Positions 1-47,701 of a stretch of 47,701 nt of DNA are shown piece after piece (the first letter of the stretch is position 1; every line of letters begins with the position of its first letter). The stretch covers positions 7,063-54,763 of the forward strand of contig PBLC01000009.1 in the NCBI GenBank assembly GCA_002721675.1, read 5' to 3'. Position numbers and translations under genes: made by a program. The notes beneath the pieces were generated by a model. It was not told the DNA's origin, did not search any database, and worked only from the letters and a program-made list of their open reading frames with translations. The DNA comes from Chloroflexota bacterium (lineage in GTDB: Bacteria > Chloroflexota > Dehalococcoidia > Lucifugimonadales > Lucifugimonadaceae).

Positions 1-438
1 AATGAGGTAGCGATAGATGCTTTTTCCGGGGTTGGAACTTTTGCAGTACTTTTATCAAAATATGTAAAAAAAATATATGGAATTGAATCATCTCAATCAT
101 CAATAAATGATGCAATTTATAATTCAAAATTAATTCAAAACATAGAATTTATTCACTCAGAAGTAGAAAATGTATCATCTGATTTTTTTAATGAAAATAT
201 TGATTTTGTTATTTTAGATCCTTCGAGAAAAGGAGTTCATGAAGTAGCTTTGGATTGGATTGAAAAATTATTGCCAGATCGTATAGTATATGTTTCGTGT
301 GAACTCAAAACTTTGAAAAGAGATCTGGGTAGATTGACTAATAATTATTCCATTCGTAAAGTCATTCCTGTAGATATGTTTCCTCATACAAAGCATGTTG
401 AGTGTATAGTATCTCTAGATAGGACAAGTAAATTATGA
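1..438 (+). CDS. Partial (5' truncated) 23S rRNA/tRNA uracil-5-methyltransferase, RlmD/TrmA family
   Basis: Frame 1 is open from base 1: NEVAIDAFSGVGTFAVLL...FVILDPSRKGV...VYVSCELKTLKRDLG...DMFPHTKHVECIVSL; SAM-binding (DAFSGVGTF), DPSRKG and VSC catalytic-type motifs of the RumA/TrmA family. Confidence 0.85.
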   Translation, partial: NEVAIDAFSGVGTFAVLLSKYVKKIYGIESSQSSINDAIYNSKLIQNIEFIHSEVENVSSDFFNENIDFVILDPSRKGVHEVALDWIEKLLPDRIVYVSCELKTLKRDLGRLTNNYSIRKVIPVDMFPHTKHVECIVSLDRTSKL

Positions 439-650
439 ATATTTTAGGAATAGGTCCATTTGAATTATTAATAATTTTCCTTGTTGCCTTTTTGTTCCTA
501 GGTCCTGATAAATTATCAAAATTCTCTAAAGATTTCGCCAAATACATAAGAGGATTTAATAAGCAAAAAGATGAATTGAATGATTTAATTAATTCAGAAA
601 TAGATATTATTGATGAAGATATAAATGATAAAAAAGATTTCAAAAAATAA
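435..650 (+). CDS. TatA/TatB-family twin-arginine translocase subunit
   Basis: MNILGIGPFELLIIFLVAFLFLGPDKLSKFSKDFAKYIRGF: short N-terminal TM, FGP-like hinge, amphipathic helix; directly followed by tatC. Confidence 0.85.
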   Translation: MNILGIGPFELLIIFLVAFLFLGPDKLSKFSKDFAKYIRGFNKQKDELNDLINSEIDIIDEDINDKKDFKK

Positions 651-1374
651 GACTAACCCTAAAGATACTAATTCTTTTATGGGACACTTTTCTGAATTAA
701 GAAAAAGGATAATTTTTATTCTAATAATTTATTTGATTTCAACAATTATAGGATTTGTATTACATAGAGAAATACTAGAAGTAATCGTAAAGCCAGTTGA
801 GCAAATTAATGAATTAACTCAAGGCTTGCCAATATTTACTAATATTACTGAATTTTGGGGAGTAGTTATGAAAGTTTCACTACTTGCAGGTTTACTAATT
901 TCATTTCCATTTATTAGTTTTCAAGCACTTGCTTTTGTTCTTCCAGGGCTTAGATCAAACGAAAAAAAATTTACATTAATTGTACTTCCTGGATCAATAA
1001 TTTCATTCTATCTAGGTTCAGCATTTGGTTTTTTTGTACTTGTCCCACCCGCAATAAAATTTCTTGTATTTTTTGGTGGAGATATTTCCACACCTCTTAT
1101 TCGGATAGGCTCTTTGGTGCAACTGACAACGAACCTAATGATATGGATGGGTATTTCATTTCAGTTACCTATTATTATGTATTTATTAACTGTTCTGAGA
1201 GTTGCAGATCATAATAGATTTAAGGCTCTTAGGAAATGGTTTATTGTTATTGCTTTTATATTAGGTGCAATAATTACACCTACTTTTGATCCTGTTAATC
1301 AACTTATAGTAGCAATACCTATAATTGTTCTTTACGAGGTAGGGTTCTTATTATCTTGGATTTCTAAAAAGTAA
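625..1374 (+). CDS. tatC: Sec-independent protein translocase TatC
   Basis: MGHFSELRKRIIFILI..., polytopic, TatC signature; overlaps the upstream tatA/B-like gene by 26 nt. Confidence 0.93.
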   Translation: MIKKISKNKTNPKDTNSFMGHFSELRKRIIFILIIYLISTIIGFVLHREILEVIVKPVEQINELTQGLPIFTNITEFWGVVMKVSLLAGLLISFPFISFQALAFVLPGLRSNEKKFTLIVLPGSIISFYLGSAFGFFVLVPPAIKFLVFFGGDISTPLIRIGSLVQLTTNLMIWMGISFQLPIIMYLLTVLRVADHNRFKALRKWFIVIAFILGAIITPTFDPVNQLIVAIPIIVLYEVGFLLSWISKK

Positions 1375-1575
1375 TTATTTTTTACTTTTAGTAGTTTTTG
1401 AGGCTAAATCCTTGTCTTTTTCTTCTTCTTTACCCGCTAGAGAATCTTTGAATAATCTTATTCCTCTACCTAATCCTTGCCCTACTTCAGGTAACTTTCC
1501 TACACCAAAAACAACCATTATTATTACAAATATTAAAAATATCTCTAATGGACCTATTCCTCTTAAAAAATTCAT
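1375..1575 (-). CDS. tatA: TatA-family twin-arginine translocase subunit
   Basis: MNFLRGIGPLEIFLIFVIIMVVFGVGKLPEVGQGLGRGIRLFKDSLAG; classic TatA FGxxKLPExGxxLGxxIRxFK. Confidence 0.92.
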   Translation of the reverse strand: MNFLRGIGPLEIFLIFVIIMVVFGVGKLPEVGQGLGRGIRLFKDSLAGKEEEKDKDLASKTTKSKK

Positions 1576-1584
1576 ATTTATATC

Positions 1585-2244
1585 CTAATTTAGATAATTC
1601 CTTATTAATCCTACGACTTTTCCTTCAATAATAACATTATTATTCTTTGTAATTATAGAAGAATATCTTTTATTTGAAGGTCTGAGTTCAACTTTATTCC
1701 CATTTTTATATATTCTTTTTAATGTGGCTGTATCTTCTTCCACTCTTGCTACCACTATATCTCCTTGCCTAGGCTTATAGGAATTATTATTAGTGCAATC
1801 TATAATAATTATATCTCCGTCTTCAATGGAATCTTCAATCATTGAGTCCCCCATTATTCTTAATGCTAATAATTTATTATTGTTATTAAACATAGATTTA
1901 GACAAACTAACCCTTTCTTCTCCAAAAGAAGAGTTGTAAGCAATTTCATCGGTAGAGAGAAGATCAAGAGGTATTCCTGCAGATATTGTACTAACTATCG
2001 GAACAGAAAAAGATTCAGATTCCTCATTTGATCTTATTATGCTCCTAGCTACACCTTTTCTTCTGTCTAGCAATCCCTTTTTTTCTAAAATATCTAGATT
2101 ATAAGAAACAACTGACTTAGAACTTATGTTGCAACCAATTTTTACGTCTTCAATGGTTGGAGATATCCCGTTTTGGTCAAGATATTCACATATGAATTCA
2201 TATATGAGAGTTTGCTTATAAGATAATTCTAAGTACTTTTCCAT
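1585..2244 (-). CDS. lexA: LexA repressor (S24 peptidase)
   Basis: N-terminal winged HTH, AG cleavage site (STISAGIP), catalytic Ser (MGDSM) and Lys (TATLKRIY). Confidence 0.93.
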   Translation of the reverse strand: MEKYLELSYKQTLIYEFICEYLDQNGISPTIEDVKIGCNISSKSVVSYNLDILEKKGLLDRRKGVARSIIRSNEESESFSVPIVSTISAGIPLDLLSTDEIAYNSSFGEERVSLSKSMFNNNNKLLALRIMGDSMIEDSIEDGDIIIIDCTNNNSYKPRQGDIVVARVEEDTATLKRIYKNGNKVELRPSNKRYSSIITKNNNVIIEGKVVGLIRNYLN

Positions 2245-2305
2245 GTTTGAAAAGAGTAAACAACCTAAAGTTTAGTGTCAACCATATTTTGACGTTTGTA
2301 ATAGA

Positions 2306-2566
2306 TTATTTTTTTATGCTGGAGGATAATTTCTTTATCAATCTAGATTTCTTTCTAGCAGCATTATTTTTATGTAAAACTCCTTTTTGAGATGCTTTAT
2401 CAAGAGAAGAGATTGCCTCTTTTATCTTATTCTTTGTAGATTCACTATTTGGATCTTTTTCTATTGATTCTTTAGCAGATTTCACAAGAGTTTTGGCAGC
2501 CGAAACTATAGGTCTGTTATAAGTTGCATTTTTTTTAGATGTTCTTAAACTTTTTTTGCTAGGCAT
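2306..2566 (-). CDS. rpsT: 30S ribosomal protein S20
   Basis: MPSKKSLRTSKKNATYNRPIVSAAKTLVK...SLDKASQKGVLHKNNAARKKSRLIKKL. Confidence 0.93.
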   Translation of the reverse strand: MPSKKSLRTSKKNATYNRPIVSAAKTLVKSAKESIEKDPNSESTKNKIKEAISSLDKASQKGVLHKNNAARKKSRLIKKLSSSIKK

Positions 2567-4493
2567 TATTTCTATTTATCGTTTCAATATTATCTACGCC
2601 ATCTATTGTTTCTATAATGGAGTAAATTTTATTCTGTTGTTCTAAACCGTTAGAGTCTACTGTAATTAGAATACTTTTTCCAGTATCTATTTCATTTGTA
2701 GATATTCCAGTTATATTTAACCCCTCATTAGATATTATGTTTGTTACATCTCTAATTAAGCCAACTCTGTCGGCAACATCTATCTTTATTGTGATATTTT
2801 TAATTTGTTGATTTAAAAAGCCAGATAACTTTTTCACAAGAGTAGGAGTGTTTATAACACCTGACCCAACTAGTAAAGCCAATTCATCTAATGATTCATA
2901 AGATAATTCATTAGATAATTCTCCTAAAGGAGTATTTATTTTTAATCTGCTTACTAGTCTATTTATGACATCAACCCCTCTTTCAATATTCAAGGCTTTT
3001 TCTTCTTTTCTGAACCATTGTCTAATTTTGAATCTAGATTTATTTGTGCTTACATAACCCAGGTCAGGATTTAGCCAGTCAAGTTTTGGTCCTTGGTTTT
3101 TAGATTTAATTATTTCGATTGTATCTCCATTTGAAATAACTGCATTTAGAGGCATATTCTGTCCATTTATTAAAGCAGAAGAAGCATTATTTCCTAGTTC
3201 TGTATGGACTTCATATGCGAAATCTATAGGAGTGGATCCTTCAGGAATTGATTTTATATCTCCTGCTGGGGTATAGCAGTAAATTCTTTCCTTAAGAATA
3301 TCTGTTTTGATTGAGTCAATATAGTTTTCATCTTCTGGTAACTCAATTTGCCAGTCAATTAAATTCCTAAACCAATTCAATTTATTCATATATGCTCCGT
3401 CTAAATTTTCTGGAATGTCTTTATATTGCCAATGAGCTGCAATTCCTCTTTCTGCAATTTCATGCATTTCTTTAGTTCTGATTTGTATTTCGACAGGGTA
3501 ACTATCGAGGCACATCACAGTTGAATGTATAGATTGATACATGCTTTCTTTAGGATTTGCTATGTAGTCATCAAATTCACCAGGAATAGGTCTCCATAAT
3601 TCATGCAAAACTCCTAAAGATGCATAACAATCTTGAACTGAATTAACTATTATTCTAACGGCTATAAGATCATGTATTTCGTCAAATTTTTTACCTAAGA
3701 TAGAATATTTTTCTATCTTCTTATATATGCTGTATAAGTGTTTTGCTCTTCCTTCTACTAGGCAATTAATTGATGATTTTGCTAGAGCCTCTTCTAATAA
3801 TGAAGTTGCTCTTTTTGCATAATTTTCCCGTTCTTTTCTTTTGCCAGAGATTAACTTTGCTATTTTTTTGTAAGAATTAGGGAGCAGGTACTTAAAAGCT
3901 TCGTCTTCTAATTTCCACTTAAATTCCCATATTCCTAGCCTATGAGCCAAAGGAGCAAATATTTCCATTGTTTCTAGGGCAATTCTGGATTGAGATTTTT
4001 CATCTAATGCAAATAGAGTTTGCATATTGTGCAATCTGTCAGCTAACTTAATTAATATTACTCTTGCATCCTCAGTAGTTGAAAGTAGAAGTTTTCTGAT
4101 AGTAGCTGCTCTTGAAATATCTGAAGTAGAATCTGATATAAGATTTTCTTGGGTCGAGGAAGTTATTTTTATAGTTGGAAGTTTGGTAACACCATCGACC
4201 AAGGCAGCGACCTCTTTTCCAAATTTATTCTCTAATTCTTCATACTCTACTTCACAGTCTTCAATAACGTCATGTAGTAGAGCTGCAGAAATCGTAGGCC
4301 AATCCATTTTCATTTCCGCAAGATATATGGCTGTGTTAATTGGGTGAGTTATATAAGGCTCGCCCGTTTTCCTTTTTTGATCTTTATGACTTTCGGTTGC
4401 AAATTCAAGAGATTGTCGAATTTTTTCAAGATCTTTCCCAGATAGATATTTTTCAACTTTAGTTATTAAGTTTGTTTTATCAGTTGTAACCAT
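2559..4493 (-). CDS. RelA/SpoT family bifunctional (p)ppGpp synthetase/hydrolase
   Basis: HD domain (YITHPINTAIYLAE...LLHDVIEDCEV), synthetase domain (HDLIAVRIIV...HSTVMCLDSYPVEIQIRTKEMHEIAERGIAAHW), TGS (YCYTPAGDIKSIPEGSTPIDFAYEVHTELG), ACT domain. Confidence 0.95.
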   Translation of the reverse strand: MVTTDKTNLITKVEKYLSGKDLEKIRQSLEFATESHKDQKRKTGEPYITHPINTAIYLAEMKMDWPTISAALLHDVIEDCEVEYEELENKFGKEVAALVDGVTKLPTIKITSSTQENLISDSTSDISRAATIRKLLLSTTEDARVILIKLADRLHNMQTLFALDEKSQSRIALETMEIFAPLAHRLGIWEFKWKLEDEAFKYLLPNSYKKIAKLISGKRKERENYAKRATSLLEEALAKSSINCLVEGRAKHLYSIYKKIEKYSILGKKFDEIHDLIAVRIIVNSVQDCYASLGVLHELWRPIPGEFDDYIANPKESMYQSIHSTVMCLDSYPVEIQIRTKEMHEIAERGIAAHWQYKDIPENLDGAYMNKLNWFRNLIDWQIELPEDENYIDSIKTDILKERIYCYTPAGDIKSIPEGSTPIDFAYEVHTELGNNASSALINGQNMPLNAVISNGDTIEIIKSKNQGPKLDWLNPDLGYVSTNKSRFKIRQWFRKEEKALNIERGVDVINRLVSRLKINTPLGELSNELSYESLDELALLVGSGVINTPTLVKKLSGFLNQQIKNITIKIDVADRVGLIRDVTNIISNEGLNITGISTNEIDTGKSILITVDSNGLEQQNKIYSIIETIDGVDNIETINRNNA

Positions 4494-4533
4494 AGTTAGA
4501 TTTTCAACTACTTTTTCAAGTATTACAAGATTA

Positions 4534-5415
4534 TTAATCTAATGATGGTTTTCCCGGAAATAGTAATCCTGATGAGAATTTTCCTATTAGGTCTAAAAAT
4601 TGTTTTGGAAATCTATAAGTCTTTCCAGTTTTATCTTCTATTATCCCCTTAGGTGATCCATCACTACATATTGCATAAAGTCCAATATTTTCATTTTCTA
4701 ATTCAAATTGTATTTGATATAAAAATATACATTTTTCTTCGTAATTCTGATTTAAGGGAATGTCGATTGTTTTAATTAGATCATTTTTTTCATCTTCATT
4801 TAATATTTTTAATTCTTCATAAACTCCACCTGTGAGTCTACTAATTATGATTTTTTTTGAGTTATCTAAATTCAAAGACTCAACTAAATTTTCTGTCTCG
4901 TCCCAACTTATAGTTGAGCAGTTTACGTAATACGACCCATCTAAATTAGAATGAATTTCATAGTTTTTGTTATTTGTATTAAATATAATTATCCACCCTG
5001 GTGTTACAACTTGAGCATATAATTCTCCTGGTTTTGGGCATTCTAAACTTGCATTACTAAAAACATATTCTTTGTAAGATTCAACTTGAATATCTGATGG
5101 AGGAATATTTAATTCAACAGATAGTTCTGCAATAAATAGTCCTCCAAAACTTGGAATTTGAGGTGTAGGAGTCGGAATTGGAGTCGGAATTGGAGTCGGA
5201 GTTTTTATAACTTTAACTTCTGGAATTGGAGTCGGAGTTGCAAACATAGGGCTCATTTCACCTTTGCCTTCTTTTTCATTATTTATAAGTGCTTGAAAAA
5301 TAATTAAAAATACAATTGCAACAGAAAATATTACTATAATAATTGTTCCAATAATTTTAAATAGGGTTTTATCCATATTATAATTATAATTCAAAATTGA
5401 AATCAGTTCTTTCAA
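4534..5415 (-). CDS. Membrane-anchored protein with Thr/Pro-rich linker and a 'SLxCPxPGxxYAQVVTPG' domain; function unknown. Start possibly at the internal Met near 5376
   Basis: N-terminal TM, TPTPIPTPIPTPTP linker, NASLECPKPGELYAQVVTPGWIIIF...YYVNC. Confidence 0.7.
   Translation of the reverse strand: MKELISILNYNYNMDKTLFKIIGTIIIVIFSVAIVFLIIFQALINNEKEGKGEMSPMFATPTPIPEVKVIKTPTPIPTPIPTPTPQIPSFGGLFIAELSVELNIPPSDIQVESYKEYVFSNASLECPKPGELYAQVVTPGWIIIFNTNNKNYEIHSNLDGSYYVNCSTISWDETENLVESLNLDNSKKIIISRLTGGVYEELKILNEDEKNDLIKTIDIPLNQNYEEKCIFLYQIQFELENENIGLYAICSDGSPKGIIEDKTGKTYRFPKQFLDLIGKFSSGLLFPGKPSLD
5168..5203. repeat. Three tandem 12-bp units (ggagtcggaatt) encoding the PIPTP linker
   Basis: ggagtcggaatt x2 plus ggagtcggagtt. 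Confidence 0.9.
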
Positions 5416-5445
5416 AAACTCTGAAGATTAATAATTAAATTATTA

Positions 5446-5892
5446 CTAATCTTTCTTTAAAGGGACTCTAAAACTAACATAATAAAATCCAATCATTCCT
5501 GCCATTAAGACGATTATTTTAATTATGTTGTTAGGTATAGCGATTGGCGAAATAGGCAGTACAGCTAATAATATAAAAATTGTCATCATTGAAAGAGCGG
5601 TGATTTTTGCTCTTATAGGCATTCCTTTTCCTTCTCTGAAATCTTTTATATATTTTCCAAAAGTTTTATTTCTTATTAGCCAGTTGTATAACTTTTCTGA
5701 TGATCTTATATAGCAAGCAGCGGCTAGGATTAAGAAAATAGTTGTTGGGAGCCCAGGCACAAATATGCCAATAGCCCCTATTCCTACAAAAATACTACCT
5801 AGAGATATCCAAAAAAGCCTTACGAGAAGAAATCTACTTTTCTTCATTTCATGAGGCGAATTATTTTCCGGCATATTCCTCTTCTTTTTCAC
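5446..5892 (-). CDS. YbaN/DUF454 family inner-membrane protein
   Basis: LGSIFVGIGAIGIFVPGLPTTIFLILAAACYIRSSEKLYNWLIRNKTFGKYIKDFREGKGMPIRAKI. Confidence 0.88.
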   Translation of the reverse strand: MKKKRNMPENNSPHEMKKSRFLLVRLFWISLGSIFVGIGAIGIFVPGLPTTIFLILAAACYIRSSEKLYNWLIRNKTFGKYIKDFREGKGMPIRAKITALSMMTIFILLAVLPISPIAIPNNIIKIIVLMAGMIGFYYVSFRVPLKKD

Positions 5893-6958
5893 TCAAATAT
5901 TCTGCAAAATTTCTCACCCAGTCCTCATTATCATTTAGACTTGGTATAAGTTTTACATATTCGCCGCCATTTTTTTCAAAATCTTCATGATTTTCTACTG
6001 CAATTTCTTCAAGAGTTTCTAAACAATCTGCAGTAAATGAGGGGCAAGCAACAGACACCTTTTTAATCCCTTGTTTAGCTAAATCTTCTAACACATCAAT
6101 GATATTTGGTTGAATCCATTTTTCAGGACCAAAAGTGCTTTGATAGCAAATTTTAAAGGGTTTATCAGGGTCAAGTGATTCTGAAAGTTTCATTACTGTT
6201 TTAACACAATGAGATTTATAGCAAAATTCATTATTCTCGCTGTCTTTTTCGCAGCAATTATCTACTTCTTGGCAATGTGATTCTGAAATATCTGCTTTTC
6301 TTAATTGCCTTACAGGAAGACCATGAAAACTGAAGAGCAAATATTCACTATTTTTATATTCCTCTGATTCGATAATACTTTTCTTAAGTGAGTCTAGGTA
6401 AAATTCTTCATTATAATAATGATTAATTTTAATTAAACTAGGGCTGTAATTTTCTTTTTTCAATACATTTTCAACCTCAGTAAATGTCGATCCTGAAGTC
6501 GCTTCAGCATATTGAGGGAACATAGATACAAGAAAAATTTTATCTGTGCCGTTTTCTTTAAATGTTTTTATTGCTTTACCTATGGAAGGGTTTCCATATC
6601 TCATACCAATTTCGACGTTATTATTTGTATATTTTTTTAATTTTTCTGCAAATTTAATTGTATTAACAAGTAATGGGGAACCTTCTTTTGTCCAAATGCC
6701 TTTGTATTTAGATTGTATCTTGCCTGGCCTAAAAGGCAGAACAATAAGATTAACTATCATCCATCTTAAAACTGAAGCTACAATATTTCTCAATACATCA
6801 ATTCCTTTAGAGTATTCTTTTGGCCTTTTGGAAGGATAATCAAGCATATCTGGATCCGACAAAAATTGTTTTAAGTATCTCCTTAGCGCCGGGATGCTCG
6901 TTTCATCTGGAGTTCCAGTGTTCATAATCAGGTAGCCAACTTTATTTTTCTCTTTCAT
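5861..6958 (-). CDS. hemH: Ferrochelatase
   Basis: GYLIMNTGTPD, FSFHGLPVRQLRKAD, CYQSTFGPEKWIQPN, CPSFTADCLETLEEI; carries an internal Cys-rich insert. Confidence 0.93.
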   Translation of the reverse strand: MKEKNKVGYLIMNTGTPDETSIPALRRYLKQFLSDPDMLDYPSKRPKEYSKGIDVLRNIVASVLRWMIVNLIVLPFRPGKIQSKYKGIWTKEGSPLLVNTIKFAEKLKKYTNNNVEIGMRYGNPSIGKAIKTFKENGTDKIFLVSMFPQYAEATSGSTFTEVENVLKKENYSPSLIKINHYYNEEFYLDSLKKSIIESEEYKNSEYLLFSFHGLPVRQLRKADISESHCQEVDNCCEKDSENNEFCYKSHCVKTVMKLSESLDPDKPFKICYQSTFGPEKWIQPNIIDVLEDLAKQGIKKVSVACPSFTADCLETLEEIAVENHEDFEKNGGEYVKLIPSLNDNEDWVRNFAEYLSEKEEEYAGK

Positions 6959-7109
6959 AGAAGATGCAATTAGATACTAGTTAAGTAGTTGTTTTAAAAC
7001 AGTCTGTGAAATATATACATTATTTTATTATTTTTTAGCAAATAAATTGTTGTGAAAAACAAGAATTAACAAAAAGTTAACATAATATTTAGTAAATTAG
7101 TAGAAATGT

Positions 7110-7130
7110 ACTTGACTTAAGTGGTCAAGT
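7110..7130. promoter_or_regulatory. Candidate operator: ACTTGAC-N7-GTCAAGT inverted repeat upstream of the iron transporter
   Basis: acttgac ttaagtg gtcaagt, perfect 7-bp arms, about 50 bp upstream of the SBP start codon. Confidence 0.4.
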
Positions 7131-7180
7131 TTAATAAAAAGTATATCAAATTAGTCAACTATAACAGAAAGGTTTAGGCT

Positions 7181-8326
7181 ATGAAGAATTTATTTATAAG
7201 TATATTTATCTCTTCTTTGGCTCTTTTTGCTTTAGCTTGTGGATCTACTGAGGCGGAAGTTCAAGTAGTAAAAGAAGTCCAAGAAGTTGAAGTTATTAAA
7301 GAGGTACCCGTAGAAGTTGTTAGAGAAGTCGCGGTTGTAGAAGAGAGGGTAAAAGAAGTTGAAGTTATTAAAGAAGTAGAAGTTGAGAAAACTCCAAAAA
7401 CTTTAGTAATTTACTCTGGAAGGAGCGAGTCATTGGTTGGTCCAATTATTGCTCAATTCTCAGAGGCAACTGGAACTCCAGTTGAAGTAAAATATGGAAA
7501 AACAGCTGCTATGGCTGCTACTTTATTAGAAGAGGGAGATAAGACTCCAGCTGATGTGTTCTTTGCACAAGATCCGGGAGGATTAGGTGCTGTTGAATCA
7601 ATGTTGGCAACTCTTCCAGCAAATATTACAGAGTTAGTACCTGACTGGGCAGATTCTCCTGATCGTAAATGGACAGGTATCTCTGGAAGAGCAAGGGTGG
7701 TAGTGTACAACACGGATGCAATTAGTGACCCTGCCACTCAGCTCCCTGATAACATTTATGATTTTATTGATCCTAAATGGAAAGGAAAGATTGGATGGCC
7801 TCCAACCAATAGCTCTTTTCATGCTATGGTTACCGGAATGAGGCAAACTTGGGGTGAAGAAAAGACAAAGACTTGGCTTGAAGGAATAGTAGCCAATGGA
7901 GCCAACGTTTATGCTAAAAATACTCCAACAGTTGAAGCAGCAGGAGCTGGTGAAATTGAAGTAGGATTTGTTAATCACTACTATTTGCACAGATTCATAG
8001 CTGCTAATACAGAAAGCTTCAAAGCAAGAAACTACTTCCTTCCTGGAGGTGGACCTGGTTCGGTTGTTTTGGTTGCAGGTGCAGGGGTATTAGAAGCATC
8101 TGATAACTCAGATGGAGCAGAAGCATTCATTAAATTTATGCTTTCTAAGCCAGCTCAGGCATACTTTGCTAACGAGACTTATGAGTATCCTCTTGTTGAA
8201 GGTGTTAAGAAAAATCACCTTCTTCCAGATCTTGATACATTAAATCTTCCAGATATTGATATATCTGATTTAGGAGATATAGCGGCCACTCAAAAGTTAT
8301 TGCAAGAAACAGGAGCTCTTCCATAA
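7181..8326 (+). CDS. Fe(3+) ABC transporter substrate-binding lipoprotein (FutA/FbpA-like)
   Basis: Lipobox LALAC; LVIYSGRSESLVGPIIAQFSEATGTPVEVKYGKTAAMA...VGFVNHYYLHRF (iron-binding-type YY); followed by permease and ATPase. Confidence 0.92.
   Translation: MKNLFISIFISSLALFALACGSTEAEVQVVKEVQEVEVIKEVPVEVVREVAVVEERVKEVEVIKEVEVEKTPKTLVIYSGRSESLVGPIIAQFSEATGTPVEVKYGKTAAMAATLLEEGDKTPADVFFAQDPGGLGAVESMLATLPANITELVPDWADSPDRKWTGISGRARVVVYNTDAISDPATQLPDNIYDFIDPKWKGKIGWPPTNSSFHAMVTGMRQTWGEEKTKTWLEGIVANGANVYAKNTPTVEAAGAGEIEVGFVNHYYLHRFIAANTESFKARNYFLPGGGPGSVVLVAGAGVLEASDNSDGAEAFIKFMLSKPAQAYFANETYEYPLVEGVKKNHLLPDLDTLNLPDIDISDLGDIAATQKLLQETGALP
7281..7374. repeat. Direct repeat (22 bp, 72 bp apart) in the EVEVIKEV linker of the SBP
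   Basis: aagaagttgaagttattaaaga at 7281-7302 and 7353-7374. Confidence 0.85.
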
Positions 8327-8355
8327 TTAATTAGAACATTTCGTTTCTTCATTTT

Positions 8356-8390
8356 AAAAGAGAGAGAATTAACGTTCTCTCTCTTTTTTT
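8356..8390 (+). terminator. Rho-independent terminator between SBP and permease genes
   Basis: AAAAGAGAGAGAA-TTAACG-TTCTCTCTCTTTT, 13-bp perfect stem running into a T tract. Confidence 0.85.
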
Positions 8391-8396
8391 ATATAC

Positions 8397-10001
8397 TTGA
8401 CCAACATGATTAAGTTTAGAAATATTGATATAAATTATTATTGGCTTTCAACACTTTCTACTATTGTAGCGACTGGAGTGTCAATTCCTATTATATATTT
8501 AATTTTTAGAGCTATTAATGCTGAAAATTTTGTTGAACTTTTATTTAGAGAAAGAGTTTTATGGATTATTATTAGATCAATTATATTAATCTTATTTGTA
8601 ACCTTTTTTTCGATAGTAATATCATATTTATTATGTCATTTTTTAATAAAAACTAATGTACCTCTTAAAAAATTTTTAACAGTATTTTGTTGCCTTCCTA
8701 TAGTTATTCCTAGTTATGTATATGGAATGGTTTTTGTAGATTTATTGGGTCCTAAAGGTAAAGTTAATAAGATTTTAAGTAACCTAAATATTACAGACTA
8801 TTTTCCTGATTTATATGGGTTTTGGGGTGCTGCCATTGTATTAACTTTTTTATCTTATCCCTATGTTTTTTTGCCTTTAAGGGCTGCAATGCTTAGACTT
8901 GATAGTTCTTTTGAAGATGCTTCTAGGAGTCTAGGAAGAGGAAGATTTAAGACTTTTTTCTATATTTCTCTTCCGCTTTTATTTCCAGCCATAAGATCAG
9001 GAGGTATTCTGGTTGCCTTGTATACACTAAGTGATTTTGGAGCAGTTGCATTATTGAGATACGAAACATTTACTTGGGCAATCATGACCCAATATGAAAC
9101 AGGATTCAATCGAATTGCTGCTGCAATTCTTTCATTAGTCTTAGTAATTATTGCAATTTTATTATTAGGTTTGGATAGTTTATTTAGTGGCCCAAAAAAT
9201 TATCATTCTTCATCTTCATCTCTTAAATCTCCAAGTGTAGAGATATTAGGTTATAAGAGGTGGTTAATATTTTTTGGTATTTGCATAGTACCATTTATAG
9301 GCGTTGTAATTCCTTTTATTGGATTGCTTTATTGGTTATTAAGAGGAGTGTTCATTGGCGGGGTTTTTACTTTTAATTTGAGTTTTAGCACTATATTTAA
9401 TTCGCTATATGTTTCTGCGTTAGCTTCAATTTTTACTTTAATAATTGCTATTCCAATTGCCTTTTTTGCAGTAAAGCATAAGGGAAAATTTAGCCTTATT
9501 TTAGAAAAAATTTCTTATATAGGTTTTGGTTTGCCAGCTATAGTAGTAGCACTTTCTCTTGTTTATTTCTCAATTAATTTTGCTTTCCCTGTTTATCAGA
9601 CTATTTTTGTTTTGACTTTTGGGTATGGAGTACTATTCCTGCCGGTAGCAGTAAGTGCACTAAAGACAACTTTAATGCAAGTTAATCAAAACCTTGAAGA
9701 TGCCTCAAGAGGTCTTGGAATAGGATATTGGGTTACGATGTGGAGGATAACCATACCTTTGATAATGCCAAGTGTTTTAGCTGGAGGATTATTAGTTTTC
9801 CTTCTTACATTAAAAGAATTGCCTTTAACCATGATTCTTTCTCCACTAAATTTTGATAGTCTGGCATTGAAAGTTTGGGGCTACGCTTCAGAGGCCTTTT
9901 TTGCAGAAGCAGCACTTCCTGCTTTGATCTTGATATTATTATCAGGCCCTGCATCCGCATATTTAGTTTTAAAGAGAAATGATATTGAAACGAGCACTTA
10001 A
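8397..10001 (+). CDS. Iron(III) ABC transporter permease (FbpB/SfuB type, duplicated permease domain)
   Basis: Two BPD-type EAA loops (FEDASRSLGRGRFKTFFYISLPLLFPAIRSG; LEDASRGLGIGYWVTMWRITIPLIMPSVLAG). Confidence 0.92.
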   Translation: MTNMIKFRNIDINYYWLSTLSTIVATGVSIPIIYLIFRAINAENFVELLFRERVLWIIIRSIILILFVTFFSIVISYLLCHFLIKTNVPLKKFLTVFCCLPIVIPSYVYGMVFVDLLGPKGKVNKILSNLNITDYFPDLYGFWGAAIVLTFLSYPYVFLPLRAAMLRLDSSFEDASRSLGRGRFKTFFYISLPLLFPAIRSGGILVALYTLSDFGAVALLRYETFTWAIMTQYETGFNRIAAAILSLVLVIIAILLLGLDSLFSGPKNYHSSSSSLKSPSVEILGYKRWLIFFGICIVPFIGVVIPFIGLLYWLLRGVFIGGVFTFNLSFSTIFNSLYVSALASIFTLIIAIPIAFFAVKHKGKFSLILEKISYIGFGLPAIVVALSLVYFSINFAFPVYQTIFVLTFGYGVLFLPVAVSALKTTLMQVNQNLEDASRGLGIGYWVTMWRITIPLIMPSVLAGGLLVFLLTLKELPLTMILSPLNFDSLALKVWGYASEAFFAEAALPALILILLSGPASAYLVLKRNDIETST

Positions 10002-10685
10002 ATGTATTCTAAGATAAAAGAAAAAACTACAAATTACGGCAGGATTCAGTTAGAAGAAGTAAGCACCTCATTTAATGACGCTAAAATACTTGATGAATTC
10101 TCTCTAGCTATAGATCCTAGTCAATTTGTTTCTATATTAGGTACTAGCGGAATAGGAAAAACAACCCTACTAAGAGTTATATCTGGGTTTAAAAGAATTT
10201 CAAGTGGTTATTTAAGAATTAATGGGCAATTAGCATCTTCAAATTTTTTGCACATAGCTCCTGAAAGAAGGAATTTGGGGTTTGTATTTCAGGACTACGC
10301 TCTTTTTCCTCATTTAAATGTTTTTGAGAATATTGGATATGGAATCAGCAAGAAGGACTCAAATAGACAAATAAAGATAAAAAAAATGTTGGACATTTTA
10401 GATCTTTCAAATCATCAAAAAAAGATTCCTAGCCAATTGTCTGGAGGTCAGCAACAAAGAGTTGCTATTGGTAGAGCCATGGCTATTAATCCCTCTGCCA
10501 TTTTAATGGATGAGCCTTTTTCTAACTTAGATTTTAGCCTGAAGAAAACTTTATCTTCTGAAATAAAAAAAATAATTAATAGATCAGGAACATCTACAAT
10601 AATGGTCACTCATGATGAGAATGAAGCAGAAAGATTATCTGATAAATGCTACTTAATGGAAAATGGAAAATTAAGAGACATTTAG
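10002..10685 (+). CDS. ABC transporter ATP-binding protein (FbpC-like, lacking a long C-terminal regulatory domain)
   Basis: Walker A GTSGIGKTTLL, signature LSGGQQQRVAIGRAM, Walker B AILMDEPFSNLD; abuts the permease gene. Confidence 0.93.
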   Translation: MYSKIKEKTTNYGRIQLEEVSTSFNDAKILDEFSLAIDPSQFVSILGTSGIGKTTLLRVISGFKRISSGYLRINGQLASSNFLHIAPERRNLGFVFQDYALFPHLNVFENIGYGISKKDSNRQIKIKKMLDILDLSNHQKKIPSQLSGGQQQRVAIGRAMAINPSAILMDEPFSNLDFSLKKTLSSEIKKIINRSGTSTIMVTHDENEAERLSDKCYLMENGKLRDI

Positions 10686-10686
10686 A

Positions 10687-11880
10687 TTATTCATTTTTTA
10701 ATGACAATATTAATGGGATGGCTAGAAAAACCAATAAAGACCCGACGGCGAAAGATACCCGGTAAGTTTCGAATAAATCATAAATTAGCCCACCTAATAT
10801 AGGAGCAATTGCTGAGAAAATACCTCCAATAGTACTCATCATTCCAACCGCGGTACCATAATTTTTTCTCCCAAAAAAGTCTGCTATCATGGAAAGTCTC
10901 AATGGAATTGATGCTCCAAAACCTCCTCCCCAACAAAGTCCAAAGATTATAATTAAAGCATTAGTATTTATTGTTATTCCAAAAATTTCTTTGTCTATCA
11001 TACTTAATGAAAGCGATCCTATACCTAGAAATAGAACAGCAATTGACATTAGATATTTTTGATTAATTTTGTTACCAGAAAATCCAACCATTAATCTGCT
11101 TGATACATCAGCAAAAGCAATAATAGCGATAGAAAATCCAGCCAAGGAAAGAGATACATTGAAACTAGTTAATGCAGGGATGTGTAGCAAATTTAGAGCA
11201 AATAATCCTTGAGTTAGACTAGTAGCTATTGCAAATTTCCAAAAAGTGGCTGATTTAAATATTTCTTTAACAGATTTATCATTATTATTTTTTGTATTCT
11301 TACCTGACTGAAGATCTTCTTCGATTTTAATTTCTCCATCTGGCAGTAATCCATAATCTTCGGGAGTTGATCTCATAATCAAAGTAGCAGGAAAACCAAT
11401 AACCCAAAAGCCAATTCCAGAAAAAATGATTATTGGCCTCCATCCGTAATTACTTATTAGAATTACTAGTAATGGAACTAATAATCCTCCTATGCCTGAA
11501 GCAGACATCATTAATGAAAGCGCTAGTTTTCTTTTTTTGACAAACCAATTTCCAACAGTTGCTACCAGAACAATAAAAGTGCCAAATGACATCCCAACTG
11601 TTAATAGCGATATACAAAGATAAAAGTGCCAAAGCTTTGTAATAAATCCCATTAGAATAAAACTTAGTCCAGTTGTAAAAATACCAAATGCCATAACCTT
11701 TTTTATTCCAAATTTATTCAGAATAATACCTACGAAAGGAGATATCATTCCGCCTTCAGACCTTTGTATTGACATCCCTGCAGCAGTTAAAGCTCTACTC
11801 CATCCCATAGATTCAACAATAGGATCAAAGAAAGCAGTAAATCCTCTCCAGAAAACTGTAGAGGCATATCCTTGGACCAT
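10687..11880 (-). CDS. MFS transporter; true N-terminus probably extends upstream of this ATG
   Basis: Multi-TM; FFDPIVESMGWSRALTAAGMSIQRSEGGMISPFVGIILNKFGIKKVM; in-frame upstream codons read FFYGWKIVGAGAM. Confidence 0.88.
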   Translation of the reverse strand: MVQGYASTVFWRGFTAFFDPIVESMGWSRALTAAGMSIQRSEGGMISPFVGIILNKFGIKKVMAFGIFTTGLSFILMGFITKLWHFYLCISLLTVGMSFGTFIVLVATVGNWFVKKRKLALSLMMSASGIGGLLVPLLVILISNYGWRPIIIFSGIGFWVIGFPATLIMRSTPEDYGLLPDGEIKIEEDLQSGKNTKNNNDKSVKEIFKSATFWKFAIATSLTQGLFALNLLHIPALTSFNVSLSLAGFSIAIIAFADVSSRLMVGFSGNKINQKYLMSIAVLFLGIGSLSLSMIDKEIFGITINTNALIIIFGLCWGGGFGASIPLRLSMIADFFGRKNYGTAVGMMSTIGGIFSAIAPILGGLIYDLFETYRVSFAVGSLLVFLAIPLILSLKNE

Positions 11881-11945
11881 AGCCCCTGCACCAACTATTT
11901 TCCATCCATAAAAAAATTTATTTTTTTTATTAGACGTAATACCTC

Positions 11946-12713
11946 CTATAGTCCCATAATTCCATAACCACTATCTACTGGTATGGTTGCTCCTGTAATT
12001 CCAGATGATAAGTCGCTTAATAGAAAACTTGATGTATTTGCTACTTCTTCATGAGTTACATTTCTTTTAAGAGGAGATCTGTCTGCATGAGCTTTTCTCA
12101 TTTCATTAAATCCGGCTATACTTCTAGCAGCGAGAGTTGGCAAAGGGCCTGCAGAAACTGCATTCACTCTAATATTATTTTTGCCATATTCAAATGCTAA
12201 TTGTTTTACACAATTTTCTAATGCTGCTTTTGAGGTGCCCATAATATTATAACCAGGATAAACTTTTTGAGAAGCCTCAAACGAAAGAGTAATAATAGAT
12301 CCTCCTTCTGGATTCATAATCTTAGAACCTAATTTTGTTATTGGAATTAAACTATAAGCGCTAGTTTCAAGAGCAGTAGAGAATCCATTTTTAGTTACAT
12401 CGGAAAAATTGCCCCCTAAATCTTCCCTTTCTGCAAATGCAATACTATGAACTATAAAATCTATTTGGTTCAATTTTGCTTTTGAAACTTTAAAAAAATT
12501 ATCAAGACTTTTTTGATTTAATACATCACATTCTTGTATAAAAGATGGATTCAGGTCCTTTAAGGATTTTTCTACACTCCCTAACACTCTTTCATTTTGA
12601 TATGAATAACCAATTTTAGCCCCTAAACTCGAAAGTTCCTTTGCTATGTAGTAGGCAATACTACGATGGTTTGCTACACCAAAAATTAATCCTTTTTTTC
12701 CATTAAACTCCAT
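11946..12713 (-). CDS. fabI: Enoyl-ACP reductase (NADH), FabI type
   Basis: GKKGLIFGVANHRSIAYYIAKELSSLGAKIGYSYQ; DFIVHSIAFA; YNIMGTSKAALE (YxxxxxxK); AGPLPTLAARSI. Confidence 0.93.
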   Translation of the reverse strand: MEFNGKKGLIFGVANHRSIAYYIAKELSSLGAKIGYSYQNERVLGSVEKSLKDLNPSFIQECDVLNQKSLDNFFKVSKAKLNQIDFIVHSIAFAEREDLGGNFSDVTKNGFSTALETSAYSLIPITKLGSKIMNPEGGSIITLSFEASQKVYPGYNIMGTSKAALENCVKQLAFEYGKNNIRVNAVSAGPLPTLAARSIAGFNEMRKAHADRSPLKRNVTHEEVANTSSFLLSDLSSGITGATIPVDSGYGIMGL

Positions 12714-12723
12714 TTTTACCTCC

Positions 12724-13926
12724 TTACCAATTTGTTACCGATCCATCGATTCTTTTTAATTGAGGAGGGTCCCATTTCTTAAATTTACTTTCTTTGAGTA
12801 TTTCCTCATTTACAGATATTCCTAAACCCGGTGTATCTGCTACTCTAAACATTGCATTTTCTATCTTATGATCTATATTAATTATTTCGTCGTTAGAAAA
12901 TCCAGCATTTTCGGATGCTGATTCTCTTGTTTCGAGCCATGCAAAATTTGGTATAGAAGCTCCAAAATGTATTGATGCAGCAGTACATACTGGTCCTAAT
13001 GGATTATGAGGCATCATATCTATATAATGACTTTCACACCAACCAGCAACTTTTAAAGATTCAGTTATACCTCCAACGTTGCATATATCTACTCTAGCAA
13101 ATTGAGTTAAATCATTTTCAATATAAGGAACAAATTGCCATTTTGAAGAAAATTCTTCTCCTATTGCAAATGGAATATTGGTCATTTTTCTTAGGGCTTC
13201 GTAAGCGCTTGGAGTTTCATCTCTGATTGGCTCTTCTACAAAATCTAATGTTCCGTTAGGAAGTTTATTACAGAAAGACGCCGCCTCTGCAACAGAGAAT
13301 CTATGATGCAGATCAACACCTAAAACCACTTCACTGCCTAATTCATTCCTTGCTTTGACTATCCACTCTGCAGTTTTATTGAGAGACTCCCTGGGCTCAA
13401 AAATTAATTCTTCATCCTTTAAATTTCTTGATTTTGTATAGATTGATTCAAATTTTCCCGAGCCTCCGTCAGAAGACATACTTAATCTAAATGCTTGCCA
13501 ACCTGATTTAATTAATTTCTTTGCCTGATCTATCATTTCTTGGCTAGGAGGAGCAGATGTAGTAGCAAAAGTTGGAACTAGGTCTCTTTGCTTCCCCCCA
13601 ATTAGTTCATAGACTGGAACTCCTAAGGCCTTGCCTTTAATATCATATAAGGCTAGATCTATTGCAGAGATAGCTGCCGTCAAGGTTCTGCCTCCCTCAA
13701 AATATTGACTTCTATATAATCTCTGCCAAATTTTACCAATTTCAAATGGGTCCATCCCAACCATAATATCTTTATAATGTTCTATTATTCCTGATACTCC
13801 TAATTCTCTCGCTGATAGTCCTGATTCTCCCCATCCAAATACATCGCTGTCAGTTTCTATTTTTACTAATAGTTGATTTCTGCTCCCAATCCAAATTGGG
13901 TAAGGTATAACATTGGTTATTTTCAT
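12724..13926 (-). CDS. Mandelate racemase/muconate lactonizing enzyme family protein (galactonate dehydratase-like)
   Basis: AISAIDLALYDIKGKALGVPVYELIGGK; VVLGVDLHHRFS; DFVEEPIRDE; IGEEFSSKW; DICNVGGITES; MPHNPLGP. Confidence 0.9.
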   Translation of the reverse strand: MKITNVIPYPIWIGSRNQLLVKIETDSDVFGWGESGLSARELGVSGIIEHYKDIMVGMDPFEIGKIWQRLYRSQYFEGGRTLTAAISAIDLALYDIKGKALGVPVYELIGGKQRDLVPTFATTSAPPSQEMIDQAKKLIKSGWQAFRLSMSSDGGSGKFESIYTKSRNLKDEELIFEPRESLNKTAEWIVKARNELGSEVVLGVDLHHRFSVAEAASFCNKLPNGTLDFVEEPIRDETPSAYEALRKMTNIPFAIGEEFSSKWQFVPYIENDLTQFARVDICNVGGITESLKVAGWCESHYIDMMPHNPLGPVCTAASIHFGASIPNFAWLETRESASENAGFSNDEIINIDHKIENAMFRVADTPGLGISVNEEILKESKFKKWDPPQLKRIDGSVTNW

Positions 13927-14055
13927 AATGGATTCCCTTTCTGATTTTACCTTATTATCATAGAGTAAAATTTAAAAGCCCTGATTAAATTATTTCTGTG
14001 CATTTAAAAAATTATATTTGTAATGTAATATCAAAAAAAATGTTAGGAGGTTTCT

Positions 14056-15150
14056 TTGTTAGATTATTTTAAAGTTCCTGAAGAAGATGTTGTGATTGTA
14101 GATGTTAGTGATTTAAGAAAAACAACTGAACAGATGTTCATTAAATGTGGAGTTCATCCTGAAGAGGCAAAGATAGGAGCTGATGTTTTAATGCATGCTG
14201 ACTTAAGGGGAATAGAAACCCATGGTGTATCTAATTTACTTAGAGGTTACATCAAAAATTATAACTCTGGCCAAACAAATCGAAATCCAAATTGGAAAAT
14301 CGTTAAAGAATCTCCTACTACAGCAACAATTGATGGCGATAATGGCTTAGGATTAATGACAACTTATCATGCTATGAAGGTAGCGATGCAAAAAGCTGCA
14401 GAATATGGCATGGGTGCAGTTTCAATACGAAATTCTGCTCATTGTGGTGCCGTAGGATATTTTGCAATGATGGCATTAGAGCATGATATGGTTGGCACAT
14501 GTATGACTGCAGGCGGGAATACTATGGCCCCAACTTTTGGAGCCGAAGCAAAGTTAGGTACAAATCCTATAGCTATAGCAGTTCCAACAAAATCAAAACC
14601 TCCATTTGTATTTGATGCTGCTACAACAACAATTGCAGGTAATAAAATGGGGCTTTTGGAAAGGATAGGAGCTGATATGCAACCTGGCTGGGTGGCTCAT
14701 GATGATGGAACTCCTGATATGGATGGTGGCGGAGAATTTCAATATGCAAATGGTCCTCAAAGAATGCAATTACCTTTAGGTTCAACAAGGGAACTAGGCT
14801 CCCATAAAGGTTATGGTCTGGGTGTATCTGTAGATATATTGTGTGGGATATTAAGCAATGGAATCGGATTTCCGACTCTTGAAGCTTCGAGAAGAGCACA
14901 TTATGTTTCTGCATTTAAAATTGATGGGTTTTCTGAGATTGATGAATTTAAGAGTTCTATGGACCAAATGTTGGATGGCTTAGAGAAAACAAAACCTGCT
15001 CCAGGGCATGATCGGGTATTATATGCTGGATTAGAAGAATATGAAGAAGAAAAAGAGAGATTAAAGCATGGAATTCCTCTTCATAAAGAGGTAGTTGAGT
15101 GGTATAAGGGAGCGTGTGAAGAAATGAGTATAGATTTTATTTTGACTTAG
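14056..15150 (+). CDS. Ldh family (malate/L-lactate type) oxidoreductase; TTG start after aggagg
   Basis: HADLRGIETHGVSNLLR; ATIDGDNGLGLMTTYHAM; SAHCGAVGYFAMMAL; LGTNPIAIAVPT; GYGLGVSVDILCGILS. Confidence 0.92.
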   Translation: MLDYFKVPEEDVVIVDVSDLRKTTEQMFIKCGVHPEEAKIGADVLMHADLRGIETHGVSNLLRGYIKNYNSGQTNRNPNWKIVKESPTTATIDGDNGLGLMTTYHAMKVAMQKAAEYGMGAVSIRNSAHCGAVGYFAMMALEHDMVGTCMTAGGNTMAPTFGAEAKLGTNPIAIAVPTKSKPPFVFDAATTTIAGNKMGLLERIGADMQPGWVAHDDGTPDMDGGGEFQYANGPQRMQLPLGSTRELGSHKGYGLGVSVDILCGILSNGIGFPTLEASRRAHYVSAFKIDGFSEIDEFKSSMDQMLDGLEKTKPAPGHDRVLYAGLEEYEEEKERLKHGIPLHKEVVEWYKGACEEMSIDFILT

Positions 15151-15593
15151 AATTTTTTCCAGAAAGGCTCAATTTTTTTAACCTTTGCTAATATTGATGG
15201 ATCCCATTTAGGCTCAATTTTTTTAACCTTTTCTTGACCCCAATTAATTTTTCTGACTACCCTATCATCATTATAATAGACTGCAAAAATTGATTCTTTG
15301 AACTTATTAAAATCATCTATCATATTTTTTTCATGCCACTTTATAATTTCTATTTTTTCTATAAGATCTATTGAAAAGAAACTACCTGAAATTCTTACAT
15401 TAGGATGCAAATTAATTGATTCTAGAATATTAAGTATAGATTTTTTATGATTCTTTGAACTAAGAAAATACTTTTCTATTTGTTTATATAGCCCCATATC
15501 TCCCGCTGCAGGTATTTCGTCATTTTTCGGGATCATAATATTCATTATGTCTTTTAATAATCTCTGATTGAATTCTGATATTTTATTTTCCAT
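15147..15593 (-). CDS. Gluconate 2-dehydrogenase subunit 3-like protein (no obvious signal peptide)
   Basis: LLKDIMNIMIPKNDEIPAAGDMGLYKQIEKYF; adjacent to and overlapping the GMC oxidoreductase. Confidence 0.65.
   Translation of the reverse strand: MENKISEFNQRLLKDIMNIMIPKNDEIPAAGDMGLYKQIEKYFLSSKNHKKSILNILESINLHPNVRISGSFFSIDLIEKIEIIKWHEKNMIDDFNKFKESIFAVYYNDDRVVRKINWGQEKVKKIEPKWDPSILAKVKKIEPFWKKF
15165..15231. repeat. 22-bp direct repeat with 45-bp period (encodes KVKKIEP twice)
   Basis: aggctcaatttttttaaccttt at 15165-15186 and 15210-15231. Confidence 0.9.
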
Positions 15594-17148
15594 TTTTTGA
15601 TAAGTTGTCCGCTATCATTAGGGCTATTGCTTGTATTGTTGGAGTTGGATTTACTGACGCAGAAGTTACAAATAAGCTACCATCAACAATATATACATTT
15701 TCTAAGTCATGAATTTTACCTAATTTATTTACTACTGATTTTTCTGGATCGTTGCCCATCTTTGCAGTGCCCATCAAATGCCAGCCAGCCTGCCTCATTA
15801 AAGGTGTGTTATAAGTAAATTTTGCTCCCGCCTCTTTTAATACTTCACCTGTTTTTTTTATTGCAAAATCTAATATTTTTCTAGAATTTTCGCTTAATTC
15901 GTAATTTATGTTCACACCAGGAAGACCATCTGAATCTTTTGATCTATTATCCAAACTAATGTAATTTTTTTCTTCTGGAAGATCTTCAGCAATTATAGAA
16001 AAACCTAGGATATTTCCAAAAGATTCAGAGAATTGTTCATGATGATTTTCTCCCCAGTCTAATTCTAATGCAGTCAGTGCCGGGCCGTGATTTCTGACCA
16101 TTTGAAGAGAGAATCCCCTATTAAACCCCCTAGACTTATCAGTCTCATAAAATTGTTGCGACATTAGAATATTGGCGGTAGGGCCATTAAAAAATTTATT
16201 TTTTCCTTCAAAGCATCCCCTAATAAATGCATACGGATGAAACATTAGATTCTTACCCACCAGCCCACTATTATTTCCTAATCCATTTTGATGATTTCTA
16301 GATGAAGACATTAGCAACAGCCTGGCAGTACCTATTGCATTACAGGCTATTACAATATTATTTGCGTTTATTGAAATTTCTCTGCCATCTTTTATATATT
16401 TCACGCCGGTTGCTCTTTGTTGGTCATTCGTGATGATTTTTTTTACTCTTGCGCCTGATATGATTTTTGCCCCATATTTTGTTGCTTCAGGCCAATATTT
16501 ATTATCTGTACTTGAAACTGAAGCCCTGTCCATAAGAGCATGAGAACCTATAAATTCCCATTTATCTTTAAAGTAATTTGAATCTACGTAGTTATCTGAA
16601 GGCCACCAATGCCAATTTAATCTGTCAAAAGCTTTCGCGATTATTTCGCCATCATCCCCTAATGGGACAGGAAGAAGAGGCCTATTTGTCCTTGGTGGGT
16701 TTGCAGGATCTCCTGATATTCCTGAACAACCCATCATAATATCATTTTCATCATAGTATTTTTCTAGATCAGAATAATTTATTGGCCAGTCATCTGCTAC
16801 ACCATCAAGAGTTTTAACTTTAAAGTCAGATGGATGGAATCTAGGTGTATGGGCTGTCCAATGGATAGTGCTTCCTCCAATCGAGTTATACATTAATGGG
16901 TGTATTGGGCTATTTTGGTTATTTATAGGGTAATCAAATTTGCTTTCTCGAAAATTTGGGTTCCAGTTCCACTTTGTAAGCCCTTCAATTTCTAATTTAT
17001 TTTTATTTTTTGGATATGAATCATAATCAATTGGTTCGCCTTGCTCTAAACATACAACTTTGGCACCGTTTTTTGACAATTTCCATGAGAAGGCTGCACC
17101 TGATGCACCTGATCCAATTACTAAATAATCTATTTCATGTTTTTTCAT
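15583..17148 (-). CDS. GMC family FAD oxidoreductase (gluconate 2-dehydrogenase flavoprotein-like)
   Basis: DYLVIGSGASGAAFSWKLSKNGAKVVCLEQG; NSIGGSTIHWTAHTPRFHPSDF; C-terminal GWHLMGTAKMG...VVNKLGKIHDLENVYIVDGSLFVTSASVNPTPTIQAIAL. Confidence 0.93.
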   Translation of the reverse strand: MKKHEIDYLVIGSGASGAAFSWKLSKNGAKVVCLEQGEPIDYDSYPKNKNKLEIEGLTKWNWNPNFRESKFDYPINNQNSPIHPLMYNSIGGSTIHWTAHTPRFHPSDFKVKTLDGVADDWPINYSDLEKYYDENDIMMGCSGISGDPANPPRTNRPLLPVPLGDDGEIIAKAFDRLNWHWWPSDNYVDSNYFKDKWEFIGSHALMDRASVSSTDNKYWPEATKYGAKIISGARVKKIITNDQQRATGVKYIKDGREISINANNIVIACNAIGTARLLLMSSSRNHQNGLGNNSGLVGKNLMFHPYAFIRGCFEGKNKFFNGPTANILMSQQFYETDKSRGFNRGFSLQMVRNHGPALTALELDWGENHHEQFSESFGNILGFSIIAEDLPEEKNYISLDNRSKDSDGLPGVNINYELSENSRKILDFAIKKTGEVLKEAGAKFTYNTPLMRQAGWHLMGTAKMGNDPEKSVVNKLGKIHDLENVYIVDGSLFVTSASVNPTPTIQAIALMIADNLSKNGK

Positions 17149-17207
17149 AAATTTAAATTGGTCACTTTTTCATAAATTAACTTAAATGATAGAATCTGAA
17201 AAGCGAT

Positions 17208-17540
17208 ATGTTAATTTCAGTTTTAGTTTCATTCATAATTATAATAGTCTCAGCTGCTATTCCTATAGTTCACTTTCTCGCATTCCCGATAAGCCCATTT
17301 GTATCTGGATTTATAGGAGCGTCAATTGGAGATTTACAGGATGAGAGAATAGTATACTTTGGACTTTTATGTTCTATAGTACTATTTTTACCCTTATTTT
17401 TATTAATGGAATTTACAGGTGTGCTCGGTGAATTAAGATGGTATTATTCATTGGTAATTTCATTTATATTAAGTGGATATGTATGGTTTGGTACCACTGT
17501 TGGAGCCCTATTAAAATTTTGGAGTTCTAAAAAAAGTTAA
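17208..17540 (+). CDS. Small predicted membrane protein, unknown function
   Basis: 110 aa, three or four hydrophobic segments, open frame between convergent/divergent genes. Confidence 0.6.
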   Translation: MLISVLVSFIIIIVSAAIPIVHFLAFPISPFVSGFIGASIGDLQDERIVYFGLLCSIVLFLPLFLLMEFTGVLGELRWYYSLVISFILSGYVWFGTTVGALLKFWSSKKS

Positions 17541-17544
17541 TAAT

Positions 17545-19746
17545 TTAATTAGCAATATTTTCTGCAATAATTTCTAGTATATGTTTTGGTTCGTGAGCAG
17601 AGAAGTCTTCTATTTGGTGTCTACAAGAAACCCCTGTAATTGCGACTTGTGTATTTCTTTCAATGTTATTTAGATAGGGGATTAGTCTGTCATTAGCTAT
17701 TCTTTTTGAGATATCGTAATGCTCTTTCTCATAACCAAATGCCCCTGCCATTCCACAGCATCCTGATGGGATTTTTTCTACTTTAGAATTAGGTATTAGT
17801 TTTAGTGAATCTACAGATACATTTTCTCCTGAAATAGTTTTTTCGTGACAATGTATTTGGACAGCATATGATTTTTTTTCTGGATTATCTTTAAATTTAA
17901 TTTTATTCAAATTAGTAGGATCAGTAATTATTTCCTGCAATAAATATGTATTATTAGAAATTTGATCTGCTCTTTCATCTTCTGGGAACATATCCGGATA
18001 TTCATCCTTTAAAGCTGAAATACAACTAGGCTCAGCTCCCACCACAATTGCTCCTTCTTTTACATGCTCATATAATTTATCAATATTGTATTTAGCATTT
18101 TTCTTAGCAGACTCTAATAACCCTTTGGAAATTAATGGTCTGCCGCAACACTTTTTATCAATCAAAGTAACATTATAATTTAAAGATTTTAGTATTTTTA
18201 TAGCAGATAATCCTACTTCAGGATGATTATAATTTGTAAATGTGTCATGAAAGAATACAGCAGTTCTATTACTACTATTTGAATCTGATTTATATAATTT
18301 CTCAAATGAATAAGAAGCTATCTTTGGAATGTTTCTTCTTTTATCGATTTTTAATAGATAATCGGAAAAAAGTTTAAAAATAAATAATTTTCTAGTTAAG
18401 TTAAAAATACTTGGAAATATTGATCCAATTTTATTTAGAATTGCTATATTACCAGTTAACCTTGACCTAATAGGAATTTTATTTTTTTTATAATATTGGT
18501 GTAAGAATTCGTATTTGATTTTGGCCATATCTACACCAGAAGGACACTCTGACCTACAAGTTTTACACTCTAAACATAAATCTAAAACATTAAATAATTT
18601 TTTGGAATTTAATTCTTTTATGGGTAGTTTGCCTGATAATGCAGCTCTTAGTGCATTTGCTCTTCCTCGAGTTGAATCTACTTCATCTCTAGTTGCCATA
18701 AATGAAGGACACATATATCCAGAGTTAATCTTTTTGCAAGCAGCTTGACCATTACACATTTCAACAGCCTGAGCAAACCCTCCTTCTTTTTTAAAAGAAA
18801 GAAAAGTATCTGTTATTTCCGTTTTATAATTTTTACCAAATCTAAGATTAGAATCCATAGGAGGTGTTTCTATTATCTTTCCAGGATTCAGTATATTTTT
18901 GGGATCAAATGCCTTTTTTAAATCTTTAAAAGCAGAGTATACTTTTTCTCCGTACATTTTTTTTGTCCATGCACCTCTTACAATTCCATCTCCATGCTCC
19001 CCGCTAAATGCACCTCCAAACTCAAATACTAAATCAGAAATATCACTCGATATTTTTACCATCTTTTTTATATCTGCCTCTGATTTAAGATTTATCAGTG
19101 GCCTTATATGAAGACATCCCACTGAAGCATGTCCATAATATCCCGCTGTAGTTCCATTACTTTTTACGATTTCATCAAACCTTCTAACATATTCAGGTAA
19201 TTTTTCGGGAGATACTGCAGTATCTTCAACAAAAGGAATTGCTTTAGCTTCTCCAGGTTTTTTCATAACTAAACCTAATCCGGCTTTCCTCATATTCCAT
19301 ACTTTTTCTTGCTGGATAGAGTCCATCACAATTGTACTTGATAAAGCTAATTTTGAATTTTGAATTTTTGAATTAAGTTTTTCTATTTTATCTTTAACTT
19401 CAAGTTCATTTTCACCATAAAATTCCGCAACTATTATATCTGTAGGGTCACCTTTTAAATAATCAACTCCTGAAGCAAATTCAGAAGATTTTTTTGCTTC
19501 ATTGATAATAATTTCACCTATATGTTCTACCGCTGAGGGGCCAAATTCAAGAGCATATATTGAAGCTTCCATTGATTTGATAATATCCGAGAATTCTATT
19601 ACTAAAAGTCCTTTATTCTTGGGTAGTTCTACTAAATCTAACTCTGCTTCTATAATTGTAGCTAAGGTGCCTTCAGAACCAACTATTAACTTGGTTAAAT
19701 CAACATCCCCGCCTTTATTAATCTCATCTAAATTATATCCACCCAC
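17545..19746 (-). CDS. C-terminal part of FAD-linked oxidase/4Fe-4S (CCG) oxidoreductase (D-lactate/glycolate dehydrogenase-like); same gene as 19733..20449 but in another frame
   Basis: VGGYNLDEINKGGDVDLTKLIVGSEGTLATI; GHASVGCLHIRPLI; CLECKTCRSECPSGVDM; two CCG motifs (KKCCGRPL, SGCCGMAGAFG). Confidence 0.9.
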   Translation of the reverse strand: MGGYNLDEINKGGDVDLTKLIVGSEGTLATIIEAELDLVELPKNKGLLVIEFSDIIKSMEASIYALEFGPSAVEHIGEIIINEAKKSSEFASGVDYLKGDPTDIIVAEFYGENELEVKDKIEKLNSKIQNSKLALSSTIVMDSIQQEKVWNMRKAGLGLVMKKPGEAKAIPFVEDTAVSPEKLPEYVRRFDEIVKSNGTTAGYYGHASVGCLHIRPLINLKSEADIKKMVKISSDISDLVFEFGGAFSGEHGDGIVRGAWTKKMYGEKVYSAFKDLKKAFDPKNILNPGKIIETPPMDSNLRFGKNYKTEITDTFLSFKKEGGFAQAVEMCNGQAACKKINSGYMCPSFMATRDEVDSTRGRANALRAALSGKLPIKELNSKKLFNVLDLCLECKTCRSECPSGVDMAKIKYEFLHQYYKKNKIPIRSRLTGNIAILNKIGSIFPSIFNLTRKLFIFKLFSDYLLKIDKRRNIPKIASYSFEKLYKSDSNSSNRTAVFFHDTFTNYNHPEVGLSAIKILKSLNYNVTLIDKKCCGRPLISKGLLESAKKNAKYNIDKLYEHVKEGAIVVGAEPSCISALKDEYPDMFPEDERADQISNNTYLLQEIITDPTNLNKIKFKDNPEKKSYAVQIHCHEKTISGENVSVDSLKLIPNSKVEKIPSGCCGMAGAFGYEKEHYDISKRIANDRLIPYLNNIERNTQVAITGVSCRHQIEDFSAHEPKHILEIIAENIAN

Positions 19747-20449
19747 CCTTCTTTGTATTTTTGGGAATTTTTTTTTCTAATTCATCTGTGTATTCCTTAA
19801 ATAAATTTAACGAATTGCTATAAATATTTGACTCCAAAGAACCCTTGTTTAGTAGACTTTCAAATCTATTAAATGATAATTTTTCAAATTTATGGTTATT
19901 ACCGTTTGAAAGGATAGTCTCTAGGCTGGAGACATGGTCAATTGTTTTCCCGTATATTACAGAGTGTGCTCCACAAGAATTATTTCCTATTACTCCACCC
20001 ACAGTTGCCCTATTTGTAGTACTTGGATCGGGTGTAAAGAGCAAATTCATAGGTTTTAGGTAGCTATTTAATGTATCTATTGTGATTCCTGGCTGCGTTA
20101 TTATTTTTTTATTATTTTTATCAAAATCAATAACTGAATTTAAATATTTTGAAAAATCAATTACTATCGCTCTATTTACAGTCTGCCCAGACAGACTTGA
20201 ACCACCACCTCTTGGTAATATAGCGATATTATTTTCATCTGCGATTTGGACTATAGTTTTTACGTCATTAGTATTTTTTGGTATCGCTACACATAATGGA
20301 ATTATTCTGTAAATAGAGGCGTCTGTTGAATATATTTCCCTAGTAATTTCATCAAATCTAACTTCTCCGCTAATTTCTCTTAGAAGTGTCTTTTTTATAG
20401 AATCTTCTATCTCATCTGCAGAGTAATTATTTGATATTTTTTGAACCAT
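19733..20449 (-). CDS. N-terminal FAD-binding (FAD_binding_4) part of the same oxidoreductase; frame lost after an A9 tract
   Basis: PLCVAIPKNTNDVKTIVQIADENNIAILPRGGGSSLSGQTVNRAIVIDFSKYLN...LFTPDPSTTNRATVGGVIGNNSCGAHSV. Confidence 0.9.
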   Translation of the reverse strand: MVQKISNNYSADEIEDSIKKTLLREISGEVRFDEITREIYSTDASIYRIIPLCVAIPKNTNDVKTIVQIADENNIAILPRGGGSSLSGQTVNRAIVIDFSKYLNSVIDFDKNNKKIITQPGITIDTLNSYLKPMNLLFTPDPSTTNRATVGGVIGNNSCGAHSVIYGKTIDHVSSLETILSNGNNHKFEKLSFNRFESLLNKGSLESNIYSNSLNLFKEYTDELEKKIPKNTKKGGWI

Positions 20450-21410
20450 CTTTTTCCTTAATTATATTAGAAAGTAAAATACTAACTGTAATAATACCTA
20501 CTATAGTACCTAAGGAGACATATGTATTTATATGAAAATGGGTAATATATTCACTATTAATTAATGGGCCTATATTTTCGCCAAGATATTCCATAGACAT
20601 TTTAAAGCCAATAAAAACTAATATTAAAGACAATCCGTACTTAAGAAATCTAAACTGGTTCTGTATTTCTTGGATAAGGAAATATAACGGCCTCATACCA
20701 ATAACTGCCATCATATTTGAAGTCCATACTATAAATACATCTTGCGTTATTCCGAAAATTGTTGGAATTGAATCAATTGCAAATACAATATCCGTACTAG
20801 CAAGTACAATAACAACTAGAAACAAAGGTGTAAATTTTTTAACACCATTAATGTTTGTTCTAAATCTTGATCCATCAAATTCACTGCTTACACTAACAAA
20901 TTTATTTGCAATTCTATAAATAAAATTATTTTCGGGATTGGAGTCACTTTCTTTTACTAGAGCAATTTTTATTCCTGTATAAATTAAGAAAATTCCCATA
21001 ACCAATAATACCCATCCAAAATTTGAAAGAATGATAGATCCAAGAGCAATGAATATTGCCCTAGTTATTAAAGCCCCCATTATTCCATAAGTTAAAGCTA
21101 GTGATTGTAATTTTGCTGGGATTTGAAAAAATTCAAAAATGATTATGAATACAAATAAATTATCGAAACATAAGGCTTTCTCTGCAATGTATCCTGCTAA
21201 AAACGAAACTCCTCTTTCATTATTAGTCATTAATGACCCATCTTCCACAAAAAACCATAGTGCCACAATCATTGATATAGATATCCAGCATAAACTCCAA
21301 ATTAATGCTGATTTAAATTTATAAATTTTCCCTTTAGATATGTATAAGTCAAAAATAAGAAGTACTATTACAAATACATTAAAGATTATCCAAGGATAAT
21401 AATCAGCCAT
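20427..21410 (-). CDS. TerC family integral membrane protein
   Basis: EKALCFDNLFVFIIIFEFFQIP; STDIVFAIDSIPTIFGITQDVFIVWTSNMMAVIGMRPLYFLI. Confidence 0.93.
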   Translation of the reverse strand: MADYYPWIIFNVFVIVLLIFDLYISKGKIYKFKSALIWSLCWISISMIVALWFFVEDGSLMTNNERGVSFLAGYIAEKALCFDNLFVFIIIFEFFQIPAKLQSLALTYGIMGALITRAIFIALGSIILSNFGWVLLVMGIFLIYTGIKIALVKESDSNPENNFIYRIANKFVSVSSEFDGSRFRTNINGVKKFTPLFLVVIVLASTDIVFAIDSIPTIFGITQDVFIVWTSNMMAVIGMRPLYFLIQEIQNQFRFLKYGLSLILVFIGFKMSMEYLGENIGPLINSEYITHFHINTYVSLGTIVGIITVSILLSNIIKEKDGSKNIK

Positions 21411-21412
21411 TA

Positions 21413-22279
21413 CTATCTATTTGAGCTTGAGGTAATCTTATACTCTAAAGTACCTGAAGGACTCTTAACACTAACGATTTCTCCTTTAGCTTTTCCAAGA
21501 ATTGCTTTGCCGACTGGAGATTCTGATGATATTTTTGAATTTAAAGGATCTGCTTCATGAAAATCTACTACCTGGAAAGAATGAACTTCTTTATTATTTT
21601 GGTTCTCAATAGTTACCTTTGTTCCAATATTTATTTTGCCCTTCAATAAGGATTGAGATCCATCATCTATAATAATTGCACCTCTCATTAAATTTTCTAT
21701 ATCTGTTATTTTAGCCATAACCATACCTTGGGCTTCTCTCGCTGCTTCAAGTGGTGCATTTTCTCTTACGTCACCATCTGCCGCAGCATTTTGAATATCA
21801 ACCGCTAAATCCATCTTTTGTTTATTTAACTTATCTAATTGGCCAATTAAAGTTTTGTATCTACTTCTTGTTAGTTTCGGCCCTTCTTCAAATGTAGAAA
21901 CCTTATTCTTAGTTCTTTTATTGGTTAGGATTCTTTTAGATCTTAAATGTGATGGAATATTTAGATCAGTTTTGATCAATTCATTATTATGTAAAAACCC
22001 CAGAAACTTTTTTACTGAAGCAAGCCTAGATTGGGTGTCAGTATTAGCCATTCTAGAAGTAATTTGTTGGCTATAGTCCCCTACTTCAGGAGGCTTTAAA
22101 TTTGATAATAATTTTTCTTCACCAATATTAGTAACAAAATCAGCTACAACCGCTCTCTCATTCATTCTTTCGGAAATTGGTATTGTTTTTACATAGTACT
22201 TCAAAGCTTCTATCATATTAGATTCTGAAGTTAATTCAATTTCACTTTTTACTTCCTCGATGTTTGTCTTTTTTGCCAT
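21413..22279 (-). CDS. GreA/GreB-family transcription elongation factor with a long N-terminal extension
   Basis: GreA coiled-coil tip AADGDVRENAPLEAAREAQGMVMAKI and C-terminal SSESPVGKAILGKAKGEIVSVKSPSGTLEYKI; extra ~115 aa at N-terminus. Confidence 0.85.
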   Translation of the reverse strand: MAKKTNIEEVKSEIELTSESNMIEALKYYVKTIPISERMNERAVVADFVTNIGEEKLLSNLKPPEVGDYSQQITSRMANTDTQSRLASVKKFLGFLHNNELIKTDLNIPSHLRSKRILTNKRTKNKVSTFEEGPKLTRSRYKTLIGQLDKLNKQKMDLAVDIQNAAADGDVRENAPLEAAREAQGMVMAKITDIENLMRGAIIIDDGSQSLLKGKINIGTKVTIENQNNKEVHSFQVVDFHEADPLNSKISSESPVGKAILGKAKGEIVSVKSPSGTLEYKITSSSNR

Positions 22280-22436
22280 TTTCTATTCCTATATATAATG
22301 TTATTTTTGTCAGTAGTAGTAAACTATTGAAAGTTAGATTACAATATACGAGTTTTACAAGAGAATATTATAATCCTATAAAGGATTAAACAACAACAAT
22401 AAGAAATATATATTAATTTTAAGTACGTGACTCGAG

Positions 22437-22586
22437 ATGACTAAGAGAACATATCAACCAAAAAAAAGAAAAAGAGCAAGAACTCACGGTTTTCGTGTGA
22501 GAATGAGAACCAAAAGTGGAAGAAATATTCTTAAAAGAAGGCGAGTCCGAGGAAGGAAGCTTTTAACTGTTGTCTCAAAACAATAG
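22437..22586 (+). CDS. rpmH: 50S ribosomal protein L34 (not in the supplied ORF track, 49 aa)
   Basis: [49 protein letters not shown], immediately upstream of rnpA. Confidence 0.96.
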
Positions 22587-22595
22587 TTTAAACCT

Positions 22596-22937
22596 TTGAT
22601 TTCAATTGAAGTCATAAGAAAATCTAAAGAATTTCTAGAGATAATTTCGAATGGTAATAAATTTACTAGACCAGGAATTATTATTTATTACATAAGACCC
22701 AATGGGCTTGATAAATTAAGAGTAGGAATTTCTGTAAAGAAGCAAGTTGGTAACTCGGTAGTTAGAAATAAACTAAGAAGACAAATTAAGAGTTTATTGA
22801 GAGATGTGCCAGCCAGATTTAATGAAGTTTCAATGGTCTTAGTAGTTATGAAAAATAATCAGGGTTTAGATTATTCTTATATTAAAAATATATTAGATGA
22901 ATTTGATGACCTTATTTCTAGAGTTAGTGAACAATAA
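22596..22937 (+). CDS. rnpA: Ribonuclease P protein component
   Basis: LRVGISVKKQVGNSVVRNKLRRQIKSLLRD; synteny rpmH-rnpA-yidD. Confidence 0.93.
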   Translation: MISIEVIRKSKEFLEIISNGNKFTRPGIIIYYIRPNGLDKLRVGISVKKQVGNSVVRNKLRRQIKSLLRDVPARFNEVSMVLVVMKNNQGLDYSYIKNILDEFDDLISRVSEQ

Positions 22938-23149
22938 TGTTTAAAAAAATAATATTAAAATTTATAAAATTATACATCTTGGTTGCCTCTCCTTATATTG
23001 GCGGCAATTGTAAATATACCCCTTCATGTTCAAATTATGGGTATCAAGCAGTGGCAAAGCACGGAGCTTTAATAGGATCTTGGATGATTTTTGTTAGATT
23101 ATTTAAATGCCATCCATTTTCAAAGGGAGGATATGATCCGGTTAGATGA
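22937..23149 (+). CDS. yidD: Membrane protein insertion efficiency factor YidD
   Basis: GGNCKYTPSCSNYGYQAVAKHGALIGSWMIFVRLFKCHPFSKGGYDPV. Confidence 0.95.
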   Translation: MFKKIILKFIKLYILVASPYIGGNCKYTPSCSNYGYQAVAKHGALIGSWMIFVRLFKCHPFSKGGYDPVR

Positions 23150-24432
23150 AAATTATTAAAGAAAATAAGATATTACTTCTCGTTATTTTGTTTTTAACAA
23201 CAACTTTATTCGGATGTATGAATGATATGGAGCATCAAGGTAATTGGTCATCTCCAGTAGTTGATGAAAATTACGTATATGCTCCTTCTGATAAAGGAAA
23301 AATTTATAAATTTTCTAAGAAAGATGGATCTTTAGTTAAGGGTTGGGAATTTCCTTCAGGAGATAATTCTTTGGGTTCTTTTTATGGAGAAATGATTATA
23401 AATGATGGAATTTTATATGGTTCAGCATATGGAAATGGAGAAGGAAAAAAATGTCAGAATAGAAAATGTGTTTCTAGTTTATTTGGCATAGATGTGGCTA
23501 ACGGTGATTCAATATGGATGGAAGATTATATAAGTATAAATGGTTCAGTTGTTGGAGGTGTTGTTTATCACAATAGCACTATTTATGTTGCTACCTCTGA
23601 AAATGATAAAGGTAATGATGCAGGAGGATATCTATACGCTATTGACGCTAAGTCTGATTCTAATAAAACTTTAGATGAACTTACTAGCAAGATATTATGG
23701 AGAATCCCTTTAATAGGTGAAGTTTATGGAACACCTCATTTAGACGAAGAGCAAGAAATATTAATTATTGGAGGATTGAATGGGGATATTTCATTAGTAG
23801 ATATTAGGATAGACGATTCTTATAATTCTAATTCACTTAGTAGACTTATTTTAACAAGAGATGGCGAGTATCCAATAATTTCATCTGTTATTAAAGTTTC
23901 TGAAGATTCATACTGCTACGGAGATATAAAGGGTAAATTAAAATGTTTTAAATTAGGTTTATTTAAAAACGATATTTCTGAAATTAATACATTTAATTAT
24001 TGGGGCGAATTGTCACTGGATGGTTGGATTTGGTCTGATATAGAGTCATATAATAATTCATATTATGCGATTACATTATCTGGATGGTTATACAGAATAG
24101 ATATAGATTCTGATTCAGAACTAATATCTATAATTTGGAATAAAGAGTTAAAATTTGATGGAAAACCGGTAGCTGGCCTGTCTCCATATACATTTAGAAA
24201 TCAGGTGCTATTAGCAGTTCCTTTTGACAAAGACAAGATAATTATCATTGAGGATGGCACAGGTTCTACTCTCGGGGAATATCCATTAAAGAATGGTGTT
24301 CAGTCACTTCCAATTGTAGATAATAATCTAATATTTACTATCGACAGAGAGAATAATTTTAGGAGTTATTCAGTTTCTGATAGATCACAGATAATATGTT
24401 TTGATTTAAATGATATGAAAGGCTGTGATTAA
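23146..24432 (+). CDS. PQQ-type beta-propeller lipoprotein, unknown function
   Basis: Lipobox TTTLFGC; repeats such as SSPVVDENYVYAPSDKGKIYKFSKKDGSLVKGWEF and GTPHLDEEQEILIIGGLNGDISLVDI. Confidence 0.8.
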   Translation: MKIIKENKILLLVILFLTTTLFGCMNDMEHQGNWSSPVVDENYVYAPSDKGKIYKFSKKDGSLVKGWEFPSGDNSLGSFYGEMIINDGILYGSAYGNGEGKKCQNRKCVSSLFGIDVANGDSIWMEDYISINGSVVGGVVYHNSTIYVATSENDKGNDAGGYLYAIDAKSDSNKTLDELTSKILWRIPLIGEVYGTPHLDEEQEILIIGGLNGDISLVDIRIDDSYNSNSLSRLILTRDGEYPIISSVIKVSEDSYCYGDIKGKLKCFKLGLFKNDISEINTFNYWGELSLDGWIWSDIESYNNSYYAITLSGWLYRIDIDSDSELISIIWNKELKFDGKPVAGLSPYTFRNQVLLAVPFDKDKIIIIEDGTGSTLGEYPLKNGVQSLPIVDNNLIFTIDRENNFRSYSVSDRSQIICFDLNDMKGCD

Positions 24433-24435
24433 TTA

Positions 24436-25371
24436 ATGTTCTCGTTATTATGGAATGAAATAATTATGAAGCCAATGGTTAATATTTTGACTGTATTTTA
24501 TTCACTTTTCTCCGACAATTTTGGATTAAGCATTATTGTATTCACCATATTAATTAGAATACTTATGATCCCTCTTTCATTTAGGCAAGTAAAACAAATG
24601 ATTGGGATGCAATCAATTCAACCTAAATTAAAGCAAATTCAGGAAAAATATAAAGATCGAAAAGATCGAGATAGCAGGCAAAAAATGAGCCAAGAGACTA
24701 TGAATCTTTATAAGCAATCTGGTGTCAATCCTGTTGGGTGCCTAGGCCCTATGGTTATTCAACTGCCAATTTGGATTGGTCTTTATAGGGCTATATTTAA
24801 AGTTGTTCCTCCAACTCCAGAAGGTTTAGCTAATTTATCTGGATATCTCTATTCATGGAATCCCGTTATAAATAAGGTTCCTTTAGATAGTTTTTTTATT
24901 GGGATAGATTTGGTAAATCCTGTCCAGCAGGCAGGAGGATTATTTGCGATATTACTTCCGTTGATTGTAGCAGCCACAACTTTTGCACAACAAAAAGTTT
25001 CGATGTTTAAAAGTTCAGATGCAAGACAAGAACAAACAAATAAAATGATGCTATGGATGATGCCAATAATGTTTGGCTTTTTTACACTATCTTTTCCTGC
25101 CGGCTTGGCAACATACATAATTTTTTCAAACATAGCAGGATTTTTTATACAAATATATGTACTAAAAAAATTAAAAGTAGAACATTCACTTAAAGAAATG
25201 TTAAGTTTTAGATCTTCGAGATCTGATGATATTGATATAAAACAAAATGAAAATTTTGAAGTGCAAGTAAAGGAGGAAAATTATGAGCACTCAACAATTT
25301 CAAGGAAAAACCGTAGAAGAGGCAACAAAACTCGCTCTAGAAGAATTAAAGGTAAATCTAGAAGAGGTTAA
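24436..25371 (+). CDS. yidC: YidC/Oxa1/SpoIIIJ membrane protein insertase
   Basis: MVNILTVFYSLFSDNFGLSIIVFTILIRILMIPLSFRQVKQM; QLPIWIGLYRAI; basic C-terminal tail. Confidence 0.94.
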   Translation: MFSLLWNEIIMKPMVNILTVFYSLFSDNFGLSIIVFTILIRILMIPLSFRQVKQMIGMQSIQPKLKQIQEKYKDRKDRDSRQKMSQETMNLYKQSGVNPVGCLGPMVIQLPIWIGLYRAIFKVVPPTPEGLANLSGYLYSWNPVINKVPLDSFFIGIDLVNPVQQAGGLFAILLPLIVAATTFAQQKVSMFKSSDARQEQTNKMMLWMMPIMFGFFTLSFPAGLATYIIFSNIAGFFIQIYVLKKLKVEHSLKEMLSFRSSRSDDIDIKQNENFEVQVKEENYEHSTISRKNRRRGNKTRSRRIKGKSRRG

Positions 25372-25999
25372 AGTTGAAGTAATATCTCCAGGAAAATCTG
25401 GCATTTTAGGATTAGGGGGAGAGCCAGCCTTGATAGAGGTAACGATTGAAGATGATGAAGGCAAATCATCTAAGTCTCAGTCAATCCAAAAATTAAGTAA
25501 TAAAAAAACATCTCCTGTTAGAGAAATGGATGATGTAGATGAGGATACTGAAAAACTTGCAGTAGATTTAGTAAATTACATATTGTCTAGTTTAGAGGTT
25601 GACGTAAAAACTTTTTTCAGAGATCAAGATGATTTTGATAATAAGTCAGTTTATTTTGAGATAGAAGGAGACGATTCAGGTTTAATAATTGGAAGAAAAG
25701 GTGAGACTTTAAGATCTTTAGAATTTTTAATCTCATTTATTATAAAAAGACAATTAGATAAAAAGGTGAGAGTAATACTAGATGTAGAAGGTTACCAGGA
25801 AAGAAGAAGGCAAAATATAACTTCTCTTGCTGAATCTGCTGCTGAAAAAGTAATTAAATCTGGTAAGCCGGTAAAGATGGATCCTATGTCACCGTTTGAC
25901 AGGAGGATAGTTCATTTAGCCTTAGAAAAGGAGTCAAAAATAACTACTGAAAGTCAGGGTAGTGGCTCAAGGCGACAGGTTGTAATTAAATTAAAATAA
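25283..25999 (+). CDS. jag: Jag/KhpB RNA-binding protein (Jag_N, KH, R3H)
   Basis: GKTVEEATKLALEELKVNLEEVKVEVISPGKSGILGLGGEPA; GLIIGRKGETLRSLEFLISF; RRIVHLAL R3H; strong SD aaggagg before ATG. Confidence 0.93.
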   Translation: MSTQQFQGKTVEEATKLALEELKVNLEEVKVEVISPGKSGILGLGGEPALIEVTIEDDEGKSSKSQSIQKLSNKKTSPVREMDDVDEDTEKLAVDLVNYILSSLEVDVKTFFRDQDDFDNKSVYFEIEGDDSGLIIGRKGETLRSLEFLISFIIKRQLDKKVRVILDVEGYQERRRQNITSLAESAAEKVIKSGKPVKMDPMSPFDRRIVHLALEKESKITTESQGSGSRRQVVIKLK

Positions 26000-26001
26000 A
26001 A

Positions 26002-26841
26002 TTGGAATCTATTGATATATTAACTATAGGGAATATAACTGAAGATAAAATATTTAAAGAGGGTAAATCTTTTTCTTCAGTAGGAGGGCCCTCATTTTAT
26101 GCATCAAGGGCTTGTATTAGATATGGAGTTAAGGTAGGAATAATATCAGCATCAAATGATGAATTTAATCTTAATGATCATTTGTCCGGAGCAATAATCT
26201 TTCCTCAAAATAGAAAAAGTCATACCATATTTGAAAATCATTACAATGATGATTTAAGAATACAAAAAGTAATTGAATCCCCCAAAAATTTGGATGTTAA
26301 GGATTTTAATTATCCAAGAAATTATCCTCCTCCTAAACTAGTATTTTACTGTCCAGTTTTAGATGAAATTCCAGATGAATTTCTAAACCTATTTCCAGGC
26401 AGTATTAGAGTGGGTAATCTTCAAGGATGGATGAGGAAATTAGACAGCAAAGGAAATGTATCAATTAAAAGAAAAATTCCAGATTTAGATTTTTCAATTT
26501 TTGATGTAGTAATTATGTCAGAGTGTGATATGGATTATGATAAAGCCTTAGAAATTTCAGAAACATGCAAATTAGTGTGTATAACTAAAGGTAAAGAAGG
26601 TTCAACTTTAATAGTAAATAGCAAAGTAAAAAACTATAAAACTATTAAGGTAAAAAATATTGATGAAACCGGAGCAGGTGATGTTTGGGCTATCACATTT
26701 TCAATATTTCATTTTATATTTGAAAAAAATATTGATGAGAGTGCCATGTTTGCTAATACTGCAGCTTCTATTTCCATCCAAGGTTTATCAGATTCTAAAA
26801 TCCCTACTTTAAATAAACTCTTGAATTCAAAAAAATGGTAA
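26002..26841 (+). CDS. PfkB-family carbohydrate kinase-like protein (TTG start)
   Basis: ILTIGNITEDKIF...SVGGPSFYASRACIRYGVKVGIIS; DETGAGDVWAITFSIF (PfkB signature). Confidence 0.85.
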   Translation: MESIDILTIGNITEDKIFKEGKSFSSVGGPSFYASRACIRYGVKVGIISASNDEFNLNDHLSGAIIFPQNRKSHTIFENHYNDDLRIQKVIESPKNLDVKDFNYPRNYPPPKLVFYCPVLDEIPDEFLNLFPGSIRVGNLQGWMRKLDSKGNVSIKRKIPDLDFSIFDVVIMSECDMDYDKALEISETCKLVCITKGKEGSTLIVNSKVKNYKTIKVKNIDETGAGDVWAITFSIFHFIFEKNIDESAMFANTAASISIQGLSDSKIPTLNKLLNSKKW

Positions 26842-27569
26842 GAAGAATAAGGCTGGACCAATTGATGGTTAAAAAAGGTTTAGTAAAATCAAATAAAGAA
26901 GCAGAGTTAATTATAAATTCAAAAAAAATAAAAGTTAAAAACTTTAAATCAGATAATCTTTTTCCTCACACAATGGTTGGGGTGAGTTCACAATTAATCC
27001 TTGATGATAATAGATTTGTATCAAGAGGTGGTGAGAAATTATTTAATTTTTTTGAAGAAATAGGAATAAATTTTAATTTTGATATGTGCCTTGATATTGG
27101 AGCATCAACGGGAGGCTTTACAGATGTGCTTCTAAAAAATGGCGCAAATAATGTCTACTGTATTGACTCTGGAATAAATCAGATTCACCCATCCTTGCAA
27201 AGCAACCCGAACGTTTTTTCTTATGAGAAGGTAAATGCTAAGCATGAAATAAAATTGCCTATCAAGAAAGTAGATCTAATCGTAATGGATGTTTCTTTTA
27301 TTTCTACTTTAAAAATAATGCCAAATCTAATTAAATTTATGAAGAATGAAAGTAAAATTATAGTACTTATAAAACCTCAATTTGAGGCAGCAAGAAGTCA
27401 GGTAGAGGAAGGAGGGATAATTTCTAATCCTTATATCCATGCCGAAGTACTTAATAATTTATTGATAGAGTACAAAAAATTGGGACTATCTTTTATAGAA
27501 ATTAAAAAATCAAGAGTCTTGGGGAGAAAAGGTAATCAAGAATTTTTTTGTGTATTAAAAATCTTATGA
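26835..27569 (+). CDS. tlyA: TlyA family rRNA 2'-O-methyltransferase (S4 + FtsJ domains)
   Basis: RLDQLMVKKGLVKSNKEAELIINSKKIKV; FVSRGGEKLFNFFEE; CLDIGASTGGFTDVLLKNGANNVYCIDSG. Confidence 0.92.
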   Translation: MVRRIRLDQLMVKKGLVKSNKEAELIINSKKIKVKNFKSDNLFPHTMVGVSSQLILDDNRFVSRGGEKLFNFFEEIGINFNFDMCLDIGASTGGFTDVLLKNGANNVYCIDSGINQIHPSLQSNPNVFSYEKVNAKHEIKLPIKKVDLIVMDVSFISTLKIMPNLIKFMKNESKIIVLIKPQFEAARSQVEEGGIISNPYIHAEVLNNLLIEYKKLGLSFIEIKKSRVLGRKGNQEFFCVLKIL

Positions 27570-27619
27570 TTATTTTTGGGAATATTTATAATTAAGTTTT
27601 AGATTATAAAAACCCTAAT

Positions 27620-29023
27620 ATGCAAGAAAAAAAGTTATCCGAAAAATGTGGAGTTGTTGGAATTTATCATCCAGATGAACAAGTTGCATCTTCAACATTT
27701 TTTAGTCTATTTTCATTGCAACATAGAGGACAAGAATCTGCTGGAATAGCTACGACTGATGGACTCTCTATTTATGAACACAAAAACCTTGGATTAATCA
27801 ACCAAGTTTTTGACGAAGAAAAAATATCGAAATTAAAAGGCAATATTTCTATTGGTCATACTAGATATTCAACTACTGGGTCAAATAATCTTGCAAATTC
27901 TCAGCCCATAAAGGTTTCTGGTGTCGATGGAGATCTTCTTATTGGGCACAATGGAAATATAATTAATACTGAAGAGATTATAGAACTGTTAGATTCATGG
28001 GGCATATCAACTTTTAATACAACTTCTGATTCAGAGTTAATTGCTATGATTTATGTTAATGCACCGGGCGCTAATTGGGCAGAGAAATCTGAATTCTCAA
28101 TGAGTAAATTAAAAGGTGCTTATTCTATAGTAATGCTCAATAAAGATTCATTAATTTGCGCTAGAGATCCTCATGGATTTAGACCTCTGGTACTAGGAAA
28201 ATTTAGAGAGGGTTATATAGTAGCTTCAGAGACTTGTGCATTTGATCATATCGGGGCTTCTTTCATAAGAGAGATAGACCCAGGAGAAACTTTAGTAATT
28301 AACAAAAATGGGTTGACTTCATCTTTAATAAAGAATAATCCTCCTAAGTCACTTTGTTCATTCGAACAAATTTATCTTTCTAGGCCTGATAGCATTTTAG
28401 ATGGAGAATTAACATATTCACGAAGAATGGGCATGGGAGAAATTTTAGCTACGGAACATCCTGTAGACGCTGATTTAGTTATTGATGTCCCTGATTCGGC
28501 AACTGCAGCAGCAGTCGGATACGCCAATAAATCTGGAATTCCATATGTATCTGGTTTAGTTAAAAATAGATATGTTGGGAGAACTTTTATTTCTCCAGAT
28601 CAAAGATTAAGAAATCTAGGTGTGCGGATTAAATTTAATACGCTGGATTCTGTTATATCAGGAAAGAGAATAATTCTTATAGATGACAGTATTGTTAGAG
28701 GTACAACTACGCCTCAAGTTATCAAAATGATTAGAAAGGCAGGCGCAAGTGCTGTACATGTTAGGGTTGCTTCGCCTCCAATAATCTCGACTTGTCATTT
28801 TGGGGTAGATACTGGCAATTTAGATGAGCTTATAGCATCAAGACTATCAATTGGCGAAATAAAAAAAGTTATTGAGGCCGATTCTCTTGAGTTCTTAAGT
28901 ATAAAAGGGTTAGAGAAATCTATGGATTATAAGAATAATTATTGTCTTGGGTGTTTTACAAAAAAATATCCAGTACCAGTTCAACTTGAGATGAATAAGA
29001 TGAAATTAGAAGAGAGAGTTTAA
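27620..29023 (+). CDS. purF: Amidophosphoribosyltransferase
   Basis: EKCGVVGIYHPDE; LQHRGQESAGIATTDG; ILIDDSIVRGTTTPQVIKMIRKAGA. Confidence 0.96.
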   Translation: MQEKKLSEKCGVVGIYHPDEQVASSTFFSLFSLQHRGQESAGIATTDGLSIYEHKNLGLINQVFDEEKISKLKGNISIGHTRYSTTGSNNLANSQPIKVSGVDGDLLIGHNGNIINTEEIIELLDSWGISTFNTTSDSELIAMIYVNAPGANWAEKSEFSMSKLKGAYSIVMLNKDSLICARDPHGFRPLVLGKFREGYIVASETCAFDHIGASFIREIDPGETLVINKNGLTSSLIKNNPPKSLCSFEQIYLSRPDSILDGELTYSRRMGMGEILATEHPVDADLVIDVPDSATAAAVGYANKSGIPYVSGLVKNRYVGRTFISPDQRLRNLGVRIKFNTLDSVISGKRIILIDDSIVRGTTTPQVIKMIRKAGASAVHVRVASPPIISTCHFGVDTGNLDELIASRLSIGEIKKVIEADSLEFLSIKGLEKSMDYKNNYCLGCFTKKYPVPVQLEMNKMKLEERV

Positions 29024-30034
29024 ATGACTAATAAAAGTTATAAATCTTCTGGAGTTGATCTTTCTTTTTCTAATAATTTAACAGAAAAGATACTGTCTAT
29101 TGTGGGAGATAATAATGAGTTTCAGGATCTTGGATTTTTTTCTTCTTCTTTAAAAATAGATAATAATATTACTGTTTCTGGAAGCGTTGATGGTGTCGGA
29201 ACAAAATCAAAGATCTTTAAATATTTTGGTAATTATTCAAATCTCGGGCATGACATAGTAAATCATTGTGTTAATGATATTTTACCTTCAGGCGCAAAGC
29301 CATTTATGTTTCTTGATTATTTAGCATTTAGTGAAATAGAAGAAGAAAAGATATTAGACGTTGTAAAAGGGATATCAAAAGCTTGCGAGAGTTTAAATTG
29401 CATTTTGGCTGGAGGAGAAACTGCCCAAATGCCTGATATTTACAAGAAAGGAGATTTAGAAGTAGTAGGCTTTATACTAGGAGTAGTAGACAAAGAAAAG
29501 ATTCCTAGGATTAATGATATTAAAGAAGGAGATATAGTAGTTGGAATTCCCTCCAATGGTTTACATACAAATGGGTATTCTCTTGTCAGAGAAATATTTG
29601 ATTTTGATAAAAACCACAGCGAAATGAATATTATAGTTCCTGGAACAAAAATTTCTTTAGGAGAAATGTTAACTAGGCCTCATAAAAATTATTATCATTC
29701 TTTATGGGGCTCATTAGATAAGTTTAAATCTATTGCGCATATAACTGGAGGAGGCATTGGTGAAAATGTCAGTAGGTCTATTCCAGATAACGTAAAAATT
29801 GAGATTGATAGTAGATCATGGGAGATGCCTAAATTATTTAACTTTATTAAAGATAGAGGCGGCATTTACTTAGAAGAGATGTTTAAAGTATTTAACATGG
29901 GAATAGGAATGGTTATTATTGTAGATCCAAGATTTCAAGACATCGCTCTTAGCACCGATAAAGATTCTAAAATTATTGGAAAAATACTCAATAGAAGTAA
30001 TAATGAAGAAAAAGTTAAAATTATAGGAATTTAA
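29024..30034 (+). CDS. purM: Phosphoribosylformylglycinamidine cyclo-ligase
   Basis: YKSSGVDLS; SVDGVGTKSKIF; HDIVNHCVNDILPSGAKPFMFLDYLA; LAGGETAQMPDIY; HITGGGIGENVSRSIP. Confidence 0.95.
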   Translation: MTNKSYKSSGVDLSFSNNLTEKILSIVGDNNEFQDLGFFSSSLKIDNNITVSGSVDGVGTKSKIFKYFGNYSNLGHDIVNHCVNDILPSGAKPFMFLDYLAFSEIEEEKILDVVKGISKACESLNCILAGGETAQMPDIYKKGDLEVVGFILGVVDKEKIPRINDIKEGDIVVGIPSNGLHTNGYSLVREIFDFDKNHSEMNIIVPGTKISLGEMLTRPHKNYYHSLWGSLDKFKSIAHITGGGIGENVSRSIPDNVKIEIDSRSWEMPKLFNFIKDRGGIYLEEMFKVFNMGIGMVIIVDPRFQDIALSTDKDSKIIGKILNRSNNEEKVKIIGI

Positions 30035-30035
30035 A

Positions 30036-31550
30036 TTGAGGGCCCTAGTAAGTGTATATAATAAGCAAGGTATTGCAGACTTTCTAAAAAAAATTCAACA
30101 TGAAATTGGCTTAGAAGTAATTGCGACTGATGGAACTTATCTTCATTTAGAGAAAAATGGAGTTAAAGTAATAAATTTATCTTCAATTACTAATTTTCCT
30201 GAAATTCTTAATGGAAGAGTAAAATCTTTGCATCCTAGCATTTACGGAGGGATATTATTTAATAGAAAAATCAAAGATCATCAAGATGAAATTAATAATC
30301 TGAATATTAAAGAAATTGATGTAGTTATATGTAATTTGTACCCCTTTAAAGAAGTTATTTCTAAAAAAGATTTTATCCATAAAGAGGCTATAGAAAATAT
30401 TGATATTGGAGGAGTTTCAATGATTAGGGCTGCAGCAAAAAACTATGCCGATGTTTTAGTTATTACTGACCCAAGTGATTATGGCTTAATCATAAATAAA
30501 GTTATTGAATCAAGCATATCTGAAAAGGAAAGATCTGAATTTGCAAAAAAAGCTTTTGATTATACTGCAGATTATGATTTCCAAATTGCAAAATATTTTG
30601 AACCTGCAGAGAAAAGTAATGTTGAAGCATTATTAAACTACGAACTTCAATTTAAAGAAGATTTAAGGTATGGTGAGAATCCTCATCAAAAAGGGTCAAT
30701 CTATTCATTTAAAGATAGTAAATTTGGTATAGCGAATTCGAAACAATTAAATGGAAAAGATATGTCATATTCTAACTATCTAGATGCAGATTCAGCCTTT
30801 ATAACATCAAATAGTTTTGATAAGAATTGTGTTTCTATTATCAAGCATACTAATCCTTGTGGTTTGTCTGTAAATGATAATCAGTTGCAGGCATTTAATA
30901 ATGCACTAAAAGGTGACCCTGTTTCTTCATTTGGAGGTATCATAGGCTTTAATTCAGAGTTAACTTTAGAGGTTGCAGAATTGATTTGCGAGTCATTCTA
31001 TGAAGTTGTGGTAGCCCCTAGTTATAATGAGTTAGCTTTAAATAGATTGAAAGAAAAGAAGTCTATTAGAGTTATTCAGGCAGAATATCAATCAGAGCCC
31101 AAACCTATAGTTAGATCAATTTCAGGTGGGATTTTAATTCAGAGTAGTAACTTGATTGATAATTTTGAATTTAAGTATGTAACAAAGAAACAGCCATCAA
31201 GAACCCAGATCGAAGATATGATTTTTTCATGGAAATTGACATCATTTATTAAATCTAATGCTATTGTTTTAGTAAAAAATAATACACTTATTGGTATGGG
31301 GGCTGGACAACCTAACAGATTGATGAGTGTAAAAATTGCAGGGGAAATAGCTGGAGAAGAAAGTAAAGGATCTGTATTAGCATCAGATGCATTCTTTCCA
31401 TTTCCTGATGCCGTAGAGATGGCAGTTGATTTTGGAGTAAGTTGTATTGTTCAGCCTGGAGGCTCAATAAATGATGAAAGAGTGATTGATGTAGCAAACA
31501 ATAATAATATTTCTATGGTTTTTACTGAACAGAGGAGATTCCTGCATTAA
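30036..31550 (+). CDS. purH: Bifunctional AICAR formyltransferase/IMP cyclohydrolase (TTG start)
   Basis: LVSVYNKQGIADF; GRVKSLHPSIYGGIL; IDIGGVSMIRAAAKNYADVLV; LRYGENPHQKGSIY; FFPFPDAVEMAVDFGVSCIVQPGGSINDERVIDVAN. Confidence 0.95.
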   Translation: MRALVSVYNKQGIADFLKKIQHEIGLEVIATDGTYLHLEKNGVKVINLSSITNFPEILNGRVKSLHPSIYGGILFNRKIKDHQDEINNLNIKEIDVVICNLYPFKEVISKKDFIHKEAIENIDIGGVSMIRAAAKNYADVLVITDPSDYGLIINKVIESSISEKERSEFAKKAFDYTADYDFQIAKYFEPAEKSNVEALLNYELQFKEDLRYGENPHQKGSIYSFKDSKFGIANSKQLNGKDMSYSNYLDADSAFITSNSFDKNCVSIIKHTNPCGLSVNDNQLQAFNNALKGDPVSSFGGIIGFNSELTLEVAELICESFYEVVVAPSYNELALNRLKEKKSIRVIQAEYQSEPKPIVRSISGGILIQSSNLIDNFEFKYVTKKQPSRTQIEDMIFSWKLTSFIKSNAIVLVKNNTLIGMGAGQPNRLMSVKIAGEIAGEESKGSVLASDAFFPFPDAVEMAVDFGVSCIVQPGGSINDERVIDVANNNNISMVFTEQRRFLH

Positions 31551-31553
31551 ATT

Positions 31554-32264
31554 ATGAACAGATCTATAGATTTAGTTTTACCAGTTTACAACGAATCAAA
31601 ATCACTTTTAAGTAGTTTTGAAAAACTTTATAATTTTATGGAACTACATGTTTCTAGAGATTGGATAATTACAATTTCAGAAAATGGATCTTCAGATAAT
31701 ACACTAGATATTGCTAAAACCATACAAAGAAAATATAAAAAATCTAGAGTAATTTCAAATGAAAATCCCGGTAAAGGATTGGCTCTAAAAAATGCATGGC
31801 TAACTAGTAGTGCTGAAATATTTGCTTATATGGATCTTGATCTTTCTACTGACATAGAGATAATACCTAAATTCTTGGATGAAATTGATAATGGATGTGA
31901 TTTTGTAATAGGCTCTAGGCTTATTAAAGGCTCTAAAGTTATAGGTAGAAGTTTAAAGCGAGAAATAATATCTAGAAGTTATAGTAAAATTTTTAGATTT
32001 TTTTTATCAGTAAATTTTTATGATGCTCAATGCGGATTTAAATTTGCAAAAAAAGAGGCAGTATTAAAAATTTTAGATAATTGTAAAGATGAAGGCTGGT
32101 TTTTTGATACCGAAATACTTTATAAGGCAGAGAAAAATAATTTATCTATACGCGAACTCCCTGTAACATGGGTAGATGATCCTGATTCTAAAGTTAATAT
32201 AGTTTCTACGATTATTAAAGATTTAATTGGTTTAGCAAGATTAAGATCAGAAAAGAATGGCTGA
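31554..32264 (+). CDS. Family 2 glycosyltransferase (dolichyl-phosphate sugar transferase-like)
   Basis: LVLPVYNESKSLLSSFEKL; ISENGSSDNTLDIA; YMDLDLSTDIEII; QCGFKFAKKEAV. Confidence 0.88.
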   Translation: MNRSIDLVLPVYNESKSLLSSFEKLYNFMELHVSRDWIITISENGSSDNTLDIAKTIQRKYKKSRVISNENPGKGLALKNAWLTSSAEIFAYMDLDLSTDIEIIPKFLDEIDNGCDFVIGSRLIKGSKVIGRSLKREIISRSYSKIFRFFLSVNFYDAQCGFKFAKKEAVLKILDNCKDEGWFFDTEILYKAEKNNLSIRELPVTWVDDPDSKVNIVSTIIKDLIGLARLRSEKNG

Positions 32265-33336
32265 AAAATTCGACATAATACAGAAGGTACTTCTTGGTGA
32301 CACCTCAGAGGCAAGCCTTTATAGGACTTCGCAAATTTTAAGAAGCCAAGGTATAAATCCTAAGGTAACTATAGAATTTATTTCTAGGGAAGGTGGTGTG
32401 TTTTGCGGCATTGGAGAAGTAACCCAACTACTTTCCAGGAACCTACCTGAAACATTTAGAGATGAAGTTTCTTCACTTAACGACGGAGATATATTTCAAA
32501 AAAATGAGGTATTGTTAAGAATAAGTTCTACATATGCAGCTATTTCTCAGTTCATTACAGCTATAAATGGTTTTATATCTGCTTCTTCAGGATGGGCAAC
32601 TGCATCAAAGGAATGTGTTGATTCATCTGAAGGTATACCCATAGTCAATTTTGGTGCATCGCAGGTTCATCCTAATGCAGTAGGCGCTATGGACTATTCT
32701 TCTATTCAGGGGGGCGCAAAAGGTTGCTCTTCTTTAATAGGAGGCACTATAACGGACCTTACTCCAGTAGGCAGTATGGATGAAAGTTTAGTTTTATTAT
32801 CTGGAGATGTTGTTGAAGCAGCCGATTCACTAGTAACTAATTTAAATCCAGAGTTACCCAAAGTTGTAAGCATAGGCATTATTGGTGATGAAGCAGAGGA
32901 AGCTAAGAAAATAGTTGAAAACTTTCCTTCAATAAGAGGGTTAAAAATAGAAACCCCTCAAGAAAGAGGAGGGGCAAATGGATTTATAATAAGAGAAGTT
33001 AGAGAAAGGTTGGATCAATTAGGTTTTTCTAATACTCAACTTTCAATATCAGGGGATTTAGACCCTAAATCAATAGCAGTTATAGTTGAGATAGAAAAAG
33101 AATGGCAAAGTGAAATTTCTAAAGTAATAAATCCTGATTCTGATGATAACCAAGTATCTTCAAATCTAAATAGAAGGATTGTTCAGGCTATCGGCATAGA
33201 AAGGTATATTGCTTGTCACAAACCAATTAATATTTCTCCTCATATAAAAACTATTGATGGCAATCCTGTTGCAAAAAGAGGACAGATTCCTGGATTGACT
33301 TCTACTGCAAGACTATCAAAAGTTACCTTTGATTAA
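32257..33336 (+). CDS. Nicotinate phosphoribosyltransferase-like protein
   Basis: IEFISREGGVFCGIGEVTQLL; NFGASQVHPNAVGAMDYSSIQGGAKGCSSLIGG; ISGDLDPKSIAVI. Confidence 0.75.
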   Translation: MAEKFDIIQKVLLGDTSEASLYRTSQILRSQGINPKVTIEFISREGGVFCGIGEVTQLLSRNLPETFRDEVSSLNDGDIFQKNEVLLRISSTYAAISQFITAINGFISASSGWATASKECVDSSEGIPIVNFGASQVHPNAVGAMDYSSIQGGAKGCSSLIGGTITDLTPVGSMDESLVLLSGDVVEAADSLVTNLNPELPKVVSIGIIGDEAEEAKKIVENFPSIRGLKIETPQERGGANGFIIREVRERLDQLGFSNTQLSISGDLDPKSIAVIVEIEKEWQSEISKVINPDSDDNQVSSNLNRRIVQAIGIERYIACHKPINISPHIKTIDGNPVAKRGQIPGLTSTARLSKVTFD

Positions 33337-34338
33337 CTTTTTTATTGTAATTCTTGATCTTGATGCAACTAGTTTAATCGGCCCAGGCAAATCAAGGCTG
33401 TAGTTGTTATTTCCGGAATGTGATTTTTTGATTACATAATTTAAATGTTTATTCTCTAAAAAAGTTTCATTAGATAATTTTTCGGAATTAATCTTAAGGA
33501 TAAGTTTTTTATCAAATTCTGGAAGCTGATTAAATAAGGTTCTTGAGAATGAAATTTCATTTTTCTCATCACTTGGCTCTAATTTTTCAAATTCAGAAAT
33601 AACCCTTTCTTTTTCACCCTCATTTACTTGATTTATAATTTTTGTAATTCTGTTTATTGAGTCTAAGAAATTTGGATTCATTTTTTCAAATTCAGGAATT
33701 ATATTATTTCTTACCCTGTTTCTAGAATATTTGTTTGAATTATTAGTGTGATCATAATTTGGATAAACATCATTTCTGTAACAAAATCTAGTTAGTATAT
33801 TCTTTGGAATCTGAATTAAGGGCCTAAAAATTTTTAATCCATTTAATTCTACAAATTCTTTTATCCCTTCCATCCCTTGTAAGCCTGAACCTCTAGTAAT
33901 TTTCATTAGAAAAGTTTCCACATGGTCATTAAGGTGATGGGCTGTGAAAACTCCATTTGAATTAGTATTAATTGCTATTTTTAAGAATTCTTCGTATCTA
34001 GATTCTCGAAAATAATTTTCAATATTTGTAGATTTTAATTTTTCTTTTGAATAAGATCTTTCAATTGTTGTTAAAGGGATGCTTATCTCATCGCAAAGTT
34101 TTTTTATGAATAACTCATCTCTATCTGAGCGTCCTCCCCTTAATTTATGATTTATATGTACTGCTTCTATATCAAGATTAGTTTTTTTTGAAATTGATTT
34201 TAATATTAATAGTAATGCAGTTGAATCATAACCTCCTGATGTTGCGACAAGCATCTTCTTATCTAAAACTTTAAAATCATTTAATTTTTGTTCAACAAAA
34301 TCAACTATATTTGATTTATCTGAGAAATTATCTTGCAT
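33316..34338 (-). CDS. tilS: tRNA(Ile)-lysidine synthase
   Basis: MLVATSGGYDSTALLLIL (PP-loop); VHINHKLRGGRSDRDELF; FTAHHLNDHVETFLMKITRGSGLQGMEGI; SRNRVRNNIIPEFE. Confidence 0.93.
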   Translation of the reverse strand: MQDNFSDKSNIVDFVEQKLNDFKVLDKKMLVATSGGYDSTALLLILKSISKKTNLDIEAVHINHKLRGGRSDRDELFIKKLCDEISIPLTTIERSYSKEKLKSTNIENYFRESRYEEFLKIAINTNSNGVFTAHHLNDHVETFLMKITRGSGLQGMEGIKEFVELNGLKIFRPLIQIPKNILTRFCYRNDVYPNYDHTNNSNKYSRNRVRNNIIPEFEKMNPNFLDSINRITKIINQVNEGEKERVISEFEKLEPSDEKNEISFSRTLFNQLPEFDKKLILKINSEKLSNETFLENKHLNYVIKKSHSGNNNYSLDLPGPIKLVASRSRITIKKLIKGNF

Positions 34339-34344
34339 TATTAT

Positions 34345-35607
34345 TTAATTATCTGGCCTTTTTCTTACTCTAACTTTAGATATTCTCGAACCTTGTTTTT
34401 CAGAAATAGTTATTCTCAAATTATCATAACTGGTTTTGTCACCAATTTCTGGTATTTTTTGATAGTTTTCTATAATAAATCCAGCTATGGTTTCATAGTC
34501 CCCTTCAGGTATATTTAAGGATAATTGGTCGTTGGCTTCATCAATAGTCATTGCCCCATCTATTTCGTATGTATCAGCTCCTAATGTTATAAATTTTTCT
34601 TTTGGTCTTATTCCCTCTTCCCCGGTTGACCCCACAATTTGTTCTATTAAAGTTGTTAAAGTTATTAATCCAGAAATTCCTCCAAACTCGTCTACAATTA
34701 GACTTATTTTATTTCCAGTTTTCCTCATTAATGTAAATAAATTATCAAGTCGCTTAGATTCGGGCACGAATAATGGAGTTCTCATTATTGAATTAACTAT
34801 ATCCTTTTCATTTATTTTTTTTGATGCGAGAGACGTCATTACGTCCTTAGTGGACAATATTCCAACCACATCATCATAATCATCATCGTATATAGGAAAT
34901 CTTGAGTGAGGATGATCTTTATATTTATTAAGAAAATCTTTTAAGGAAGTCTCATAATGTATCCATTGGATATCATTTCTTGGGGTCATAATTTCTTTTG
35001 CTTCTGTTTCCCCAAACCTAAAAACATTTTCTAACATTTCTCCTTGGTCTAGATTTACTGTTCCTTCTTCCTCTCCAACATCAATGAGCATTCTAAGTTC
35101 ACCTGATGTTACTAATGGGTCTGATTCGTCATCTTTAGATTTAAAAAGTGTATTTAGTGATTTTGGTATTAGAGCAAATATGAATACTACAGGACGAGTA
35201 ATTTTCATTAAAAAATTAACCATATCAGATGTTACTAGCGCCCATTTTTCTGGCTTAATTGTAGATAAAGCTTTAGGGGTTAATTCTCCTATTACTACTA
35301 TCACAATAGTTGTGACTATTGACGCAATGACTACAGCAGTAACAGAATTTTCTCCGATTAATTTAATTGTAAGGCTTGTTCCTACAGTTGCTACAGTAAT
35401 ATTTAAAAGGTTCCCAATAAATAGAATTGTTGCAAAAAAATCTTCAAAGTTTTCTTGTATTTTTTGTATTACTTTGGCTCTTCTGCTTCCTTCTTGGGAT
35501 AAATGCTTTATCCTGATTTTATTTACAGCAATTATGCTAGCCTCAGACGCACTAATTAGTGCGCTTAAAAGCAATAAGATTAAAATTATTATTATCGAAT
35601 TATACAA
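34345..35607 (-). CDS. CNNM/CorC/HlyC-type transporter-associated protein (DUF21, CBS pair, CorC_HlyC)
   Basis: ISASEASIIAVNKIRIKHLSQEGSRRAKVI; EIMTPRNDIQWI; HSRFPIYDDDYDDVVGILSTKDV; LIVDEFGGISGLITLTTLIEQIVG. Confidence 0.92.
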   Translation of the reverse strand: MYNSIIIILILLLLSALISASEASIIAVNKIRIKHLSQEGSRRAKVIQKIQENFEDFFATILFIGNLLNITVATVGTSLTIKLIGENSVTAVVIASIVTTIVIVVIGELTPKALSTIKPEKWALVTSDMVNFLMKITRPVVFIFALIPKSLNTLFKSKDDESDPLVTSGELRMLIDVGEEEGTVNLDQGEMLENVFRFGETEAKEIMTPRNDIQWIHYETSLKDFLNKYKDHPHSRFPIYDDDYDDVVGILSTKDVMTSLASKKINEKDIVNSIMRTPLFVPESKRLDNLFTLMRKTGNKISLIVDEFGGISGLITLTTLIEQIVGSTGEEGIRPKEKFITLGADTYEIDGAMTIDEANDQLSLNIPEGDYETIAGFIIENYQKIPEIGDKTSYDNLRITISEKQGSRISKVRVRKRPDN

Positions 35608-35659
35608 ATTAATATTTTAGATTAGAGGTGATTGTATGATGAAGATCAATTAAAGTAAA

Positions 35660-36664
35660 TCAGTTTTCTATAAGAGATTTTCTAATTTTATCGTCAATTT
35701 CATCGGTTAGAGTTTTTTCCTCTTTTAGGAATTTGCGAGCACTTTCTCTGCCTTGGCCGAGTCTTTCTTCACCGTAAGAAAAAAAAGATCCACTTTTTGT
35801 TATAATTTCCTGCTCAACTCCTAAATCAATAATTGAACTTTCTCTGCTTATACCTTCAGAAAATATTATATCTATTTCTGCTTTCCTAAAAGGAGGCGCC
35901 ATCTTATTTTTTACAATTCTTGCCCTCACTTTGTTTCCAACTATATCAGTGCCATTTTTTATTGGTTCCACTCTTCTAAGATCTATTCTTACTGAACTAT
36001 AAAATTTTAGGGCTCTTCCGCCTGGAGTTGTTTCTGGATTTCCAAATACTACCCCTACCTTTTCTCTTAATTGATTGATAAAAACTGCTGTACTATTAGT
36101 TTTTCTTATGGTTCCTGTAAGTTTTCTTAGTGCCTGTGACATCAATCTTGCTTGTAAGCCTATCTGTAATTCTCCCATTTGACCTTCTATTTCAGCAGTT
36201 GGAACTAATGCAGCCACACTATCTACAACAACCAAATCTACATTTCCACTCTTAACGAGATATTCAGTTATTTCTAATGCTTGTTCTGCTGAATCTGGCT
36301 GTGATACTAATAATCTGTCTAAATCTATACCTATTTTTTGTGAGTATGATGGATCTAGTGCATGTTCTACGTCTATATATGCTGCTGTTCCACCTAGTTT
36401 TTGAGCCTGAGCAACCGCTGATAAAGCTAAAGTTGTTTTCCCTGCAGATTCAGCTCCAAATATTTCAATTATTCTACCTCTAGGCAATCCACCTATACCT
36501 AGAGCAAGATCTAAAACTATTGAGCCTGTAGGTATTACGCCTTCATCATAACTAGATCCTGAATCATTCATTAGCATGATTGATCCCTTGCCAAATGTCT
36601 TTTCTAGTCCAGCCAGAGTTTCTTCTATAGATGATTTAGAGTTTTTTATTTCTTTTTTTGACAT
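35660..36664 (-). CDS. recA: Recombinase RecA
   Basis: [91 protein letters not shown]. Confidence 0.97.
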
Positions 36665-36727
36665 ACATGTTTGTTATTTAACTTTAGAATACTATAAATA
36701 TTAGGATTTTTTTATGCCCTAATGACA

Positions 36728-37783
36728 CTAATTTCGCAAAGGCCTTGAACCTAAAATAATATCTATACTTACGTTTTCATTACCCCTAATCACAGTCAAT
36801 TTAATTTCTTCTCCAGGATTCGAATTTTCAGTAAGGAAATTTACTAATCCGCTAAAGGTATAAACTTCCTCTGTACTTAATTCATTTGAAATGCTTGTAA
36901 TAATATCCCCCTCTATTAATCCCGAATTAATTGCGGGTCCATTTTTAACCACATCTGTTATATATATTACCTGTATTTCAAATGGTATATTCAGTCTCTT
37001 TTTCAATTCTATAACTAGATCTGTTCCGCTAATTCCTAAATAAGGATGCTCGTAGTAATTTTTAGAAATTAATGAAGGGATTACTTTTTTAGCAGTATTT
37101 ATTGGTATGGCAAATCCGATCCCTGAACTACTTCCACTTCCACTCACTATTTGCGCATTTACTCCTATAACTTCACCTTTTTGGTTAAATAAAGGCCCAC
37201 CTGAATTCCCTGGATTAATAGATGCATCATGTTGTATTATTGAACCTATCTGAAAATTAGTTTCTAAGTCAGATCTTGACCTTCCAATCGCACTAATTAT
37301 TCCTTTAGTAAGTGTAAAATTTTCACCATAAGGATTGCCAATCGCTAGGGCAGTTTGCCCAACCTCAACTAACGCACTATCTCCAATTATTAATGGATTT
37401 ATATTGTAATTTTTAGGATAATCGACTTCTAAAATAGCCATATCAGAATATATATCATGAGCGATTAATTTTGCTTCCATTTCGGCCCCATTAGAAAAAC
37501 TAACTATGATATCTCCTAGCATATTTCCAGATTCTCTAACTACATGTGAATTTGTAGCAATCCTTCCTTCCTTATCCCAGACAAATCCTGATCCTGTGCT
37601 TGGGCCCATTGGGGTGCTTGCTCTAATTGCCACTACTCCTGAAACTGCATTTTCATAAAAATCAGTTAATAAATAATCACTATATACAGCGTCCTGATTT
37701 GCGCTACTATCAGAGATATTAGAGTCATTTGAGCATGACACAATTAAAATAAATACAATTAAATTAATAATTATTTTCTTCAT
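36728..37783 (-). CDS. HtrA/DegP-like serine protease with PDZ domain; probable lipoprotein
   Basis: Lipobox FILIVSCSN; TNSHVV (His), DMAILEVD (Asp), NPGNSGGPLFN (Ser); PDZ-like C-terminus. Confidence 0.92.
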   Translation of the reverse strand: MKKIIINLIVFILIVSCSNDSNISDSSANQDAVYSDYLLTDFYENAVSGVVAIRASTPMGPSTGSGFVWDKEGRIATNSHVVRESGNMLGDIIVSFSNGAEMEAKLIAHDIYSDMAILEVDYPKNYNINPLIIGDSALVEVGQTALAIGNPYGENFTLTKGIISAIGRSRSDLETNFQIGSIIQHDASINPGNSGGPLFNQKGEVIGVNAQIVSGSGSSSGIGFAIPINTAKKVIPSLISKNYYEHPYLGISGTDLVIELKKRLNIPFEIQVIYITDVVKNGPAINSGLIEGDIITSISNELSTEEVYTFSGLVNFLTENSNPGEEIKLTVIRGNENVSIDIILGSRPLRN

Positions 37784-38508
37784 TTTTTATTTTTTTTAAA
37801 TACTGGAATTGGTTTCATTTTATGTATATTAGGCTTTCTTATTTCATTATATTTTTTTATATTTTTACTTTTTGAATTTCTCATTGCATCTTCAAGTTCT
37901 TGATAAGTTAGTCCCTTTAATTGATCATAATCTGTTCTGCCATCTTCCCATAGTCCATCCGTAGGAGGAGCATCAATAATTTCTTGTAATATTCTTAGTT
38001 CTTTTCCAATTTCCCATACTTCAGTTTTCATGAGATCCGCTATAGGGGATATATCTACTCCTCCATCACCATATTTTGTAAAAAATCCAACACCAAAATC
38101 TTCTACTTTGTTTCCTGTGCCAACTACTAGCCCAGACTTAGATCCAGAAATTTGATGTAATGCCACCATCCTTAGTCTAGATTTAGAATTAGCAAATGAA
38201 TGCTCAGAATCATATTCTTTAGACATAAGATTATTAAATATTTCATAAACACTACTTAGGTCAATTATTTTATGATTTACATTTGAAAATTTATTAGTTA
38301 GCCAATTGCCGTGAGCTAAACTTAAATCATGTTGTGATGAAATTTGATTAATTGGCATTGAAATTGCATAAACTTCCATTCCAGTTTTAGCGCAAAGTGT
38401 GCTAACTACTGAACTGTCTATCCCCCCTGATATTCCAACCACAAGAGAGGATCTATTATTATCAATTGCATATTTTTTTATCCAATTTGTAATTTTGTTT
38501 ATAGTCAT
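37780..38508 (-). CDS. nadE: NH3-dependent NAD+ synthetase
   Basis: VVGISGGIDSSVVSTLCAKTG; GTGNKVEDFGVGFFTKYGDGGVDISPIADLMKTEVWEIGKEL; PPTDGLWEDGRTDYDQLG-type motif. Confidence 0.92.
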   Translation of the reverse strand: MTINKITNWIKKYAIDNNRSSLVVGISGGIDSSVVSTLCAKTGMEVYAISMPINQISSQHDLSLAHGNWLTNKFSNVNHKIIDLSSVYEIFNNLMSKEYDSEHSFANSKSRLRMVALHQISGSKSGLVVGTGNKVEDFGVGFFTKYGDGGVDISPIADLMKTEVWEIGKELRILQEIIDAPPTDGLWEDGRTDYDQLKGLTYQELEDAMRNSKSKNIKKYNEIRKPNIHKMKPIPVFKKNKK

Positions 38509-39975
38509 TTAATTAACTTGTAGAGTTCTTGAAAAACCTCTCACTCTGGGTAGTTTAGTTGACCCCATTAGCCATTGATCAATATTTCTAGCACATTCTC
38601 TTCCGCTAGCAATTGCACTAACAACTAATGATTGTCCGTGATTCATATCACCGCAAGCAAAATATTTACTTTTTGATGTCATCATATTCTGGTCAGTTTT
38701 TACATTTCCCAAATTATCAAGTTCCACGTCTAAAGATTGAACAAGACCTTTTTTTTGAGGATGCAAAAATCCCATCGCCAATAATACTAGATCTGCCTTG
38801 ACTGTAAATTCACTATCTGGAATCTCTTGTATTTCTGTTCTACCTTCCGAGTTTTTTATAAATTCTACTTTTACAGCATGAAGAGTTGTTACTTTTCCAT
38901 TTTTTCCAGATAATTTTTTTGTTAATACAGAATAATCTCTTTCACCTCCCTCTTCATGCGCTGAAGAAGTCCTCATAATTAAAGGCCATTCAGGCCAAGG
39001 ATTGTAAATCGATCTTGTCTCAGGTGGGGCACTCATGAGTTCAAGTTGTGTAACTGAACTTGCTCCTTGCCTATGTGAAGTCCCTAAGCAATCTGCTCCT
39101 GTATCTCCTCCTCCAAGAATTACAACATGTTTGTTAAGAGCATGTATTTTATCTTCTTCGCTGACCCCTTTGTGATAATTATTTTGTTGAGTTAAATATT
39201 CCATAGCAAAATGTATCCCATTTAGATCTCTACCCTCAACTTCTAAATTTCTAGGAATTGTTGATCCACCTGCAAGACAAATTGCATCAAAATTATTATT
39301 TAATTCATCTATTGGATAATCTTCTCCTACATTTATATTAGTTTTGAAATCTATCCCCTCCTTCTGCATTAAATCTATTCTTCTTTTTACAACCCATTTT
39401 TCTAATTTAAATTCAGGTATTCCTAATGTAAGCAAACCACCAATAACATTATCTCTTTCAAAAACTGTAACTTTGTGGCCAGCCCTATTTAATTGTTGAG
39501 CGGCAGCTAATCCTGAAGGCCCAGATCCGATAACAGCAATTTTTTTATTTGTTCTGATATCAGGAGGCATAGGTTTTATCCAGCCTTCTGAAAAGGCTTT
39601 TTCGACTATAGTTTTCTCTATGAATTCAATTGCTACAGGTTCTGAGTTTATATTTAGTGTGCAAGAAGCTTCGCAAGGAGCGGGACAAATTCTGCCAGTA
39701 AATTCTGGAAAATTATTAGTTGCATGCAGTTGAGATATAGCTTTTTTCCAATCCCCTTTTGAAACTAAATTGTTCCAATCTGGAATTAAATTACCTAAAG
39801 GACATCCATTATTACAAAAGGGTACGCCGCAGTCCATGCATCTAGACGCTTGCTGGTTTACTTCTCTCTCAGTCCACGGAAAGTAAATCTCTTTCCAGTC
39901 TTTTACCCTTTCTTTAACCCCTCTCCTTTTGAAGTTTTTTCTTTTGAATTCTTTAAATCCTGTAATTTTTGTCAT
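38509..39975 (-). CDS. gltD: Glutamate synthase small subunit
   Basis: RCMDCGVPFCNNGCPLGNLIPDWNNLV; GRICPAPCEASCTL; IAVIGSGPSGLAAAQQLNRAGHKVTVFER; VVILGGGDTGADCLGT. Confidence 0.95.
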   Translation of the reverse strand: MTKITGFKEFKRKNFKRRGVKERVKDWKEIYFPWTEREVNQQASRCMDCGVPFCNNGCPLGNLIPDWNNLVSKGDWKKAISQLHATNNFPEFTGRICPAPCEASCTLNINSEPVAIEFIEKTIVEKAFSEGWIKPMPPDIRTNKKIAVIGSGPSGLAAAQQLNRAGHKVTVFERDNVIGGLLTLGIPEFKLEKWVVKRRIDLMQKEGIDFKTNINVGEDYPIDELNNNFDAICLAGGSTIPRNLEVEGRDLNGIHFAMEYLTQQNNYHKGVSEEDKIHALNKHVVILGGGDTGADCLGTSHRQGASSVTQLELMSAPPETRSIYNPWPEWPLIMRTSSAHEEGGERDYSVLTKKLSGKNGKVTTLHAVKVEFIKNSEGRTEIQEIPDSEFTVKADLVLLAMGFLHPQKKGLVQSLDVELDNLGNVKTDQNMMTSKSKYFACGDMNHGQSLVVSAIASGRECARNIDQWLMGSTKLPRVRGFSRTLQVN

Positions 39976-39976
39976 A

Positions 39977-42900
39977 TTAATTTATGTATACTTCGTGTTT
40001 TCTATTTAATTTAAGTAGAGCTTTTTCATAGTCTCTTGGGACAACCTTTTTGAATTTTAAAACATAATTTTCCCAATCAGTTAGCATTCTTTTTCCTAAA
40101 GAACTATCAGTTTCTTCAATATGTTTATTAACGATTTTAATCAATATTTTATCATCTTCTGATCCTGTAGATATTTGCTTTAAGTCACATAATTCAGAAT
40201 TAAATTTGCCCTCAAATTTTTTCTCTCCGTCGAATACGTAAGCTATTCCGCCGCTCATTCCCGCTCCAAAATTCCTCCCTGTTTCTCCAAGTATTACTAC
40301 TGTCCCCCCTGTCATATACTCGCAGCCATGATCACCTATTCCTTCTACCACTGCTAATGCAGAACTATTTCTTACGCAGAATCTTTCTCCTGCTAAACCT
40401 GCTATGTATGCTTGACCACCTGTAGCACCATATAAAGCTACATTTCCGATAATAATATTTTTTTCAGCTTCAAAAGTTGATTTTTTATTAGGAAAAATAG
40501 TTAACTTGCCGCCTGATAACCCTTTGCCAAAATAGTCATTAGCGTCACCTTCTAATGTAAAATTAAGCCCTTTGCAAGCAAAAGCCCCAAAACTTTGCCC
40601 AGCACTACCAGAAAAATTCAAATTAATTGTGCCTTCAGGTAATCCTGATTCTCCATGAATTTTTGTTATTTCTGAACTCAATATTGACCCAACTGTTCTG
40701 TTGTAATTATTAATTTTTTCTTTAATAAATATTTTTTTATTCTTACTTATAGAATCTTCTATTTTTCCTAATATTTTGAAATCTAAAGCCTTATCAAGGC
40801 CATGATCTTGTTCTTGGGAAGCAAAAGAATTATCGCCATCTAGTACTGATGGTTTTGCCAACAGTACATCTAAATCTAATTTCGCATCTTGCATACTATT
40901 TGCCCTTATTGAACTCTTTAGTTTGTCAGTTCTTCCAACCATTTCATCTATTTTTCTGAAACCAAGCATTGCCATATAGTTTCTTAAAGATTCAGCAAGA
41001 AACATGAAATAATTTACTACTGCCTCAGGAGTTCCTTGAAATAATTTCGTTAATTCTGGATCTTGAGTTGCAACGCCTACTGAACATGTATTTAAGTGGC
41101 ACTTTCTAAGCATAATACAGCCCATAACAATCAATCCAGCAGTTGCTATTCCCCATTCTTCAGCACCCAATAATGTAGCTATGGCAACATCTCTTCCAGT
41201 TTTCATTTGTCCGTCAGTCTGAACAACTATTCTTCCTCTCAATCCATTTGATACAAGTACCTGATTTGTTTCAGCTAATCCCAACTCCCAAGGAAGACCA
41301 GCATGCCTTATAGATCCAAGAGGGGCTGCACCAGTGCCACCACTCATTCCAGAAATTAGAACAACATCTCCTTTAGCTTTTGCTACACCAGCAGCTATAA
41401 TTCCTACCCCAGCTTCAGAGACTAATTTCACATGTATTCTTGCATGCCTATTTATATTTTTTAGGTCGTGAATAAGCTGCGCTAGATCCTCAATTGAATA
41501 AATGTCATGATGGGGAGGTGGTGATATCAATTCAACACCGGGAGTAGTTTTTCTTATGGATCCAATATATTCAGAAATTTTACTCCCTGGAATTTGCCCA
41601 CCTTCTCCAGGCTTGGCACCCTGAGCCATTTTTATTTGTAAGTCTGTGGAATTCACAAGATAATTAGCAGTAACCCCAAATCTTCCAGAAGCTACTTGTT
41701 TTGTCCTGCTGTTCTTTTCTGAGTTAAATCTTTTTGAATCCTCACCACCTTCTCCAGTGTTACTTCTCGCCCCAATTCTATTCATAGCAACCGCAAGGGT
41801 TTCATGAGCTTCCTTGCTTATTGAACCTAAGGATATAGCTCCTGTAGCAAACCTTTTGACAATATTTAAAGCCGATTCTACCTCTTCAATAGGAATAGAA
41901 TCTTTTTCTGAATAATTAAAGTCTAGCAATCCTCTTAGGGTGTACGCCTCCTCTGTTTCATTATCGGCAATTTTTTCGAATTCATTGAATTTTTCTTGAT
42001 CATTTGTTGCAGTAGAATGTTGCAGTAGAGAAATAGTAGTTGGGTTCCACATGTGAGATTCCCCTGTACCTCTCCACAAATATAGACCGCCAAGATCAAG
42101 TTCTAACTCTTCAGGAATTTTTGATTCTTTGAAGGCACCTATGTAATTTTGAATCATATCCTTTTTTATTCTCTCTTCATCTATTCCGCCAAGTTTATTA
42201 GGTGTCCATGTAAAATAGTTTTCAACAAATTCTTTAGACAGCCCGAGAGATTCAAAAATTTGAGCTCCTTGATATCCTTGTAGAGTAGAAATACCCATTT
42301 TGGACATAACTTTCAGTAGGCCATATTCAGAAGATTTTAGATATTTATTTACAGCTTCTAAATTATTTTCAGAGTTATTTAATACTGTTTCAATTGCAAG
42401 ATATGGATTTATGGCTGATGCCCCATACCCAAATAATGTAGAAAAATGGTGAACTTCGCGTGGCTCACCAGATTCTACAATTAAATCAACCGAAGATCTT
42501 AATCCATCTCTTATTAAATAATGATGAACCGCCGATAATGCTAGTAGGCTTGGAATTGGAATGTATCCTTGCTTAAGCCCTCTATCAGATAGTATTAAAA
42601 TATTAAACCCATCATCTATTGCTTTCTTGCATTCAATTCTTAGTTTTTCAATTGATTCTATTAAGTCAAAGTTATTTTTATTATCTAACTTTATTAATGT
42701 TGATATTGTTTTTACGCTAATATCGTTGTGTTTTATTTTTTTTATAGCTGCAATTTTCTCATTGCTTAGAAGAGGATTATCAATAAATAAGATTGAACTT
42801 TGTTTTTCAGATTCTTCTAAGATATTGAATCTTTTTCCTGCAGGTACTGAGATTTGAGTTACGAGTTTTTCTCTAATAGCATCCAAGGGCGGATTAGAAA

Positions 42901-44500
42901 CTTGAGCAAACATTTGCTTAAAATATGTAAATACATTTTGAGGTCTTTTTGAAAGAATTGGTATTGGGGTATCGCTTCCCATTGAGCCTACAGGATCCTT
43001 AGAAGATTTTGACATTGGGTCAATTAATATTTCTAAATCTTCTTGAGAATAACCAAAAACTTGTTGATATTTAATTATTGGCATATCAAGTTTTTCAGAT
43101 TTTTGGTCTAATAAATTTTTAGTATCAAGGCTGTTATTGTCTAACCATTTTGTGTAGGGGTTTAAACCCGCTAAGGATTTTTTTATTTCTTCGTCTTCAA
43201 TTATCTTCCCTTGCTCAAAATCAATTAAAAACATTCTTCCAGGTCTCAATCTTTCTCTGTATTCAATTTCACTTTCGTTAATATCAATAAGTCCAGTCTC
43301 AGACCCCATTATTAACGTTCCATCTTTAGTAACTGTATATCTAAATGGCCTTAATCCATTTCTATCAAGTACGGCACCTACTTTTTTACCATCAGTGCAA
43401 ACTATTAAAGCAGGGCCATCCCAAGGCTCCATTAGAATACTATGAAATTTATAGAAATCTTTTAGATCTTTGTTCATTGATTCGTGACCATCCCAAGATT
43501 CAGGGATCATCATCGCCATTGCATGTTCCAGATCTCTTCCCCCAAGAGTTAACAGTTCCAGGACATTATCAAATGATGCAGTGTCACTATCGTTTGGTTT
43601 GCAAATAGGGAATAGATCATCCATATCATCACCGAATAATTTACTTGAAATTAGAGGCTCCCTGGCTATCATCCAATTTCTGTTCCCTTTTAAAGTGTTA
43701 ATTTCACCATTATGAGCTACAAATCTATATGGGTGAGCTAATTTCCAGTCTCCTAATGTATTAGTGCTAAATCTTGAGTGAACTAATCCAAAACTACTCT
43801 CCATTTTCTTGTTTTTAAGGTCCAAATAAAATTCTGGCACTTGTTCAGATGTTAATAAACCTTTGTAGATAATTTTGTGAGCTGAAAGGCTACATGCATA
43901 GATTTTTTCAATTTCATCATTGTCAAATTCTTCATTAACTATATATTCAAATTTTTTTCTGATAATAAATAGTTTTTGTTCAAAATTATCTATGTCTTTA
44001 TTATTATTTTTACCTATAAAAACTTGAATAATATTCGGCATCACTTCTTTTGAAAGTTTTCCAATTTTTTTTGAATTTACTGGAACGTCTCTCCAGCCAA
44101 TAACTTGCAATCCTTGATCTTCTGAACATTTCTCAATAATTTTTTTGACATTTTCTGTTGATTTTTTACTACTACCAGCAAAAATAATTCCAGTCCCATA
44201 TTTATCCTTTTCAATATTAAATCCAAGATTAGAAGTTTCTTCAGAAAAGAAATCGTGAGGAATTTGTATTAATATTCCTGCTCCATCTCCAGTGTCAGGG
44301 TCGGCTCCAGATGCTCCCCTATGCTCAAGATTACTCAATGCCGTCAAGCTTTTCTTGATTATTTCATGACTTTTTATACCTTTTATATTGGCCACTAGCC
44401 CTACCCCACATGCATCACGCTCAAAAGTAGGGTCATAAGAACCCTTATCTTTAAGCATTTTAAAATTTTCTTTTATTTTTTTACTGTTAATATTTTTCAT
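39977..44500 (-). CDS. gltB: Glutamate synthase large subunit
   Basis: DACGVGLVANIKG; NLEHRGASGADPDTGDGAGILIQIPH; HSRFSTNTLGDWKLAHPYRFVAHNGEINTLKGN; QMAQGAKPGEGGQIPG-type; GMSGGTGAAPLGSIRHAGLPWELGLAE. Confidence 0.97.
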   Translation of the reverse strand: MKNINSKKIKENFKMLKDKGSYDPTFERDACGVGLVANIKGIKSHEIIKKSLTALSNLEHRGASGADPDTGDGAGILIQIPHDFFSEETSNLGFNIEKDKYGTGIIFAGSSKKSTENVKKIIEKCSEDQGLQVIGWRDVPVNSKKIGKLSKEVMPNIIQVFIGKNNNKDIDNFEQKLFIIRKKFEYIVNEEFDNDEIEKIYACSLSAHKIIYKGLLTSEQVPEFYLDLKNKKMESSFGLVHSRFSTNTLGDWKLAHPYRFVAHNGEINTLKGNRNWMIAREPLISSKLFGDDMDDLFPICKPNDSDTASFDNVLELLTLGGRDLEHAMAMMIPESWDGHESMNKDLKDFYKFHSILMEPWDGPALIVCTDGKKVGAVLDRNGLRPFRYTVTKDGTLIMGSETGLIDINESEIEYRERLRPGRMFLIDFEQGKIIEDEEIKKSLAGLNPYTKWLDNNSLDTKNLLDQKSEKLDMPIIKYQQVFGYSQEDLEILIDPMSKSSKDPVGSMGSDTPIPILSKRPQNVFTYFKQMFAQVSNPPLDAIREKLVTQISVPAGKRFNILEESEKQSSILFIDNPLLSNEKIAAIKKIKHNDISVKTISTLIKLDNKNNFDLIESIEKLRIECKKAIDDGFNILILSDRGLKQGYIPIPSLLALSAVHHYLIRDGLRSSVDLIVESGEPREVHHFSTLFGYGASAINPYLAIETVLNNSENNLEAVNKYLKSSEYGLLKVMSKMGISTLQGYQGAQIFESLGLSKEFVENYFTWTPNKLGGIDEERIKKDMIQNYIGAFKESKIPEELELDLGGLYLWRGTGESHMWNPTTISLLQHSTATNDQEKFNEFEKIADNETEEAYTLRGLLDFNYSEKDSIPIEEVESALNIVKRFATGAISLGSISKEAHETLAVAMNRIGARSNTGEGGEDSKRFNSEKNSRTKQVASGRFGVTANYLVNSTDLQIKMAQGAKPGEGGQIPGSKISEYIGSIRKTTPGVELISPPPHHDIYSIEDLAQLIHDLKNINRHARIHVKLVSEAGVGIIAAGVAKAKGDVVLISGMSGGTGAAPLGSIRHAGLPWELGLAETNQVLVSNGLRGRIVVQTDGQMKTGRDVAIATLLGAEEWGIATAGLIVMGCIMLRKCHLNTCSVGVATQDPELTKLFQGTPEAVVNYFMFLAESLRNYMAMLGFRKIDEMVGRTDKLKSSIRANSMQDAKLDLDVLLAKPSVLDGDNSFASQEQDHGLDKALDFKILGKIEDSISKNKKIFIKEKINNYNRTVGSILSSEITKIHGESGLPEGTINLNFSGSAGQSFGAFACKGLNFTLEGDANDYFGKGLSGGKLTIFPNKKSTFEAEKNIIIGNVALYGATGGQAYIAGLAGERFCVRNSSALAVVEGIGDHGCEYMTGGTVVILGETGRNFGAGMSGGIAYVFDGEKKFEGKFNSELCDLKQISTGSEDDKILIKIVNKHIEETDSSLGKRMLTDWENYVLKFKKVVPRDYEKALLKLNRKHEVYIN

Positions 44501-44559
44501 AATTAATAATCATAAAAATTAATGGAAAGACAAATTATACTACGAATATCTGTATAAAC

Positions 44560-45915
44560 CTATAAATTTAAGAAGTTTTTTAATTCAAAATTTGATACTG
44601 TTTTTAGATATTCTGCCCACTCTCTTTTCTTCCCTTTCAGGAAAACGGAATAAGCTTCTTCACCTAAGGCATTTTTTAGGATTGAGCCTTTTTCAGCATT
44701 TTTAATAGAAGTGCCTAAGTCTTGGGCTAACTTTTTTGTATCTTCAAACTCATTTAAGTCTTCTGGTGATAAAGTTGAAAAAGATTCTTCCATTGCAGGT
44801 TCAAGTTTATAATTATTTTGCATCCCCTCGAGCCCAGCAGTAATTATTGCAGCAAAACTTAAGTATGGATTGCATGCGGGGTCAGGTAATCTGAACTCAA
44901 TTCTTGAGGAAATATCACCTATTTTTCTTATTTCAGGAATTGTAATTAGATTGCCATAATCAGTATTTTTTGACCAACAGCGATATGAAGGAGCTTCGTT
45001 CATAGATGCTATTCTTTTGTAAGAATTTACCCATTGGTTTGTTGCTAACATAAATTCATTAACATGTTTTAATAATCCAGCAGTAAAGTTTTCGCCTTGT
45101 TTTGACACGCCAGACTTTGATTTTTTTTCATGAGCAAATAAGTTCTTTTCACCTTCAAATAATGATATATGCAGATGCATTCCATTTCCTTCATACTCCT
45201 CAAAAGGCTTAGGCATGAATGTGGCGAAAACATTTTCACTATTCGCGACTTCTTTGACTAGCAATTTAAAAGTTTGTATGTTGTCAGCTATAGTTAACGA
45301 ATCGTTGTATCTTAAACTAATTTCTTGTTGGCCAGGTGATACTTCGTGATGAAATTTTTGAATTGGAATACCTATTTTTTCGAGGCCAATTACTGTCTTT
45401 CTTCTTAAGTCGGATCCTAAATCGCTGTGAATACCAACTTGGTCAAAATATGTTTTTTCATCTATTGGCTTCATATTTTCTGAATCCTCAAGATAAAAAT
45501 ATTCTATCTCAGGAGCTACATAGAAATTTAAACCTTTTTCCTTGAGTTCATTTAACTTTTTTTTCAATATAAATCTGCTATCTAAAGCGGAGGGAGTGCC
45601 ATCTTTGTTGATAATTTCACATGTAATCTTTGCTACGGAATTTTCTTCTGGTCTCCATGGTAGTATTTCAAAAGTTGTAGGGTCTGGCATTGCTATCATT
45701 TCACTCTCTTGAAATCTTTCTGAGCCAAATATTGATGCTCCGTCGAAACTAGCCCCTTCATTAAGAACTTTTTCTAGTTCATCAATTGTAATGCCAAATC
45801 CTTTTACGCTCCCAAAAATGTCAGTGAACCAAAGCCTAATGAATTTAACATTATTGTCAGTAGCCTTGGTTAGTACGTAACTTATTTGGTTTTCTTTATT
45901 TTCTTTAGTAGTCAT
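44560..45915 (-). CDS. glnA: Type I glutamine synthetase
   Basis: FIRLWFTDIFGSVKGFGI; GASFDGASIFGSERFQESEMIAMPDP; EYEGNGMHLHISLFEG; NEAPSYRCWS; RIEFRLPDPACNPYLSFAAIITAGLEGMQN. Confidence 0.95.
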   Translation of the reverse strand: MTTKENKENQISYVLTKATDNNVKFIRLWFTDIFGSVKGFGITIDELEKVLNEGASFDGASIFGSERFQESEMIAMPDPTTFEILPWRPEENSVAKITCEIINKDGTPSALDSRFILKKKLNELKEKGLNFYVAPEIEYFYLEDSENMKPIDEKTYFDQVGIHSDLGSDLRRKTVIGLEKIGIPIQKFHHEVSPGQQEISLRYNDSLTIADNIQTFKLLVKEVANSENVFATFMPKPFEEYEGNGMHLHISLFEGEKNLFAHEKKSKSGVSKQGENFTAGLLKHVNEFMLATNQWVNSYKRIASMNEAPSYRCWSKNTDYGNLITIPEIRKIGDISSRIEFRLPDPACNPYLSFAAIITAGLEGMQNNYKLEPAMEESFSTLSPEDLNEFEDTKKLAQDLGTSIKNAEKGSILKNALGEEAYSVFLKGKKREWAEYLKTVSNFELKNFLNL

Positions 45916-45929
45916 ATCACATTCATAAT

Positions 45930-46622
45930 TTATATATTTTTTGCTTTAACAGATTTGAACCGATATCCCACATTCCAAACTGTTTCAATGAAATTATACC
46001 TAATATCATTTATTTTGCTTCTTAATCTTCTTACATGTACGTCGACTGTTCGAGTTCCTCCATAATAGTCGTATTCCCAAACACTATGAAGAAGTGATTC
46101 TCTTGAAAATACTCGCCCTGGTTTTGCGGCTAAATATCTTAGCAGTTCATATTCTTTAAAAGTTAAATCAATCTTTTCGCCTTCTAAGGTTACTTCGTAA
46201 CTTTCTTGATCTATTGTTAGTGGACCTATAATTATTAATTGTCTGTTTTCATGACCTGATTTACCAGTAATATTAATCAATCTAAGAAATATCTCATTAA
46301 CATCATGAGGAGGTAAACAAAAATCAAAAAAAGGCCTTGAGAAATTAGTTATTAGAAGATCCATATCTTTTAATGGCATTAATGCAATAACTCTTCTTTC
46401 TAATTTTTCAGCTTTTTTTAGATTTTCTTTGAAAAGATCTAGGTTCAAGTCTTCGCCAGATATAATATAAGATTCATCATTTTTGCCTTCTTCAGAATCT
46501 AATTCACCTATATTATTTTTGGAAACTATAGTGAAATCAGAATTTTTGAGTTTTAAGTATAATTCCTCCTCTTTAACCTTACTTAAACCAACAATATTTA
46601 CTGTTCTTTTTTCTGTCGTCAT
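45930..46622 (-). CDS. Orphan OmpR/PhoB-type winged-helix regulator with degenerate receiver; GlnR-like
   Basis: LTFKEYELLRYLAAKPGRVFSRESLLHSVWEYDYYGGTRTVDVHVRRLRSKINDIRYNFIETVWNVGYRF; N-terminal half lacks the canonical DD...D...K receiver residues. Confidence 0.85.
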   Translation of the reverse strand: MTTEKRTVNIVGLSKVKEEELYLKLKNSDFTIVSKNNIGELDSEEGKNDESYIISGEDLNLDLFKENLKKAEKLERRVIALMPLKDMDLLITNFSRPFFDFCLPPHDVNEIFLRLINITGKSGHENRQLIIIGPLTIDQESYEVTLEGEKIDLTFKEYELLRYLAAKPGRVFSRESLLHSVWEYDYYGGTRTVDVHVRRLRSKINDIRYNFIETVWNVGYRFKSVKAKNI

Positions 46623-46758
46623 TTTTGTTATTTATACTCTTAATTTTCAACAATAGGGATATTATAGTATGCCAAGATGAATGTTTTTACTATAGTGATG
46701 TAATTTCTAAATCCTTATTTTCTTATCAATAAAATCAAAAAAAAACATAAAAAAGTCG

Positions 46759-46787
46759 TTGACGATAACTTCATTCAAATATATACT
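46759..46787 (+). promoter_or_regulatory. Sigma70-like promoter for rpsL operon
   Basis: TTGACG (46759-46764), 17-bp spacer, TATACT (46782-46787), 80 bp upstream of rpsL ATG. Confidence 0.7.
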
Positions 46788-46866
46788 CGCTCATTGCGGT
46801 TGAATTTTAGTTTGAAATTCTTATGGATTTTTAACTTGACGCTCAGTATAAAGAGAAAAATATAAA

Positions 46867-47286
46867 ATGCCTACTATAAACCAGTTAGTTAGAAAGCCTA
46901 GAAGGACTCCTTCAAAGAAGTCCAATACACCTGCGTTAGGATTTAACTATAATTCTTTAGAAAATAGGCTCAATACTAAGACTAATAGCCCTCAGAAAAG
47001 AGGGGTGTGTCTTCAAGTAAGAACAGTTACTCCAAAAAAACCTAATTCAGCATTAAGAAAAGTTGCAAGGGTTAGATTAACTAATGGAATGGAAGTTACT
47101 GCTTATATACCTGGAGAAGGTCATAATCTCCAAGAGCACTCAGTCGTACTTTTAAGAGGAGGCAGAGTCCCAGATCTTCCCGGAGTTAGATATCATATTG
47201 TCAGAGGATCTTTAGATACTGAAGGAGTCCAAAATAGGTCACAAGGTCGAAGTAAGTATGGAACCGCCAAACCTTCTGGTAAATAA
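46867..47286 (+). CDS. rpsL: 30S ribosomal protein S12
   Basis: [24 protein letters not shown]...[73 protein letters not shown]. Confidence 0.96.
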
Positions 47287-47312
47287 ATAAATGAAAGGTG
47301 CGCTAAAATAAA

Positions 47313-47701
47313 ATGTCCAGAAGAAGAAGAGCAGAGAAAAGAATAGTCGCACCTGATCCTAAATTTAACAGCACTGATTTAGTAAGATTTACTAATAAAC
47401 TTATGGAAGGTGGCAATAAGTCTGTCGTCCAGAAGATTGTTTATCAAGTCCTCGAAGACTTAGAGCAAAAAACTAATAAGCCTGGTAAGGAAGTATTTGA
47501 TCAGGCTATTAAGAACGCAATGCCAACTGTTGAAGTTAAGGCAAGACGGGTTGGGGGAGCAACTTATCAAGTTCCTGTTGAAGTTAAGCCTGCAAGAAGA
47601 TTATCTTTGGCTATCAGATGGCTAGTTGATGCTGCAAGATCTAGATCTGGAATGCCTCTTTCAAGGAAATTATTTCAGGAGTTGCTTGATGCTTCAAATG
47701 G
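47313..47701 (+). CDS. rpsG: 30S ribosomal protein S7, truncated by window end
   Basis: MSRRRRAEKRIVAPDPKFNSTDLVRFTNKLMEGGNKSVVQKIVYQVLEDL...VEVKARRVGGATYQVPVEVKPARRLSLAIRWLV. Confidence 0.95.
   Translation, partial: MSRRRRAEKRIVAPDPKFNSTDLVRFTNKLMEGGNKSVVQKIVYQVLEDLEQKTNKPGKEVFDQAIKNAMPTVEVKARRVGGATYQVPVEVKPARRLSLAIRWLVDAARSRSGMPLSRKLFQELLDASN

Follow-up and report, generated by a model that had tools for sequence, protein, structure and literature searches.

The window, the whole stretch of DNA analyzed here, comprises 47,701 nucleotides from a 0.98-Mb MAG (77% complete) that belongs to SAR202/Dehalococcoidia and has SAR202 as its nearest named relatives. The earlier note had placed a GreA-family protein with an integrase-like N-terminal domain at 21935-22222. 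We found that this interval corresponds to residues 20-115 of an open reading frame at 21413-22279 on the minus strand, and we confirmed that frame. The gene, its parts and its immediate neighbor are listed below with the evidence used for each.

21413..22279, minus strand: whole gene, a GreA-type factor with an N-terminal recombinase-type core-binding domain, 288 aa (ORF, families, order-wide conservation)
21929..22222, minus strand: N-terminal core-binding (integrase SAM-like) domain, residues 20-117 (profiles, AlphaFold, Foldseek)
22010..22027, minus strand: basic residues of helix 4, R85-K90 (comparison with Xer positions)
21932..21949, minus strand: conserved H111-L-R113-x-K-R116 motif at the end of the domain (Xer comparison)
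21878..21928, minus strand: flexible basic linker, residues 118-134 (charge, low pLDDT)
21674..21877, minus strand: Gre N-terminal coiled coil, residues 135-202 (Pfam, AlphaFold, Foldseek)
21761..21772, minus strand: coiled-coil tip D170-V-R-E173, equivalent to E. coli GreA D41 and E44 (alignment)
21428..21643, minus strand: Gre C-terminal FKBP-like domain, residues 213-284 (Pfam)
20427..21410, minus strand: TerC-family membrane protein, directly downstream of greA after a 2-base gap (ORF, neighbor survey)

Both Gre domains scored above their Pfam cut-offs: GreA_GreB_N (PF03449) at residues 136-202 (E 2.5e-12, 47.2 bits, cut-off 24.5) and the GreA_GreB C-terminal domain (PF01272) at residues 213-284 (E 7e-21, 74.4 bits, cut-off 26.9). 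In Foldseek searches, this half of the fused protein matched GreA, GreB and Gfh1 structures. The acidic tip residues read earlier from the sequence are present as D170 and E173. As had also been claimed, a recombinase catalytic domain with R-H-R-Y is absent, and the remainder of the fused protein is Gre. The protein as a whole falls below the NCBIfam GreA equivalog cut-off, with NF001263 as its best model (126 versus 145 bits).

The TerC gene is probably co-transcribed with greA. We found TerC as a neighbor at 28 loci, all in the window's family, and the greA neighbors TerC, FAD oxidase and rnpA were kept mainly within that family. We rejected a conserved operon, and these neighbors offer no clue to function. 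Further downstream (17545-20449, minus strand), the FAD-binding and FAD-oxidase_C/Fe-S parts of a glycolate-oxidase-like protein are split between two ORFs that overlap, the reading frame shifting near 19740. The same protein is one intact 967-aa ORF in the relatives L032 and L033, which implies that the window carries either an error of sequencing or a gene that has recently become a pseudogene. On the other side, a short ORF at 22440-22586 (plus strand), apparently ribosomal protein L34 (rpmH), lies upstream of rnpA and is divergent from greA; in the window's family, greA adjoins the rpmH-rnpA-yidD-yidC-jag cluster. A lipoprotein-like beta-propeller with PQQ repeats (23146-24432, plus strand) is inserted between yidD and yidC. 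This insertion is unusual and is kept in at least 18 loci of the family.

Identity of the N-terminal domain

Searched as a single sequence, residues 1-136 of the window protein had no Pfam match, and NCBIfam gave one weak integrase match to the N-terminal part (E 0.006). Likewise, single-sequence Pfam matches to the Phage_int_SAM clan were obtained for 6-7 of 36 family members, all weak (best 9e-4), and not for the window N-domain. We also compared profiles, using an N-domain profile (A1) built from 36 diverse relatives. Its best PDB sequence match by hmmsearch was the integrase N-domain 3nrw (E 9e-4), and among Chloroflexota genomes it retrieved XerC/XerD-like and other tyrosine recombinases besides the Gre fusions. 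As a guard against circularity, 29 tyrosine-recombinase N-domains were gathered independently via PF02899. Alignment of the N-domain with these XerC/XerD-type domains by hhalign gave a probability of 97.5%, an E-value of 5.3e-12 and a score of 64.3; by comparison, 100 column shuffles scored at most 18.3 and the reversed profile scored 12.3.

Structure prediction with AlphaFold, which was given the five closest sequences and no templates, yielded models of medium confidence. The N-domain was modeled as a four-helix bundle (helices 22-32, 35-52, 63-75 and 80-98), followed by a low-confidence linker (residues 105-133) and then by the Gre coiled coil. Modeled alone, the N-domain reached a pLDDT of 75.6 and a pTM of 0.68; the full-length model had a low overall pTM of 0.37 and does not support any one placement of the halves relative to each other. 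The first 25 PDB matches that Foldseek returned for the isolated model were all core-binding domains of integrases, Xer, Tn1549 or lambda Int, with a TM of 0.68/0.71 and an rmsd of 2.5 against 3nrw. Individual Foldseek E-values were modest (0.04-0.75), and our fold assignment is based on the consistency of the list and its agreement with the sequence comparison. Two other identities were discarded. An effector-associated domain was suggested by a single EAD7 match in one member, at chance level (E 0.24), and the non-integrase matches of the profile (proteasome alpha-7, eL27 and SidK) were short or of unrelated folds. Taken together, the profile comparisons and the predicted SAM-like bundle uphold the resemblance to Xer/phage integrase N-terminal domains that the earlier note had proposed, and indicate that the N-domain is almost certainly homologous to the core-binding domain of tyrosine recombinases.

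Spread of the fusion and the catalytic tip

The fused architecture is conserved across the order, and our survey of Chloroflexota genomes showed it to be a class-wide trait that is not peculiar to the window genome. The N-domain profile matched 166 of 180 high-quality Dehalococcoidia genomes. A second class carries the full-length fusion in 28 of 29 genomes, one of these copies being cut off where its contig begins, and a third class carries it in families f136, f160 and f174, with no full-length fusion in families f125 and f139. The fusion was found in 0 of 61 sampled genomes in each of two other Chloroflexota classes, where every Gre match starts near the coiled coil and N-domain-only matches sit in separate, recombinase-sized ORFs. 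In the window genome, the fused protein is the sole Gre protein that we found. Exactly one Gre protein is present in 17 of the 18 genomes of the window's family and in 9 of the 11 genomes of family f54, all 11 of which have the N-domain. A contig scan found four close SAR202 relatives. We also considered whether the fused gene came from a virus or a plasmid and rejected this: no relative was confirmed in IMG/VR, and no phage or plasmid record gave a match spanning 80% of the protein. Separately, no GreA/GreB C-terminal domain was detected in four Dehalococcoidia genomes that are at least 90% complete (G199, G216, G258 and G316).

Residues D41 and E44 at the coiled-coil tip of E. coli GreA support transcript cleavage (PMC7527559). 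Upon alignment to this protein, the D/E pair was found in all 53 fused proteins of set A3 and in one more (L208), or 54 of 54. We also aligned GreA paralogues of ordinary length from these lineages, using coordinates to select them and leaving the tip sequence out of the choice. The pair occurs in none of these 59 short proteins, 45 of which come from fusion-bearing genomes and 14 from genomes without a detected fusion; GGTVDNAEY, STQNNAEY and DTVDNAEY are typical of their tips. In the two fusion-free classes, one GreA per genome was taken, the copy that scored highest with a profile derived from the fused proteins, and 61 of 61 carried the pair. This count shows that every such genome has one or more D/E GreA proteins and does not extend to all copies. 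Family f47 of the Dehalococcoidia (genomes G154 and G212) has neither the fusion nor a D/E-tipped GreA, and the tips of its Gre proteins (L169-L172) read D/D or G/E, which weighs against the explanation proposed below.

In a tree of the Gre domains, the short proteins formed one clade (99/95), separate from the fused lineage. A 98/89 branch had the fused proteins and a single short exception on one side and E. coli GreA on the other. The exception (L180, genome G416) keeps the D/E tip, has lost the N-domain as judged from the upstream frames, and is the only Gre match in its genome, which implies that the N-domain is not always needed. Most simply, the fused paralogue would have taken on cleavage, and the short GreA would have decayed or turned to another use. 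Since the pair is kept in the fused proteins, is lost in their paralogues, and belongs to the sole Gre factor in several lineages, the fused protein is very probably an active cleavage factor.

Possible roles of the added domain

Our explanation as a whole, in which we place about even confidence, is that a Gre factor gained a Xer core-binding domain, took over cleavage, and uses the new domain to grip DNA. In an ancestor of several Chloroflexota lineages, a Gre protein would have acquired a XerC/XerD-type core-binding domain at its N-terminus, and the fused Gre would then have taken over transcript cleavage from the ordinary-length GreA. Its coiled coil would enter the secondary channel of RNA polymerase and bring Asp170 and Glu173 to the active site, and the polymerase would then cut backtracked RNA. 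When Gre factors are bound to RNA polymerase in known complexes, their coiled coil starts at the mouth of the secondary channel, so that an added domain would be placed on the surface of the polymerase, from where the linker could reach DNA. The N-domain, on its flexible basic linker of 20-29 residues, would remain outside, at the channel mouth. There it would most likely grip the DNA beside the polymerase through the basic residues of helix 4 and the linker, and this grip would keep the factor on complexes that have stalled or backtracked. Of this account, the sequences and predicted structures show the identity of the domain, its conservation, the intact tip, the loss of that tip in the paralogues and the sole-Gre status in several lineages; the cleavage activity, the position on RNA polymerase and the contact with DNA are inferred.

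Three basic positions shared with Xer are consistent with DNA contact. R85 is Lys or Arg in 86% of the fused family (97% at the matching Xer position), K90 in 100% (97% in Xer), and R116, which matches a basic residue of the Xer interdomain linker, is basic in 100% (93% in Xer). In addition, the region of residues 112-135 spans 20-29 aa across the family and has a mean net charge of +5.3. However, other features of the domain point toward the same protein, with the same takeover of cleavage, in which the N-domain does not bind DNA and is instead a docking module that contacts RNA polymerase, or another protein, beside the secondary channel and sets the affinity of the factor. The net charge of the N-domain is near zero (mean +0.5), and the arginine that all 29 Xer domains have just before the R85 position is lost here (S84 in the window protein), together with several further Xer basic positions. 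These losses and the near-neutral charge suggest that the DNA-binding face has at least been remodeled. The family has also gained conserved positions of its own that are new relative to Xer, namely W51, G53, H111 (kept in 33 of 36 members) and R113 (94%), and conserved residues of this kind would suit a docking surface. A docking module is a credible reading that we hold at somewhat less than even confidence; the basic positions kept at 86-100% and the strongly basic linker are harder to reconcile with it. We prefer DNA tethering, with docking nearly as likely, and we place somewhat less than even confidence in DNA contact by the N-domain. A bolder form of DNA tethering, a working cleavage factor with a recombinase-derived clamp on template DNA beside RNA polymerase in much of the Chloroflexota, with ordinary GreA turned into a cleavage-dead secondary-channel factor, is somewhat doubtful.

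Alternatively, the N-domain might inhibit the factor by folding back as a cap over the coiled coil or the C-terminal domain, with release only on a signal. The long flexible linker would permit such folding, and masking is conceivable as a way to regulate a sole Gre factor, but we saw no sensor motif in the fused protein and the AlphaFold pTM of the full-length model offers no fixed arrangement of the halves, and we regard a cap as improbable. Lastly, a fusion created by a mis-called start, a frameshift or an assembly joint, or an N-domain that is a decaying remnant, might be suspected in an incomplete MAG with a frameshifted neighboring gene, but it has next to no chance of being correct, because hundreds of independent genomes have this fused, in-frame architecture, which rejects an artefact of assembly or start codon, and because the N-domain is under strong purifying selection (dN/dS 0.01-0.14 where dS is unsaturated, similar to the Gre C-terminal domain).

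Relation to known systems and implications

The fused protein shares with E. coli GreA and GreB the coiled coil, the FKBP-like C-terminal domain and the D41/E44-equivalent tip, and differs from them in the extra N-terminal core-binding domain of ∼117 residues plus a linker. With XerC/XerD and other tyrosine recombinases it shares the homologous four-helix domain and the basic positions of helix 4 and the linker; unlike them, it has Gre in place of the catalytic domain and its R-H-R-Y residues and lacks the arginine before R85. Gfh1 of Thermus is a Gre-like secondary-channel factor without cleavage activity, and the short Chloroflexota paralogues, in which the D/E pair is missing, are likely to be comparable with it. 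The fused protein keeps this pair and is thus the GreA-like one of the two paralogues, not a Gfh1-type inhibitor. Reuse of a recombinase-type core-binding domain without recombination is also seen in MrpR of prophage SPbeta, a recombinase fold turned DNA-binding repressor (PMC10516654). MrpR retains the entire recombinase fold, whereas the fused Gre has the core-binding domain alone, attached to a factor that acts on RNA polymerase.

Extra domains N-terminal to Gre modules have a precedent in the Effector-TPR-GreA/B-C-PIN conflict proteins (PMC8195603), and the large GreA models of NCBIfam, NF011309 (906 aa) and NF004969 (718 aa), provide a further one. The extra regions of all of these are unrelated to the fused N-domain: the two models match the fused protein over the Gre part only, or over Gre and some of the linker, and Pfam detected no EAD/effector domain, TPR repeats or PIN domain in it. 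We found no published description of a fusion between Gre and a core-binding domain in a search that covered mainly the open literature. The component families are known; that literature offered no account of how they are combined here, of how the combination extends through a whole class, or of the partner GreA having lost its tip residues.

Gre factors are regarded as small proteins that share a single two-domain design. In this case a whole class, including the abundant SAR202 bacteria of the ocean, appears to rely on a three-domain Gre with a recombinase module. The gene that automatic pipelines would annotate as GreA in these organisms has lost the catalytic residues, and greA annotation in Chloroflexota should change as a result. 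The fused Gre may also serve as a natural test of whether cleavage can be coupled to DNA contact, for example at stalled polymerases or in collisions with replication.
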